A DNA stretch of 54,626 nucleotides from an uncultured Paracoccaceae bacterium. Lineage in GTDB: Bacteria; Pseudomonadota; Alphaproteobacteria; Rhodobacterales; Rhodobacteraceae. The DNA lies in contig CALMJS010000024.1 of the NCBI GenBank assembly GCA_937864535.1, positions 1 through 54,626 of the forward strand. The letters run 5' to 3'. The notes beneath the pieces were generated by a model. That model did not search any database, was not told the origin of the DNA, and saw only the letters and a list, made by a program, of their open reading frames with translations. Positions 1-54,626 of this stretch are shown here, one piece after another. Position numbers and translations under genes: made by a program. Position 1 is the first letter of the stretch. Every line of letters starts with the position of its first letter.

Positions 1-3
1 GGA

Positions 4-189
4 TTAGTAGGTAGCGGCTTGCTGGACCGACAGGGCGGTCGACATCTTGTCGCCCATGGCGGTGGAGCCGCCCGAGATCGACGAGATGATTGCGACAGCG
101 ATACCGACCATGGCAGCGGTCAGAACGACCCAGTCAACGGTCACGGCGCCATCTTCGTCACGACGGAAGTTTTTGATGAAATTCAGCAT
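4..189 (-). CDS. Flp family type IVb pilin
   Basis: This 61-residue protein has the layout of a Flp (Tad-type) pilin precursor: a short basic leader ending at Gly14, then a hydrophobic helix of about 20 residues and a small polar tail. Prepilin peptidase would cut after Gly14, leaving a mature protein that starts AVTVDW. The usual Glu5-Tyr6 pair of Flp pilins is Asp5-Trp6 here. The stop codon is complete, and a GGAGG sits 8-9 bases before the start. No tad assembly genes are visible in this window, so the secretion machinery must be elsewhere. It is probably expressed from a promoter in the 190-537 region, divergent from the lytic transglycosylase gene. Confidence 0.85.
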   Translation of the reverse strand: MLNFIKNFRRDEDGAVTVDWVVLTAAMVGIAVAIISSISGGSTAMGDKMSTALSVQQAATY

Positions 190-537
190 TTGGTGTCCCT
201 CCTCAGGGGTTTAGATCGCTCTTAATCTTCCTATCGGAGCCTGCTCACCGGCCTCATTTGGTGTGCTGTCCGCTTCGGATGAGTTGATATAGCCGTCTGA
301 ATGGGGCCGGATTGGGGCAGGTTTCGTGCATCTTTGGCGCAAACGGATTTTTAGATATACTTTAGTATAAATCATTGAAAATTTTGGGTAAAAAAATCCA
401 ACGCGCTGTTTCGAGGCCTCTTTGGTGCCGATCTGTCCCCCGAAATGGGACGAAACGGTCGCATTGTGGCAGCGGAGAGTGGTCAGATGCCTAAATTTCT
501 GCGATAATTTTCGCAGGCAGAGGCAGGTTAGAACCGC
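190..537. other. Gene-free divergent promoter region
   Basis: These 348 bases separate the Flp pilin gene (leftward) from the lytic transglycosylase gene (rightward). No convincing ORF is present. The middle, about 345-400, is distinctly AT-rich against a GC-rich background, as expected for promoters, and holds a perfect 14-base palindrome listed separately. I see no tRNA, terminator or recognisable riboswitch here. Confidence 0.6.
356..369. promoter_or_regulatory. Palindrome TATACT-TT-AGTATA, possible operator
   Basis: Perfect inverted repeat with 6-base arms and a TT centre, in the AT-rich core of the region between the pilin and transglycosylase genes. It could be an operator or simply part of AT-rich promoter DNA. 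The binding protein is unknown. Confidence 0.35.
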
Positions 538-1353
538 ATGAAGCGGCGCTTGGCGATCATTTTTACTCTGGCGGCCTTATCCGCCGACTCGGTTTTTGCC
601 GAGTCGAACGTCGTGCAAGCCGATTTTACCTATAAGAGGGTCGGTCTCCCGGCGCCCGGCGCGACGAATCGTATTACGGTTCAAATTGATCCGGCCGCGA
701 TTCCCGTCCCCGCTGCGCCCGAACCCAGTGCACCTGTGCCCGGCGCCAGCCCATCGGGGGGGGATCTGGACTGGTTTTGGGGCCTGATTTCCCCGGACGC
801 CGCCGCGACAGGGCCCGGTCGGCTGGCGACTGCTCTGTCCGCTCTTGAACAACCGCCCGAAGGGAAAGCGCTGGTCCAACCCCGGCTAGAGGCACTGCAA
901 CGCATCGTCCAGAGCTATGGCCGCGACATCATGATGGAAACGATCGGCACCCAGGTGTCGCCCGCTCTGGTTCTGGCGGTGATCTCTGTCGAGAGCGCGG
1001 GCAATCCTCGCGCGATCAGCCGGACGGGGGCGCAGGGGCTCATGCAGTTGATGCCGGGGACCGCGGAACGCTTTGATGTCGCGAATGCGATGGATGCCTC
1101 ACAGAACATTGCCGGGGGCGTTGCCTACCTCGACTGGCTGATTAACGATTTCGACCGTGATCCCATCCTCTATATCGCCGCCTATAACGCAGGCGAGGGA
1201 GCGATTCGGGATAACAACGGTGTTCCCAACTATGCCGAAACCCGCGATTACGTGCCAAAGGTTCTCTCTGCTTGGACTGTGGCGCGTGCTCTTTGCGTGA
1301 CGCCGCCAGAGCTGATGACCGACGGTTGCGTCTTTTCCTTAAACGGAGACTGA
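538..1353 (+). CDS. Secreted lytic transglycosylase (SLT domain)
   Basis: The 271-residue protein begins with a signal peptide (about residues 1-21, KRR then a hydrophobic core ending VFA). A proline/alanine-rich linker follows at about 50-75, then a C-terminal SLT domain at about 135-245. The catalytic Glu152 is in ISVESAGNP, followed by the family motifs GAQGLMQLMP and AAYNAGEGAI. The family cleaves peptidoglycan glycan strands in the periplasm, leaving 1,6-anhydro-muramyl ends. Two cysteines near the C-terminus (253 and 264) could form a disulfide. The next gene starts 3 bases after the stop, so the two are probably cotranscribed. Its place beside a pilin gene suggests a role in opening the wall for a surface structure, but that is inference. 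Confidence 0.9.
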   Translation: MKRRLAIIFTLAALSADSVFAESNVVQADFTYKRVGLPAPGATNRITVQIDPAAIPVPAAPEPSAPVPGASPSGGDLDWFWGLISPDAAATGPGRLATALSALEQPPEGKALVQPRLEALQRIVQSYGRDIMMETIGTQVSPALVLAVISVESAGNPRAISRTGAQGLMQLMPGTAERFDVANAMDASQNIAGGVAYLDWLINDFDRDPILYIAAYNAGEGAIRDNNGVPNYAETRDYVPKVLSAWTVARALCVTPPELMTDGCVFSLNGD

Positions 1354-1356
1354 ATA

Positions 1357-2784
1357 TTGACCCATTCTCAGCCGCTTGTTCTCGATGTGGACGGTACGTT
1401 TCTGCGCACGGATTTGTTGTATGAAACCTTTTGGGCGGGCCTAGGCCGTGCGCCGATCACGACGATCAGGGCGGCGTTTCGATTTTGGCGTGATCCCGCG
1501 CGGCTCAAGTCCGAACTGCGTCAGATCGCGCCGCTGCGGCTGGATCTTTTGCCGGTCAACGACCAGATCGCCCAGATGGCAAGGGACGCGCAGGCCGAAG
1601 GCCGGGAGGTCGTCCTCGCCTCGGCTTCTGATCGGCATCTGGTTCAGGATCTGGCGACGCTGCATGGATTTGATGCCGCCTTGGGGTCTGAACCCGGACA
1701 CAACCTCAAAGGTGCGCACAAGGCGCGGGCGCTGGTCGCAGAGTACGGCGACAAGGGCTTTATCTACGCTGGCGATGACAAATCCGATGCCGCCATCTGG
1801 GCGCGTGCCAGCCATTCTATCGTTGTGGGGCGCGCTGGCGGGGCAGGGGAGAAACTCCCCGTCGCTCAGAAAACGCAACTGCCGGGTGGCTGGTCCTGGT
1901 CTGCCTTAACCAAGGCGATCCGTCCGCATCAATGGGTCAAGAACGTTCTGCTGTTTCTGCCGATGATTGCGGCGCATCAGTTCGACCTGATGACCGCGTT
2001 CTTGGTGGTGCTGGGTATCGCGGCATTCTCGGCGGCGGCTTCGTCGATCTACGTGGTGAATGACCTGCTCGACCTCGAGGCGGATCGCCTGCACCGCACC
2101 AAGTGCAAGCGCCCTTTTGCGGCCGGCACCGTTCCGATCAAGGTCGGGATGATCGCCTGCGGCGGTCTGGCGGCGATTGCTCTGGGGCTCGGGGCTGTGT
2201 TGGGCATCGCGTTCCTGGGTGTTGTGGTGCTCTATATGATCTTGTCGCTGGCCTATTCGCTCAAGCTCAAACGGATGCGCTGGATCGACATTTTCACCCT
2301 CGCGGCTCTTTATACCATCCGGGTGGTGGCAGGGGCCGCGGCGAGTCAGGTCGATGCTTCGGTGTTTATGCTGATCTTTATCTTTCCGATTTTTGTCACG
2401 CTGGGCTGCGTCAAACGATTGACCGAATTGACGCTCGCGACGAACGATGACCCGTTGCCCGGTCGTGGCTATGGACGCCTGGACCGTCCGGATTTGTTGA
2501 ACGTGGCGATACTGGGGATGGTCGGGGCCTTGGTGATCTTTTTCCTGTATTCCTTTAGCGAACAGGCGCGGGTTCTCTATCCGTCGCAGTGGCTGCTCTG
2601 GGTGGCCTTGATCCCGATTGCTGCATGGCTCAATCGCATGGTGCGACTGGGCTGGTTCGGGCAGCAGGATTACGATCCCATCGTTTTCGCGCTCAAGGAC
2701 AAGCGGGGCATCGGGCTGTTGCTGATCACTTTGTCGCTAATGTTCTATTCTGCCGGGCTCTGGCAGCAATGGTTCGGGTTCTAA
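1357..2784 (+). CDS. HAD phosphatase-UbiA prenyltransferase fusion (DPPR synthase-like)
   Basis: This 475-residue fusion starts at TTG, with GGAG 8 bases upstream. Residues 1-170 form a HAD phosphatase-like domain: nucleophile motif DVDGT (Asp10, Asp12), the SAS motif near 89-91 and GDDKSD at 139-144. From about 185 on is a polytopic UbiA domain with NDLLDLEADR (235-244) followed by H-x-T-K-x-K-R-P. That pattern matches decaprenyl-phosphate phosphoribosyltransferases (Mycobacterium Rv3806c) better than quinone or haem prenyltransferases. Family knowledge: UbiA makes polyprenylphosphoryl-5-phosphoribose from PRPP, which then needs dephosphorylation. I infer that the fused HAD domain supplies that phosphatase. 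The DprE1- and DprE2-like genes lie convergently just downstream. Confidence 0.85.
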   Translation: MTHSQPLVLDVDGTFLRTDLLYETFWAGLGRAPITTIRAAFRFWRDPARLKSELRQIAPLRLDLLPVNDQIAQMARDAQAEGREVVLASASDRHLVQDLATLHGFDAALGSEPGHNLKGAHKARALVAEYGDKGFIYAGDDKSDAAIWARASHSIVVGRAGGAGEKLPVAQKTQLPGGWSWSALTKAIRPHQWVKNVLLFLPMIAAHQFDLMTAFLVVLGIAAFSAAASSIYVVNDLLDLEADRLHRTKCKRPFAAGTVPIKVGMIACGGLAAIALGLGAVLGIAFLGVVVLYMILSLAYSLKLKRMRWIDIFTLAALYTIRVVAGAAASQVDASVFMLIFIFPIFVTLGCVKRLTELTLATNDDPLPGRGYGRLDRPDLLNVAILGMVGALVIFFLYSFSEQARVLYPSQWLLWVALIPIAAWLNRMVRLGWFGQQDYDPIVFALKDKRGIGLLLITLSLMFYSAGLWQQWFGF

Positions 2785-2798
2785 TGTTCCAAATAGAC

Positions 2799-2823
2799 AA
2801 GGGCGCCAGATGGCGCCCTTTGT
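2799..2823. terminator. Bidirectional terminator between UbiA fusion and SDR gene
   Basis: A 10-base-pair stem (arms 2799-2808 and 2811-2820) flanked by A- and T-runs lies between the convergent stop codons. It can serve both strands. Confidence 0.8.
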
Positions 2824-3555
2824 TCAGATCGACAGCTTTTTAAAGATCGGCTCGGGGATCAGGCGGATTATTGTCATGACCAAGAGCCAAAGGCGTTTTG
2901 TATATACCGTGTTCCGCTGGCTCTTGAGGCCCGCGATGATGTCCTTGGCGACCGCATCCGGTGTAGCCATGAACGGCAACTGGCTGCCCCATGTCATCGC
3001 CGTATCTACCGGCCCGGGTTTCACGGTCATCACATGAATGCCCTTGCGTCCCAATCGATTGCGCAGGCCTGATAGATAGGTCGAGAACCCGGCCTTGGCC
3101 GCGCCATAGACATAGTTGCCGAGCCGCCCGCGATCTCCGGCAACAGAGCTGACACCGACGATTTCGCCCGCTTCGCGCTCTTCCATCAGGGGGGCAAGAG
3201 CGGTCAGGAACTGCGCCGGTCCGGTAAAACTATCGATGACAACACCGGGGATCAGGCCCGGATCAGCGTCAATTTCCGATTGCTCCGGCATTGATCCGAC
3301 GAAAACCGCACAGCAAATTGTCCCGCTGATGGTTTGCAGTCGCGCGAGCACCGGTGCGAAACTGTCGGCATCGCGCATATCGATTGCACAGACCTCGGCC
3401 GCAGCTGCGCCGCGATGTCTGGCATCGGCGGCGGTAACCAACATGTCGTTTTGATCCCGACCGCAGAGCAGGAAACCCGCGCCAGTGTCGGCCTCTTGCC
3501 GGATAAAGGCGCGTGCGATGGCACTGGTCGCCCCTAGAATGACCCAAGTTTTCAT
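2824..3555 (-). CDS. SDR oxidoreductase, DprE2-like keto-reductase
   Basis: 243 residues. The start chosen (MKTWVILGATS) overlaps the stop of the upstream DprE1-like gene as ATGA; a longer reading would lack the Rossmann start. NAD(P)-binding motif GATSAIA at 8-14, catalytic Ser136/137, Tyr150 and Lys154 (YGAAK). The C-terminus is hydrophobic and ends IPEPIFKKL, as in DprE2 proteins. In mycobacteria DprE2 reduces the 2-keto intermediate made by DprE1, turning polyprenylphosphoryl-ribose into the arabinose epimer. Here the tight coupling to a DprE1 homologue supports the same reaction at the inner membrane. A generic SDR role is possible, but the context makes it unlikely. Confidence 0.85.
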   Translation of the reverse strand: MKTWVILGATSAIARAFIRQEADTGAGFLLCGRDQNDMLVTAADARHRGAAAAEVCAIDMRDADSFAPVLARLQTISGTICCAVFVGSMPEQSEIDADPGLIPGVVIDSFTGPAQFLTALAPLMEEREAGEIVGVSSVAGDRGRLGNYVYGAAKAGFSTYLSGLRNRLGRKGIHVMTVKPGPVDTAMTWGSQLPFMATPDAVAKDIIAGLKSQRNTVYTKRLWLLVMTIIRLIPEPIFKKLSI

Positions 3556-4847
3556 ATCGCAGTCCTTAGGGCCAATCGCCGCGTCAGGTCGGTTTCGAGC
3601 CGTCTTTCCGGGTCGATATCGTTCACCGTGGCGGCCCATTCCGGCAAATGGGTGTACATCGCCCTGGCCTGCGCCGCCGTCGACAGGCTGTCCTTGGCCA
3701 GATAGACCCTGCCGTTCGCCTCGATGGTCTGGGCGATCAAATGCGCAATCAGTTCTGGCGTCGCGCCGCGATTGGGGAAATCAACGGCGAGCGTAAAGCC
3801 CTCTTTTGCAAAGGAAAGATGCCCGGACTCTGCAGGGCCCATACGTTTGAGCACGGCAAGAGGCGAGGCGGCACCAGCCTCGGCGATGGCCCCCAGCATG
3901 CCTCGTAGCGCGTAGCGTTCATTTGTCGGTACGACGCACTGGAACTGATGGAACCCGGTTTTGCCATAGAGCCGATTCCAGTCGTGAACGCGGTCGAGCG
4001 GGAAAAAGAAATCCTCGATCGGGCGAATGACGAATTGGCCGTCCGCCGGTACGCGTCGATAATAGAGCGTGTTAAACATCCGGACCATCGGCGCCGAAAG
4101 GGCAAATCCCGGCGCATCGAAGGGGATCGTGCGGGTCTTGGTCCGATGTTTCGCTTCTGCGCCGCTGGTTTCCGCCTCTTCGACAATTCCGCGTCCGAGC
4201 GACGCGCCGGTGGCAGCGGCATCGACCCAACCGACACAGAACGTTGCCTGCGAGGCATCCAGCATCGCAATATGTTCGTCAAAGTTTTCGGCCCGCCGTT
4301 CGTGCACCTTCATCGTGCGCCCGGGGACGGCCATCAGCGACAGTCGCGCCGAAGCGATCACCCCGGTTTGACCGAGACCACCGATTGTCGCCCGCCAAAT
4401 ACTGGTGTCATCCGGAGCGATCACCCGTGGTCCATCGGGGGTCAGCAAAGTGATTTCGCGGACGTGACCGCCGAAAGATCCGGCATGATGGTGGTTCTTG
4501 CCGTGCACATCCATCGCGATACAGCCGCCAACCGTCGCAAAGCCGGTACCGGGCATCACACGTGGCAGCCAGCCCCTGGTTGGCAGTACCCGTGCCAGAT
4601 CGCCGATCGTGCAGCCAGCCTCGACGTGGATGTCACCCGTTCTGGTGTCGAACTCCAGAATTCGGTCGAGCCGCGTCATATCCATCGCCCGCCCGCCCGA
4701 ATTCAGTGCAGCGTCGCCATAACTCCGACGATTGCCGATTGCCGGAGCGGTCGGGGTCACTTGGGACTGACGCTCTGGCCGGGCAAGCTGTCCAGAAGCG
4801 GTTAAGGCTCGGCCCCAACCCGAGTAGGTATTTGTTTTCCAGCGCAT
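3552..4847 (-). CDS. FAD-linked oxidase, DprE1-like (decaprenylphosphoryl-ribose 2'-oxidase)
   Basis: 431 residues from the ATG one base after the flippase-like gene's stop. The N-terminal FAD-binding (VAO-type) domain has RSYGDAALN at 41-49, where DprE1 proteins have RSYGD-x-A, and HGKNHHHAGSFG at 115-126, matching the DprE1 flavin-site motif. The C-terminal substrate domain has AVDFP (354-358) and AKDS (384-387). Lys385 aligns with Mycobacterium tuberculosis Lys418. Ala354 aligns with Cys387, the residue that benzothiazinones modify; the 31-residue spacing between the two positions is identical. Expected role: oxidation of C2' of polyprenylphosphoryl-ribose, with the SDR completing the epimerisation. 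Probably the third gene of a leftward operon. Confidence 0.88.
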   Translation of the reverse strand: MRWKTNTYSGWGRALTASGQLARPERQSQVTPTAPAIGNRRSYGDAALNSGGRAMDMTRLDRILEFDTRTGDIHVEAGCTIGDLARVLPTRGWLPRVMPGTGFATVGGCIAMDVHGKNHHHAGSFGGHVREITLLTPDGPRVIAPDDTSIWRATIGGLGQTGVIASARLSLMAVPGRTMKVHERRAENFDEHIAMLDASQATFCVGWVDAAATGASLGRGIVEEAETSGAEAKHRTKTRTIPFDAPGFALSAPMVRMFNTLYYRRVPADGQFVIRPIEDFFFPLDRVHDWNRLYGKTGFHQFQCVVPTNERYALRGMLGAIAEAGAASPLAVLKRMGPAESGHLSFAKEGFTLAVDFPNRGATPELIAHLIAQTIEANGRVYLAKDSLSTAAQARAMYTHLPEWAATVNDIDPERRLETDLTRRLALRTAI

Positions 4848-4848
4848 G

Positions 4849-5847
4849 TCAGTGGCTCTTTGTCGATTTGCGTTCTGCAAAGGGGAAGAGGATCAGGCCC
4901 AGTCCAATGGCAAACCACAGGGTTGTCACCCGAATAATGGCCGTGGCAGGCAGGGAAGTTTCCAGCGGAACCCCCTGCAACGAAAGGAGCGCGATCATCG
5001 CCGCCTCTGCGCCGCCAACGCCGCCCGGCGCTCCTGTTAATCCTCCGGCAAGGGTTGCGAATGTAAAGATGGTGGTAGCGGTCCAGAATCCGACGTCTGC
5101 GCCCATCCAATTTAGCAGCAGGTAAAACGATGCGCCTTCGGCGAACCAGCCCAAGATACCCAGCGCGAGCGAGGCAGTGATGGTTGCTGGCGTAGAGAAC
5201 ATGGCCAAAGAGCGCGAGGCGCGGCGGAGCTTTGCAAATAGCCGGGCAAAGCGACCGGTCAGGCGAAAGGCGAGTTCTGCCAGTCCGGACAAGAGTTGCG
5301 GCCGCGTCGCGACAAAGGCCGCAGCAAGTGCCACCGTCGCGACGGGCAGACCAAAACGCACGCCGCCGGTGCTGAATGATAGTCCCAGGGCCAAGAGAAT
5401 CGCCATCGCGGCCAAGTCCCCCGCTCTGTCCATCAGGGCCAGCGGCGCGGTCCGTTCAAAGGACCAGCCGGTTTCGCGGCGGAGCCAACGCATGCGGACC
5501 AGTTCCCCGACGCGGCCGGGGGTCACTGACATCGCAAAACCGCCGAGGAAATGGCGGTAATTCTGCGTTATTGTCGTCGGCAGGCCAAGCCGCCGAGCGA
5601 ACAGATGCCAACGACCCCCTCTCAGGGCATAGTTCAGGAGGCTGAGACCCAAGAGCGCAGCGAACTGTCCGACGTCCAACAGCGAGAGTTGATCGATGGT
5701 TTCCTGCCATCCTGTTGCTGCGGCCAGACCACTCAGGCCGACCACCACAAATCCGATGAGCCCGATCGTGATCATCAGATCGCGCCTGCGCCCCCTGGGC
5801 AGGGGCGTCCCGTACGATAACGGCGATGTAGCGCGAAGGTTTGTCAT
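4849..5847 (-). CDS. Lysylphosphatidylglycerol-synthase-TM / UPF0104-like membrane protein
   Basis: 332 residues, start at the ATG preceded by a purine-rich GGGGA; an in-frame upstream extension has no membrane character and was left out. About eight hydrophobic segments and the family arrangement NYALRGGRWHLF early and a glycine-rich GGLTGAPGGVGGAEA late mark the flippase-like LPG_synthase_TM (AglD-like) family. It lacks the soluble lysyl-transferase domain of MprF, so it is not an aminoacyl-lipid synthase. Its stop is one base from the start of the DprE1-like gene. I infer that it may move the polyprenyl-linked sugar across the membrane, or otherwise handle it; the family has no single proven function. 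Confidence 0.75.
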   Translation of the reverse strand: MTNLRATSPLSYGTPLPRGRRRDLMITIGLIGFVVVGLSGLAAATGWQETIDQLSLLDVGQFAALLGLSLLNYALRGGRWHLFARRLGLPTTITQNYRHFLGGFAMSVTPGRVGELVRMRWLRRETGWSFERTAPLALMDRAGDLAAMAILLALGLSFSTGGVRFGLPVATVALAAAFVATRPQLLSGLAELAFRLTGRFARLFAKLRRASRSLAMFSTPATITASLALGILGWFAEGASFYLLLNWMGADVGFWTATTIFTFATLAGGLTGAPGGVGGAEAAMIALLSLQGVPLETSLPATAIIRVTTLWFAIGLGLILFPFAERKSTKSH

Positions 5848-6003
5848 GGGTCCCCATCCGTTTGTCGCCGATCTAGCGACAAATTGGGGCAGGAATATGA
5901 TGACGCTGCGGTTCGCGAAACAGTTTTTGCCCGCATCCGAGCCCAATAGATTCGATGCGGCCAACATGCGCAGGCCGCTTTGGTCGCGTTTCGAAGGTCA
6001 GGT

Positions 6004-6873
6004 TCAGAAAAGCCCGACGTATTCAGGCGGAAGCCGTAGGATCTGACGCTTGGTTGTCGGGCTGCGCACATAGATGCCGTTCTTGACCTTGCGCAGTTTA
6101 TACGAGGCACGGTTCAGCTGTGGTGCGTTCAACTGTTCCGCGGTTTTGATTGTCCCAAGCCTGAATTCGTCCAGATAGTCGGCCTCGGTCCGCCAGGTTT
6201 TTCCACCCAGGTTCGGAAAGGGTTTGCCGGTGGCCGGATCGATAATCATCGAATACCGCGCCGCGCGCCGCTCTTGGAACTGGCGGTTATCAAACAACCG
6301 TAAATGAAACAGCGTCAGATTGGGGTCGATGACATAGTTTTCCTGGTCGCAATAGTGACCTCCCGATCCCCATCGAATGGCGTGCCGGGTGATCGCGGGC
6401 TTTGAATACCAGCTGTTGTGGACAAAGTGTCGACGTTGGCCGAGTACCGGCAGCGTGGGGTCGTAATCGTTCGGTTCCTGATCCGGGACATGGACGATGT
6501 CGATGCCCGTCGGAGCTACCACCGGATCGGGGTGATCCAGGATATACTCGACCGGATTTGTGCCAACCTTCGGATCTAGAACAATAATCTCATCGACATC
6601 TGTATAGATGGCCCGGTCGAACATGTAGCAGGCCCCGGAGACAAAGTGAGAGATCATCGACCAGCGATCCCTCTCGCTGTTGTCGTGAACGGCTGGCCTG
6701 TTGATCCGCAGGGTATTGCAGCCCTTGGCCAAGGCTTCGTAGCGATCGTAATTTGCGTGCATCAGAACAAAGATATTCTCGCGCGGCAGGAACCGTGTCC
6801 AATACCGCAAGAAGATGTCCAAATAGACATCATCGTCGTAGACCATCGTGAAGAGGGCGAGTTGCTTAGACAC
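6004..6873 (-). CDS. Glycosyltransferase family 2/92-type
   Basis: 289 residues from a GTG start that overlaps the end of the FkbM gene by 8 bases, so the two are translationally coupled. The N-terminal half reads as a GT-A fold: a beta strand at LALFTMVYDDD, then an acidic metal-binding motif YTDVDEIIV near residue 92. It resembles the glycosyltransferases annotated family 2 or DUF23/GT92 that act on surface polysaccharides. No membrane segments are evident, so it should work on the cytoplasmic face. Donor and acceptor cannot be read from sequence. About 150 bases without a gene separate it from the flippase-like gene downstream, which is on the same strand. Confidence 0.75.
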   Translation of the reverse strand: MSKQLALFTMVYDDDVYLDIFLRYWTRFLPRENIFVLMHANYDRYEALAKGCNTLRINRPAVHDNSERDRWSMISHFVSGACYMFDRAIYTDVDEIIVLDPKVGTNPVEYILDHPDPVVAPTGIDIVHVPDQEPNDYDPTLPVLGQRRHFVHNSWYSKPAITRHAIRWGSGGHYCDQENYVIDPNLTLFHLRLFDNRQFQERRAARYSMIIDPATGKPFPNLGGKTWRTEADYLDEFRLGTIKTAEQLNAPQLNRASYKLRKVKNGIYVRSPTTKRQILRLPPEYVGLF

Positions 6874-7549
6874 GAGAATTCCTCTTGAACACCATCACGC
6901 GCGGGCGTTCCATCGCGGCGAGGTCGGGATAAAGGCCTGCAGTCATCAAAACATGAAACAACCTGGACTGACGCGCAAGATCTGTGGTGTCGGGATGGAG
7001 TTCGGCAACCACGAGGTCGATCTGCCTCCAGTCGATGTCGGGAAAGAGCGTATACTCGGCCCCTTCGATGTCGCAGACCAAAACATTCGCACCCGTATTG
7101 CGGAGCAGTTCATTGACGTCGAGCGTGTCGATTTCAACGCTACGCGCGATATCCGGCGTATCCGGCGACAGTGAAGATGCCCAAAAATCGCTGGAAATAT
7201 AAAAGGTTGCCTTGCCGTCTGCCGCGCCGACCAGCGCATTGATGACGGTGATCCCCGTGACGCCATTGCAGGCATGGGTATGCGCGATAATCGGCAACAG
7301 ATCAGGGTTCGCCTCGACAGAGGTGACCTGCGAAGGGGCGCTGGCGCGGGCCAGACATGTGCCGATCACGCCGCATCCGGCGCCAAGTTCCACGATGCGA
7401 TCCGATGGCCGTACCGCGGCGGCAATCGCTCGACGCTCCATCAACTCATAACGGTCGTCCTTCAGGGCCCGTTTCAGCGAGTTGCTAAAGTTCTGTTCGA
7501 TATCTTCGACAACGATGCCGCCGGACAGTTCAAAGGATTTTATGGCCAT
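6866..7549 (-). CDS. FkbM family methyltransferase
   Basis: 227 residues with a class I SAM-dependent fold: motif I IVELGAGCGVIG near 53-64, the acidic strand end SVEANPD near 77-83, and the FkbM signature VLVCDIEGAEYTLF near 157-170. FkbM enzymes O-methylate small molecules and sugars; those in glycan clusters usually cap or modify sugar residues. It is the first gene of the leftward glycan operon and shares its upstream region (7550-7668) with the divergent sulfotransferase gene. The substrate is unknown. Confidence 0.8.
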   Translation of the reverse strand: MAIKSFELSGGIVVEDIEQNFSNSLKRALKDDRYELMERRAIAAAVRPSDRIVELGAGCGVIGTCLARASAPSQVTSVEANPDLLPIIAHTHACNGVTGITVINALVGAADGKATFYISSDFWASSLSPDTPDIARSVEIDTLDVNELLRNTGANVLVCDIEGAEYTLFPDIDWRQIDLVVAELHPDTTDLARQSRLFHVLMTAGLYPDLAAMERPRVMVFKRNSRV

Positions 7550-7668
7550 GAAAGATCTAGGATTGCTCTATAGGTGCAGGTTAAGGGTCCATCGGTAGCT
7601 TGGCAATGCGGCTAAGGTTTGACATGACCACAGTCTATCGCTGAATCTGCGTAAAATTGGTTTCGTGT

Positions 7669-8502
7669 ATGAAGAATGACCGCACTTTAGATCGTCAATT
7701 GGCAAAACATCCCGCTGTCGGGTCCGAGCCAAAGCGATTTTACCTCTGGGGGCGTGTGCACCCGCATCGTGCCCGCCTGCGCAATCTGCCGATGGAGGTG
7801 CGGGTTTACCTGAACGCCCTGCGCCGGAGGGCGCGGCCCAAGGGCTTTATCCTCTATGGGCGTCCGCGATCTGGCACGACATTGCTGATGGATTTGCTGG
7901 GACAGGTTCCTGGCGTTCAGTCCAGCGGCGAACTTTACCACTCGTTCCTGCTGTTCCCGCGCGGGTTTTTAGCCGCGCTCTTGCCTGCCGCCAAGGAGCC
8001 GGTATTCGGCTTTAAACTGTTGTCCTACCAATTGTGCGAAGTGCACAAAATCCGCAAACCTATTGCGTTCTTCCGGCGCGCAGAGGCCAAAGGATTTCGG
8101 TTGATCTACATTCGTCGGGGGACATTCGCGCAGACCCTTTCCTTGGCCAAGGCGCAGGCGACGGGCGTCTATTTCGTCGATGGCGACGTGAGGCAGCATG
8201 TCCGCATCGACCCCGACTATTTTGTCGAGCTGTTGATCTGGAACGACAAAATGCTGTCCTACGAGGCCGAAGTGGTCCGCGCGCTTGATCATGTCGAGGT
8301 CGACTATGAACGCGATCTGCGCGATCCGGCGGGCCATCAGGCGTTGATTGACCGACTCTGCGCGGATCTGGGCATAGCCTCGTTCCCGGTCGCGGCTCGG
8401 CTGCGGCGGACCGGCGGCGAGGACGGTGCGATCGTCCTCGACAATCTGCCAGAACTCCGGGCGGCCACGCAGGCGGCAGGGCTCGCGCATTTGCTGCCCT
8501 GA
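7669..8502 (+). CDS. Stf0/NodH-type sulfotransferase
   Basis: 277 residues from the ATG; an in-frame TTG four codons upstream is possible but has no better ribosome site. The PAPS 5'-phosphosulfate loop is plain at 64-71 (GRPRSGTT), followed by SSGELYH as in LPS and Nod-factor sulfotransferases of the Stf0 family. A second PAPS-contact region is probably the RLIYIRRGTFAQTLS segment. It would transfer sulfate to a carbohydrate or glycolipid in the cytoplasm. It is divergent from the FkbM/glycosyltransferase operon, so the two may serve one glycan. The stop lies 9 bases from the end of topA, with no terminator between them. Confidence 0.82.
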   Translation: MKNDRTLDRQLAKHPAVGSEPKRFYLWGRVHPHRARLRNLPMEVRVYLNALRRRARPKGFILYGRPRSGTTLLMDLLGQVPGVQSSGELYHSFLLFPRGFLAALLPAAKEPVFGFKLLSYQLCEVHKIRKPIAFFRRAEAKGFRLIYIRRGTFAQTLSLAKAQATGVYFVDGDVRQHVRIDPDYFVELLIWNDKMLSYEAEVVRALDHVEVDYERDLRDPAGHQALIDRLCADLGIASFPVAARLRRTGGEDGAIVLDNLPELRAATQAAGLAHLLP

Positions 8503-8511
8503 CCGCGTGTT

Positions 8512-11100
8512 TTACGCCTCGTCGGCCTTCTTGGCGGATTTCTTGGGCGCAGCTTTCTTGGCGGGTGTTTTCTTGGCTGCCGGGGCCTTCTTGGTCGGGC
8601 TTGCCTTTTTCTTGGTGGTCTTGCTACCGGCCTTGGCGTTTACCAATTCGATCGCCATTTCTGGCGTGACGGACTCCGGCTCCACATCCTTGGGCAGGGT
8701 CGCATTCACCTTTTCCCACTTGATGTAGGGACCGTAGCGGCCGGACATCACTGCCATTGCGCCACCGCTCGGGTGATCGCCCAGTTCCTTGAGCGGCTTG
8801 GCAGCGGTCCGCCCGGCGCGGCCAGCAGCCTTTTGCGCCAGAATTTCGACCGCGCGGTTCATACCGACCTCAAAGACCTCATCCACCTCCTTGAGGTTGG
8901 CGTAGGTCGTGCCGTGTTTGACAAAGGGGCCAAAGCGACCGATTCCGGCCTCGATCATGACGCCATCCTCGGGATGGGGGCCGACTTGGCGCGGAAGGTT
9001 GAGCAACATCAGGGCCTTGTCCAGATCAACACTCTCGGGAGCCCAACCCTTGGGCAGGCTCGAACGTGGCGGTTTGGGGGTGTCCTCGGTCACTTCGCCA
9101 CGCTGCACATAGGGGCCGAAACGGCCGTCCCGCAGACTGATCGGATCGCCGTCGTCGTGCCCCAAGAGTTTCCCGTCGGGGCCGATCCCCGATTCTTCGG
9201 TCCCCGGAGGGCCAAATGGGCGCGTGTAGCGACATTCGGGATAGTTGGAGCAGCCAATAAACGCCCCGCCGGACCGGGCGGTCCGCATCGACAGCCGTCC
9301 CTGTCCACAGTTGGGACAGGCCCGCGGATCGCCGCCATCGGCGGTCGGCGGGAACAGATGCGGTTCGAGCACTTCGTTGATCTTGTCCAGAACCTCGGTG
9401 ATCCGCAGCTCGGACGTTTCGGCCAATGCCGCCGAGAAGTCCCGCCAGAACCGATTGAGCACGGCCTTATAATCCGCCTCGCCCGCAGAGACCTCGTCCA
9501 GTTCGTTTTCCAAACCGGCGGTAAAGTCGTATTCGACGTATTTGCGGAAGTAATTGGACAGGAAAACCGTAACCAGTCGCCCCTTATCCTGCGGGATCAG
9601 GCGGCCTTTGTCCTTGGCGACATAGTCGCGGTCCTGAATGGTGGTGACTATCGAGGCATAGGTCGACGGGCGACCGATGCCCAATTCTTCCATCCGTTTG
9701 ACGAGCGTCGCCTCGGTGTAGCGCGGCGGCGGCTGGGTAAAATGCTGTTCCGGCTGGACAGATTTCTTGTCGGTCTTATCGCCGACATGCAAAACCGGCA
9801 GGCGGCCATCTTCGTCATCGACGACACTATCGTCGCGGCCTTCTTCGTAGATGGCGATAAAACCTTCAAACAGAACCACTTGGCCGGTTGCACGCAGATT
9901 GACCTGTCCGTCGGCGCTGGCAATGTCGACGGTCGTCCGCTCCATCTGCGCGGCGGCCATTTGGCTGGCGATGGTGCGTTTGTAGATCAGGTCGTACAGT
10001 TTGCGCTGATCATCGTCTGCGATTCTGGCCTTCTCGGTCGACATGAACATATCCGTCGGGCGGATACATTCGTGTGCTTCCTGCGCATTCTTGGCCTTGT
10101 TTTTATACATCCGCGGGCTGCTAGGCAGGTATTGTTCGCCAAACTTTGCCTTGATCGCGTCGCGGGCAGACATCACGGCCTCTGGTGCCATGTCGATACC
10201 GTCGGTCCGCATATAGGTGATCAGGCCCGCCTCGTAGAGCCGCTGCGCCGCGCTCATGGTTTGGCGGGCGCCCATGCCGAATTTGCGGCTGGCCTCTTGT
10301 TGTAGAGTCGAGGTCATAAAGGGCGGCGAGGGGTTCCGGCTGGCGGGTTTTGCCTCGACCGATTGCACGGTCAGGTCACGATGTTCGATCGCGGCGGCGG
10401 CCATTTCAGCATGCGTCGCGGTGGCGATGTCGAATTTGTCCAGCTTCTTACCGGCAAAGGCGGTCAGACGCGCTTCGAATTCCTGACCGCGCGGGGTCGA
10501 GAGGACTGCCTTGATTGTCCAGTATTCCTGCGGGCGAAAGGACTCGATTTCCATTTCCCGTTCGACGATCAGCCGCAGACAGACCGACTGAACACGTCCT
10601 GCCGATTTCGCACCCGGCAATTTGCGCCACAGAACCGGCGACAGGTTAAAGCCCACCAGATAGTCCAGCGCGCGGCGCGCCAGATAGGCCTCGACCAGAT
10701 GCGTGTCGACCTGACGCGGCGCCTTCATCGCTTCGGTCACGGCAGATTTGGTGATCGCGTTAAAGGTGACGCGGCTAACCTGCGTGTCCTTCTTGATCGC
10801 CTTGCGGTCGGTCAGAGCCTGCTGCAAGTGCCAGCTGATCGCCTCGCCTTCGCGATCAGGGTCGGTTGCGAGGATCAGGTTAGGATCATCTTTGAGGGCG
10901 TCGGCAATCGCCTTGACGTGCTTTTTGCTGTCATTGGCGATTTCCCATTTCATGTCGAAATCGCTGTCAGGGTCGACCGACCCATCCTTGGCCGGCAGGT
11001 CGCGGACGTGACCAAAGGAGGCCAGGACCGTGTAATCGGAGCCCAGATACTTGTTGATTGTCTTTGCCTTGGCTGGGGATTCGACAACAACAACTGGCAT
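8512..11100 (-). CDS. topA: DNA topoisomerase I
   Basis: 862 residues, normal for an alphaproteobacterial TopA. The Toprim domain starts at residue 3 (VVVESPAKAKTI) and has the D-x-D-x-E motif at 80-84. The active-site tyrosine is Tyr296 in ITYMRTDG. One four-cysteine zinc motif follows (CPNCGQGR then CSNYPEC), then several GPYV/GPFV/GPYIK repeats of the C-terminal topo-zinc-like type, and a lysine/alanine/proline-rich tail rich in KK, PAK and TKK steps. It relaxes negative supercoils by cutting one strand. AGGAG lies 6 bases before the ATG. dprA lies upstream on the same strand, 124 bases away. Confidence 0.98.
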   Translation of the reverse strand: MPVVVVESPAKAKTINKYLGSDYTVLASFGHVRDLPAKDGSVDPDSDFDMKWEIANDSKKHVKAIADALKDDPNLILATDPDREGEAISWHLQQALTDRKAIKKDTQVSRVTFNAITKSAVTEAMKAPRQVDTHLVEAYLARRALDYLVGFNLSPVLWRKLPGAKSAGRVQSVCLRLIVEREMEIESFRPQEYWTIKAVLSTPRGQEFEARLTAFAGKKLDKFDIATATHAEMAAAAIEHRDLTVQSVEAKPASRNPSPPFMTSTLQQEASRKFGMGARQTMSAAQRLYEAGLITYMRTDGIDMAPEAVMSARDAIKAKFGEQYLPSSPRMYKNKAKNAQEAHECIRPTDMFMSTEKARIADDDQRKLYDLIYKRTIASQMAAAQMERTTVDIASADGQVNLRATGQVVLFEGFIAIYEEGRDDSVVDDEDGRLPVLHVGDKTDKKSVQPEQHFTQPPPRYTEATLVKRMEELGIGRPSTYASIVTTIQDRDYVAKDKGRLIPQDKGRLVTVFLSNYFRKYVEYDFTAGLENELDEVSAGEADYKAVLNRFWRDFSAALAETSELRITEVLDKINEVLEPHLFPPTADGGDPRACPNCGQGRLSMRTARSGGAFIGCSNYPECRYTRPFGPPGTEESGIGPDGKLLGHDDGDPISLRDGRFGPYVQRGEVTEDTPKPPRSSLPKGWAPESVDLDKALMLLNLPRQVGPHPEDGVMIEAGIGRFGPFVKHGTTYANLKEVDEVFEVGMNRAVEILAQKAAGRAGRTAAKPLKELGDHPSGGAMAVMSGRYGPYIKWEKVNATLPKDVEPESVTPEMAIELVNAKAGSKTTKKKASPTKKAPAAKKTPAKKAAPKKSAKKADEA

Positions 11101-11224
11101 GGGAACTCCTGCGTTCTACGGCCTCAAGGGTGGCGGCGTAGATTGGCCGCACGATGGTTCCCCTGTCAATGCGCCATCCGTCGCAGAAGTTTCAAGTCCC
11201 CCTATCCAGCATTTCCCCATCATT

Positions 11225-12367
11225 TTAGACGCAAAGTGCCAATAGGCCCCCGGCTTGGCGTAAAATTTGACCATCGAGTTCGAGTTCGACCAACGCTGGC
11301 GCGATCAGGTGGGTCGGCAGCCCCAAATCGCGGGTCAATTGATCCTCTGGCACCGGCGACGGCCCCAAACACGAGAGAATCTGTTGGTGGAGCGCGGCGG
11401 TTTCCTGAAATCCGCGCTGCGGCAGACCAGTGGATCGCGCGGGTTTCGGGGCAGGGGGCGGGGCGCTGACCGGAGGCGCCTGTACAATCGACAGGACATC
11501 CTCTGCGGTGCGGATCAATGTTGCCCCATCGCGGAGCAGGGCGTTGCACCCGCCCGCCCTGCCGTCGAACGGATGACCGGGCACAGCGCCGACCTCGCGC
11601 CCGAGACTGAGCGCGGCATCTGCGGTAATCAGGCTGCCGGATTTGAGTGCGGCCTCGATAATAATGACCGACCGGGCCAGACCGGCGATGATCCGGTTGC
11701 GCACCGGGAAATGACGGGCCTGCGGTTGCAGACCGATCGGCTGTTCCGAGAGACGTAGGCCCTTTTGCCCGATGTCATTGAAGATCTGTGTATTTTCGGC
11801 GGGATAGATGATGTCGACCCCGCCTGCGAGGACAGCAATCGTCCCTCCCTGCAGGCTGGCGGTATGGGCGGCTGCGTCGATCCCGCGGGCGAGGCCGGAC
11901 ACGATCACGAAACCCTGCTCTGACAGATCCGAGGCGAGCTTGCGTGCCATGCGTAGACCGAGGGAAGACGCGCTGCGGGCGCCAACCATGGCGATGGCAG
12001 GGCGCTGCATCAGGGCCAAGTCCCCGACGCACCAGAGCATCGGCGGCGGGTCGGACAGATCGTCCAGCCCGATCGGCCATTCGGGCGAGCCGCGCCATAT
12101 CAGCCGTGCCCCTGCATCGCGTCCAGAACGCAATTCAGCCAGCGCGACGGGTTCCGGACATGGGGTGTAGTCATTGATCCCGGCCTGCCTGGCTATTTCA
12201 GGCAGAGCCTCGAACGCGGCGCGGGCGGTTTTGTGTTCCGCCATCAGTCGGTAGTAGGTCGCTATGCCGACCCTGCGAGAGCGCAACAGACGAAGCCGAT
12301 AGAGCCGTTCGTCCTCCGTGGTGGGTGGGAGTGGGGGGTGAGTAGAAGAAACGATATCCTCGGTCAT
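11225..12367 (-). CDS. dprA: DNA-processing protein DprA
   Basis: 380 residues starting at MTEDIVSS; the longer in-frame reading runs through the probable promoter and was rejected. Central Rossmann-like DprA domain: MVGARSASSLG, then GLARGIDAAAHTASL, VLAGGVDIIYP and the late motif PGHPFDGRAGGCN with its conserved SGSLITADAAL. A short winged-helix-like C-terminal domain follows a proline-rich linker. DprA loads RecA on incoming single-stranded DNA during transformation. In Rhodobacter capsulatus it is needed by recipients of gene transfer agent DNA and depends on CtrA, which fits the CtrA-like site just upstream. Confidence 0.95.
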   Translation of the reverse strand: MTEDIVSSTHPPLPPTTEDERLYRLRLLRSRRVGIATYYRLMAEHKTARAAFEALPEIARQAGINDYTPCPEPVALAELRSGRDAGARLIWRGSPEWPIGLDDLSDPPPMLWCVGDLALMQRPAIAMVGARSASSLGLRMARKLASDLSEQGFVIVSGLARGIDAAAHTASLQGGTIAVLAGGVDIIYPAENTQIFNDIGQKGLRLSEQPIGLQPQARHFPVRNRIIAGLARSVIIIEAALKSGSLITADAALSLGREVGAVPGHPFDGRAGGCNALLRDGATLIRTAEDVLSIVQAPPVSAPPPAPKPARSTGLPQRGFQETAALHQQILSCLGPSPVPEDQLTRDLGLPTHLIAPALVELELDGQILRQAGGLLALCV

Positions 12368-12410
12368 CCGACGCTCCGTCTGTTGCAAGACCGTTCTAGC
12401 GCCAGAAGAG

Positions 12411-12426
12411 TTAACCGCCGGTAAAC
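12411..12426 (-). promoter_or_regulatory. CtrA-like site upstream of dprA
   Basis: Read on the dprA strand the sequence is TTTA-N7-TTAAC, one mismatch from the alphaproteobacterial CtrA consensus TTAA-N7-TTAAC. It is centred about 50 bases before the dprA start codon, a fitting position for promoter control. The match is direct; CtrA binding is inferred. Confidence 0.5.
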
Positions 12427-12488
12427 GCCGAAAAAAATCTGCGGTTTTTCGCAAAAATTTTTCGGCGGGCGGGCCTTGGAGGTTCAGA

Positions 12489-13910
12489 TCAGGCCGAACC
12501 ACCCACCGTCAGACCACCAAGCATCAACGTCGGTTGTCCCACGCCGACCGGAACGGATTGCCCCGCCTTGCCGCAGACGCCGATGCCGGGGTCCAGCGCC
12601 ATATCGTTGCCCAGGGCCCTGATCTGGCTCATCGCCTCGGGGCCGTCGCCGATCAGGGTCGCACCCTTGACCGGGGCACCGACGACGCCGTTTTTCACAC
12701 GGTAGGCCTCGGTGCAGGAAAACACGAATTTGCCGTTGGTGATGTCGACCTGACCGCCGCTAAAGCCGACGGCGTAAATGCCATCCTTGAGGTCGGTCAG
12801 AATCGAGGCCGGATCAGCGGTTCCGCCGGTCAGGTAGGTGTTTGTCATCCGCGGCATCGGCAGGTGGGCATAGCTCTCGCGGCGCCCGTTGCCTGTCGGT
12901 GCGACGCCCATCAGCCGGGCATTCTGGCGGTCCTGCATGTAGCCGACCAGAATGCCGTCCTCGATCAGCACGTTTTTGCCCGATGCCGTGCCTTCGTCGT
13001 CGACATTGAGCGATCCGCGCCGGCCCGGAATGGTGCCGTCGTCCAATACAGTCACACCCCGAGAGGCGACCTGTTGGCCGATCCGCCCCGAAAACGCGCT
13101 GGTGCCTTTGCGGTTAAAGTCGCCCTCAAGCCCGTGACCGACGGCCTCGTGCAGCAGAACGCCCGGCCAACCCGGCCCCAGAACCACGTCCATCACGCCT
13201 GCGGGGGCATCGACGGCCTCTAGGTTAACCAATGCGATGCGCAGGGCCTCCTTGACGGCGGGTTCCCAATTGTCGCGGCTGATCACGCCGATCAGCCCCT
13301 CGCGCCCGCCACCGCCATGCGATCCGGATTCGCGGCGACCATTCGCGTCCTCGACGATGACAGCCACGTTCAGACGGCTCATCGGGCGGGAATCGCTGAC
13401 CAGATGGCCGTCAGGGCGTAGAACCACGACCTCCTGTAGTTCCGCCGACAGAGAGGCGGACACCTGCACCACCCGGCGGTCGAGGTCGCGCGCATAGCTG
13501 TCGATTTCACGCAAGAGTTCGATCTTGCCCGGGAAACTGGCCTCGGCAATGGGATCGGAATCGCCATAGAGCCGCACATTCGTCGGCTGAGGCCCGACGG
13601 CGAGCGTGCCGCCACCTTCCCCGACCGCCAGACGCGCGGTCGCCACGGCCCGGCGCAGCGCCTGTTCGTCTATGGTGCTGGAATGGGCGTAACCAGCCGT
13701 TTCGCCTAAAACCGCGCGCAGGCCAAAGCCTTCGGAGGCGTTGTAGCTGGCGGTTTTGATCCGACCATCGTCCAGGGTCAAAAATTCTGACCGGCGTCGT
13801 TCGAGAAATAATTCCCCGTCATCCGCCCCGTGAGTCGCCTCCTGGAGCATCAAAAGGGCGTTATCGCGGTCCAGATTGGTCTCAAATGGGCGGAAACGAT
13901 CGTCAGTCAT
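12489..13910 (-). CDS. tldD: Metalloprotease TldD
   Basis: 473 residues, the usual length. The zinc motif H-E-x3-H of the TldD/PmbA family is at 254-259 (HEAVGH), followed by GLEGDFNRKGTS. The C-terminal half has the glycine-rich GGTADPASILTDLKDGIYAVGFSGG stretch in pieces typical of TldD. With TldE (not in this window) it degrades unfolded peptides and, in enterobacteria, processes microcin B17 and CcdA. The gene is divergent from the cytochrome oxidase operon, and an FNR box lies 24 bases before its start codon. It ends 120 bases before the dprA start. Confidence 0.95.
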   Translation of the reverse strand: MTDDRFRPFETNLDRDNALLMLQEATHGADDGELFLERRRSEFLTLDDGRIKTASYNASEGFGLRAVLGETAGYAHSSTIDEQALRRAVATARLAVGEGGGTLAVGPQPTNVRLYGDSDPIAEASFPGKIELLREIDSYARDLDRRVVQVSASLSAELQEVVVLRPDGHLVSDSRPMSRLNVAVIVEDANGRRESGSHGGGGREGLIGVISRDNWEPAVKEALRIALVNLEAVDAPAGVMDVVLGPGWPGVLLHEAVGHGLEGDFNRKGTSAFSGRIGQQVASRGVTVLDDGTIPGRRGSLNVDDEGTASGKNVLIEDGILVGYMQDRQNARLMGVAPTGNGRRESYAHLPMPRMTNTYLTGGTADPASILTDLKDGIYAVGFSGGQVDITNGKFVFSCTEAYRVKNGVVGAPVKGATLIGDGPEAMSQIRALGNDMALDPGIGVCGKAGQSVPVGVGQPTLMLGGLTVGGSA

Positions 13911-13933
13911 GTCTGTATTTTCCCGTGGCGGCC

Positions 13934-13947
13934 TTGATTTGGATCAA
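13934..13947. promoter_or_regulatory. Perfect FNR/FnrL box TTGAT-N4-ATCAA
   Basis: TTGATTTGGATCAA matches the FNR consensus at all ten defined positions. It sits between tldD and coxB, centred about 30 bases before the tldD start and 166 before the coxB start. In Rhodobacter, FnrL links oxygen tension to respiratory gene expression. Either or both genes could be targets. Confidence 0.75.
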
Positions 13948-14106
13948 AAAGCGTCCTTCTGCCGCAATCGCAGTTCTTGAGTTGTGGCTCAGGATATGTG
14001 ACATGCAACCCCGGAGACAACGGGATTCCGTCCGTTTGTGCCCCGATGGGTGCTGGGCAGGGTCTATTGGGGGCGTTCCTGCGCCCCGATCAGAACAGGG
14101 TATGAC

Positions 14107-15006
14107 ATGCGACTGACCAATTTCGTCACCAAGCTTTCGGCTACGGCCGTTATGGCTCTTGCCAGTGCCGCTGCGACTGCGCAGCAGGTGGGCCAAGACC
14201 TGCAAGTAGTCGGCGCGCCGGTTGCCGGTGCGACGGGCTTCCAGCCTGCCTCTTCGGAACTGGCCCGTGACCTGCAATGGCTGGACGGCATGATCATGGT
14301 GATCATCACCGCCATCACCATTTTCGTCGTGGCGCTGCTGGGCTATGTGATCGTGCGCTACAACCAGCGCGCAAACCCCAAGCCCGCGACCTTTACGCAC
14401 AATTCGCCGCTGGAAATCGCCTGGACGATCGTGCCGATCCTGATCCTGGTGTTCATCGGTGCGTTCTCGCTGCCGACTCTGTTCAAGCAGCAGGAAATTC
14501 CGGACGGCGATGTGGTGATCAAGGTCACTGGCCACCAGTGGTACTGGACCTATGAATACGTCGATGACGCGGTTCTGTTCGACAGCTACATGATCGGCCA
14601 GCCGTCGACCCTGTCGGGCGAAGATGAAACCGCTGGCGCACAGGCCTATGTCCGCAGCGAGGCGATGAACGCCGTTCTGGCCCGCTATGGCTATGATAGC
14701 GACCACTTCCTGCTGGCGACGGATAATGCCGTTGTTGTGCCGGTCGGTGCGGTTGTCGTGATGCAGGTGACGGCCGATGACGTGATCCACTCGTGGGCTC
14801 TGCCTGCCATGGGCGTCAAGCAGGATGGCGTCCCGGGCCGTCTGGCCCAGCTGTGGTTCGCTGCTGAACAAGAAGGCGTGTTCTTTGGTCAGTGTTCGGA
14901 ACTGTGTGGCAAGGACCACGCCTATATGCCGATCACCGTCAAGGTCGTGAGCCAAGAAGCCTATGACGCTTGGCTGGCCGCTGCCAAGGAAGAATTCCCG
15001 GCCTAA
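14107..15006 (+). CDS. coxB: Cytochrome c oxidase subunit II
   Basis: 299 residues. The start at MRLTNFVTK gives a normal signal peptide ending near ATAQQ. Two transmembrane helices (about 62-85 and 104-124) precede the periplasmic cupredoxin domain. The CuA ligands are all present: His228, Cys263, Glu265, Cys267, His271 and Met274. [10 protein letters not shown] at 142-151 is the aromatic electron-entry patch. It accepts electrons from cytochrome c in the aa3-type oxidase. First gene of the assembly operon coxB-ctaB-(small ORF)-ctaG-coxC; subunit I is not here, as is usual in Rhodobacteraceae. Confidence 0.97.
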
Positions 15007-15047
15007 TTGGACGGGCAGGGGGCCAAGCGCCGCCTGATTTCAAACAG

Positions 15048-15067
15048 AGGGGCGGGCTGCCGCCCCT
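15048..15067 (+). other. Intercistronic hairpin between coxB and ctaB
   Basis: Eight-base-pair GC stem (15048-15055 with 15060-15067) and a 4-base loop, without a T-run. It may protect the coxB message or pause polymerase rather than end transcription. Confidence 0.4.
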
Positions 15068-15088
15068 TATACTAACAGCGAGAAAAAG

Positions 15089-16021
15089 ATGGCTGACGTA
15101 TCTATGCAGGACACGACACGCGAAGCGGGGATGGGCGATTATTTTGCCCTGCTCAAGCCGCGCGTTATGTCGCTGGTCATCTTTACCGCGCTGGTGGGGC
15201 TGATTGTGGCCCCGGTCCATGTCCACCCGTTCATCGCCTTTGTCGGCATTCTCTGTGTTGCGGTCGGCGCGGGTGCGTCCGGTGCGCTGAACATGTGGTG
15301 GGATGCCGACATCGACCGAATCATGAAGCGGACCTCTGGACGCCCGATCCCATCGGGTCGTGTCCAACCCGAAGAGGCGCTGGCCATCGGTTTGGCGCTG
15401 TCGGGGTTTGCCGTCGTTCTGCTGGCTCTGGCGACGAACGTGTTGGCCGCCGGTCTGCTGGCCTTTACCATCTTCTTTTATGCCGTCGTCTATTCGATGT
15501 GGCTCAAACGCTCCACCCCGCAGAACATCGTGATCGGTGGCCTGTCGGGTGCGCTGCCGCCGATGATCGGTTGGGCGGTCGCCACAGGCGGGGTCAGCCT
15601 CGAGTCGGTCCTGATGACTGCGCTGATCTTTATGTGGACGCCGCCGCATTTCTGGTCGCTGGCGATTTTCGTCAAGTCTGACTACGGCCGCGCCGGTGTG
15701 CCGATGTTGACCGAAACCCACGGTCGCCGCGTCACCCGCAATCACATCATGGCCTATATGGTCGCGCTGGTCCCGGTGTCCTTGGCGATTGCCTTTACCT
15801 CGATCGGTGGCTGGACCTATCTGGCGACGGCGATCGTGATGAACATCTGGTTCCTCAAATCGTGCTACGCCGTCTGGCGCCGCGACGAGGACGCTGCTGA
15901 GGCCGACAACTTTGCCGCAGAGAAAACCGCGTTCAAGGTTTCGCTGGCCTATCTGTTCCTGCACTTTGCGGCGCTGATGATCGACGCCGCACTGCGCGCT
16001 GCTGGCATGGGGATCTGGTAA
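15089..16021 (+). CDS. ctaB: Protohaem IX farnesyltransferase (haem O synthase)
   Basis: 310 residues of UbiA fold with about nine membrane helices. The first aspartate-rich motif is NMWWDADIDRIMKRT at about 70-84, with R-P-I-P-x-G following; the second is the LIFMWTPPHFWSLA/DYGRAGVPM region typical of haem O synthases. It attaches farnesyl to haem B, the first step to haem A for the aa3 oxidase made by its neighbours. The stop overlaps the next start by one base (TAATG). Confidence 0.97.
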   Translation: MADVSMQDTTREAGMGDYFALLKPRVMSLVIFTALVGLIVAPVHVHPFIAFVGILCVAVGAGASGALNMWWDADIDRIMKRTSGRPIPSGRVQPEEALAIGLALSGFAVVLLALATNVLAAGLLAFTIFFYAVVYSMWLKRSTPQNIVIGGLSGALPPMIGWAVATGGVSLESVLMTALIFMWTPPHFWSLAIFVKSDYGRAGVPMLTETHGRRVTRNHIMAYMVALVPVSLAIAFTSIGGWTYLATAIVMNIWFLKSCYAVWRRDEDAAEADNFAAEKTAFKVSLAYLFLHFAALMIDAALRAAGMGIW

Positions 16022-16233
16022 TGGCAATCAAGGTTGAACACGAACTCCATAGCCGTCGCAACGGTCGCAATTATGGCGTGCTGATCCTCTTGGGGGCTTT
16101 TGTTGCCCTCGTTTTCCTGCTGACCATCGTCAAGGTCACGCAGCTCGGCGACGCGCGCAAGTTCGAGGCCAATGACCATGTGATCCGTCCGGCCTTGGCG
16201 GAACCGGTTGCAACGACACCGGCGGGGCAATGA
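16021..16233 (+). CDS. Small single-span membrane protein of the cox operon (CoxF-like)
   Basis: 70 residues: a basic N-terminus (HSRRNGRN), one hydrophobic helix (about 18-40), and a polar C-terminus. Start overlaps the ctaB stop; its own stop overlaps the ctaG start as ATGA. A small ORF is found at this place in oxidase operons of Rhodobacter and Paracoccus and is often annotated as hypothetical or CoxF. Position and size suggest an assembly or subunit-like role, but no function can be shown from sequence. Confidence 0.8.
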   Translation: MAIKVEHELHSRRNGRNYGVLILLGAFVALVFLLTIVKVTQLGDARKFEANDHVIRPALAEPVATTPAGQ

Positions 16234-16814
16234 TGCGTTTGTCCGGTCCCACAAAAACGGTTGTTCGTCTCGTCGGCGTTGTCGGCGTGATGGGTGCGCT
16301 GTCCTGGGCCTCTGTGCCGTTTTATAGCTGGTTCTGTCAGGTCACCGGCTTTGGCGGCACGACCAATATCGCAGAGGCTGGCAGCGACGTGATCCTCGAC
16401 CGCGAGATTACGGTGCGTTTCGATGCGACCGTCGACTCCGCGATGCCTTGGACATTCAAACCGGTCCAGCGCGAAATGACGCTGAAGATCGGGCAGACCG
16501 CTCTCGCCTTTTACGAGGCGCATAACCCGACCGACCATCCGGTTGCCGGGCAGGCGACCTACAACGTCGTCCCCTATGAGGCGGGCGGTTATTTCGACAA
16601 AATCGAATGCTTCTGTTTCACGGAACAGGTGCTTCAGCCGGGCGAAACCGTGACCATGCCGGTCAGTTTCTATGTTGACCCGGCAATGGTTGAGGATCGC
16701 GATGCAAAGTTTACGCATACGATCACTCTCAGCTATACCTTCTACCAAATCCCGCTGCCTGATACTCAGGCAGCCTTGACTGACACGGCGCCTGTCGCCA
16801 CTCAAACAAACTAA
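16230..16814 (+). CDS. ctaG: Cytochrome c oxidase assembly protein CtaG (Cox11)
   Basis: 194 residues: an N-terminal membrane anchor (about 10-32) and a periplasmic immunoglobulin-like domain. The copper-binding CFCF motif is at 127-130 (Cys127, Cys129), and a further cysteine lies just after the anchor (Cys36, in FYSWFCQVTGFGG), as in Cox11. It delivers copper to the CuB site of subunit I. The ATGATG start overlaps the previous stop, which shows translational coupling. Confidence 0.97.
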   Translation: MMRLSGPTKTVVRLVGVVGVMGALSWASVPFYSWFCQVTGFGGTTNIAEAGSDVILDREITVRFDATVDSAMPWTFKPVQREMTLKIGQTALAFYEAHNPTDHPVAGQATYNVVPYEAGGYFDKIECFCFTEQVLQPGETVTMPVSFYVDPAMVEDRDAKFTHTITLSYTFYQIPLPDTQAALTDTAPVATQTN

Positions 16815-16838
16815 AGACCAGCCGCAGGGAAGACCGAT

Positions 16839-17651
16839 ATGGCTCATACCAAGAACCACGATTACCACATTCTAGCCCCCTCTGTCTGGCCGTTCCTTTC
16901 GGCCGTTGGCGCGTTCATCATGCTGTTCGGTGCTGTCCAGTGGATGGCAAACGGCATGCCGTGGATGTTCTGGATCGGTCTGGTGGCCGTTCTCTACACT
17001 TCCGGCGCGTGGTGGGCTGACACCATCAAGGAAAACAAGGCAGGCGATCACACTGCGGTCGTTCGCATCGGTCTGCGCTATGGCGTGATCATGTTCATCA
17101 TGTCCGAAGTCATGTTCTTTGCGGCGTGGTTCTGGGCCTTCTTCAAGACCCACATGTATCCGATGTGGACCTACGCTGGCACCAGCTACCAGCAGCCGGA
17201 AATCATCCCGGTTCACGCCTTTGAACTGCCGCTGATCAACACGCTGATCCTGCTGTGTTCGGGCGCTGCCGTTACCTGGGCGCACCACGCTCTGGTCCAT
17301 GAAAACAACCGCAAGGACCTGATCCAGGGCCTGACCGTCGGTATCCTGCTGGGCCTGCTGTTCACCGTGTTCCAGGCTGTGGAATATATCGAACTGGTCA
17401 AGCACGAAGGCTATACGCTGGGCGGCGATGTGTTCTTTGGCACGTTCTTCATGGCGACCGGGTTCCACGGGTTCCACGTGATCATCGGGACGATCTTCCT
17501 GTTCGTCTGTCTGATCCGTGCGCTGCGCGGCCACTTTACCCCGGAATCGCACGTCGGCTTTGAGGCCGCCGCTTGGTACTGGCACTTTGTGGACGTCGTC
17601 TGGCTGTTCCTCTTTGCCGCTGTCTACATTTGGGGCATGGCCGGAATGTAA
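16839..17651 (+). CDS. coxC: Cytochrome c oxidase subunit III
   Basis: 270 residues, seven transmembrane segments, with the subunit III hallmarks [14 protein letters not shown] at the N-terminus, [13 protein letters not shown] with acidic SEVMFF before it, and the C-terminal [11 protein letters not shown] and [16 protein letters not shown]. It stabilises the catalytic core of the aa3 oxidase and its proton uptake. Last of the tight core operon; a weak hairpin follows before SURF1. Confidence 0.97.
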
Positions 17652-17695
17652 TCGCATCCGGCACTTGACCGGAGGCGTATGACACGACATTGAAC

Positions 17696-17720
17696 CGCGC
17701 GGGGACCTCTCCGCGCGTTT
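17696..17720 (+). terminator. Weak hairpin between coxC and SURF1 gene
   Basis: Seven-base-pair GC stem (17696-17702 with 17711-17717), 8-base loop, then only TTT. It could partly terminate or stabilise the coxC message. Confidence 0.35.
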
Positions 17721-17738
17721 CCATTTAGAGGGCAACAT

Positions 17739-18413
17739 ATGCGTCGCATCCTGTTTCTGCTGACCTTTGGCCTGGGTGGCGTCGCTATCCTGCTGTCGCT
17801 CTGTTTCTGGCAGGTGCAGCGGTTGGATTGGAAACGCGGTATCCTGGCCGAGATCGAGGCCAAGCTGGCAGAGCCAGAGGTGCCGCTGATGGTCGCGCCC
17901 GTGGCTGGCGTCGATGACTATCGCCCCGTGACCCTGACCGGCACCCCCTCTGGCCAAGAGTTGCACGTGCTGTCCTCTGGCACCGTCGCGGGAACGGGCT
18001 ATCGCGTGATTTCCCGTTGGCTGACCGATGACGGGCGTGCGGTGATGGTCGATATGGGAGTTATGCCGCTCGATCTGGAAAACGCCGCGCCTGCGTTGGA
18101 TGTTCAGACCATCAGTGGCAATATCGCGTGGCCTGATGATGCCGCTGCGTCCTCTCCGCCGCCCGATGCGAACCGGAACCTTTGGTATGCCCGCGATACC
18201 GATGCGATGGCAGCCGTTCTTCAGGCAGAGCCGTTTATGGTTGTTTTGCGGTCCTCCACCGCGCCGGACCCGCGTCTGGTCCCGGTGCCCGTTGACACCT
18301 CGGGGATTAAGAACGATCACCGCGAATACGCAATCACCTGGTTCTTGCTGGCTGTTGTATGGGCCGCAATGACCGCCTATTTTATTTTCCGCCCCGCCGC
18401 CAAAAAGGACTGA
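17739..18413 (+). CDS. SURF1 family oxidase assembly protein
   Basis: 224 residues with the SURF1 layout: one transmembrane helix at the start (about 5-22), a periplasmic domain, and a second helix near the C-terminus (about 197-217). Family motifs include FWQVQRLDWK after the first helix, PVTLTGT, and a late NDHREYAITWF just before the second helix. SURF1 assists haem a insertion into subunit I. It lies in the cox gene run and shares its direction. Confidence 0.92.
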   Translation: MRRILFLLTFGLGGVAILLSLCFWQVQRLDWKRGILAEIEAKLAEPEVPLMVAPVAGVDDYRPVTLTGTPSGQELHVLSSGTVAGTGYRVISRWLTDDGRAVMVDMGVMPLDLENAAPALDVQTISGNIAWPDDAAASSPPPDANRNLWYARDTDAMAAVLQAEPFMVVLRSSTAPDPRLVPVPVDTSGIKNDHREYAITWFLLAVVWAAMTAYFIFRPAAKKD

Positions 18414-18416
18414 CCG

Positions 18417-19805
18417 ATGCGCTATATTTCGACCCGTGGAACGGCCCCTGTTTTGACCTTTGAAGAGGCCATGATGACCGGGCTGGCGCGCGACGGCGGC
18501 CTCTACGTGCCCGAGAGCTTTCCACAGTTTAGCGCCGATGACATCGCGTCCATGGCTGGGCTGACCTATGAGGACATCGCCTTTCGCGTGATGAAGCCGT
18601 TTATCGGCGAGACCTTTACCGACCAAGAGTTCAAGTCTCTGATCGCCAAGGCCTATGCAGGGTTCGGCCATGCTGCCCGCGCGCCGCTGGTGCAACTGGC
18701 TCCGAACCATTTTCTGCTGGAATTGTTCCACGGTCCGACCTTGGCGTTCAAGGATTTCGCCATGCAGCTCATCGGCCAGATGATGCAAGCCGCGCTGGCG
18801 CGGTCGGGCAAGCGGATCACCATTGTGGGCGCGACCTCGGGCGATACCGGATCGGCGGCGATGGAGGCCTTCCGCGGGCTGTCGAATGTCGATGTGTTCA
18901 TCCTCTTCCCGCATGGCCGGGTGTCCGAGGTCCAGCGTCGTCAAATGACCACGCCCGCCGATGCCAATGTGCATGCGCTGGCGGTCGATGGGGATTTTGA
19001 CGACTGTCAGGCCGCGCTCAAGGATATGTTCAACGACTTCGACTTCCGCGATGAGGTCCATCTGGCGGGGGTGAACTCGATCAACTGGGGCCGCGTTTTG
19101 GCGCAGGTCGTCTATTTCTTCTCTTCGGCGGTCTCGCTGGGCGCACCGCATCGCAAGGTGTCGTTTACCGTCCCGACGGGCAATTTCGGCGATATTTTCG
19201 CCGGTTATGTCGCCAAGAAGATGGGTCTGCCGATTGAACGGCTGGTGGTCGCGACCAACCAGAACGACATCTTGCATCGTACCCTCGAAACCGGTGTCCA
19301 GCAAAAGCAGGGCGTGACCCCGTCGATCAGCCCGTCGATGGACATTCAGGTGTCGTCGAATTTCGAGCGGGCGCTGTTTGATGCCTACGGTCGCGACGGC
19401 GCTGTGACCGCGCAGGCGATGGCGGACCTCAAGGACAAGGGCGTGTTCACGATTTCGCAGGGAGCCTATGATTTCCTGAAGGACACGTTCAACTCTGGCC
19501 GCGCTTCTGAGGAAGAAACGCTTGCCACAATCGGCGGGCAATTGGATATCTGCGGCGAATTGCTTTGCCCGCATTCGGCCGTTGGTGTCAAAGTAGCACA
19601 GGACTTCCTGGGCGAAACCCCGATGATTACGCTTGCTACCGCACATCCGGCCAAGTTCCCCGATGCCGTCGAACAGGCTTCGGGCATCCGTCCGCCTCTT
19701 CCCCCGCGCATGGCTGATCTATATGACCGTGACGAACGGGTGACGCGGGTTGCCAATGATCTACCGGCCATTCAGGCCATTATTCGGGAGCGTCGCGCGC
19801 AGTGA
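18417..19805 (+). CDS. thrC: Threonine synthase
   Basis: 462 residues, the long form of the fold II PLP enzyme. The PLP lysine is in FHGPTLAFKDFA (about residues 102-113), and the phosphate-binding loop is GATSGDTGSAA. It converts O-phosphohomoserine to threonine and phosphate. The stop overlaps the GTG start of the M16 peptidase gene (GTGA). The thrC-peptidase-acetyltransferase order directly behind the cytochrome oxidase genes looks like one long transcription unit. Confidence 0.97.
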   Translation: MRYISTRGTAPVLTFEEAMMTGLARDGGLYVPESFPQFSADDIASMAGLTYEDIAFRVMKPFIGETFTDQEFKSLIAKAYAGFGHAARAPLVQLAPNHFLLELFHGPTLAFKDFAMQLIGQMMQAALARSGKRITIVGATSGDTGSAAMEAFRGLSNVDVFILFPHGRVSEVQRRQMTTPADANVHALAVDGDFDDCQAALKDMFNDFDFRDEVHLAGVNSINWGRVLAQVVYFFSSAVSLGAPHRKVSFTVPTGNFGDIFAGYVAKKMGLPIERLVVATNQNDILHRTLETGVQQKQGVTPSISPSMDIQVSSNFERALFDAYGRDGAVTAQAMADLKDKGVFTISQGAYDFLKDTFNSGRASEEETLATIGGQLDICGELLCPHSAVGVKVAQDFLGETPMITLATAHPAKFPDAVEQASGIRPPLPPRMADLYDRDERVTRVANDLPAIQAIIRERRAQ

Positions 19806-21067
19806 CCATTCGCACTCACACTCTGCCGAACGGCTTTCGTATTGCGACCGAAGAGATGCCCGGTCTGAAGTCAGCCTCAGTCGGTGTCTGGGTCATGGCA
19901 GGGGCCCGCAATGAGCGGGTCGAGCAGAACGGAATTGCGCATTTCCTTGAACATATGGCGTTCAAGGGCACCAAGCGTCGCACGGCATTGCAAATCGCCG
20001 AGGCGATCGAAGATGTGGGCGGCTATATCAACGCCTACACCAGCCGCGAGGCGACGGCCTATTACGCGCGGGTTCTGGAACAGGATGTGGCGCTGGGGCT
20101 CGATATCATTGGCGATATCCTGATCAATCCGGTGTTCAATCCGGCGGATATCGACGTTGAACGGCATGTCATCTTGCAAGAAATCGGGCTGGCCTATGAC
20201 ACGCCGGACGATATCGTATTCGACTGGCTGCAAGAGGCTGCCTATCCCGACCAACCCATCGGCCGCACCATTCTGGGGCCCACTGAACGGGTGTCTGCCT
20301 TTGGCGGTGACGACCTGCGCTTGTTCATGGGCGAAAACTATGCGCCCGAGAACATGGTGCTGGCGGCGGCAGGGGCGGTGGATCACGACGCTATCGTCGC
20401 GCAGGCGATCGAGATTTTTGGCGGGCTGTCCCGTCGGTCCTCGGTGATCCCCTATTTGCCGGCGCGGTTCACGGGCGGCGAAAAGCGCGAGCTGAAAAAG
20501 CTCGAGCAGGTTCATTTCACGCTCGGGTTTGAAGGGCCGGACTATCTGAGCGACGACATTTACACGGCGCAGATCTATTCGTCGGCCCTGGGTGGCGGGA
20601 TTTCCAGCCGCCTGTTCCAGGAGATCCGGGAAAACCGGGGGCTGTGCTATTCGATCTTTGCCCAGACCGGCGCCTATGCCGACACCGGCATGATGACGAT
20701 CTATGCAGGGACCTCGTCTCAGGATATCGCGCAACTGGTGTCGCTGACCGTGGACGAGCTCAAGCGCGCCGCCGATGACATGTCCGAGGCAGAGGTTGCC
20801 CGCGCCCGTGCCCAGATGAAGGCCGGTTTGCTGATGGGGCTCGAGAGCCCGTCGAGTCGCGCCGAACGGTTGTCCCACATGATCCATAGCAAGGGCCGGA
20901 TCATTGATCTGGAGGAAACCATTGCGCTGATCGACGATGTGTCGGTGCAAAAAGTTCGCGATTTTGCCGCGCAGATGGCGGGCGGCGCTGAAATGGCCCT
21001 CGCGATTTATGGTCCCGGACAGAAGTCTCCTGATCTGGGGGCGATCAAGGCACGGTTGGCAGCCTGA
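19802..21067 (+). CDS. M16 family zinc peptidase (processing-peptidase-like)
   Basis: 421 residues starting at GTG in a GTGA overlap with thrC. The inverted zinc motif H-x-x-E-H is intact at 47-51 (HFLEH), followed by the usual FKGTKRRT. The second half has the glycine-rich loop ALGGGISSRLFQEIRE of the inactive domain. Alphaproteobacterial members are close to the beta subunit of mitochondrial processing peptidase. Substrate unknown; probably cytoplasmic, because no signal peptide is present. Confidence 0.93.
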   Translation: MTIRTHTLPNGFRIATEEMPGLKSASVGVWVMAGARNERVEQNGIAHFLEHMAFKGTKRRTALQIAEAIEDVGGYINAYTSREATAYYARVLEQDVALGLDIIGDILINPVFNPADIDVERHVILQEIGLAYDTPDDIVFDWLQEAAYPDQPIGRTILGPTERVSAFGGDDLRLFMGENYAPENMVLAAAGAVDHDAIVAQAIEIFGGLSRRSSVIPYLPARFTGGEKRELKKLEQVHFTLGFEGPDYLSDDIYTAQIYSSALGGGISSRLFQEIRENRGLCYSIFAQTGAYADTGMMTIYAGTSSQDIAQLVSLTVDELKRAADDMSEAEVARARAQMKAGLLMGLESPSSRAERLSHMIHSKGRIIDLEETIALIDDVSVQKVRDFAAQMAGGAEMALAIYGPGQKSPDLGAIKARLAA

Positions 21068-21651
21068 TGCTTGGGCGGCGGCGTAAGGTACGGCTCGAAA
21101 CCGAGCGGTTGACCCTGCGACCGCCGGAGCATGGCGATTGGCGGGCTTGGGCTGACCTGCGCCATCAGAGCCGCGAGTTCCTGATTCCATGGGAGCCGAC
21201 CTGGGCCGAGGATCACCTGTCGCGCAAGGCCTTTACCAATCGGGTCTATTGGGCGCAGAGGTCGATCGCCACCGGAACAGCCGTGCCGCTGTTCCTGATC
21301 CGTCGCAGCGACCAGATGCTGATGGGAGCGATTACCCTCGACAACATTCGCCGTGGTCCGGCCCAGTCCGGCACGACCGGGTATTGGATCGGGCAACCCT
21401 ATGCGCGGCAGGGATATATGCGCGAAGCTGTCATTGCGTTGGTCCACTACGCCTTTGTCGATCTGGACCTGAGCCGGATCGAGGCGGGGTGTTTGCCCGA
21501 AAACACGCCATCGCGCAAACTGCTGGAAAATTGTGGTTACAAGTACGAAGGCGTGGCGCAGAGCTATCTGCAGATCAACGGGCGTTGGCGCAGCCATGTG
21601 CTCTATGCGAGTCTGCGCGCGGATCGTCGCGGGAAAACCGATGTAGGATAG
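21067..21651 (+). CDS. GNAT acetyltransferase, RimJ/RimL type
   Basis: 194 residues; start overlaps the previous stop in TGATG. The opening LETERLTLRPPEHGDW, the acetyl-CoA strand GTTGYWIGQPYARQGYMREA, and SRKLLENCGYKYEG near the end are the RimJ/RimL (Acetyltransf_3) signatures. It likely acetylates a protein N-terminus or small amine; the exact substrate is not visible. End of the thrC run; a GC-rich inverted-repeat element follows. Confidence 0.9.
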   Translation: MLGRRRKVRLETERLTLRPPEHGDWRAWADLRHQSREFLIPWEPTWAEDHLSRKAFTNRVYWAQRSIATGTAVPLFLIRRSDQMLMGAITLDNIRRGPAQSGTTGYWIGQPYARQGYMREAVIALVHYAFVDLDLSRIEAGCLPENTPSRKLLENCGYKYEGVAQSYLQINGRWRSHVLYASLRADRRGKTDVG

Positions 21652-21708
21652 GGGGCTCTGCCCCCTCGGCCCGATGGGCCTCCCCCCGGGATATTTTTGG
21701 CACAAAGG
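21650..21708 (+). repeat. Rhodobacteraceae-type intergenic repeat with two hairpins
   Basis: The stretch has a GGGGGC-tct-GCCCCC hairpin (about 21651-21665), then GGCCC-gat-GGGCC (about 21668-21680), then a C-run and GGGATATTTTTGGC. I recall near-identical intergenic sequences scattered in roseobacter genomes. On the plus strand it may end the thrC-acetyltransferase transcript. Only one copy is recognisable in this window. Confidence 0.55.
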
Positions 21709-21715
21709 CAAGGGT

Positions 21716-23125
21716 ATGGTTCAGAGCGTTGACGACAAATTCGTTGCTGGTTTGGTGGCCTCTCATGGAGAGACTTTGCTGCGCGAGAGCAGCGCCGGCT
21801 ATTTGACCGAGCCGCGCGGCCGCTGGAAGGGGCAAGGGGTCGTTGTGGCCCCGCGTACAACCCAAGAAGTTGCGGATATTGTCCGTCAATGTGCGGCTGC
21901 CGACGTCGGGATCGTTCCCTACGCGGGAGGGACGGGGCTGGTTTCGGGGCAGATCAAGGGCGATGGGGCTGTACCGTTGGTGGTCAGTCTAGAGCGGATG
22001 ACCGCGATCCGCGCGGTTTATCCGGATGAAAACGTGCTGGTTTGTGACGCTGGCTGTATCTTGGCACAGGTCCAAGAGGCTGCCGAGGCTGCCGGGCGGA
22101 TGTTCCCACTGTCACTCGCCTCTGAAGGGACGGCGCGGATCGGCGGGTTGCTCGGGACCAATGCGGGCGGGGTCAATGTCCTGCGCTATGGCAATGCGCG
22201 GGCACAGGTTCTGGGTCTGGAGGTCGTGACAGCGCAGGGGCAGATCTGGCACGGGCTGACACGTCTGCGAAAGGATAACACCGGCTATGATCTGCGCGAT
22301 CTGATGATCGGCTCCGAGGGGACCTTGGGCATCATTACTGCGGCGGCTCTGAAACTGGTGCCGCGCCCGGCGATCGAGGCGGCCGCGCTATTGGTTGTGC
22401 CGTCGCCGCGGGCTGCTCTCGATCTGCTATCGCTGGCGCAGGGACAGATTGGCGAGGGGATTTCCGCTTTTGAACTCATCCATCGGCAAGGTTGGGAGTT
22501 TCTGGCCGAAACCGGTGTGCCGCATGCCAAACCGTTTGGCGAAATTCCGGAGTGGTCAGTGTTGATCGATCTGGGGCTGGGAGCAGGGCAGTCGCCGCAG
22601 GCCGCGCTGGAACATCTGTTTGAGGTTGCGCTGGACGCGGGGCTGGTGAGTGATGGGGTCATTGCCCAATCCGAGGCCCAGCGGCAGGCGTTCTGGTCGA
22701 TCCGTGAAAGCATCCCGGAGGGTAACAAACGCATCGGATCGATTTCTTCGCATGATATCGGGATTCCGCTCTCTCGCATTCCGGAGTTTATCGACGTGGC
22801 TCCGGCAGAATTGGCCAAGGTTGCCGATGTGCGGATCAACTGCTTTGGCCATTTGGGCGATGGCAACCTGCACTACAACGTGTTTCCGGCAAAGGGTCGC
22901 GACCGCAAGGACTATGACCATGTCAAAGCAGCGGTGCAGGAGGTCATTCACGACCTCGTGGTTCAGTTCGAGGGGTCGATCAGTGCGGAACATGGCATTG
23001 GCCGCCACAAGGTTGCGGATCTGGAGCGTTATGCCGATCCGCAAAAACTGGTGATGATGCGGGCGATCAAGGCCGCCTTGGACCCGCAGGGGATCATGAA
23101 TCCGGGGGCTGTTCTGGCGGTTTGA
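21716..23125 (+). CDS. FAD-binding oxidoreductase, D-lactate/D-2-hydroxyglutarate dehydrogenase-like
   Basis: 469 residues from MVQSVDDKF; the in-frame extension upstream belongs to the repeat element. FAD_binding_4 domain: PYAGGTGLVSGQ near 79-90, IGGLLGTNAGGVNVLRYG, and GSEGTLGIIT. C-terminal FAD-oxidase domain: CFGHLGDGNLHYNVF and the metal/substrate motif SAEHGIGRHK. These mark the GlcD/D2HGDH group, which oxidises a D-2-hydroxy acid to the 2-keto acid. Single gene, convergent with apt with no bases between stop codons. The exact substrate (D-lactate, D-2-hydroxyglutarate or glycolate) is not decided by sequence; no GlcE/GlcF partner is adjacent. Confidence 0.88.
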   Translation: MVQSVDDKFVAGLVASHGETLLRESSAGYLTEPRGRWKGQGVVVAPRTTQEVADIVRQCAAADVGIVPYAGGTGLVSGQIKGDGAVPLVVSLERMTAIRAVYPDENVLVCDAGCILAQVQEAAEAAGRMFPLSLASEGTARIGGLLGTNAGGVNVLRYGNARAQVLGLEVVTAQGQIWHGLTRLRKDNTGYDLRDLMIGSEGTLGIITAAALKLVPRPAIEAAALLVVPSPRAALDLLSLAQGQIGEGISAFELIHRQGWEFLAETGVPHAKPFGEIPEWSVLIDLGLGAGQSPQAALEHLFEVALDAGLVSDGVIAQSEAQRQAFWSIRESIPEGNKRIGSISSHDIGIPLSRIPEFIDVAPAELAKVADVRINCFGHLGDGNLHYNVFPAKGRDRKDYDHVKAAVQEVIHDLVVQFEGSISAEHGIGRHKVADLERYADPQKLVMMRAIKAALDPQGIMNPGAVLAV

Positions 23126-23656
23126 TCAGTGACCTGAAAAATCGCACAGGCAATGCACAAAAAGCCCGAGCTCGGTCAGAACACTACGACCTCCAAGGTC
23201 AGGCAGATCGACCACAAAGGCGGTTCCGGCTACCTCGGCCCCGAGGCGTTCGATCAATTTGACGCCCGCGCGGGCGGTGCCTCCGGTTGCCAGAAGATCG
23301 TCAACCAAGAGGACCCGCTCGCCAGCCTCTAGCGCGTCCTGATGAATTTCGACGGTCGCCTGACCGTATTCGAGGCTATAGTCCTGCGCATAGGTCGCGG
23401 CAGGCAATTTGCCCTTTTTGCGGATCGGGACAAAGCCGACGCCAAGCTGATGCGCGACCGCGCCGCCCAGAATAAAGCCGCGTGCCTCGAGGCCAACGAC
23501 CTTGTCGATGCGTTGATCCAGAAACGGATAGATCAGCTGATCGACAGCCATCCGGAACCCGCGCGGGTCCGCGAAAAGCGTTGTGACATCGCGGAACATG
23601 ATCCCCTCGTTCGGGAAATCGGGGATGGTGCGGATGTAGTCTTGGACGGGTTTCAT
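23126..23656 (-). CDS. apt: Adenine phosphoribosyltransferase
   Basis: 176 residues, the family length. The PRPP-binding loop is [25 protein letters not shown] near the N-terminus and [16 protein letters not shown] are Apt signatures. It makes AMP from adenine and PRPP. It follows mtnP on the same strand after 33 bases; MtnP releases adenine, so the pair forms a two-step adenine recycling unit. Confidence 0.96.
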
Positions 23657-23689
23657 CGGCGGGACTCTGTTTTTGGCACTGCTGCCGGA

Positions 23690-24562
23690 TTACGCGGTCA
23701 AGACGCGGCCGGCAATGGTTCGGAGCTGTTCTATCATCAACGGGTCCCTCTTGTCCGGGGCAGTCATGATCGCAAATTCGAGCGCACGATCGCAGCCGCA
23801 GGGGCAGGGCAACCGATCCGGCTGGAGCAGCCGGGGGAGGGCGGCGACCGTCTGTTTGGCCTTGGCGGTGTTCCCATGCATGGTGCGGATGACATCCGCG
23901 ACCTGAACCGCGCCGTGGTCCGGGTGCCAGCAATCGTAGTCGGTGACCATCGCGATCGAGGCATAACACAGCTCTGCTTCGCGGGCGAGTTTCGCCTCTG
24001 GCATGTTGGTCATGCCGATCACATCGCAGCCCCATGATTTGTACATCAGGCTCTCTGCCATCGAGGAGAACTGCGGTCCCTCCATCGCGAGGTAGGTCCC
24101 ACCCCGATGAACCGTGACGCCGGTCGCGCGGGCGGCGGTTTCGATATGATCCATCAGTCGGGAACACGTCGGATGGGCCACGCTGACATGCGCGACGAGG
24201 CCGGGACCAAAAAACGATTTTTCTCGGGCAAAGGTGCGGTCGATGAATTGATCTACAACGACAAAATCGCCGGGGGCCATGTGGTCATGGAAACTGCCAC
24301 AGGCGGACAGGCTGATGACATCCGTCACGCCGACTTGCTTGAGCGCGGCTATATTGGCCCGATAGTTGATCGAGCTGGGCGTTTGCACATGCCCCCGACC
24401 GTGTCGCGGCAGGAAGACCATGTCTACGCCGTCAAGTTGACCTGTCAATACGGCATCGGATGGCGGCCCCCATGGCGTTTCGACCGGGATCCACTGACGT
24501 TCGGTCAATCCGTCGATATCATAGAGCCCCGATCCACCAATGATGCCGATTTTGGTCTTCAT
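23690..24562 (-). CDS. mtnP: S-methyl-5'-thioadenosine phosphorylase
   Basis: 290 residues. GIIGGSGLYDIDGL opens the PNP/MTAP fold; FLPRHGRGH, SINYRANIAALK, YLAMEGPQFSSMAES and VIGMTNMPEAKLAREAE are the MTAP subgroup signatures. It phosphorolyses methylthioadenosine (from polyamine or homoserine-lactone synthesis) to adenine and 5-methylthioribose-1-phosphate. The acyl-homoserine-lactone synthase near 39.4 kb is one source of methylthioadenosine in the same cell. Confidence 0.96.
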   Translation of the reverse strand: MKTKIGIIGGSGLYDIDGLTERQWIPVETPWGPPSDAVLTGQLDGVDMVFLPRHGRGHVQTPSSINYRANIAALKQVGVTDVISLSACGSFHDHMAPGDFVVVDQFIDRTFAREKSFFGPGLVAHVSVAHPTCSRLMDHIETAARATGVTVHRGGTYLAMEGPQFSSMAESLMYKSWGCDVIGMTNMPEAKLAREAELCYASIAMVTDYDCWHPDHGAVQVADVIRTMHGNTAKAKQTVAALPRLLQPDRLPCPCGCDRALEFAIMTAPDKRDPLMIEQLRTIAGRVLTA

Positions 24563-24788
24563 GCCGTTGATTCCTTGTGGGTTTGCAGAGGCATGGTGGA
24601 CCTGAACGGGTCAGAGATCAACACAACCTAAAGAAGATAATCTTTTGTCGGTTCTTAACTTTTCGGGTTTAGAGTCGGCGAGAGGATTGGAGGTAGATCA
24701 AGGTAACAACGGAAAAACAGCTTCGCGGGTTTCGTCCTGCGCCGTATCGGGTTAAGGGGTGTGCAAGCGAACAGGAACAGGAATTGAG

Positions 24789-26399
24789 ATGCCCGAGGTC
24801 TCTTTGGCGGCATTTGCGCGCCGTATTGCAATTGCCGATAAAAACGAACTGACGCCCGCGCAGATCAGGACCGACGTGCTGTCTGGCCTGACGGTTGCGC
24901 TTGCCCTCGTGCCAGAGGCGGTTGCCTTTGCCTTTGTGGCGCAGGTGCATCCGCTGGTCGGGCTCTACGCCGCGTTTATCATAGGGCTGGTGACGGCAGT
25001 GCTCGGCGGGCGACCGGGCATGATTTCTGGGGCAACCGGGGCCTTGGCCGTGGTGATGGTCGCCTTGGTCGCCGAGCATGGGGTGGAATATCTGTTTGCG
25101 ACGGTTGTGCTGATGGGCCTCATTCAGGTCACAGTCGGTTTGTTGCGCTGGGGGAAATTTATCCGCCTTGTGCCGCATCCTGTGATGCTTGGTTTTGTAA
25201 ATGGTCTGGCGGTCGTGATTTTCCTCGCCCAGCTTGGTCAGTTCAAGGCGCCGGGGAGCGAGGCGACGGGGCAGGGGATGTCGGGCGCGGTCTGGCTCAG
25301 CGGGGCGCCGATGGTATGGATGCTGGCGCTCACCGGCCTGACGATGCTGGTCATCTGGCTTTTGCCCAAGGTGACGACGGTCATCCCCGCCCCCTTGGCT
25401 GGAATTGTGATCACGGCGCTGATCGTTGTTGTCTTTGGCATTGATGTGCCCCGTGTGGGCGACATGGCCGAGATCCAGGGCGGTCTGCCGGTGTTCCACA
25501 TCCCGATGGTTCCTCTCACGTTTGAAACACTGCAGATCATTTTGCCCTATGCGATCATTTGCGCGGCTGTCGGCCTGATCGAGAGCCTGCTGACGCTGAA
25601 CCTTGTCGGCGAGATGACCGGCAAACGGGGCGGAGCCAGTCAGGAATGTATCGCGCAGGGGTCCGCGAACCTGATTGCCGGGTTTTTCGGAACCATGGGG
25701 GGCTGCGCGATGATCGGCCAGTCGATGATCAACGTCAAATCCGGTGGCCGGACCCGCGTTGCCGGTGTGACTGCCGCGCTGTTTTTGCTGGCCTTTATTG
25801 TTGTGGCCAGTCCGCTGATCGAACAGATTCCGCTGGCTGCGCTGGTCGGGGTGATGTTCATGGTGGTCATCGGGACCTTTGCCTGGAATAGCTTGCGCAT
25901 CCTGACCAAGGTTCCGCTGACCGATGCCTTTGTCATTATCCTTGTCACTGTTGTGACCGTGGCGACCGACCTCGCAACCGCTGTTGTGGTCGGGGTGATC
26001 GTTTCCGCGCTGTCCTACGCGTGGACCAATGCGCGACGCATCCACGCCAAGGTCTATACCACCCCGGAAGGTGCTAAAGTGTATCAGGTGCAGGGGCCGC
26101 TGTTCTTTGGGTCGACCGATGGCTTTAACGAACTGTTCGATCCCGCGACTGACCCCGCGCTCGTGATCGTGGATTTTGCGGACAGCCGCGTCGCCGATCA
26201 ATCCGCGCTGCAAGCCATTGAGGCCGTCGCTGCCAAATATGAGGCGGAGGGCAAGCAGATTCAGTTGCGCCACCTGAGCCGGGACTGTCATCAGTTGCTC
26301 AAGAAAGCCGGGCATTTGATGATCGATAGCGACGATGACCCCGATTATCAGATCGCCGTCGATTACAGCGTGCGCACCGGCATTTTGGGCAGTCACTAG
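24789..26399 (+). CDS. SulP family anion transporter with STAS domain
   Basis: 536 residues starting at MPEVSLAAF, with AGGA upstream. The membrane part has about 12 hydrophobic segments with SulP features: DVLSGLTVALALVPEAVAFAFVAQVHPLVGLYA at the start and GSANLIAGFFGTMGGCAMIGQS in the middle. The C-terminal STAS domain (about 430-520) carries VIVDFADSRVADQSALQAI. SulP proteins carry sulfate, bicarbonate or dicarboxylates; this one cannot be assigned. A strong terminator follows. Confidence 0.93.
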   Translation: MPEVSLAAFARRIAIADKNELTPAQIRTDVLSGLTVALALVPEAVAFAFVAQVHPLVGLYAAFIIGLVTAVLGGRPGMISGATGALAVVMVALVAEHGVEYLFATVVLMGLIQVTVGLLRWGKFIRLVPHPVMLGFVNGLAVVIFLAQLGQFKAPGSEATGQGMSGAVWLSGAPMVWMLALTGLTMLVIWLLPKVTTVIPAPLAGIVITALIVVVFGIDVPRVGDMAEIQGGLPVFHIPMVPLTFETLQIILPYAIICAAVGLIESLLTLNLVGEMTGKRGGASQECIAQGSANLIAGFFGTMGGCAMIGQSMINVKSGGRTRVAGVTAALFLLAFIVVASPLIEQIPLAALVGVMFMVVIGTFAWNSLRILTKVPLTDAFVIILVTVVTVATDLATAVVVGVIVSALSYAWTNARRIHAKVYTTPEGAKVYQVQGPLFFGSTDGFNELFDPATDPALVIVDFADSRVADQSALQAIEAVAAKYEAEGKQIQLRHLSRDCHQLLKKAGHLMIDSDDDPDYQIAVDYSVRTGILGSH

Positions 26400-26433
26400 T
26401 CTGTCGGACTGGCCCGGGTGACAGTATTGGATC

Positions 26434-26463
26434 AAAGGGCGCGGCGCGAGTCGCGCCCTTTTT
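26434..26463 (+). terminator. Terminator after the SulP gene
   Basis: Perfect 10-base-pair stem (26434-26443 with 26452-26461), 8-base loop, T-run after it. It separates the transporter from the sdh promoter region. Confidence 0.85.
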
Positions 26464-26474
26464 CTGACTAAAAC

Positions 26475-26488
26475 TGTAATGAATTACA
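26475..26488. promoter_or_regulatory. Palindrome TGTAAT-GA-ATTACA upstream of sdhC
   Basis: Perfect inverted repeat with 6-base arms, centred 13 bases before the first TGTGATCACA palindrome. It is a likely operator; the binding protein is unknown. Confidence 0.5.
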
Positions 26489-26521
26489 TTGTGATCACAG
26501 CGCAAATTCTTGTGATCACAA
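26489..26521. promoter_or_regulatory. Two TGTGATCACA palindromes, 21 bases apart, upstream of sdhC
   Basis: TGTGATCACA occurs at 26490-26499 and 26511-26520, each with a T before it; the second extends to a perfect TTGTGATCACAA. The centres are 21 bases apart, two helical turns, so bound proteins would sit on one face of the DNA. The T-T-G-T-N4-A-C-A-A form resembles GntR/FadR-type operators. It lacks the 6-base spacer of a CRP site. Confidence 0.65.
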
Positions 26522-26524
26522 TGC

Positions 26525-26557
26525 ACTGTTTTAACGATAACAGTGATATAATTTCAC
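26525..26557 (+). promoter_or_regulatory. sdh core promoter with TATAAT and two inverted repeats
   Basis: ACTGTT-N8-AACAGT (26525-26544) is a perfect inverted repeat. It overlaps GTGA-N7-TCAC (26543-26557), which contains TATAAT at 26547-26552, a consensus -10 element. No good -35 is present, and the second TGTGATCACA would fall near -43 of the predicted start site, a usual activator position. These are predictions from sequence only. Confidence 0.5.
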
Positions 26558-26665
26558 GAAAATAAGGATAGGGCATGCGTGACAGCCGCCGGTTTTTCGG
26601 TCAAAACAGTCACCGAAAGCCCTATCCTGTCAGAGATCGGGGCCGAACCGATAGAGGGGACCGTC

Positions 26666-27052
26666 ATGGCTGGAGAAACCAAGGGCGTGCAGCGCCCGCT
26701 TTCGCCGCACCTGCAAATCTACCGCTGGCATATTCCGATGCTGACCTCGATCCTCACACGGGTCACCGGGAATGCGTTGATTGCATCGGCGTTGTTGATC
26801 GTTTGGTGGCTGATCGCCGCCGCGACGAGTGAATCCTATTTCAATCTGGCCAATGGCCTGCTGACCTCCTTTGTGGGGGATGTGGTGATGTCGCTGTCGC
26901 TCTTGGGTGTGTGGTATCACTTCCTCGCCGGTCTGCGTCACCTCTATTATGATGCCGGCAAGGGGCTCGACATCCCGACCGCCGAGAAACTTGGCATGGC
27001 ATGCCTCATCGGTTCGGTCGTTCTGACCGTTCTGACCATCGTGATCATCTAA
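26666..27052 (+). CDS. sdhC: Succinate dehydrogenase cytochrome b556 subunit
   Basis: 128 residues from MAGETKGVQRP; upstream in-frame codons run into the promoter. The signature RPLSPHLQIYRWHIPMLTSILTRVTG opens the first of three membrane helices. SdhC forms half of the membrane anchor that holds haem b and the ubiquinone site of complex II. First gene of sdhCDA...B, 10 bases before sdhD. Confidence 0.96.
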   Translation: MAGETKGVQRPLSPHLQIYRWHIPMLTSILTRVTGNALIASALLIVWWLIAAATSESYFNLANGLLTSFVGDVVMSLSLLGVWYHFLAGLRHLYYDAGKGLDIPTAEKLGMACLIGSVVLTVLTIVII

Positions 27053-27062
27053 GGGGGATAGG

Positions 27063-27434
27063 ATGCGTTATCTGACCGCCCGCAAACGTGCCGAGGGCAA
27101 AGGCGCCTCGCACACTGGTACCGAACATCATTGGTTCATGACCGTCAGCGCCGTCGGGCTCGCGCTGATTATTCCGGTGTGGCTGTTTATCATCGGTCGC
27201 GCCTTGGGCAGCGATTTTGCCACCGTTCAGGCGACCTTTGCCCGGCCGATCCCCGCGATCACGACCGCGCTGGTTCTGGTGGCTGGCCTGCAGCATTTTA
27301 ACAAGGGGTTCCAGATCATGATCGAGGACTACACGCATGGCACCACGCGCAAGGCCTTTGTGACCCTGATGACCGCATTCACCTACGGCCTGATGGCGAC
27401 CGGCCTGTTCGCTCTCGCCAAGATGGCTCTGTAA
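27063..27434 (+). CDS. sdhD: Succinate dehydrogenase membrane anchor subunit
   Basis: 123 residues: cytoplasmic N-terminus (RKRAEGKGASHTGTEHHW), then three helices. The haem-side histidine is likely in the AGLQHFNKGFQIMIEDY segment, which is typical for alphaproteobacterial SdhD. It pairs with SdhC to anchor SdhAB and reduce ubiquinone. 12 bases separate it from sdhA. Confidence 0.95.
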   Translation: MRYLTARKRAEGKGASHTGTEHHWFMTVSAVGLALIIPVWLFIIGRALGSDFATVQATFARPIPAITTALVLVAGLQHFNKGFQIMIEDYTHGTTRKAFVTLMTAFTYGLMATGLFALAKMAL

Positions 27435-27446
27435 GGAAGACGACCG

Positions 27447-29252
27447 ATGGCATCCTATACCTACGAAACACACGAATATGACGTCGTGGTGATCGGCGCC
27501 GGCGGTGCTGGTCTTCGCGCGACGCTGGGCATGGCCGAACAGGGTCTGCGCACCGCCTGTATCTCCAAGGTGTTCCCGACCCGGTCGCACACGGTTGCCG
27601 CGCAGGGCGGTATCGCCGCCTCGCTGGGCAATATGGGGCCCGATAGCTGGCAGTGGCATATGTACGACACCGTCAAGGGGTCGGACTGGCTGGGCGATAC
27701 GGACGCGATGGAATACCTCGCCCGTGAAGCGCCCAAGGCCGTGTACGAACTGGAACACTATGGTGTGCCGTTCAGCCGGACCGAAGAAGGCAAGATCTAC
27801 CAGCGTCCGTTTGGTGGCCACACCACCGAATTCGGTGAAGGCCCGCCCGTTCAGCGCACCTGTGCTGCCGCCGACCGCACCGGCCATGCCATTTTGCACA
27901 CGCTCTATGGTCAGTCGCTGAAACAGCAGGCCGAATTCTATATCGAATATTTCGCCCTTGACCTGATCATGGGCGAGGACGGTACCTGTCAGGGCGTCGT
28001 TTGCTGGAAGCTAGATGACGGCACTTTCCACGTGTTCAGCGCCAAGATGGTCGTTCTGGCCACCGGCGGCTATGGCCGCGCGTATTTCTCGGCGACATCG
28101 GCCCATACCTGCACCGGTGACGGCGGCGGTATGGTGGCACGCGCTGGTCTGCCGCTGCAGGATATGGAATTCGTGCAGTTCCACCCGACCGGCATCTATG
28201 GTTCGGGCTGTCTGATCACCGAAGGCGCACGCGGCGAAGGCGGGTATCTGACCAACAGCCAGGGCGAGCGGTTCATGGAGCGTTACGCGCCGCACTACAA
28301 GGACCTCGCGCCGCGTGACTATGTGTCCCGCTGTATGACGATGGAAATCCGCGAAGGTCGTGGCGTAGGCAAGGATGGCGATCACATCCACCTGCACCTG
28401 AACCACCTGCCGGCCGAAGCACTGGCAGAACGTCTGCCGGGCATTTCGGAATCGGCCAAGATCTTTGCCGGCGTGGATGTCACCAAGGAGCCGATCCCGG
28501 TTCTGCCGACGGTGCACTACAACATGGGCGGCATTCCGACCAACTACTGGGGCGAGGCCCTGAACCCGACCGCCGAAAACCCGAACGCCATCGTTCCGGG
28601 CCTGATGGCTGTGGGCGAGGCAGGCTGCGCATCGGTCCACGGCGCGAACCGTCTGGGTTCGAACTCGTTGATCGACCTCGTGGTGTTTGGCCGCGCTGCC
28701 GCGATCCGCGCCGGTCAGGTCGTCGACCGCACCAAGGGCAACCCGGCGCTGAACAAGGCCGCGATTGCCAAGTGCTTTGATCGGTTCGACGGGCTGCGCT
28801 ATGCGCAGGGCGGCATCCCGACGGCGGACCTGCGTCTGGAGATGCAAAAGACCATGCAGGCAGACGCCGCTGTGTTCCGCACCGCCAAGACGATGGCCGA
28901 AGGCAAGGACAAGATGACCGCTATCGCCGCCAAACTGGGCGATCTCAAGGTCACCGATACCTCGCTGGTCTGGAACTCGGACCTGATGGAAACGCTGGAG
29001 CTGACGAACCTGATGCCGAACGCGCTGGCGACTATCGTCGGTGCAGAAGCCCGCAAGGAATCGCGCGGCGCCCATGCCCACGAAGATTTCGCAACGCGTG
29101 ACGATGCGAACTGGCGTGTGCACACCATCAGCCGCGTCGATGGCAATCAGGTTGACCTGACCTATCGTCCGGTGGTGGTTGATCCGCTGACGACTGAAGT
29201 CGAAGGCGGTATCAGCCTCGCCAAGATCGCGCCCAAGGCCCGCACGTTCTAA
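27447..29252 (+). CDS. sdhA: Succinate dehydrogenase flavoprotein subunit
   Basis: 601 residues. N-terminal FAD fold [15 protein letters not shown]; the covalent FAD histidine is in [10 protein letters not shown] (about residues 47-56). Active-site elements include QFHPTGIYG, the [17 protein letters not shown] loop and [16 protein letters not shown]. It oxidises succinate to fumarate in the TCA cycle, on the cytoplasmic face. The stop overlaps the start of a lipoprotein gene (TAATG), so this operon has extra genes before sdhB. Confidence 0.98.
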
Positions 29253-29620
29253 TGCGGCGTCGCGCACTCTTCCTTCCGGCCCTCGGGGCGGCGGTTCTGG
29301 GACTATCGGGCTGTACCGGTGTGTCCCAGACCGATGCAGGTGCCATGTGCCTGCAAGAACAAGGTCAAACGCTGCAGTCCTACTTTTACGAGGTGCGCGG
29401 CGATCAACTGGCCTTTGTTCCGCGTGAGGGAGGATCGCAAGAGGTCGCGAATGCCCTGACAGCCTGTCTACAGGCCAAGGTGGCAGGACGCACGACGCCG
29501 TCCCAAAACCTGTCGGCTGTGGCGGCGATGTCCGCCTCGACCGTTGATCTGCGGGCACAGAACTGTTCGCGGTATGGCGCGCCGCTCCGTGGAGGGTCGG
29601 GGTATTGTATCGGGCAGTGA
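29252..29620 (+). CDS. Predicted lipoprotein between sdhA and sdhB (1)
   Basis: 122 residues. The N-terminus MRRR, a hydrophobic stretch and a lipobox LSGC (Cys21) predict a lipoprotein signal. The mature part is small, with four or more further cysteines spaced through it, ending GGSGYCIGQ. It starts one base into the sdhA stop codon and runs into the next lipoprotein gene, so all are cotranscribed. I do not recognise a family; hypothetical genes at this place are common in Rhodobacterales sdh operons. Confidence 0.8.
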   Translation: MRRRALFLPALGAAVLGLSGCTGVSQTDAGAMCLQEQGQTLQSYFYEVRGDQLAFVPREGGSQEVANALTACLQAKVAGRTTPSQNLSAVAAMSASTVDLRAQNCSRYGAPLRGGSGYCIGQ

Positions 29621-29889
29621 TGGTCCTTCCTGTGGCCCTGCTGCTGGTAGGGTGCGGCCCGGTCTCACCGGAACGGGCAGCCCAGATTTGTGAAGATCGT
29701 GCGCGGCAGGCGCAGGCGCCTTTTGGCAACGTCACGATCGGCACGAATTCGCGAACGGGGGGCTTTGCCTCTGCTGAACTGGGTGTTTCGCTGGACTACC
29801 TGCGGGGCGCCGATCCAATGGTGGTCTACGAACGCTGTGTCGTGGATCTGACGGGGCAGGGGCCAATTCGCCCGCCTGCGCTGCGCTAA
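29605..29889 (+). CDS. Predicted lipoprotein between sdhA and sdhB (2)
   Basis: 94 residues if translation starts at TTG 29605, which has GGAGG 9 bases upstream and gives a basic signal peptide (MYRAV...) ending in the lipobox LVGC (Cys17). The ATG at 29620, in a TGATG overlap, would leave no basic residue and is less likely. The mature protein has three cysteines and an R-T-G-G-F-A-S-A-E-L-G-V-S segment that looks like an outer-surface beta strand. Family not recognised. Confidence 0.7.
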   Translation: MYRAVMVLPVALLLVGCGPVSPERAAQICEDRARQAQAPFGNVTIGTNSRTGGFASAELGVSLDYLRGADPMVVYERCVVDLTGQGPIRPPALR

Positions 29890-29902
29890 GGGGAGTGAAG
29901 GC

Positions 29903-30247
29903 TTGAAACGGACTGTAAGTGCCCTGTTCGGACTGGTTGGACTGGCGGCCTGCGTGGCGCCAGAGGTGCCGAGCCTCGATCCAACGGTTTCTGCCCGTGC
30001 GGTGATCATTCCGATCATGCTGCAAACGGAACTGCCCGGGATTGGTGCGATCCCCGAACCCATCGCTGTCAAAATGGCCGACTGCATCGTCGATCATGCG
30101 ACGGACACCGAACTCAATTCGCTCGCGCTGGCTGCTGTCACCGGGCCGAACGCCGATACCACCTACATGGTGGGCAACATTCTCAAGCGTCCTGAAACCA
30201 CCAGCTGCGTCTCTCGGGCGCTGACCGCTGGTGGCCAAGGGGCCTGA
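29903..30247 (+). CDS. Predicted lipoprotein between sdhA and sdhB (3)
   Basis: 114 residues from TTG (MKRTVSALFG...), with GGGGAG upstream. The signal peptide ends in lipobox LAAC (Cys17). The mature part has two further cysteines (DCIVDH and TTSCVSRAL). It is followed after 21 bases by sdhB. No family recognised. Like its neighbours it would be an envelope lipoprotein expressed with complex II. Confidence 0.72.
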   Translation: MKRTVSALFGLVGLAACVAPEVPSLDPTVSARAVIIPIMLQTELPGIGAIPEPIAVKMADCIVDHATDTELNSLALAAVTGPNADTTYMVGNILKRPETTSCVSRALTAGGQGA

Positions 30248-30268
30248 TCAACCGCAGGAGCCTGATAG

Positions 30269-31048
30269 ATGGTCCAATTTTCTCTTCCCAAGAATAGCCG
30301 CATGACGGTGGGCAAGACCTGGCCCAAGCCCGAAGGGGCAACCAACCTGCGGAAATTCCAGATTTATCGCTGGAACCCCGACGATGGGAAAAACCCGCGT
30401 CTGGACACCTATTTCGTCGATATGGACGATTGCGGACCGATGGTTCTGGATGGTCTGATCTACATCAAGAACAAGATCGACGCCACGCTGACCTTCCGCC
30501 GGTCCTGCCGCGAAGGGATTTGCGGGTCCTGTGCGATGAACATCGACGGGCAAAATACGCTGGCCTGTATCTATGGTCTCGACGAGATCAAGGGCGACGT
30601 GAAAATCTATCCGTTGCCGCACATGCCCGTGGTCAAGGACCTCGTGCCGGATCTGACGCACTTCTACGCGCAGCACGCCAGCATCATGCCGTGGCTGGAA
30701 ACCAAGACGAACCGCCCGGAAAAAGAATGGCGCCAGTCGATCGAAGACCGCAAGAAACTGGACGGTCTGTATGAATGCGTGATGTGCGCCTCCTGTTCGA
30801 CCTCTTGCCCCAGCTACTGGTGGAACTCTGATCGTTATCTCGGGCCGGCTGCGCTGCTGCATGCCTACCGCTGGATCATCGACAGCCGCGACGAAGCCAC
30901 CGGCGAGCGTCTGGACAGCCTCGAAGATCCGTTCAAGCTGTATCGCTGCCACACCATCATGAACTGTGCGAAAACCTGCCCCAAGGGCCTGAACCCCGCC
31001 AAGGCCATCGCCCATATCAAGAAAATGATGGTCGAACGTCAGGTGTAA
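30269..31048 (+). CDS. sdhB: Succinate dehydrogenase iron-sulfur subunit
   Basis: 259 residues. The [2Fe-2S] ligands are in CREGICGSC and a later cysteine (NTLAC); the [4Fe-4S] and [3Fe-4S] clusters use [12 protein letters not shown] and [14 protein letters not shown]. It carries electrons from SdhA to the membrane subunits. It is separated from sdhA by about 1.0 kb of lipoprotein genes. A strong terminator follows. Confidence 0.98.
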
Positions 31049-31070
31049 ATCCGACTTTCGAGTGAAACAA

Positions 31071-31094
31071 AGCCCCGCCATGGCGGGGCTTTTT
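31071..31094. terminator. Terminator after sdhB
   Basis: A 20-base perfect palindrome (31071-31090) folds as an 8-base-pair stem with a CATG loop, ending in a T-run. It also lies just past the convergent DUF6455 gene. Confidence 0.85.
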
Positions 31095-31099
31095 GCGTT

Positions 31100-31453
31100 T
31101 CAGGCCTGTGCGAGGTCGCTATAGGTCTCTGCGTTGGGGCAGAAATCGCAGTTATCGGCTGTTGGATGATCCGCCAGGGTGCGGCGGCATTGCCCCTGTT
31201 CGCTGCAATTGGCGCAGCGCGACGCGACTAGAATCTGTTCGCCGGAACGGCGCACCGCCTCCATCGAGGCACCAAAGACCCGCGCCATTTTTTCCATACG
31301 ATCGATTTGTTCCTGCGGCATATGGGCGATACGGCGGAATTCGGCGCGGCTGAGGCCAAGCGCCTCGAGTTCAGAGGCGGGGAAGGTGTCAACCTCGGCG
31401 TCGACACGGTTTTCCATTTTCCAATGGGCGATAATTGAGGACAAGAAGGACAT
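31100..31453 (-). CDS. DUF6455 family protein with cysteine metal-binding motifs
   Basis: 117 residues, all-alpha N-terminal half (ASELEALGLSRAEFRRIAHMP), then a C-terminal half with CANCSEQGQC and CDFCPNAE, which look like a metal or iron-sulfur site. The pattern matches the short DUF6455 proteins of Rhodobacteraceae. Function unknown. Its upstream region holds an FNR-like box centred about 65 bases before the start, a spacing that would fit FNR activation with a short leader. Confidence 0.8.
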   Translation of the reverse strand: MSFLSSIIAHWKMENRVDAEVDTFPASELEALGLSRAEFRRIAHMPQEQIDRMEKMARVFGASMEAVRRSGEQILVASRCANCSEQGQCRRTLADHPTADNCDFCPNAETYSDLAQA

Positions 31454-31511
31454 AACACTTGCTCCGGATTAGGTCTGGACCAAATATCCCTCGAATGGCC
31501 TCGTGATTTAT

Positions 31512-31525
31512 TTGATCTGGGTCAA
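31512..31525. promoter_or_regulatory. FNR/FnrL-like box TTGAT-CTGG-GTCAA
   Basis: Nine of ten defined positions match the FNR consensus (ATCAA is GTCAA). It lies between the divergent DUF6455 and DUF1989 genes, about 65 bases from the first start and 23 from the second. By position it could activate the DUF6455 gene and block the DUF1989 promoter. Confidence 0.6.
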
Positions 31526-31541
31526 TCCTAGGGAGAATAAC

Positions 31542-32399
31542 TTGATCGATTCACATCAATCCGAACCTGAGAACGCGGCTGCCCTGCGTGCGATCGCCCC
31601 GGTCATCTGTTATCCGGTCGAAACCCTGCCAGCGCCAGACCTCGCGATGTATCGATGTGCCCGCGAAAATGCCGAACAGATCGCGCGAGTGGTGGTCCCA
31701 GCCCGCGATGCGTCCAGTGTGTTTGTTCCCGCAGGGAGCTTTCTGCGCATCCTGTGCCCCGAAGGCCCGCAGGTCGGCGATCTGAATCTGTTCAATGCCC
31801 ACGACCTGAGCGAACGTTTCTATTCCGGCAAAACCCGGGCGTTGCACGGAACACATGTGTCGGTCGGCGATCGTCTTTGGTCGAATTTCCCGTCCCTGCG
31901 TCCAATGGCGACGATCACCGAGGATACATTGGCATGGTACGGGATGGATCAGTTCGGCGGCTCTGTGCACGACGTTATTGGGACGCGCTGCGATCCCTAT
32001 ACCGCGCAATTGCTCAGCGGCCACCACTATCATAATTGCTGTCATTCCAATTTGACGCGGGCCTTGGCCGATGCGCAAAACTTGGATTTGTGCCAGTCAG
32101 AGCCATTGGTTCACGATGTGCTGAACGTATTTATGTGCACAGGATTTACCCGCGATACCGGGCAATATTTCATGAAGGCCAGTCCCGTCCGTGCCGGCGA
32201 CTATTTGGAACTCTTTGCGGAATTTGATCTCTTGGCCGTGCTCAGCGCCTGCCCAGGCGGCGATTGTAGCGCGGAACATTCGTCGGATGTGGCGCGATGC
32301 TATCCGTTGGAAATGATTGTTTTCAAATCGACAAACGATGCGCTGGGCAATTGGACTTCGCCGCCGCCGAATGCCTATGATCGCAGTCATGGTCGATAA
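31542..32399 (+). CDS. DUF1989 (urea carboxylase-associated) family protein
   Basis: 285 residues from TTG 31542, preceded by GGGAG at 6-base spacing; an upstream GTG in frame would put the FNR-like box inside the gene. Segments VVVPARDASSVFVPAGSFLRI, QVGDLNLFNAHD, and CDPYTAQLLSGHHYHNCCHSN are the family pattern. DUF1989 proteins occur with urea carboxylase or aminomethyltransferase genes. No such partner is here, so the role is unknown. Single gene with its own terminator. Confidence 0.82.
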   Translation: MIDSHQSEPENAAALRAIAPVICYPVETLPAPDLAMYRCARENAEQIARVVVPARDASSVFVPAGSFLRILCPEGPQVGDLNLFNAHDLSERFYSGKTRALHGTHVSVGDRLWSNFPSLRPMATITEDTLAWYGMDQFGGSVHDVIGTRCDPYTAQLLSGHHYHNCCHSNLTRALADAQNLDLCQSEPLVHDVLNVFMCTGFTRDTGQYFMKASPVRAGDYLELFAEFDLLAVLSACPGGDCSAEHSSDVARCYPLEMIVFKSTNDALGNWTSPPPNAYDRSHGR

Positions 32400-32401
32400 A
32401 T

Positions 32402-32428
32402 AAAAAAGGGGCATTAGCGCCCCTTTTT
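32402..32428. terminator. Bidirectional terminator, DUF1989 / H-NS-like genes
   Basis: GGGGC-attagc-GCCCC stem extended by A-run and T-run pairs (32402-32428), between two convergent genes. Confidence 0.8.
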
Positions 32429-32447
32429 CAAAACTCGAGCTCGTTAA

Positions 32448-32765
32448 TTAGATCGCAAACGAGGCGATATCGGTCCCGGCGGACTCGGCGTCTTTGATCC
32501 ACTGCGGCTTGCGACCGCGACCAGACCAGGTTTGGCTCTCATCGGCGGGGTTGCGATACTTGGCGTCGGCTTTCGCCTTGGTTTTGCCCTTGGCGCTGCC
32601 GTCCATCACTTCGGCGAGGCTGAAGCCGAATTCGCGGGCTGCTCTTTCCACGGCTTCACGGGCGGCCTGCAATTCGCGTGCGCCGACGCGCTGCAACGCG
32701 CGGTCCACGTCAGCACGAAGTTTTTCCAGATCTTTGCGGGACATCTGGTCCAGGTCGATGTTCAT
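32448..32765 (-). CDS. H-NS family nucleoid protein (HvrA-like)
   Basis: 105 residues from MNIDLDQMSR. The N-terminal half is a predicted oligomerisation coiled coil rich in Arg, Glu and Ala. The C-terminal domain has YRNPADESQTWSGRGRKPQWI, the H-NS DNA-binding core. The Rhodobacter homologue HvrA acts on photosynthesis and nitrogen genes. Upstream are paired TGCGAAAAAA repeats 21 bases apart, which could be its own control site. Confidence 0.92.
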   Translation of the reverse strand: MNIDLDQMSRKDLEKLRADVDRALQRVGARELQAAREAVERAAREFGFSLAEVMDGSAKGKTKAKADAKYRNPADESQTWSGRGRKPQWIKDAESAGTDIASFAI

Positions 32766-32797
32766 TTTCTCTCCTTGACGCTGGCAATTAGCCAATC

Positions 32798-32834
32798 TGC
32801 GAAAAAAATGCCTCGAATTGCGAAAAAACGCAAT
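32798..32834 (-). promoter_or_regulatory. Repeats and stem-loop between ecm and the H-NS-like gene
   Basis: TGCGAAAAAA occurs at 32798-32807 and 32819-32828, 21 bases apart. The second copy forms a perfect inverted repeat ATTGCG-A6-CGCAAT (32817-32834). As RNA from the ecm side it could be a terminator, with a T-run 10 bases on; as DNA it could be a curved or regulatory element for the next gene. Confidence 0.4.
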
Positions 32835-32857
32835 CCGAGACTTCAGGAGAGGTCCAA

Positions 32858-34825
32858 TTACTCTGCGGCAATCGTCTTGGGGTCTGCCAGATCCACGATA
32901 TCCGCCATTATGCGGTTCAATTCGAAATCTTTGGGGGTGTAGACCTTGGAAACGCCCATATCGCGTAATTTTTTGGCGTCTTCGTCCGGAATGATGCCGC
33001 CTGCAACAACTGGAATATGTGACAGGCCGGCATTTTCGAGCTTTTCCAAAACTTCGGCAATCAATGGCAAATGGGATCCAGATAGGATCGACAATCCGAT
33101 CACATGTGCTTGATCGCGTCCGGCGGCTTCGACAATTTCATCCGGAGTGAGACGAATTCCCTCGTAGGTAATGTCCATTCCACAATCCCGGGCGCGCGCT
33201 GCAATTTGCTCGGCACCATTCGAATGGCCGTCGAGGCCGGGTTTGCCGACAAGGAATTTGAGAGGCCGACCCAGTTTTGCCGAAACCGCTGCCACCTGAT
33301 CGCGGATCGGGTCGAGCCCCTCTGTCCGGTTGCTGGGGTTTTTCGACACGCCAGTGGGGGCACGGTACTGGCCAAATGCGGTGCGGATCTCCTCGGCCCA
33401 TTCGCCGGTGGTGACGCCTGCCTTGGCGGCGGCAATCGACGGGATCATGATGTTTGTCCCACCGAGAGCCGCCGCGCGCAGATCGGCCAGCGCCTGCGCG
33501 ACGGCGGCTGCATCGCGCGCTGATTTCCAACCGTTGAGGCGGTCGATCTGTTCGGCCTCGACGGCGGGGTCCACCACCATGATTGCATCATCGCCCGAGG
33601 TCAGCGGCGAGGCCTCGCCCTTTTCCCAACGGTTCACGCCGACGACGATGGTCTCTCCGGCCTCGATATTGCCGATCCGGCGGGCGTTCGACTCGACGAG
33701 TCGCGACTTCATGTACTCTATCGCCTGCACCGCGCCGCCCATGCCGTCGATGGTGGCGAGTTCCTCGCGCGCACCGGCCTTGAGTGCCTCGACCTTGGCG
33801 GTGACGGCGGGGTTGCCGTCAAACAGATCGCCGTATTCCAGCAGGTCGGTTTCATAGGCCATGATCTGCTGCATGCGCAGCGACCACTGCTGGTCCCACG
33901 GGCGGGGCAGGCCAAGGGCTTCGTTCCACGCCGGGAGCTGCACCGCGCGGGCGCGGGCGTTTTTCGACAGGGTGACGGCCAGCATCTCGATCAGGATGCG
34001 ATAGACGTTGTTTTCCGGTTGCTGTTCGGTCAGGCCGAGGCTGTTCACCTGCACGCCATAGCGGAACCGACGGTATTTCGCGTCCTGCACGCCATAGCGT
34101 TCGAGACAGATTTCATCCCACAGTTCGACGAATGCGCGCATTTTGCACATCTCGGTCACAAAGCGGATGCCCGCATTCACAAAGAACGAAATCCGGCCAA
34201 CCATTTCCGGGAAATCGGCCTCGGCAACCTTGCCCTGTAGGTCGTCCAGCACCGCCGTCGCGGTGGCCAGCGCAAAGGCCAGTTCCTCTTCGGGTGTCGC
34301 GCCGGCCTCTTGGAGGTGGTAGGAACACACGTTCATCGGGTTCCATTTTGGTAAATGTTCACGCGTATAGGCAGCCACGTCGGTAATCATCCGCAGCGAG
34401 GGTTTCGGCGGGCAAATATAGGTGCCGCGCGACAGGTATTCCTTGATGATGTCGTTCTGGACGGTCCCTTGCAGGGCGGACACATCCGCGCCCTGTTCTT
34501 CGGCCACAGCAATATAGAGCGACAACAGCCACGGCGCAGTGGCATTGATCGTCATCGAGGTGTTCATCTGCTCCAGCGGGATGTCGTCAAACAGGGCGCG
34601 CATGTCCCCCAGATGACAAACGGGAACGCCGACCTTGCCGACCTCGCCGCGCGCCAGACGATGATCCGAGTCATAGCCGGTTTGCGTCGGCAGGTCGAAG
34701 GCCACGGAAAGACCCGTCTGGCCCTTGGCCAAATTGCTGCGATACAGCGCATTCGACGCCTTGGCGGTGGAATGGCCCGCATAGGTGCGAAACAGCCAAG
34801 GTTTATCTTTCTGCGTTTGCGACAT
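32858..34825 (-). CDS. ecm: Ethylmalonyl-CoA mutase
   Basis: 655 residues, the length of known Ecm (often called MeaA). The N-terminal TIM barrel has FRTYAGHSTAKASNALYRSN and LSVAFDLPTQTGYDSD, which distinguish it from methylmalonyl-CoA mutase. The C-terminal B12 domain holds the D-x-H-x-x-G motif in GLDGHSNGAEQ. It converts ethylmalonyl-CoA to methylsuccinyl-CoA in acetate assimilation. GGAGG is 6 bases before the start. Divergent from the acyltransferase gene; ccr, the pathway's signature enzyme, lies 2 kb away. Confidence 0.95.
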   Translation of the reverse strand: MSQTQKDKPWLFRTYAGHSTAKASNALYRSNLAKGQTGLSVAFDLPTQTGYDSDHRLARGEVGKVGVPVCHLGDMRALFDDIPLEQMNTSMTINATAPWLLSLYIAVAEEQGADVSALQGTVQNDIIKEYLSRGTYICPPKPSLRMITDVAAYTREHLPKWNPMNVCSYHLQEAGATPEEELAFALATATAVLDDLQGKVAEADFPEMVGRISFFVNAGIRFVTEMCKMRAFVELWDEICLERYGVQDAKYRRFRYGVQVNSLGLTEQQPENNVYRILIEMLAVTLSKNARARAVQLPAWNEALGLPRPWDQQWSLRMQQIMAYETDLLEYGDLFDGNPAVTAKVEALKAGAREELATIDGMGGAVQAIEYMKSRLVESNARRIGNIEAGETIVVGVNRWEKGEASPLTSGDDAIMVVDPAVEAEQIDRLNGWKSARDAAAVAQALADLRAAALGGTNIMIPSIAAAKAGVTTGEWAEEIRTAFGQYRAPTGVSKNPSNRTEGLDPIRDQVAAVSAKLGRPLKFLVGKPGLDGHSNGAEQIAARARDCGMDITYEGIRLTPDEIVEAAGRDQAHVIGLSILSGSHLPLIAEVLEKLENAGLSHIPVVAGGIIPDEDAKKLRDMGVSKVYTPKDFELNRIMADIVDLADPKTIAAE

Positions 34826-34962
34826 AATGGCCTCCAGAGAATCCGGCAGAGTAATTTTATTTCGTTGTGGAAGGGATAGCGGAAAGATTGCATCCCTGTC
34901 AATTCGCCGCGTTGCAGCGTGAGCCTATTGTCGAATATCGCTTTTCGGTCCAAAGTCCCGCC

Positions 34963-36324
34963 ATGACTGCGCCCGTGACCCTGCCGCTTTGGCTGTTGAT
35001 CGTAATCCTGCTATTCGCGGCTGTGACCTTTGCGTCGCACTTTCTGTTTCCGTCTGTCCGGTGGTTTTTCCGCAAGCGGATGGAGAGGGCGGTCGCCAAG
35101 CTGAACCGCCGCCTGACCCGTCCCATCGAGCCGTTCAAGCTTGCGCTCCGCTACGACACGATCCAGCGACTGATCTACGATCCCATGGTGGCGCAGGCCG
35201 TGCAAAAGGCATCGCGGACCGACGGAATTCCCGAAAACGTTGCCTTTGAAAAGGCGCGTCGTTTTGCACGCGAAATCGTGCCATCGTTTTCGGCCTCGGT
35301 CTATTTCGGCTTTGGCGCGCGTTTGGCACGTTGGCTGACCCGCAAGATTTATCGCGTGCGACTGGGCGCAGGGGATGTCTCTCCCTTGGACCGGATCGAT
35401 GCCGATGCCTCAGTGGTGTTTGTGATCAACCATCGCAGCAACATGGATTATGTGCTGCTGATGCATCTGATCAGCCGGACCGGTACGGTGTCCTACGCCG
35501 TGGGGGAATGGGCGCGGGTTTGGCCGCTGTCATGGCTGGTTCGGGCGATGGGGGCCTATTTCATCCGGCGTGGCACCAGTGGGCAACTCTATCGTGCGGT
35601 TCTGGCGCGCTATGTGCAAATGACCACCGCCGAGGGCGTGACGCAGGCGTTTTTCCCCGAAGGTCGGCTCAGCGTCACAGGCGCACTGCAAGAGCCGCGC
35701 ATGGGTCTGCTCAGTTATATGGTGCAGGGCTGGCAACCGGGCGGGCGCGACGTGGTGTTTGTGCCGGTCGCCCTGAATTATGATCGCGTCCTCGAAGATA
35801 CGCTGCTGGTCCGTGCCGGTCAAACCGGCGAGAGACGGTTCCGCCCGTCGCTATGGTCTGTCGTCCGTGCGCTACCGCTGTTCTTGTGGCGGGCGGTCCG
35901 GCTGAAGTTTCCGCCCGCGGGCACTGCCTCGGTCGGGTTCGGGGCGACGTTGACGCTATCCGAATTTATGCGCGATGCGCCCGACACCTCGGTCGAGGCG
36001 CTGGGGCAAACGTTGATGGGACGGATCGCGTCGGCCATGCCCTTGGTCGCGGTGCCGATGGTGGCGCGGGCGCTATTGGCAGGGGCGCGGTCGCGGCCTG
36101 ATCTGGAACGCGCCATCGCCAAGGATCTGGCCTATGCCGCCAGCAAAACCCTGCCGCTGCCACGCAGAGATGCGGCCGATCTGGTACAGGATGCGCTGAC
36201 TCTCTTGGCGCAGCGCCGGTTTGTAACTCTCGTGGGGGATAAGGTGGGCGTCGTGCCCGAAGTCGAACCTCTGCTGCTCTATTATGCCGCAACCATTTCT
36301 CATCATTTCGCAGATGCGGCGTGA
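34963..36324 (+). CDS. Glycerol-3-phosphate acyltransferase-like (PlsB-type) acyltransferase
   Basis: 453 residues from MTAPVTLPLW. An N-terminal membrane helix (about 7-26) anchors the protein. The acyltransferase core has N-H-R-S-N-M-D-Y (the H-x4-D catalytic motif) near 150 and FFPEGRLS near 227. The length and long C-terminal region resemble PlsB/GPAT rather than short PlsC proteins. It likely acylates glycerol-3-phosphate or lysophospholipid at the inner membrane. It is alone on its strand between ecm and a lipoprotein gene. Confidence 0.8.
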   Translation: MTAPVTLPLWLLIVILLFAAVTFASHFLFPSVRWFFRKRMERAVAKLNRRLTRPIEPFKLALRYDTIQRLIYDPMVAQAVQKASRTDGIPENVAFEKARRFAREIVPSFSASVYFGFGARLARWLTRKIYRVRLGAGDVSPLDRIDADASVVFVINHRSNMDYVLLMHLISRTGTVSYAVGEWARVWPLSWLVRAMGAYFIRRGTSGQLYRAVLARYVQMTTAEGVTQAFFPEGRLSVTGALQEPRMGLLSYMVQGWQPGGRDVVFVPVALNYDRVLEDTLLVRAGQTGERRFRPSLWSVVRALPLFLWRAVRLKFPPAGTASVGFGATLTLSEFMRDAPDTSVEALGQTLMGRIASAMPLVAVPMVARALLAGARSRPDLERAIAKDLAYAASKTLPLPRRDAADLVQDALTLLAQRRFVTLVGDKVGVVPEVEPLLLYYAATISHHFADAA

Positions 36325-36410
36325 AATAATATTTCCCGAACGTCAATTCTAGGCGTAGCCTCACGGTTGCGTGACCAGCCGAGGCGGTCCGTATTACTGG
36401 AGAAATTGGA

Positions 36411-36764
36411 ATGATGAACTTTAGGATTTTGGCGGTCGCGGCCGTGGTCGGCGCGACTCTGGCTGGCTGTGTCGATACGACGAGCGGGGGCTATGCCGTC
36501 GATAGCTACGATCGCAATGTGACAATCGCGAACCAGACCGGGCGAACGGTCTATCGGTTCTACGGCTCGAACGTCGGTACATCTTCTTGGGAAGAGGACA
36601 TTCTGGGCAGCAACGTACTGGGGCCCTACAGCTCGGTGAACATCAATTTCAATGATGGCACCGGGCATTGCAACTTTGACTTTAAGATCGAGTTCGCGGA
36701 CGGCGGCACCTACACGGATTACGACATCAACGTTTGCCAGATCACGACCTATACGATCCGGTAA
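36411..36764 (+). CDS. Predicted small lipoprotein
   Basis: 117 residues. Signal peptide MMNFRILAVAAVVGATLAGC with lipobox LAGC (Cys20). The mature part has TIANQTGRTVYRFYGSN, similar in style to DUFs of periplasmic beta-sandwich type with a C-terminal tail of two cysteines (GHCNFDF and INVCQI) that may pair. No family can be named. GGAG lies before the ATG. Confidence 0.75.
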   Translation: MMNFRILAVAAVVGATLAGCVDTTSGGYAVDSYDRNVTIANQTGRTVYRFYGSNVGTSSWEEDILGSNVLGPYSSVNINFNDGTGHCNFDFKIEFADGGTYTDYDINVCQITTYTIR

Positions 36765-36929
36765 CGCCTAAAGAATAGGCTTGCGCGAGGCGCTGCATCG
36801 CAGAAGAAAGAAAATTACAAATTTCTACCTTCTGACAATTGCAATGTTTCGCGCAAGATTATATCTCTCCCTTAAGCGCCGATTCTGCGGCGCGGCGAAA
36901 CGCACATTGCATTGCCGATGGAGAGACTG

Positions 36930-38198
36930 ATGGCCCTTGATTATACCGCCCCGAAAAAGGACCTATACGAGATCGGAGAGATCCCGCCTCTGGGTCATGT
37001 TCCCGAAAAGATGTACGCTTGGGCGATCCGTCGTGAACGCCACGGCGATCCGGAAAAGTCGTTTCAGGTCGAGGTCGTCGAGACCCCCAAACTGGACAGC
37101 CACGAGGTTCTGGTTCTGGTGATGGCCGCAGGCGTCAACTATAATGGCATTTGGGCCGGTCTCGGCGTGCCGATTTCGCCCTTCGACGGCCATGGCGCAG
37201 AGTATCACATCGCGGGGTCGGACGCCTCGGGCATCATCTGGGCCGTTGGTGATAAGGTCAAAAATTGGAAGGTTGGCGACGAAGTTGTCATCCACTGCAA
37301 TCAAGACGACGGCGACGACGAAGAGTGCAACGGCGGCGATCCGATGTTTTCGACCTCGCAGCGGATTTGGGGCTATGAAACCCCTGACGGGTCGTTTGCG
37401 CAGTTCACCCGTGTGCAGGCGCAGCAATTGCTGCCGCGTCCCAAGCATCTGACCTGGGAAGAATCCGCCTGTTACACGCTGACCCTCGCGACGGCTTATC
37501 GCATGCTGTTCGGCCATGCGCCGCATGATATCAAACCGGGCCAGCACGTTCTGGTTTGGGGCGCATCGGGCGGTCTGGGGTCGTTTGCGATCCAGCTGGC
37601 CAAGGCTGCGGGCGCCCATGCCATCGGGGTGATCTCTGATGAATCCAAGCGCGATTTCGTTATGGGTCTGGGCGCAAAAGGCGTCATCAACCGCAATGAC
37701 TTCAAATGCTGGGGCCAATTGCCCAAGGTTAACACGCCCGAATACAAAGCCTGGTTCGATGAGGCCCGCCGGTTCGGCAAGGCGATCTGGGAATTCACCG
37801 GCAAGGGCAAGAACGTCGATATGGTGTTCGAACATCCCGGGGAGGCCACGTTCCCGGTATCGTCCTTCGTCTGTAAAAAGGGCGGCATGGTCGTGATCTG
37901 CGCCGGGACCTCGGGCTTTAACTGTACGTTCGACGTGCGCTACGTCTGGATGCACCAAAAGCGTTTGCAGGGCTCGCACTTTGCCCACCTCAAGCAGGCC
38001 GCCGCGGCCAACCGCCTGATGTGTGAGGGCAAAATTGATCCCTGCATGTCAGAGGTCTTAGGCTGGGGTGAAATCCCCGCCGCGCATACCAAAATGCTCC
38101 GGAACCTGCATAAACCCGGCAATATGGCGGTTCTGGTTCAGGCGCAAACGACCGGCCTGAAGACCTTTGAAGAGGTTCTCGCACGGTCGGGCCAATAG
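36930..38198 (+). CDS. ccr: Crotonyl-CoA carboxylase/reductase
   Basis: 422 residues from ATG 36930, with GGAGAG a few bases upstream; an earlier in-frame ATG would lie within that ribosome site. A medium-chain reductase with the Ccr insert: HIAGSDASGIIWAVGD, HCNQDDGDDEECNGGDPMFSTSQRIWGYE, and the NADP fold VWGASGGLGSFAIQLAKAAG. It reductively carboxylates crotonyl-CoA to ethylmalonyl-CoA, the defining step of the ethylmalonyl-CoA pathway. A strong terminator follows. Confidence 0.97.
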   Translation: MALDYTAPKKDLYEIGEIPPLGHVPEKMYAWAIRRERHGDPEKSFQVEVVETPKLDSHEVLVLVMAAGVNYNGIWAGLGVPISPFDGHGAEYHIAGSDASGIIWAVGDKVKNWKVGDEVVIHCNQDDGDDEECNGGDPMFSTSQRIWGYETPDGSFAQFTRVQAQQLLPRPKHLTWEESACYTLTLATAYRMLFGHAPHDIKPGQHVLVWGASGGLGSFAIQLAKAAGAHAIGVISDESKRDFVMGLGAKGVINRNDFKCWGQLPKVNTPEYKAWFDEARRFGKAIWEFTGKGKNVDMVFEHPGEATFPVSSFVCKKGGMVVICAGTSGFNCTFDVRYVWMHQKRLQGSHFAHLKQAAAANRLMCEGKIDPCMSEVLGWGEIPAAHTKMLRNLHKPGNMAVLVQAQTTGLKTFEEVLARSGQ

Positions 38199-38223
38199 GG
38201 CGCGATTCGTTGACGTAGTGATG

Positions 38224-38251
38224 ACGCCGGCCCATAGCGGGTCGGCGTTTT
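38224..38251 (+). terminator. Terminator after ccr
   Basis: Ten-base-pair stem with one G-U pair (38224-38233 with 38239-38248), loop ATAGC, then a T-rich run. Confidence 0.8.
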
Positions 38252-38361
38252 CGTTTTAGCCGCCAAAAATTGCAATGACTTAGGATTTTACCCCTTCACC
38301 ATTTTGGGGGAGGGCAAAGCGGTGAATAATTTGTTCAGATTTGCCGTGTTACGATGGGTCG

Positions 38362-38377
38362 TTAAGATTCCGTTAAC
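38362..38377 (+). promoter_or_regulatory. Perfect CtrA box TTAA-N7-TTAAC
   Basis: TTAAGATTCCGTTAAC matches the alphaproteobacterial CtrA consensus without mismatch. It lies 22 bases before the start of the small ORF that leads the luxR-luxI locus, overlapping the expected promoter. Confidence 0.7.
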
Positions 38378-38398
38378 CATTTGTGGACGAGGCTGTCG

Positions 38399-38614
38399 AT
38401 GAAAGACACGTGGATTATTGACGTCCTGGGGGATCTTCGCACTTTTGCTCAGCTCAATGGGCTCAACCATCTCGCGGATGAGTTGGACCGGACGGCACAG
38501 GTTGCGCGGATTGAACTGGCGGCGCAAATCGGGGCGACATCGTCGATGTCGATGGTGAATGGCGCGGGAACTGGAGACACTTCTTGGTCAGCTGCAGCTG
38601 GCAGGCAATCTTGA
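38399..38614 (+). CDS. Small conserved protein preceding luxR
   Basis: 71 residues from MKDTWIIDVLGDLRTFAQLNGLNHLADELDRTAQV, a helical segment I have seen in short proteins encoded upstream of roseobacter LuxR/LuxI pairs. The C-terminus is low-complexity and overlaps the LuxR start by 56 bases. No known domain. It could influence LuxR translation through the overlap or act as a small regulator; both are speculation. Confidence 0.6.
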   Translation: MKDTWIIDVLGDLRTFAQLNGLNHLADELDRTAQVARIELAAQIGATSSMSMVNGAGTGDTSWSAAAGRQS

Positions 38615-39329
38615 GGATATTCAAAACCTTATCGTAGATCTGCGGAACTACTTCGGTGTTGATCACGCCGTTTATCATTGGGTGAGTTCCGATGGTGAAC
38701 AATATGGCTGCGGCACATACCCGACGGAATGGGTGCAGCACTATGTCGACCACGATTATATTCGCATCGACCCTGTGGTTCTGGGATGTTTCCAACGGTT
38801 TCATCCGGTAGATTGGAAACGGCTGGACTGGTCGTCCAAACCGGCCAGGCATCTGCGGCAAGAGGCACAGCGGTTTGGCATCGGCAATCAGGGGCTTTCG
38901 GTGCCCATCCGCGGGCCGAATGGCCAATTCGCATTGTTCACGCTGTCCCATCATTGCGACGATGCCGAATGGTCGGTCTTGATGGACATGCATCAGCGGG
39001 ATCTGATCGTTATTGCCCACTATTTTAATCAAAAGGCACTGGAAATTGCCGCTGGCCGGGCGCCAGAGCCGACCAAGCCGCTCTCTCCCAGAGAGATCGA
39101 TGCCCTCACCTATCTGGCGATGGGATATGGTCGCGGTCAGGTCGCTGATCTGCTGTCGATCAGCGAGCACACCTTACGGGTCTATATCGAAAGTGCGCGT
39201 TTCAAACTGGGGGCCGCCAATACAACCCATGCCGTCGCTCGGGCGTTGAGCGAGGGGTTGATTATCGTCGGGGCCGCCGCGCGGGGATCGCTGGGGGATT
39301 GGCCGGGAAAACGGCAAACTGCGGACTAA
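38559..39329 (+). CDS. LuxR family regulator with autoinducer-binding domain
   Basis: 256 residues. N-terminal autoinducer-binding domain: YHWVSSDGEQYGCGTYPTEWVQHYVDHDYIRIDPVV, with the conserved Tyr, Trp and Asp of AHL sensors. C-terminal GerE helix-turn-helix: LSPREIDALTYLAMGYGRGQVADLLSISEHTLRVYI. It would bind an acyl-homoserine lactone and DNA. The LuxI gene begins 72 bases downstream. I could not find a clear lux box in the intergenic regions. Confidence 0.92.
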   Translation: MARELETLLGQLQLAGNLEDIQNLIVDLRNYFGVDHAVYHWVSSDGEQYGCGTYPTEWVQHYVDHDYIRIDPVVLGCFQRFHPVDWKRLDWSSKPARHLRQEAQRFGIGNQGLSVPIRGPNGQFALFTLSHHCDDAEWSVLMDMHQRDLIVIAHYFNQKALEIAAGRAPEPTKPLSPREIDALTYLAMGYGRGQVADLLSISEHTLRVYIESARFKLGAANTTHAVARALSEGLIIVGAAARGSLGDWPGKRQTAD

Positions 39330-39401
39330 CGTGCGGTACATAAGGAGAACATTAACCGGTGTCGGTCATGCTGCGACTCAGGAACAGTCAAGGGATGATC
39401 C

Positions 39402-40034
39402 ATGCTGCGCTATCTTTATGCTTCTGAACTCGCGCTCTTTCCGCGCTTGCAGGCGTCTATGTTTCGCGATCGGGCCGAGCAATTTCAAAAACGGTTGCGT
39501 TGGGCGGTGACGGTTGATGACCGTGGCTGGGAACGGGACGAATACGACGATCTGGATCCGCTCTATGTGATCTGGGAACGACCGGATGGCAGCCATGGCG
39601 GATCGATGCGATTTCTGCCGACAACCGGCAGGACGATGGTCAATGAACACTTCCTGACGCTTCTTGATGGGGTAGAGGTGCGGAGCCCGCTGATATGGGA
39701 ATGTACCCGGTTCTGTCTGACGCCAGAGGCTGACTCCCGGGTCGCGGCAGGCTTGATGCTTGGCGGCGGAGAACTGATGCGCGCATTTGGCCTTCGGCAT
39801 TTTGTCGGCGTGTTCGATGCACGCATGGTCCGCATCTATCGGATGATCGGTTCTTCGCCCGAGGTTCTGGGGAGCAGTGGCGATGGCAAGGAAACCATCA
39901 GCGTCGGTCTGTGGGACTATAGCCCGGTGGCGCGTGCGCGGGTCATGGCGAGGGCACAAATTTCCTCCGAGATGTCAGAGGCTTGGTTCGAACAGTCGTT
40001 CGGATATCGGCCTGAATTGCGAATGACTGCCTGA
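39402..40034 (+). CDS. Acyl-homoserine-lactone synthase (LuxI type)
   Basis: 210 residues with the LuxI core: a pattern R-L-R-W near residue 31-34, ERDEYDDLDPLYVIW, the SAM/ACP motif GGSMRFLPTTGRTM, and E-C-T-R-F. It makes an acyl-homoserine lactone from SAM and acyl-ACP and releases methylthioadenosine. Chain length cannot be read from sequence. Companion of the LuxR gene just upstream. Confidence 0.93.
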   Translation: MLRYLYASELALFPRLQASMFRDRAEQFQKRLRWAVTVDDRGWERDEYDDLDPLYVIWERPDGSHGGSMRFLPTTGRTMVNEHFLTLLDGVEVRSPLIWECTRFCLTPEADSRVAAGLMLGGGELMRAFGLRHFVGVFDARMVRIYRMIGSSPEVLGSSGDGKETISVGLWDYSPVARARVMARAQISSEMSEAWFEQSFGYRPELRMTA

Positions 40035-40075
40035 CGGCTCTGGCACAGTCAGCGCAGGACGGGTAGGGTCCTGCC

Positions 40076-41608
40076 ATGACATCCGCCGCACTTACATTTT
40101 CAGACGATCAGGCCGCAGCCTGGGACGCTATTGCTGACCTTTTGGCAGAGGCAGGCGTCAACTTGACCGATACGCTTTTGACCCCGAGCGTTAGCGATGT
40201 TTCGGCGGTCGTTGCGGTGATCGGCAAGGCAGGATCAGGCAAGACCTTGCTACTCGCGGAAATGACCAAAGCCCTCAAGGAAGCCGGGATCACCATCATT
40301 TCGGGCGATTGGGAAGGAAAAAAGCGTAAGGATCGTAGAACCTTGGCCGTATTGGCCCCCACGAACAAGGCCGCTGCCGTCTTGCGAAATCGCGGCGTGC
40401 CGGCAACTACAATTCACCGCATCCTGTATACGCCGGTTTACGATCCGCAGTTTGAGTTGATCGCGGAATGGCTCGCGGGCGAGGCCGAACGGCCCGCTGC
40501 GGGGACGTTAACCGATGTGGCCCTAGATCGGGCCTATGCGTCCTATCAGGTTAATGCCTCGATCCCTGCGGCCCTTGCGGCGGCGGGCCTCAGGGGGTCG
40601 GATTTCATCACGGGCTGGAAACGACGGGAAGAGCCTCTCGATATCGGATTCATCGACGAGAGTTCGATGTTGGACCAGCGCCAGTTGGACGATCTCAAGG
40701 AGATTTTTCCGACGCTGGTGTTGTTTGGCGACCCTGCGCAATTGCCCCCTGTTCAGGGCGTAGGCGGTATGGTGTTCGAACAGCTGCCAGAGGCGAACAA
40801 GCTGATCCTGAATCGGATTCACCGCCAAGACGCCGACAACCCGATTTTGGATCTGGCCCACGCCTTGGCGGATCCCTATGTCGATTTCTATGCATTCGAA
40901 CGTCTGGTGGAAGAAGCCTCCAAAAGGGATGAGCGGGTCGTCTGGGCCCAGCGGGTCGAGGCAGAGTTGATGGCGCGCTCCCCCGCTTTGGTCTGGCGAA
41001 ATGCGACCCGGATTCGGCTGATCCATGCATTTCGGGCGGCATTTGATGCGCCAGCGGACCAACTGATACCGGGTGAGCCGCTGATTTGTGACGGCATCGA
41101 ATTGCCGATGAAACACCGGAAAAAGCGTCTCGACCTCGAGGCGAGAGGGCTGATCAAAGGCGCGCAGGTCATCTACAGAGGCCCCGGTAACCGGCCGGGC
41201 TTTTCCCGACTTTGGGTGATGGGCGCAGAAGAACCGCAATTGAGCGCCGCAAGTATCGTGAAAATCGAAAAAGAGGGCGAGCAAGAGCCGTTCATCCCCT
41301 ATGCCGCGCGCATGGGGGCCACGTTCTTGCACGGGGCCGCGGTTACCATCCACAAGGCGCAAGGCAGCCAATGGGATACCGTTCAGGTTTTTGCGCCCGA
41401 TATTTATGCTGCCGCGCAAATGGGACGCAATGAGGCGGGGCAACCGCTTTGGAAACGGCTCGCCTATGTCGCGATTACCCGCGCCGAACGGGAACTGCGC
41501 TGGGTGGTTCGCAATCGGCTAGGACGCCCCTCCGCACCGCTCGGGATTGAGGATCTGGTCGCGCCGGCGGCAGAGTTGCGCCTGAGCGCCCTGGAGGCCG
41601 AAGATTAA
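40076..41608 (+). CDS. RecD-like ATP-dependent helicase (AAA_30 family)
   Basis: 510 residues. Walker A GKAGSGKT (50-57); Walker B in LDIGFIDESSML; motif III VLFGDPAQLPPV; the C-terminal UvrD_C_2 region VTIHKAQGSQWDTVQVF and YVAITRAERELRW. It is a superfamily 1 DNA helicase without the RecBC-binding parts of RecD, so probably a stand-alone RecD2-type repair helicase. It shares 4 bases (TTAA) of its stop with the convergent next gene. Confidence 0.88.
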   Translation: MTSAALTFSDDQAAAWDAIADLLAEAGVNLTDTLLTPSVSDVSAVVAVIGKAGSGKTLLLAEMTKALKEAGITIISGDWEGKKRKDRRTLAVLAPTNKAAAVLRNRGVPATTIHRILYTPVYDPQFELIAEWLAGEAERPAAGTLTDVALDRAYASYQVNASIPAALAAAGLRGSDFITGWKRREEPLDIGFIDESSMLDQRQLDDLKEIFPTLVLFGDPAQLPPVQGVGGMVFEQLPEANKLILNRIHRQDADNPILDLAHALADPYVDFYAFERLVEEASKRDERVVWAQRVEAELMARSPALVWRNATRIRLIHAFRAAFDAPADQLIPGEPLICDGIELPMKHRKKRLDLEARGLIKGAQVIYRGPGNRPGFSRLWVMGAEEPQLSAASIVKIEKEGEQEPFIPYAARMGATFLHGAAVTIHKAQGSQWDTVQVFAPDIYAAAQMGRNEAGQPLWKRLAYVAITRAERELRWVVRNRLGRPSAPLGIEDLVAPAAELRLSALEAED

Positions 41609-42363
41609 CGGCGGAGCGCCGCAAACGCGGCATTAGCAGCCCAGCCGGCCACAACCGCAATCACCAAAGAAAGCAGACCATAGAGGGCGGCGTAGCTCTG
41701 GCTGAGATTGTACAGCCAGCGTTCGATCCCGACCTTGAACACGGGAATGATCGTGTCGAAATGATCGACAACCTGCCCGTTGCGGGTCAGGAAAATTCGC
41801 GTGCGATAATTGCCCTCGGTCAAATTCGACGGAAGGCTGATCGAGGTATGGAATAGGGTATCTTGGTCAATTATAACCGCATTTTCAATGACTTGAAAAA
41901 GTCTGTTGCGCTCTTTCAACCGGATAAAGGCCTCTGTAAACTCGTTGCTGTCAAAGGCGGTCTGCCCCTCGGCGCGCACAATCCGATCTGCCGACACCGC
42001 ATGTTGATAGTTTTCGAGGGGTAGGAGCACTTCGTCCAAGGGGGCAGAGGTCGCCACAGCGTAAAAACTGGGCGCGATATCCATATTTACGGTTTCACTA
42101 TTCACCCACAGCCCCGCCACACGTTCCTTGCGGCGGACCGCGGCCGGCGCATTGGGCCCCGCGACAGCAATGATGACCCCCAATTCAGAGTTCGCCGGAG
42201 CAGGCGTTTCGCGGCGGATCGCCCCGAAGATGAGGATTTCCGAACCGGTAAAGCTCGCGGTGATTGCGACCTCGTCCTGTGACAGGCCAAGCACGATCGA
42301 CTCTTGGGCCTTGGCCGTCAGTCCCAGGGTCAAAAAGACCAGCAGGCACAATAGATGGATCAC
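41605..42363 (-). CDS. TIGR02186 family transmembrane protein
   Basis: 252 residues from GTG 42363, overlapping the TSUP gene's stop by 4 bases (GTGA). N-terminal signal peptide ending near KAQES, a periplasmic beta-rich domain, and one C-terminal transmembrane helix (about 218-245). It matches the TIGR02186 family, which is often encoded beside TSUP permeases in Rhodobacterales. Function unknown; the coupling implies a shared role, perhaps as a periplasmic partner of the transporter. Confidence 0.78.
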   Translation of the reverse strand: MIHLLCLLVFLTLGLTAKAQESIVLGLSQDEVAITASFTGSEILIFGAIRRETPAPANSELGVIIAVAGPNAPAAVRRKERVAGLWVNSETVNMDIAPSFYAVATSAPLDEVLLPLENYQHAVSADRIVRAEGQTAFDSNEFTEAFIRLKERNRLFQVIENAVIIDQDTLFHTSISLPSNLTEGNYRTRIFLTRNGQVVDHFDTIIPVFKVGIERWLYNLSQSYAALYGLLSLVIAVVAGWAANAAFAALRR

Positions 42364-43265
42364 ATCAAATCCCCCAGTGAAAACAGTTCCCCCGGCCTCA
42401 GCAGCAGGTCCGCCGCGAGCTTGAGGCACACGGCCAGCACCAAGCCCGCCAAAAGAATGCGCAACTGCTCGGCCTTCATGCGGGTGCCGATGCGGGTGCC
42501 GAACTGGGCGCCGATGACGCCGCCAATCAGCAAGAGCATCGCCAGTACGATATCAACCGTATGATTGGTGATCGCGTGCATCATCGTGGTAAATGCGGCG
42601 ACAAAAATGATCTGGAACAACGAGGTGCCGATCACAACCTTGGTCGGCATGCCCAGCAGATAGATCATCGCAGGCACCATGATAAAGCCGCCGCCGACGC
42701 CCATGATTGCCCCCAGCACCCCAACGGACATCCCGACGAGGATTGGTGGAATGATCGAGATATAGAGGCCTGAGACGCGGAATTTCACCTTGAGCGGCAG
42801 ATTGTGGACCCAGTTGTGCCGCCGTCGTTTAGGCGGAGCCGACTTGGACCGGGTGAGGGCGCGCAGGCTCTCCACCATCATCAGGCCGCCGACAATGCCC
42901 AGAAACACCACGTAGCACAGGTTGACCAATAGATCGACCTGCCCCAGTGATTTCAAGAGGTTAAATATCTGGACCCCAATAGCGGACCCCACCAAACCGC
43001 CGATCAACAGGACCGAGCCCATCCAGTAATCGACGCCGCGCCGTTTGATATGGCCCAAGAGCGCCGAGACCGACGAGGCGACGATCTGGTTGGCCGATGT
43101 TGCCACCGCAACCGCTGGCGGAATGCCGACAAAGAACAACAGCGGGGTGATCAGAAACCCGCCGCCGACGCCGAACATGCCCGAGAGCACGCCCACGAGC
43201 CCGCCAATGCCCAAGAGCAGGTAGGCGTTCACTGAAATTTCCGCAATCGGTAGGTAGATCTGCAT
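42360..43265 (-). CDS. TSUP family (TauE/SafE) permease
   Basis: 301 residues with about eight helices and the family repeats GVLSGMFGVGGGFLITPLLFFVGIP and LGAIMGVGGGFIMVPAMIYLLGMP. TSUP proteins export or import sulfite, sulfonates and small organosulfur anions, or other anions. Substrate unknown here. Coupled to the TIGR02186 gene. Confidence 0.9.
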   Translation of the reverse strand: MQIYLPIAEISVNAYLLLGIGGLVGVLSGMFGVGGGFLITPLLFFVGIPPAVAVATSANQIVASSVSALLGHIKRRGVDYWMGSVLLIGGLVGSAIGVQIFNLLKSLGQVDLLVNLCYVVFLGIVGGLMMVESLRALTRSKSAPPKRRRHNWVHNLPLKVKFRVSGLYISIIPPILVGMSVGVLGAIMGVGGGFIMVPAMIYLLGMPTKVVIGTSLFQIIFVAAFTTMMHAITNHTVDIVLAMLLLIGGVIGAQFGTRIGTRMKAEQLRILLAGLVLAVCLKLAADLLLRPGELFSLGDLM

Positions 43266-43398
43266 CGGTGCGCCGGGGCATAGGGACCGTTTGCCCTAGG
43301 TGACGCAGTTTCTGCTACAGTGTCAAACCCAACACGCCGGTTTTGAGGTGTTTTCCGACCAAGTTGTTGTGGCCACCCGGTTTCGGGCGGCCAATCGA

Positions 43399-44199
43399 TC
43401 AGAGATCGCGCAGGAAACGGCGTAGTACCTTTTCCAGTTTCGCCGCCCCCAGTGGCGCCATCGCCTTGGTATGTTCGTGACTGATTGCCTCATCGCTCAT
43501 ACCGGCAGCCATGTTGGTGATCGTGGAAATCGCCGCCGCGCGCAGTCCCAGGAACCGGGCGAGGATAACCTCGGGGACGGTGGACATGCCGACCGCATCG
43601 GCGCCCAGCGTGCGAATGGCGCGAATTTCCGCAGGAGTTTCAAATGACGGACCCGAGTACCATGCGTAAATCCCCTGCTGCATCGGGACGCCTTCTGACT
43701 TGGCGGCTGCAAGCAGTTTGTTGCGCAACTCCGGCTCGTAGGCATCCATCATCGGCACAAAGCGGCGGTCCGTGGGTTCCCCGATCAACGGGTTCAGCCC
43801 GCTGAAATTGATGTGGTCTGTCAACGCCATGATCGATCCGGTCGGCATGTCAGGCCGTAATGACCCTGCCGCATTGGTGGCGATCACGGTATCGGCGCCC
43901 AGTTCGCACAGAACCTCCAGCGGCAGGCGCATGACCGCGCTATTGCCGCTCTCGTAATAATGGGCGCGGCCGCCAAACACCGCGACACGAACCCCTTCGA
44001 GTGTTCCGATCACGAGGTTCGGATTATGCCCCGACACCCCGGCGTGAGGAAAGCCCGGAAGCTCGGAGTAGGGGATCGCGATCCCCTCGACCGCGCCCGC
44101 CAGATGGCCCAGACCCGACCCGAGGATCAGACCCAGTTTGACAGGCGCGTCGCCAGCGATGTCACGGATGTGCGCGGCCAGTTCGGATGCTGTCGCCAT
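43399..44199 (-). CDS. Purine-nucleoside phosphorylase (trimeric class)
   Basis: 266 residues. LGLILGSGLGHLAG, the phosphate site loop GRAHYYE, NAAGSL, and GMSTVPEVILARFLG are signatures of trimeric PNP. It splits purine nucleosides to base and ribose-1-phosphate. Three bases behind the ABC permease gene, so imported nucleosides are split in one operon. Confidence 0.93.
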   Translation of the reverse strand: MATASELAAHIRDIAGDAPVKLGLILGSGLGHLAGAVEGIAIPYSELPGFPHAGVSGHNPNLVIGTLEGVRVAVFGGRAHYYESGNSAVMRLPLEVLCELGADTVIATNAAGSLRPDMPTGSIMALTDHINFSGLNPLIGEPTDRRFVPMMDAYEPELRNKLLAAAKSEGVPMQQGIYAWYSGPSFETPAEIRAIRTLGADAVGMSTVPEVILARFLGLRAAAISTITNMAAGMSDEAISHEHTKAMAPLGAAKLEKVLRRFLRDL

Positions 44200-44202
44200 G
44201 AT

Positions 44203-45465
44203 TTATTCCTTAACATAGGGTTTGCCGTCAGCGGCGGGCGCACGCGCCTTGCCGATCAGGCCCGCGACCACAACGATAGTCGCGATATAGGGGGCCATGG
44301 CCAGAAATTCCGACGGGATCGGCGTGTTCAGCAGGGCCATCTTTTGCTGGAGAGAGTCCGCAAACCCGAACACCAGCGCCGCAGCCAATGCGCCCACCGG
44401 ATGCCAGCGGCCAAAGATCATCGCTGCGAGGCCGATAAAACCGCGCCCGCCGGTCATGTTTTCGTCGAACCTGCCAACAGAGCCCAGAGTGAACCATGCT
44501 CCGCCGAACCCGGCGACCATACCTGCCATGATCACATGGACATAGCGGGTCCGGTAGACGTCGATGCCCAACGTATCCGCAGCACGCGGATGTTCGCCCA
44601 CCGCGCGGGCGCGCAGGCCAGAGCGGGTAAAGAACAGGTAATAGGTCGCCATACCCACCAAAATCAGTGCCCCGTAGACAAAGATATTCTGGTTGAACAG
44701 CATCGGCCCGATGACGGGAATGTCGCTGAGATAGGGAATGGCCCAGGATCGAAATACCGGCGCGTTGTTGAGGGCGCGATAGTTCGAAAACACTTGGCTA
44801 GAGACATAACTGGTGACCCCGAGCACAAAGAGGTTGATCACCGTTCCGGCGATGATCTGATCCATGCGATAGGTCACAACCAGTGCGGCCAGAATGAATC
44901 CAAAGGCTCCGCCGATGATCATCGCCGCCACCAGACCGCCCCAGCCCCCCAGCAAGGACCCCATCAGCGCCCCGGTAAAGGCCCCGGCCAGCAGCATGCC
45001 CTCGATGGCGATGTTCACCACGGCCACGCGTTCGGACAGCACACCCGCCAGCCCGCCCAGCGCGATCGGAACCGCGCGGACCACCGTGGCCTGCAACATC
45101 CCGGTCAGCGAGAACGACTTGCCCGTCGTGGCCCAGATCAGAAACGCCAACACGAGGATCGCAAACCCGATACCCAGTGACAGCGAGGTCCAGCGGCCAC
45201 CGCCGCGCAGGAACTGCCGCACCCCGAGGAACGCCAGAATGCCCGCAGCAACCAGGTTGAACGGACCGCCGGGGACAACCAGATCGCCCAAGGGAATGGC
45301 GTCGGTTGGACGCGACAGCTTGAACGTTGCCACCGAGCCCATTGGCACATCGAGGACGAACAGCACCAGCAGCGCCAAAAGGATCAAAATCACGCCGCCG
45401 ACCCGTGTTTGCCGCGCCTTGGACAAATCGATCTTGTCGGAATGTGTCATGGTCATGTCGGTCAT
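44203..45465 (-). CDS. ABC permease of nucleoside importer (NupQ/YufQ-like)
   Basis: 420 residues from ATG 45465, overlapping the stop of the upstream permease as ATGA. About ten membrane helices; the segment GGLAGVLSERVAVVNIAIEGMLLAGAFTGA is characteristic of the BmpC/NupQ-type second permease. It forms the channel with the NupP-like partner. Confidence 0.92.
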   Translation of the reverse strand: MTDMTMTHSDKIDLSKARQTRVGGVILILLALLVLFVLDVPMGSVATFKLSRPTDAIPLGDLVVPGGPFNLVAAGILAFLGVRQFLRGGGRWTSLSLGIGFAILVLAFLIWATTGKSFSLTGMLQATVVRAVPIALGGLAGVLSERVAVVNIAIEGMLLAGAFTGALMGSLLGGWGGLVAAMIIGGAFGFILAALVVTYRMDQIIAGTVINLFVLGVTSYVSSQVFSNYRALNNAPVFRSWAIPYLSDIPVIGPMLFNQNIFVYGALILVGMATYYLFFTRSGLRARAVGEHPRAADTLGIDVYRTRYVHVIMAGMVAGFGGAWFTLGSVGRFDENMTGGRGFIGLAAMIFGRWHPVGALAAALVFGFADSLQQKMALLNTPIPSEFLAMAPYIATIVVVAGLIGKARAPAADGKPYVKE

Positions 45466-46595
45466 TCTGCCGCTCCCTTTCCGTCCTTGCGGAAGCCCCA
45501 CGGGAAGATGGCCCGCACGAGGAGGGGGGCCGCGATAAAGACGACGATCAGCGCCTGAATGATGCCGATCAGGTCAATGGACACGCCTGCATCCACCTGC
45601 ATTTGCCGTCCGCCAGCCTCGAGCCCGCCGAAGAGGATGCCTGCAAACAGGATCCCCACCGGGTGCGAACGGCCCAGCAATGCCACGGCAATCGCGTCAA
45701 AGCCCAGACCGGCCGAGAAACCGGGGCTTGCCCGCTCCAGAACGCCCAGCACCTGCGCACCGCCCGCCAGACCGGCCAGACCGCCAGCCGTTGCCATCGC
45801 CAGAACGATGATCAGACCGGACGGCATGCCCGCGTATTTGGCCGCGTCGGGGTTTTCGCCACTCGCGCGGAAGGCAAAGCCGATTTTCGACCGGAACAGC
45901 AGCCACCAGACAAACAGCACCATCGCCAGCATCAGGAACAGTCCGGCATGGAGGCGGAGGTTGGGGTCAATCCAGTCCAGCAGTTTCGGCAGTTGGGCGG
46001 CGTCGGGGACCGACTTGGAAATCGGGTCCGAGCGCCCCTCTTTCTGGACAAAGGGTTGACGCAGCGCGTAGTCCAAAATCCGGTAGCTGATCAGGTTGAG
46101 CATGATGGTCGAAATCACCTCGTGCGCACCGGTCAGGGCGCGCAGCGCCCCAGCAATCGCCGCATAGGCGGCACCGACCAGCATCGCGACGATCAGGGTC
46201 AACGGCATCAGAATGGCAAAGGGCAGGTGGTCAAAGCTAAAGCCAAAGATCACAGCCGCGAGGCCGCCCATCAGAATTTGCCCCTCGGCCCCGATGTTGA
46301 ACAGGCCAGCCCGAAACCCCAGCCCCAGTCCCAGACCGGCCAGAACCACCGGAATCGCGGCGGTCAGCGTCTCGGAGACCGCGTTGAGCGATCCAAAGGC
46401 CCCCTTGGCCAGAGCGACAAAGGCCCGTCCGATGGTGCCGATATCGACGCCGGTCGCCAACATGACGACCATCCCGAACAGCAGGGCAATGACCACGGCA
46501 ATCAAGGGAACGACGACGAGGTCCTCGAATTCCTGACGGCCACGGCCCAAGGGACGAAGCAGCGCCTTTTGCAGGTCTTGGTTTGAAAGGCTCAT
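45462..46595 (-). CDS. ABC permease of nucleoside importer (NupP/YufP-like)
   Basis: 377 residues; start overlaps the stop of the ATPase gene (ATGA). Many helices, with GFRAGLFNIGAEGQILMGGLAAV typical of the NupP permease. First of two permeases, partner of the next gene downstream. Confidence 0.92.
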   Translation of the reverse strand: MSLSNQDLQKALLRPLGRGRQEFEDLVVVPLIAVVIALLFGMVVMLATGVDIGTIGRAFVALAKGAFGSLNAVSETLTAAIPVVLAGLGLGLGFRAGLFNIGAEGQILMGGLAAVIFGFSFDHLPFAILMPLTLIVAMLVGAAYAAIAGALRALTGAHEVISTIMLNLISYRILDYALRQPFVQKEGRSDPISKSVPDAAQLPKLLDWIDPNLRLHAGLFLMLAMVLFVWWLLFRSKIGFAFRASGENPDAAKYAGMPSGLIIVLAMATAGGLAGLAGGAQVLGVLERASPGFSAGLGFDAIAVALLGRSHPVGILFAGILFGGLEAGGRQMQVDAGVSIDLIGIIQALIVVFIAAPLLVRAIFPWGFRKDGKGAAE

Positions 46596-48115
46596 GCCAT
46601 AGCTCCTGTCGTCGCGCCCGCCATGGCCAGACCAATGGCGTTGCGATCGGCCTTGCCGCCGGTATTGTCAAATTCCGCGACGATCCGGCCTTCGAACATC
46701 ACGAGGATGCGGTCAGAAAGTCCCATGATTTCATCTAGTTCGGACGAAACGATCAGCACGCCGTCGCCTTCGTCGCGGGCACGGATCAACCGTTCGTGGA
46801 TGTATTCGATAGCCCCCACGTCGACCCCGCGAGTCGGTTGCGAGGCAATCACCAAACGGGTTTGCCGTTCCAGTTCGCGGGCGACGACCATCTTTTGCTG
46901 GTTGCCACCGGACAGGCTTCCGCCGCGCAGAAAAACCGAGGGCGTCCGGACGTCGAATTCAACGCAGTAGCGGGCGGCGGTTTCATGCACCTTGGGCCAG
47001 TCGATCGAGAGGGGGCCGGAAAACTCGCTGTCGTAATAGCTGTTGAGGACCATGTTCTCTGCGATGGTGAAATTATCGACCATGCCGGATTTGTGGCGAT
47101 CCTCCGGGATATGGGCCATGCCGGCCATGTGGCGCGCCCGAACCGAGGCGCGGGTGATGTCCTGACCGTCGAACTTGACCTTGCCACGGCCGGGCCGTGT
47201 CAGGCCGGTGATGACCTCGACCAACTCGGTCTGCCCGTTGCCCTGAACGCCTGCGATACCGACAACCTCGCCGGAACGGACGGTCATCGTCACATTGTCC
47301 AGCGCGGTTTCGCCTCTGTCGCTGATCATGCTGACGCCGGTCAGGGTCAAACGATCCTCGCCGGGTTGTGCCGGAGATTTGCTGACGGCAAATGTCACCG
47401 GACGGCCCACCATCATTTCGGCCAGCTGCTCTTCGTTCAGCTGTTTGGGATCGCCCTCGCCAACGATGCGCCCCTGACGCAAAACGTTGATGCGGTCTGC
47501 GACCTCCAGAATTTCGTGCAGTTTATGGGTGATGAACACGATGGCCTTGCCCGCGTCGCGCAGCGCACGGACGATGCCAAAGAAGTCCTGCACCTCTTGC
47601 GGTGTCAACACCGCCGTCGGCTCGTCCAGGATCAGCACGTCAGCCTTGCGGAACAGCACCTTGAGGATTTCGACGCGCTGCTGGATGCCGACAGGCAGAT
47701 CCTCGATCAACTCGTCGGGCGGCACCTCCAGCCCGTATTGGTCATTGATCGCGCGGACCTGCGCGCGGGCCCTTTTCAGGTCCAGATAGTCGAATTTCCC
47801 GGTCGGCTCGACGCCGAGCACCACGTTTTCCGCGACGGTGAACACAGGAACCAACATGAAATGCTGATGGACCATCCCGATCCCGGCAGCGATCCCGTCA
47901 CCGGGGCCCTCAAACTGCACGGGTTTGCCGTCGATTAAAATCTCGCCTTCGTCCGGGGAATAGAGCCCGGACAGAATGTTCATCATTGTGGATTTGCCAG
48001 CGCCGTTTTCGCCCAAAAGCCCCAGCACCTCGCCCCCGCGGATCACAAGGTTCACCTTGTCATTGGCCACTACAGGGCCAAACCGCTTGGTCACGCCGCG
48101 AAGTTCGACATCCAT
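46592..48115 (-). CDS. ABC ATPase of nucleoside importer (NupO/YufO-like)
   Basis: 507 residues from ATG 48115, with GGAG 7 bases upstream. Two ATPase halves in one chain. The first has Walker A GENGAGKST and signature LPVGIQQR. The second has a degenerate Walker A (GVQGNGQTE) but a full LSGGNQQK signature and Walker B region. This form is typical of sugar and nucleoside BMP importers, where the second site is catalytically weak. Confidence 0.94.
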   Translation of the reverse strand: MDVELRGVTKRFGPVVANDKVNLVIRGGEVLGLLGENGAGKSTMMNILSGLYSPDEGEILIDGKPVQFEGPGDGIAAGIGMVHQHFMLVPVFTVAENVVLGVEPTGKFDYLDLKRARAQVRAINDQYGLEVPPDELIEDLPVGIQQRVEILKVLFRKADVLILDEPTAVLTPQEVQDFFGIVRALRDAGKAIVFITHKLHEILEVADRINVLRQGRIVGEGDPKQLNEEQLAEMMVGRPVTFAVSKSPAQPGEDRLTLTGVSMISDRGETALDNVTMTVRSGEVVGIAGVQGNGQTELVEVITGLTRPGRGKVKFDGQDITRASVRARHMAGMAHIPEDRHKSGMVDNFTIAENMVLNSYYDSEFSGPLSIDWPKVHETAARYCVEFDVRTPSVFLRGGSLSGGNQQKMVVARELERQTRLVIASQPTRGVDVGAIEYIHERLIRARDEGDGVLIVSSELDEIMGLSDRILVMFEGRIVAEFDNTGGKADRNAIGLAMAGATTGAMA

Positions 48116-48127
48116 GCCCAATCTCCG

Positions 48128-48167
48128 AATAAAGAAAACCCGCCGCAGGTTGAAAACCTGCGACGGG
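48128..48167 (-). terminator. Attenuating hairpin between BMP lipoprotein and ATPase genes
   Basis: On the minus strand, a 12-base-pair stem with one G-U pair and a T-rich tail (TTTTCTTTATT) lies in the 63 bases between the two genes. It is the usual place for an element that lets the binding-protein gene be expressed above the transporter genes. Confidence 0.75.
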
Positions 48168-48178
48168 CGATCGTTAGA

Positions 48179-49195
48179 TTACATGCCGACCTTGATCGAG
48201 CCGTCGATGATGCCAGCGCGGACAGCGTCCAGTTCGGCCTTCAGTTCGGCCGGAACAGCGTCTTCGAACGCATGGAACGGGGCAAGGCCAACACCATCGT
48301 TTTCCAGCGTGCCAACGGTCAGACCGCCAGCAAAGGTGCCGTCAGCAGCGGCCGCAATCGCGGCACCAACGGTCGAGTCCATACGCTTGAGAACCGAGGT
48401 CAGGTAGATCGCTTCGTGATCGGGGTCGGTTGCCACTTGGTCCGCGTCAACACCGATGATCTTGAGCGCGTCAGCACCCAGTTCCGACGCCAGAGCGGCC
48501 GAACCTAGACCCACCGGACCGGCGACCGGCATCACAATGTCAGCGCCTTCGTCATAGAGGTTCTGTGCAAAGGCGCGGCCATCGTCCAGCGATTCAAAGT
48601 TGTTGGTGAACAGGCCTTCCTTGGCTGCCGGGTCCCAACCCAGAACGGAAACCGAGGTGCCGTGCTGGCTGTTGTAATGGTTCACACCATAGACAAAGCC
48701 GTCCATGAACGCGGTGACCGGCGGAATGTTCAGGCCGCCAAAGGTGCCGACAACGCCCGACTTGGACATGCCAGCCGCCAGATACCCCGCGAGGAAGGCA
48801 GCCTGATCGGTCGCGAACACCTGACCCAGAACGTTCGGAATGGTCGGGTCATAGGCAAAGTCGACGATCGAATACTTCTGGTTCGGGTTGGCCTCGGCCG
48901 CAGCCTTGGTCGCGTCGCCCATCAAGAAGCCAACGGTCACGATAATGTCGCAGGACCCGTCGTTCAGCGAGTTCAGGTTCGCGGCATAATCGGTTTCAGC
49001 CTGCGATTCCAAAAAGCGGCCTTCGATGCCCATCGCGGCCTTGGCGTCTTCGACACCTTTCCACGCGGTTTGGTTAAAACCGGCGTCATCAATACCGCCT
49101 ACGTCGGTGACCTGACAGGCCGTAAAGGCGTTTGCAGCCGTCATCGAGCCAGCGACAAGAGCCGCAGCCAGACCGATTTTGCTCAGAAATTTCAT
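48179..49195 (-). CDS. BMP family nucleoside-binding protein
   Basis: 338 residues from MKFLSKIGLAAALV. Signal peptide ending TAANA. The mature N-terminus AFTACQVTDVGGIDDAGFNQTAWKGVEDA, in pieces, is the signature of PnrA/BMP purine-nucleoside receptors. It would deliver nucleosides to the ATPase-permease set downstream. The 210 bases before it hold its promoter. No lipobox is present, so it is soluble in the periplasm. Confidence 0.93.
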   Translation of the reverse strand: MKFLSKIGLAAALVAGSMTAANAFTACQVTDVGGIDDAGFNQTAWKGVEDAKAAMGIEGRFLESQAETDYAANLNSLNDGSCDIIVTVGFLMGDATKAAAEANPNQKYSIVDFAYDPTIPNVLGQVFATDQAAFLAGYLAAGMSKSGVVGTFGGLNIPPVTAFMDGFVYGVNHYNSQHGTSVSVLGWDPAAKEGLFTNNFESLDDGRAFAQNLYDEGADIVMPVAGPVGLGSAALASELGADALKIIGVDADQVATDPDHEAIYLTSVLKRMDSTVGAAIAAAADGTFAGGLTVGTLENDGVGLAPFHAFEDAVPAELKAELDAVRAGIIDGSIKVGM

Positions 49196-49405
49196 TAGAA
49201 CCTCCATGTCGGACCGCGAACAATCGTTGTGTCGCGGACAGTTAAAGGGCCACCGAGGCGAAAAGAGCACCGTTTATTCGGCGCGATTCTCGGCAGCAGC
49301 CACGGCGCAGATTAACACGCACGCCAGCGAGTGTACTGTTTGAAATGGTAATTTAGCTAGATTTTGACCCAACGTTCAAAAAAGTGGCGTTAGGTGACCC
49401 TGACG

Positions 49406-49819
49406 TCAGGAAACCGGGCGGGCCATGATCAGCGCGTCGACCACTTTCCCGTCCGGGTGGTGGTAATAGCCCTTGCGTCGCCCGGTTTGTTCAAAGCCCG
49501 CGTTTTGATAGAGCGCGATCGCGGCAGCATTGTCTGCGGCGACCTCTAGGAACGCGGTCTGTGCGCCGCGCGCGCGCGCGGTTGCCAGAAAGCGGGCCAG
49601 CAACGCGCGGCCTTGGCCCTGTTTGCGCTGGGCGGGGTGCACCGCGATGGTCAGCAGTTCAGCCTCGTCCACGATCACCCGCCCGACTGCAAGGGCATCA
49701 GGGGTTTCTTCGATGAAGCAGAACCGGTCTTGGCTCAGGTCGCGAAACTCGGCCTCGCTCCACGGACGTGGAGAGACAAAGCAGGCGGCATGCAACAGGG
49801 CGCGTTCCGCGTCGGTCAC
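49406..49819 (-). CDS. rimI: Ribosomal-protein-alanine acetyltransferase (RimI-like)
   Basis: 137 residues from GTG in a GTGA overlap with tsaB. The acetyl-CoA motif VHPAQRKQGQGRALL and NAAAIALYQNAGFEQTGRRKGYY are GNAT/RimI signatures. It sits directly behind tsaB, the usual neighbour. RimI acetylates S18 in E. coli. Confidence 0.88.
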   Translation of the reverse strand: MTDAERALLHAACFVSPRPWSEAEFRDLSQDRFCFIEETPDALAVGRVIVDEAELLTIAVHPAQRKQGQGRALLARFLATARARGAQTAFLEVAADNAAAIALYQNAGFEQTGRRKGYYHHPDGKVVDALIMARPVS

Positions 49820-50394
49820 GGGAGGATGACCGGAGCGGGATCGCGGGGCGGCGCGGCATCTGCGGCCCGCACATAGAGCGGGGCAGGGCGCGGCGGCTGG
49901 CAGTCTGCCCGGTCGGCGGTGATCAGCGCGATGCGGCGAGCGACCTCTTGGCCGGGCAGGGCCGGATCAGGCGCGTCGCACTCGGTCAGAAACGGGTCCG
50001 TCGCGCCGGTTTCGGTCAGGGTGCGGACATAGGCCTGACCACGCGGCGCGGCGATGCGCACGGTCACCGGGCGGGGGCTGTTGTAGGCCAGGACTTCAAA
50101 TCCATCGACGCCTACGGACGGAATATTCAGTGCTAGCGCCAGCCCGCGGGCTGCGGACACCGCGATCCGGATACCGGTAAAATTGCCGGGTCCGATCCCG
50201 ACACCGATCGCCGTGAGGTCGGACCAAGTTATCCCGTTGTCGGACAACAGCCGCGACAGCATCGGCATCAGGTGTTCTGCCTGACCTTTGGACATCTCGT
50301 CCACATGTGTCACAATCCGCCCGCCCATCAACAAAGCGGCGGCGCAATGCGCCGCCGAGGTGTCAAATGCCAGAATGATCGGCTCAGGCCGCAA
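49816..50394 (-). CDS. tsaB: tRNA threonylcarbamoyladenosine synthase component TsaB
   Basis: 192 residues from TTG, overlapping the NifU-type gene by 11 bases. The N-terminal ASKHA fold reads ILAFDTSAAHCAAALL and the GVGIGPGNFTGIRIAVSAARGLA region is the TsaB signature. With TsaD and TsaE it makes t6A37 in tRNA. No TTG alternative closer to the stop keeps the first strand. Confidence 0.93.
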   Translation of the reverse strand: MRPEPIILAFDTSAAHCAAALLMGGRIVTHVDEMSKGQAEHLMPMLSRLLSDNGITWSDLTAIGVGIGPGNFTGIRIAVSAARGLALALNIPSVGVDGFEVLAYNSPRPVTVRIAAPRGQAYVRTLTETGATDPFLTECDAPDPALPGQEVARRIALITADRADCQPPRPAPLYVRAADAAPPRDPAPVILP

Positions 50395-50944
50395 CGGGAC
50401 GAACCTCTAGCACTTCGGGGATGTAGTGACGCAGCAGGTTTTCGATGCCCATTTTCAGGGTCAGCGTCGACGACGGACAGCCCGCGCAGGCGCCCTTCAT
50501 GTGCAGGTAGACGACGCCGCGATCAAAGCCGTGGAACGTGATATCGCCGCCATCCTGAGCGACGGCAGGGCGCACGCGGGTGTCCAGCAGATCCTTGATC
50601 TGACGGACAACATCGGCGTCTTCCTCGCTGGCATGTTCCTTGTGTGCGGCTGCGCCTTCACCCTCGACGGCAGCGGCGCCCGACTGATAGTGTTCCATGA
50701 TCGCGCCCAAAATTGCGGGCTTGATATGATCCCATTCGGTGTCATCCGATTTCGTCACGGTGACAAAATCGGTGCCAAAGAAAACGCCGGACACACCGCT
50801 GACGGCGAAAATCCGGCGCGCCAGCGGAGACGATGCCGCAGAGTCGGCTGTGGGGAAATCGGCGGTCCCAACCTCGAGCACGGACTGGCCGGGCAGGAAT
50901 TTCAGCGTCGCCGGGTTCGGCGTGGATTCGGTCTGAATAAACAT
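50384..50944 (-). CDS. NifU-type iron-sulfur cluster scaffold (Nfu)
   Basis: 186 residues. Nfu_N domain at 1-85 (MFIQTESTPNPATLKFLPG) and a C-terminal NifU domain at about 110-180 with Cys153-x2-Cys156 (CAGCPSS). It carries [4Fe-4S] clusters to targets. Upstream of tsaB and rimI in one operon. Confidence 0.92.
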   Translation of the reverse strand: MFIQTESTPNPATLKFLPGQSVLEVGTADFPTADSAASSPLARRIFAVSGVSGVFFGTDFVTVTKSDDTEWDHIKPAILGAIMEHYQSGAAAVEGEGAAAHKEHASEEDADVVRQIKDLLDTRVRPAVAQDGGDITFHGFDRGVVYLHMKGACAGCPSSTLTLKMGIENLLRHYIPEVLEVRPVAA

Positions 50945-51050
50945 GGGAAGCCAACCTTTTCTGTCAGACTTCAGATATGCGCTCTGATGGGTCTCGAGTC
51001 AAGGTTTAGAACCATTCCAAACCACGGACAATGCCCTATGAAACAAGACA

Positions 51051-51072
51051 GGCCGCCCACGGATGGGCGGCC
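51051..51072 (-). terminator. Terminator after the small secreted protein gene
   Basis: Nine-base-pair stem (51051-51059 with 51064-51072); on the minus strand it is followed by a modest T-rich tail. It stands between this gene and the Nfu-tsaB-rimI operon. Confidence 0.6.
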
Positions 51073-51095
51073 TGGGTGCAACCTGTCGAGGTTGA

Positions 51096-51452
51096 TTACG
51101 AAGAGGACTTCACCAGCAGAACTTCGGAGGCCAGCGGCTGGCCATCAACGGTCAGAACTGCCAGAACTTTGTCGTTGCTGATGTTCGGGAAGTCGATCGA
51201 GGTGTTGATGTTGCCGCCAGCGGTCACGTCAGCCGAACCCAGCAGTTGGCCCTGAACGCTGCCGGTATAGTCATAGAGTTCGATGGTGCCATCGGCCGGC
51301 GCAACAACGTAGTTGATGGTCACTTCGCCCTGCGAACGTTCCAGATTGCTCTGCACGCCGAAATACGCATCGGCATCAACAGCAGAGGCAGCGCCAGCAC
51401 CCAGCGAAGCAACGAGAGCAACAGCAGCGATCAGTTTGGATTTAAAGGTCAT
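51096..51452 (-). CDS. Small secreted protein
   Basis: 118 residues. Clear signal peptide (MTFKSKLIAAVALVASLGAGAASA), then a beta-rich, acidic mature part of about 94 residues with no cysteine. It resembles short hypothetical secreted proteins of Rhodobacteraceae. Function unknown. Confidence 0.78.
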   Translation of the reverse strand: MTFKSKLIAAVALVASLGAGAASAVDADAYFGVQSNLERSQGEVTINYVVAPADGTIELYDYTGSVQGQLLGSADVTAGGNINTSIDFPNISNDKVLAVLTVDGQPLASEVLLVKSSS

Positions 51453-51816
51453 TTTCAGTCTCCGTTTGGTTTGTTTTCGCGCCGGTCATCTTGGCCGGTC
51501 GCTGATAGAACGGTAGTTATGGCCCCATCCGTCGCTGGAAAAGTCATTGATAAGTCACAAAAAAATGACGATCACTTTCGACGGAGACACCTTGTTTCTG
51601 CGTTGCGGCAAAAACTGGCCGACGACGGTTCGTCAGTGCAAAACCCTCTGTGCGAGGATGCAAAAACAGAGGGCCACATTGCACAGAAGTCGGGTGGCGT
51701 CTGACATTTTTGCACAAAGGGTCAGAACGCAAAAAATCGACCCGTCGCGTGTCTGTCACGCGTCTGTTACCAGAATATGTGTCGGACCATGAAAAAGGCG
51801 CCCAAAGGCGCCGATC
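51453..51816. other. Gene-free region with hairpin and GCAAAA repeats
   Basis: 364 bases without a convincing gene between the secreted-protein gene and the universal stress protein gene. It contains a perfect 8-base-pair stem with a 14-base loop (51644-51673) and several GCAAAA or TTTTGC repeats (about 51607, 51638, 51660, 51707, 51729). It ends in the terminator of the stress protein gene. The secreted-protein promoter must lie near its left end; the rest could hold a small RNA or a regulatory region. Confidence 0.5.
51792..51812 (-). terminator. Terminator after the universal stress protein gene
   Basis: GGCGCC-4-GGCGCC stem and a run of five T on the minus strand. Confidence 0.75.
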
Positions 51817-52272
51817 TTAGGTGATGGCTTCTAGCTTTTCTTTGCTCAGATCGCCCGGAACGATGGTGATCGGGATCGGGAGACTGCCAGACTGGCGCGT
51901 CAATTGCGTCACCAAGGGGCCCGGTCCCTTTTTATCGGTACCTGCGCCCAGCACCAGAACGCCGATTTCCGGATTGGTCTGGATCACATCGAGGATTTGA
52001 TCGACCGCTTCGCCCTCTCGGACGATCAATTCGGGGTCGACCCCCTGTTTATCGCGCATCCATTTGGCAAAGACTTCGAAATGGGCGTGAATGCGTTCGC
52101 GAGCCTCTTCGCGCATGATTTCCCCGACACCGATCCAATGGTTGAACTCTTCGGGCCTGATCACCGATAGGATCGCCACGCCTGCCCCGGTGTGGGCAGC
52201 ACGCATCGCGGCAAAGCGCATCGCGTTCAGACATTCGCGGCTGTCGTCGAGTACCACTAGAAACTTGCGCAT
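51817..52272 (-). CDS. Universal stress protein (UspA family)
   Basis: 151 residues from MRKFLVVLDDSREC; a longer in-frame reading contains only low-complexity upstream codons. The Usp fold is visible as LVVLDDSRECLNAMRFAA, then VLVLGAGTDKKGPGPLVTQL near the end, an imperfect nucleotide loop. It is single-domain. Downstream of trpS, same strand, probably its own unit. Confidence 0.88.
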   Translation of the reverse strand: MRKFLVVLDDSRECLNAMRFAAMRAAHTGAGVAILSVIRPEEFNHWIGVGEIMREEARERIHAHFEVFAKWMRDKQGVDPELIVREGEAVDQILDVIQTNPEIGVLVLGAGTDKKGPGPLVTQLTRQSGSLPIPITIVPGDLSKEKLEAIT

Positions 52273-52359
52273 GGGGGCTCCGTCTTTTGGCCGATATTGG
52301 CCGAACGGTGGCCAACTGGCAATCGCTGCGTTGGGCCGGGGCAGGGGTGGATAAAGAAC

Positions 52360-52383
52360 GCCCCCGGCGGGGAACCGAGGGCG
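52360..52383 (-). terminator. Possible terminator after trpS
   Basis: On the minus strand GCCCTCGG-7-CCGGGGGC forms a stem with one G-U pair and is followed by a TTCTTTAT tail. It is 90 bases after the trpS stop. Confidence 0.45.
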
Positions 52384-52474
52384 CGAGTCTGCCGGAGGGA
52401 CGCCCGGCCAGTCAGATGCCAGAGCGGACAGCTTGGCTACCCAGACGATGGGGCGCCAATGTATCAGTCGTGTG

Positions 52475-53500
52475 TCAGCTGCGCAGCAGGCCCACAATTT
52501 CGTAGGTTTGTTTTAGAATGGGCTGTGCAATCTCGCGCGCCCGTTCCGCACCGCGGCCCAGCAGGCGGTCGATTTCCGCCGGATCGTTCATCAGGCGCTT
52601 CATGTCGTCCGAAATCGGCGCCAGCTTGGCGACGGCCAGATCGGCCAGCGCGGGTTTGAACCTGCCCCATCCGGCGCCCGCGTATTCGGTGATGACCTGT
52701 TCGTTGGTCATATCGTTCAGCGCGGCATAGATGTTGACCAGATTGCGCGCTTCGGGGCGATCTGCCAACCCCTCGAGGGTTTCAGGCAAGGGCTCGGGGT
52801 CGGTCTTGGCCTTTTTGAACTTTTTGGAAATCGTGTCGGCATCGTCGGTCATGTTGATCCGTTCCATGTCGGACTCGCCCGACTTGGACATCTTTTTCGA
52901 CCCGTCGCGCAGGTTCATCACGCGCATGGCGGGGCCTTCGATCACCGGGGTGGTCTCGGGGAAGAAATCGACCTTGAAGTCATGGTTAAACTTTTTCGCG
53001 ATATCGCGAGTCAATTCGACGTGCTGTTTCTGGTCCTCGCCCACGGGCACATGGGTGGCGTGGTACAGCAGGATATCGGCGGCCATCAGCGACGGATAGG
53101 CATACAGACCCAGCGAGGCCTTTTCAGCGTCCTTGCCCGAACCGGCCTTGTCTTTGAACTGCGTCATGCGGTTCATCCAGCCGACACGTGCGACACAGTT
53201 GAAAATCCAGCCCAGTTCGGCGTGCTCTGCGACCTGCGCCTGATTGAACAGGATCGACTTTTCCGGATCGATGCCCGAGGCAAGATAGCCAGCCGCAACT
53301 TCGCGCGTTGCATTCGCCAGTTCCTTGGGGTCCTGCCAGACGGTGATCGCGTGGAGGTCCACCACGCAATAGATCGTCTCGAACTGGCCGCCCTGCATGT
53401 CTACGAAACGCTTTATCGCGCCGAGATAGTTGCCAAGGGTCAACCCGCCCGAGGGTTTGATGCCAGAGAACACACGCGGTGTGAATTTGGTATCGGTCAT
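52475..53500 (-). CDS. trpS: Tryptophanyl-tRNA synthetase
   Basis: 341 residues from [13 protein letters not shown]. Class I motifs: [12 protein letters not shown] in the HIGH position and KKMSKS. Tryptophan site region [10 protein letters not shown] and [15 protein letters not shown] are typical. It charges tRNA-Trp. Divergent from the rhomboid-like gene (104 bases apart). Confidence 0.97.
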
Positions 53501-53603
53501 CGTCAAACCTTCCGGGGCTGGATTAAAAGTCGGCGAAGGCTTACCGAGGGGGGCAAGTCCCGTCAATGCGAAGCGGGCAGATAGAGGCAAGGAAGACAGA
53601 GAT

Positions 53604-54329
53604 ATGGAACGCGAAAGCCTGTTGAACGACATTCCGAACACCGCTGCAGTGCTGGCGTTGTTGATCGCTGGCGTGGAAATCCTGATGCAATTGGCAGGGT
53701 CGGGGGTCTTAGCGGGGGCGGCTGGGATCGGCTGGCGGGCGGATACAGTCACAGATTTCGGGTTCTTCCCTGCCGTTCAGCACGAGATGTTTGCGCGTGG
53801 GCTATTCGTGCCTGAGTTCCTCTGGCGCTACGTGACCTATCCCTTCATCCATTCAGGCTTCACTCACGCGTTTTTCGCGATGGCGATCGTATTGGCCTTG
53901 GGCAAATTTGTCGGCGAACGCTGGCATTGGGCGTCGATGTTGTCTGTGTTCGTCGTTCCCAGTATCGTGGCCGCGATGGTGTTTGGCGCTGTGGCCCCTG
54001 AAAACTGGCCGCTCTATGGCGCTTACCCTCCGATCTACGGGCTGATCGGCGCATTTTCCTACATGATGTGGATGCGGCTCGGCCAAACGGGGCAAAACCG
54101 TTGGCGAGCGTTTTCGATGATCGGCATGCTTTTGATCATTCAGGTCATGTGGGGCCTGATGCTCAAGATTTTCGCCGTTTTGGGCATGGGTGGGGACGCC
54201 ACGCCGATGGTGTTTTATGTGGGCGTGGCCGATATGGCGGGGTTCTTTGCGGGGCTTTTGTTGTCGCCGCTCGTCGGGCCGGGGGGATGGGCCGCATTCG
54301 TAAACCGCATCCGCCAGCGCAGCGATTAA
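53604..54329 (+). CDS. Rhomboid-like membrane protein lacking catalytic residues
   Basis: 241 residues with about six transmembrane helices and the rhomboid fold. The H-x3-N site of helix 2 is His88 with Ala92 instead of Asn. The G-x-S-G nucleophile motif reads G-A-Y-P (Tyr141 at the serine). The helix 6 histidine reads Asp210 (ADMAGFFAG). The protein is therefore a likely rhomboid pseudoprotease. Its stop shares TTAA with the convergent next gene. Function unknown; related inactive rhomboids bind or move membrane proteins. Confidence 0.85.
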
Positions 54330-54626
54330 CCGCGTTTCATCGCGCGTTTGAACTCTGACAGCTTGAACGCGCCTATCATTTGGCCGCTGACGAAATAGGC
54401 GGCCATGCCGAGGATCGTCGGCACAAGGACGATCACGGCGAGCCAGGTGGGCCGGCCCGCTTCGGCGAGGCGGCGCATGTGCGCTGAAAAGGAGGTGAAA
54501 TCGGTGATGAAGGTGAAGACTGCGAAGGGAACCAGCAAGGCCGGCACGGTGAACATCGCGATGTCCACGGGCGTGTTCAGGAAGCCGGTCTTGACGCCGG
54601 CGATGCCCAGGATGGCCGCCGTGAAG
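54326..54626 (-). CDS. C-terminal part of a membrane protein (DUF805-like?), cut by window edge
   Basis: The frame is open from 54626 to the stop and has no start in the window, so the N-terminus is missing. The visible part has a hydrophobic helix (IAMFTVPALLVPFAVFTFI), a loop MRRLAEAGRPTWLA, a second helix (VIVLVPTILGMAAYFV) and a basic tail. RRL-x4-G-R-x2-W followed by a V-P-x-I helix resembles the DUF805 pattern. MurJ was considered but fits less well. Confidence in the family is low; that it is a real gene is likely. Confidence 0.45.
   Translation of the reverse strand, partial: FTAAILGIAGVKTGFLNTPVDIAMFTVPALLVPFAVFTFITDFTSFSAHMRRLAEAGRPTWLAVIVLVPTILGMAAYFVSGQMIGAFKLSEFKRAMKRG

Follow-up and report, generated by a model that had tools for sequence, protein, structure and literature searches.

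In Pseudomonas, TfpW glycosylates type IVa pilin with D-arabinofuranose (D-Araf; Kus 2008 and Harvey 2011, both cited through PMC11841053 and PMC12369383). The excerpts of those two papers used here describe a ubiA-bearing D-Araf biosynthesis set, a GT-C enzyme and a pilus target, with tfpW beside pilA and the donor genes in a separate island. Citrobacter youngae O1/O2 have three-component pentofuranose systems that, in the excerpted text of PMC11127046, include an N-terminal HAD-family phosphatase with UbiA (ORF15), auxiliary epimerases and a GT-C transferase, with a MATE flippase and GT136 acting on the O antigen. The same excerpts report the ORF15 HAD domain as the source of the 5'-phosphatase step, and DprE1/E2 homologues in candidate three-component systems with Araf. 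The mycobacterial pathway, Rv3806c-Rv3807c-DprE1-DprE2-AftA, has galactan as its acceptor.

The locus described here has the same kinds of parts as the Pseudomonas system, but with a Tad cluster encoding Flp, a HAD-UbiA fusion and a PF03706 flippase candidate. Where Citrobacter uses a MATE flippase and GT136, we find an LPG_synthase_TM protein as candidate flippase and, next to Tad, a GT-C-like protein of no assigned class. The predicted reaction order follows that of mycobacteria, with homologous UbiA, DprE1 and DprE2, whereas a HAD domain joined to UbiA would take the phosphatase role and the candidate acceptor is a pilus. Pentofuranose and pilin glycosylation systems are already known; what would be new here is a different pilus class, Tad. 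Among the literature matches listed there was no report of a Tad pilus arabinofuranosylation system or of a sugar on a Rhodobacteraceae Tad pilin, nor was the latter mentioned in the excerpts of PMC8383342, PMC11067988 and PMC13234629.

The donor genes and their neighbors

The window, by which we mean the whole 54,626-nucleotide stretch of DNA analyzed (contig C24), begins with the following features, including all four open reading frames expected between 1357 and 5847.

4..189, minus strand: Flp-like Tad pilin gene (copy 2), 61 aa; the likeliest acceptor, by inference
538..1353, plus strand: SLT lytic transglycosylase gene (PF01464)
1357..2784, plus strand: HAD-UbiA fusion gene; HAD phosphoribose phosphatase-like, UbiA polyprenyl-phosphate phosphoribosyltransferase-like
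2799..2820, minus strand: terminator-like stem in the gap separating the UbiA and DprE2 genes, which converge here, from a consensus scan only (11 stems found against 8.4 expected)
2824..3555, minus strand: DprE2-like SDR reductase gene; best PDB match DprE2, start codon inspected
3552..4847, minus strand: DprE1-like FAD oxidase gene (first half of 2'-epimerization)
4849..5847, minus strand: LPG_synthase_TM/TIGR00374 flippase-like membrane protein gene (PF03706, 153.7 bits); candidate lipid-linked-sugar flippase

The sequence-only reading had described a UbiA protein with the DPPR-synthase pattern and a leftward DprE1-like and DprE2-like pair with a 4-base overlap, and both descriptions held. 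The UbiA protein contains the stretch NDxxDxxxDxxxxTKxxRP and aligns to the Mtb DPPR synthase 8j8j (E 1.8e-24), and the two leftward genes (4847-3552 and 3555-2824) share the bases ATGA. The flippase-like gene stops one base ahead of the DprE1 ATG. The convergent order UbiA> / DprE2< DprE1< flippase< is seen again in many fetched family genomes, so the gene block is more than chance.

The HAD-UbiA protein scores 489 bits against NF006088 (cut-off 351) over residues 3-465 of 475, nearly its whole length, which places it at the sequence-family level among ORF15-type polyprenyl-phosphate phosphoribosyltransferases with a phosphatase domain. The HAD domain N-terminal to UbiA was overlooked in the first reading of the sequence; it scores 26.5 bits against PF12710, slightly below the 27-bit cut-off. 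We predict that the fusion would convert PRPP and polyprenyl phosphate to polyprenyl-phosphate-ribose, and by analogy with Citrobacter ORF15, as described in the excerpts of PMC11127046, its HAD domain would also provide the 5'-phosphatase step.

For the other two enzymes, the best solved-structure matches are DprE1 (E 4e-68) and Mtb DprE2 (1.3e-20, the next SDR being at 1.9e-13), rather than unrelated oxidases or generic SDRs. Both fall below the NCBIfam equivalog cut-offs, the first at 350 bits against 500 for NF053785 and the second at 138 against 250 for NF053786, and we use the label "DprE1-like" because that cut-off was missed although DprE1 is the best PDB match. The donor pathway that the reading had recognized is supported by the best matches. 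In the DprE1-like protein, an Ala stands opposite the Cys of the aligned DprE1 chain that we take to be the benzothiazinone target Cys387. Together, the four genes make up a plausible route, argued from homology, from PRPP to polyprenyl-phosphate-arabinofuranose.

The flippase-like protein recurs next to DprE1 in class A loci and has no match in 20 trait-negative loci; it is the membrane protein of the block, in which no MATE flippase of the three-component type was found. We rejected two neighbors as system members. SLT adjoins Flp in trait-positive and trait-negative genomes alike, with a match in 19/20 negative loci, and therefore belongs to the Tad neighborhood rather than the arabinose block. 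The GT/FkbM/sulfotransferase trio (6004-8502) clustered, among the loci clustered, only with its own duplicate on contig C8. The Flp gene noted 1.2 kb from the UbiA gene is present at 4-189; in Pfam it has only a weak match to DUF4244, under the cut-off, and it clusters among 35 called Flp-like genes. Flp copy 1 lies on contig C34, whose last 55 bases are the first 55 of the window.

Distribution and a candidate transferase across the Tad cluster

The arabinose-donor trait had been thought unusual in Rhodobacteraceae, a view we reject: of the 248 family genomes sampled, 90 encode DprE1-like proteins of at least 334 bits, in a table free of state-based locus selection. Class-wide, 33/289 genomes have DprE1-like matches at E 1e-60. 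The earlier interpretation thus stands for the donor pathway but not for its rarity. HAD-UbiA occurs without DprE1 in 17 of 101 UbiA-positive family genomes, at least two of which (G019, G069) may be contig-edge cases; the 101 include sub-threshold matches that are partial or lack HAD, with 95 over the cut-off. In three loci read from a UbiA-less clade (L229, L230, L048), no UbiA replacement was recognized. UbiA-family matches over the cut-off number only two each in G217 and G151 and more in G079, G158 and G160. None of the three further matches inspected in the latter genomes carries a DPPRS-type TK..RP stretch, and two of these matches are presumably BchG, judging by their neighbors.

The Tad cluster runs TadV, TadD, TadC, TadB, TadA, TadZ, RcpA, RcpC, Flp in the window's own genome (L108) and in relatives; Pfam identified RcpC in the former and RcpC, secretin and peptidase A24 in the latter, and the remaining names come from order and likeness. 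At its far end, outside the window and beside the prepilin peptidase TadV, lies a gene we call c60. A modeled c60 homologue shows a GT-C-like fold whose best structural match is an arabinosyltransferase, closest to AftA. Weak GT87 matches were found in 7/38 members (best E 5.6e-5); searches of three c60 proteins against NCBIfam gave no match at E 1, and the c60 alignment profile had no credible sequence match among solved structures. On fold and co-occurrence, we treat c60 as a candidate GT-C transferase. In the 289-genome class-wide sample it was found only in the window's own genome.

In the locus tree, 28/28 positives have c60, in a sample chosen by state: DprE1 was the basis for picking most positives and c60 for one (L248), negatives were chosen for c60 absence, the DprE state of L108 was assigned manually from the window sequence, and L053 and L081 were left out (proteins missing). 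Across the family, the donor genes and likely transferase tend to come and go together on either side of Tad, which suggests that some bacteria may sugar-coat their Tad pili.

Proposed system and alternatives

From the computed gene identity and order, the family-wide co-occurrence and the GT-C-like fold of the c60 homologue, we infer each of the reactions, that the membrane protein acts as a flippase, which sugar is made and where it is attached. HAD-UbiA would start from PRPP and polyprenyl phosphate; the DprE1-like and DprE2-like proteins would epimerize C2, giving polyprenyl-phosphate-arabinofuranose; the LPG_synthase_TM protein would flip this to the periplasm; and c60 would transfer arabinose onto one of the Tad components, the exposed Flp pilin C-terminus being the most probable site. 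With modest confidence, we favor the reading that a D-arabinofuranosylation system is devoted to the Tad (Flp) pilus and that the window holds its donor half.

Alternatively, this donor pathway could work with c60 to modify a polysaccharide, be it LPS, capsule or exopolysaccharide, the Tad-flanking position being a mere syntenic slot. O antigens carry the products of such systems in the excerpts of Kelly et al. (PMC11127046), the family also has class B DprE1 loci, which are found with GtrA-like genes at a distance from Tad, and TadV is not adjacent to c60 in 9/80 named loci. Against this, two separate sites flanking Tad change state together, and Tad is present in 69/71 c60 genomes (a list that leaves out two weak matches, G113 and G125). 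G183, moreover, keeps Tad (RcpC), c60 and UbiA together on C23 while its DprE1/flippase part sits at topA on C12. We consider a polysaccharide target unlikely, though far from negligible.

If the target is Tad, the acceptor could be a component other than Flp, such as the secretin RcpA, an OmpA-like protein or a minor pilin, since position alone favors Flp and the signal in its tail is a weak one, noticed post hoc. Flp is nevertheless the filament subunit, the Caulobacter Tad pilin C-terminus points outward in the excerpts of PMC11067988, and the OmpA-like gene is absent from its usual place in one clade retaining c60, making another acceptor distinctly unlikely. Flp, proposed as acceptor from one genome, gains from its conserved position and its co-occurrence with the GT-C candidate across the Tad cluster, but is still a putative acceptor. 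That the product is ribofuranose or another pentofuranose, as the sub-equivalog DprE1/DprE2 scores and the HAD-UbiA genomes without DprE1 might hint, is very improbable given the DprE1 and DprE2 structure matches and the arabinosyltransferase match of the c60 model.

Tad pili are widespread hairs that serve in adhesion and as phage receptors. Extending the Tad pilus reading to the family, we propose tentatively, with doubt slightly outweighing belief, that a new GT-C family adds D-arabinofuranose to Flp, and that gains and losses of the donor genes on one side of Tad go together with those of the transferase on the other, perhaps as protection against Tad-binding phages. If true, this would explain what an unannotated GT-C-like family does and provide a paired presence/absence system for testing the purpose of pilus glycosylation. 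D-arabinofuranose is a rare sugar and the Rhodobacteraceae are a common marine family, in which D-arabinose would become an expected sugar.

Donor genes of the window

The window, one of 35 contigs in its genome, carries four genes that bear on a pentofuranose donor:

1357-2784, + strand: HAD-UbiA fusion (NF006088, 489 bits, cut-off 351)
3555-2824, leftward: DprE2-like SDR, under the NCBIfam equivalog cut-off
4847-3552, leftward: DprE1-like oxidase, under the NCBIfam equivalog cut-off
5847-4849, leftward: LPG_synthase_TM protein (flippase-like)

The UbiA protein with a DPPR-synthase-type stretch and the leftward DprE1-like and DprE2-like pair with its 4-base overlap (ATGA) are present as the sequence-only reading had claimed. 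We call the latter two proteins '-like' because they score under the equivalog cut-offs; one base separates the flippase-like gene from the DprE1-like gene. The UbiA part aligns with the decaprenyl-phosphate phosphoribosyltransferase of Mycobacterium tuberculosis and retains the Asp-rich stretch. The HAD domain scores slightly below the Pfam cut-off; this putative domain would complete the donor route. Citrobacter ORF15, reported to be a polyprenyl phosphoribofuranose synthase, has the same build, with UbiA preceded by a phosphatase of the HAD family (PMC11127046).

The interval from the flippase gene to topA holds, at 6004-8502, a glycosyltransferase-like ORF with no family match, an FkbM methyltransferase and a sulfotransferase. 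Among the clustered loci this trio groups with its own duplicate alone and is probably strain-specific. Window 135-14134 recurs with 100% identity as the first 14,000 bases of another contig of this genome, C8 (95,045 bases), through either assembly redundancy or very recent duplication.

Spread of the pathway and its two locus classes

In a family sample of 248 genomes, nearly one per genus, the HAD-UbiA family was found above cut-off in 95 and a DprE1-like protein of at least 334 bits in 90, with the next-best match at 82 bits. These counts refute the earlier suggestion that the pathway is not usual in Rhodobacteraceae; judged by sequence, the predicted donor pathway is real and frequent across the family. 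Class-wide, DprE1-like matches occurred in 33/289 genomes at E 1e-60. A strong DprE1-like match is absent in 17 of 101 HAD-UbiA genomes (for example G044, G066, G110 and G138), a total that includes partial and HAD-less matches below the cut-off. Some of these may use ribofuranose or another epimerase, and contig edges may account for others (G019, G069).

DprE1 loci fall into two classes by gene order. Class A, to which the window belongs, has a lytic transglycosylase gene (SLT) and UbiA rightward, then DprE2, DprE1 and flippase leftward, close to topA. Class B has UbiA, a GtrA-like gene, DprE1 and DprE2, all on the same strand. A branch with 100/100 support parts the classes in the DprE1 tree: the A side (39 rows) includes all 33 A-labelled loci, with the flippase nearby, and the B side (20 rows) all 15 B-labelled loci, with the GtrA-like gene nearby, while the 11 unlabelled rows split 6 and 5. 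Class B was never observed adjoining Tad genes in the fetched loci, and is a separate predicted pentofuranose system within the same family. Class B loci L086-L105 carry HAD-UbiA, GtrA-like, DprE1 and DprE2, sometimes with extra recurring genes (clusters 19, 21, 22 and 23).

Two ends of the Tad pilus cluster

The class A block adjoins the Tad pilus cluster at one of its ends. RcpC, RcpA, TadZ and TadA lie on the SLT side in many fetched relatives, and in 28/28 trait-positive loci a motif scan placed 1-4 Flp-like ORFs in the interval from RcpC to SLT. For the genome that holds the window, the Tad genes are carried by contig C34, whose last 55 bases are identical to the first 55 of the window; this shared stretch suggests that the assembly graph joins C34 to the window. 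The opposite end of the cluster carries c60, a GT-C-like candidate arabinosyltransferase:

L108:3777-5435 (own-genome Tad locus): c60, 552-aa membrane protein, adjoining the TadV peptidase

GTDB contigs held 264 stretches encoding c60 relatives, of which 80 were kept. TadV adjoins c60 in 71 of them; on its opposite side c60 is flanked by the ATPase-like gene c61 in all 80. Among the nine loci without TadV, L145 and L162 stop about 150 bases past c60, and at L188 further Tad genes lie nearby. DprE1 was tested in 12 of the 80 genomes, picked to cover most odd cases, and every one gave a match (11 near full length, one partial).

Within the family sample, c60 matched in 73/248 genomes, 71 strongly; the two weak matches were excluded from the tables. 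DprE1 and c60 are strongly associated: they occur together in 67 genomes, DprE1 alone in 23, c60 alone in four and neither in 154, and the Tad marker RcpC, present in 208/248, is found in 69/71 c60 genomes vs 139/177 others, all such association tests being inflated by shared ancestry. Of the 23 genomes with DprE1 alone, 22 are class B by coordinates and the remaining one, G122, is 76% complete. As for c60 alone, G019 has a HAD-UbiA match about 0.8 kb from a contig start, G069 has a 105-position DprE1 match only, and G102 and G223 carry a remote c60 only. Three c60 genomes (G112, G192 and G205) have class B DprE1 only, and a supply of donor in trans is possible there. In the class-wide sample of 289 genomes, c60 was found in the window's own genome alone.

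The best control comes from 20 Tad-positive genomes, selected because c60 and DprE1 gave no strong match in them. Their 20 fetched loci held no match to c60, UbiA, DprE2, DprE1 or flippase, and Tad order was preserved, with SLT in 19/20 and topA in 13/20. Twelve further loci from c60-negative genomes, five of these genomes having class B DprE1, matched none of the five proteins either, with SLT or topA out of view in some and only distant Tad genes in L244 and L246. Where both c61 and TadV were in view (L237, L240 and L245), about 110-215 bp separated their aligned parts, and therefore there is no space for c60. Since negative loci carry neither set, the two inserts, flanking about 10 kb of Tad genes, are either both present or both missing. 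A quick-method tree of the intervening Tad proteins from 58 loci required 8 state changes, 6 of them forced, vs 19.6 with shuffled labels; because the negatives were selected, this shows repeated switching and not a lack of mixed states.

Probable acceptor and cases against a proposed Tad arabinosylation system

The reading under test is an arabinofuranosylation system for the Tad pilus, with the Flp pilin as likeliest acceptor. Flp tails are less acidic in c60 genomes (mean net charge -0.9 vs -3.2), and their Ser/Thr content is nearly equal between groups. TY or SY occurs in the last five Flp residues in 12/28 c60 genomes vs 1/29 others (19/55 vs 1/58 distinct copies), an exploratory result, as this was the strongest of three motifs chosen after the tails were inspected. 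The pilin C-terminus is described as pointing outward in the Caulobacter Tad pilus (PMC11067988). In Pseudomonas, TfpW is reported to put D-arabinofuranose on type IVa pilin, which reportedly guards against pilus phages (PMC11841053, PMC12369383).

Two cases count against this reading. Five related genomes (G079, G151, G158, G160 and G217) retain c60, DprE1, DprE2 and flippase, and HAD-UbiA was not found in them, leaving the source of the ribose lipid unaccounted for; a novel ribosyl-lipid synthase is possible. The same five (loci L047-L051 and L229-L234) also lack the OmpA-like match between TadZ and RcpA. In G117, from the window's genus, neither HAD-UbiA nor RcpC was found genome-wide, and at its DprE locus (L046) SLT, Flp, UbiA and the remaining Tad genes are absent. 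Here one reading frame joins the N-terminal part of DprE2 to a TPR part resembling TadD (L046:10023-11237), a fusion that could be a misassembly. The locus counts against the reading, yet it agrees with a decay of the pathway together with the pilus.

Judged by titles and the starts of abstracts, none of the matches listed from the open-access literature tied arabinose or glycosyltransferases to Tad pili, and the main text of a Rhodobacterales Tad paper (PMC8383342) has no mention of glycosyl, arabino or UbiA. The window system is a variant of already known pentofuranose and pilin glycosylation systems; its noteworthy part is that, around the Tad cluster, the donor pathway is paired with a new GT-C-like family.
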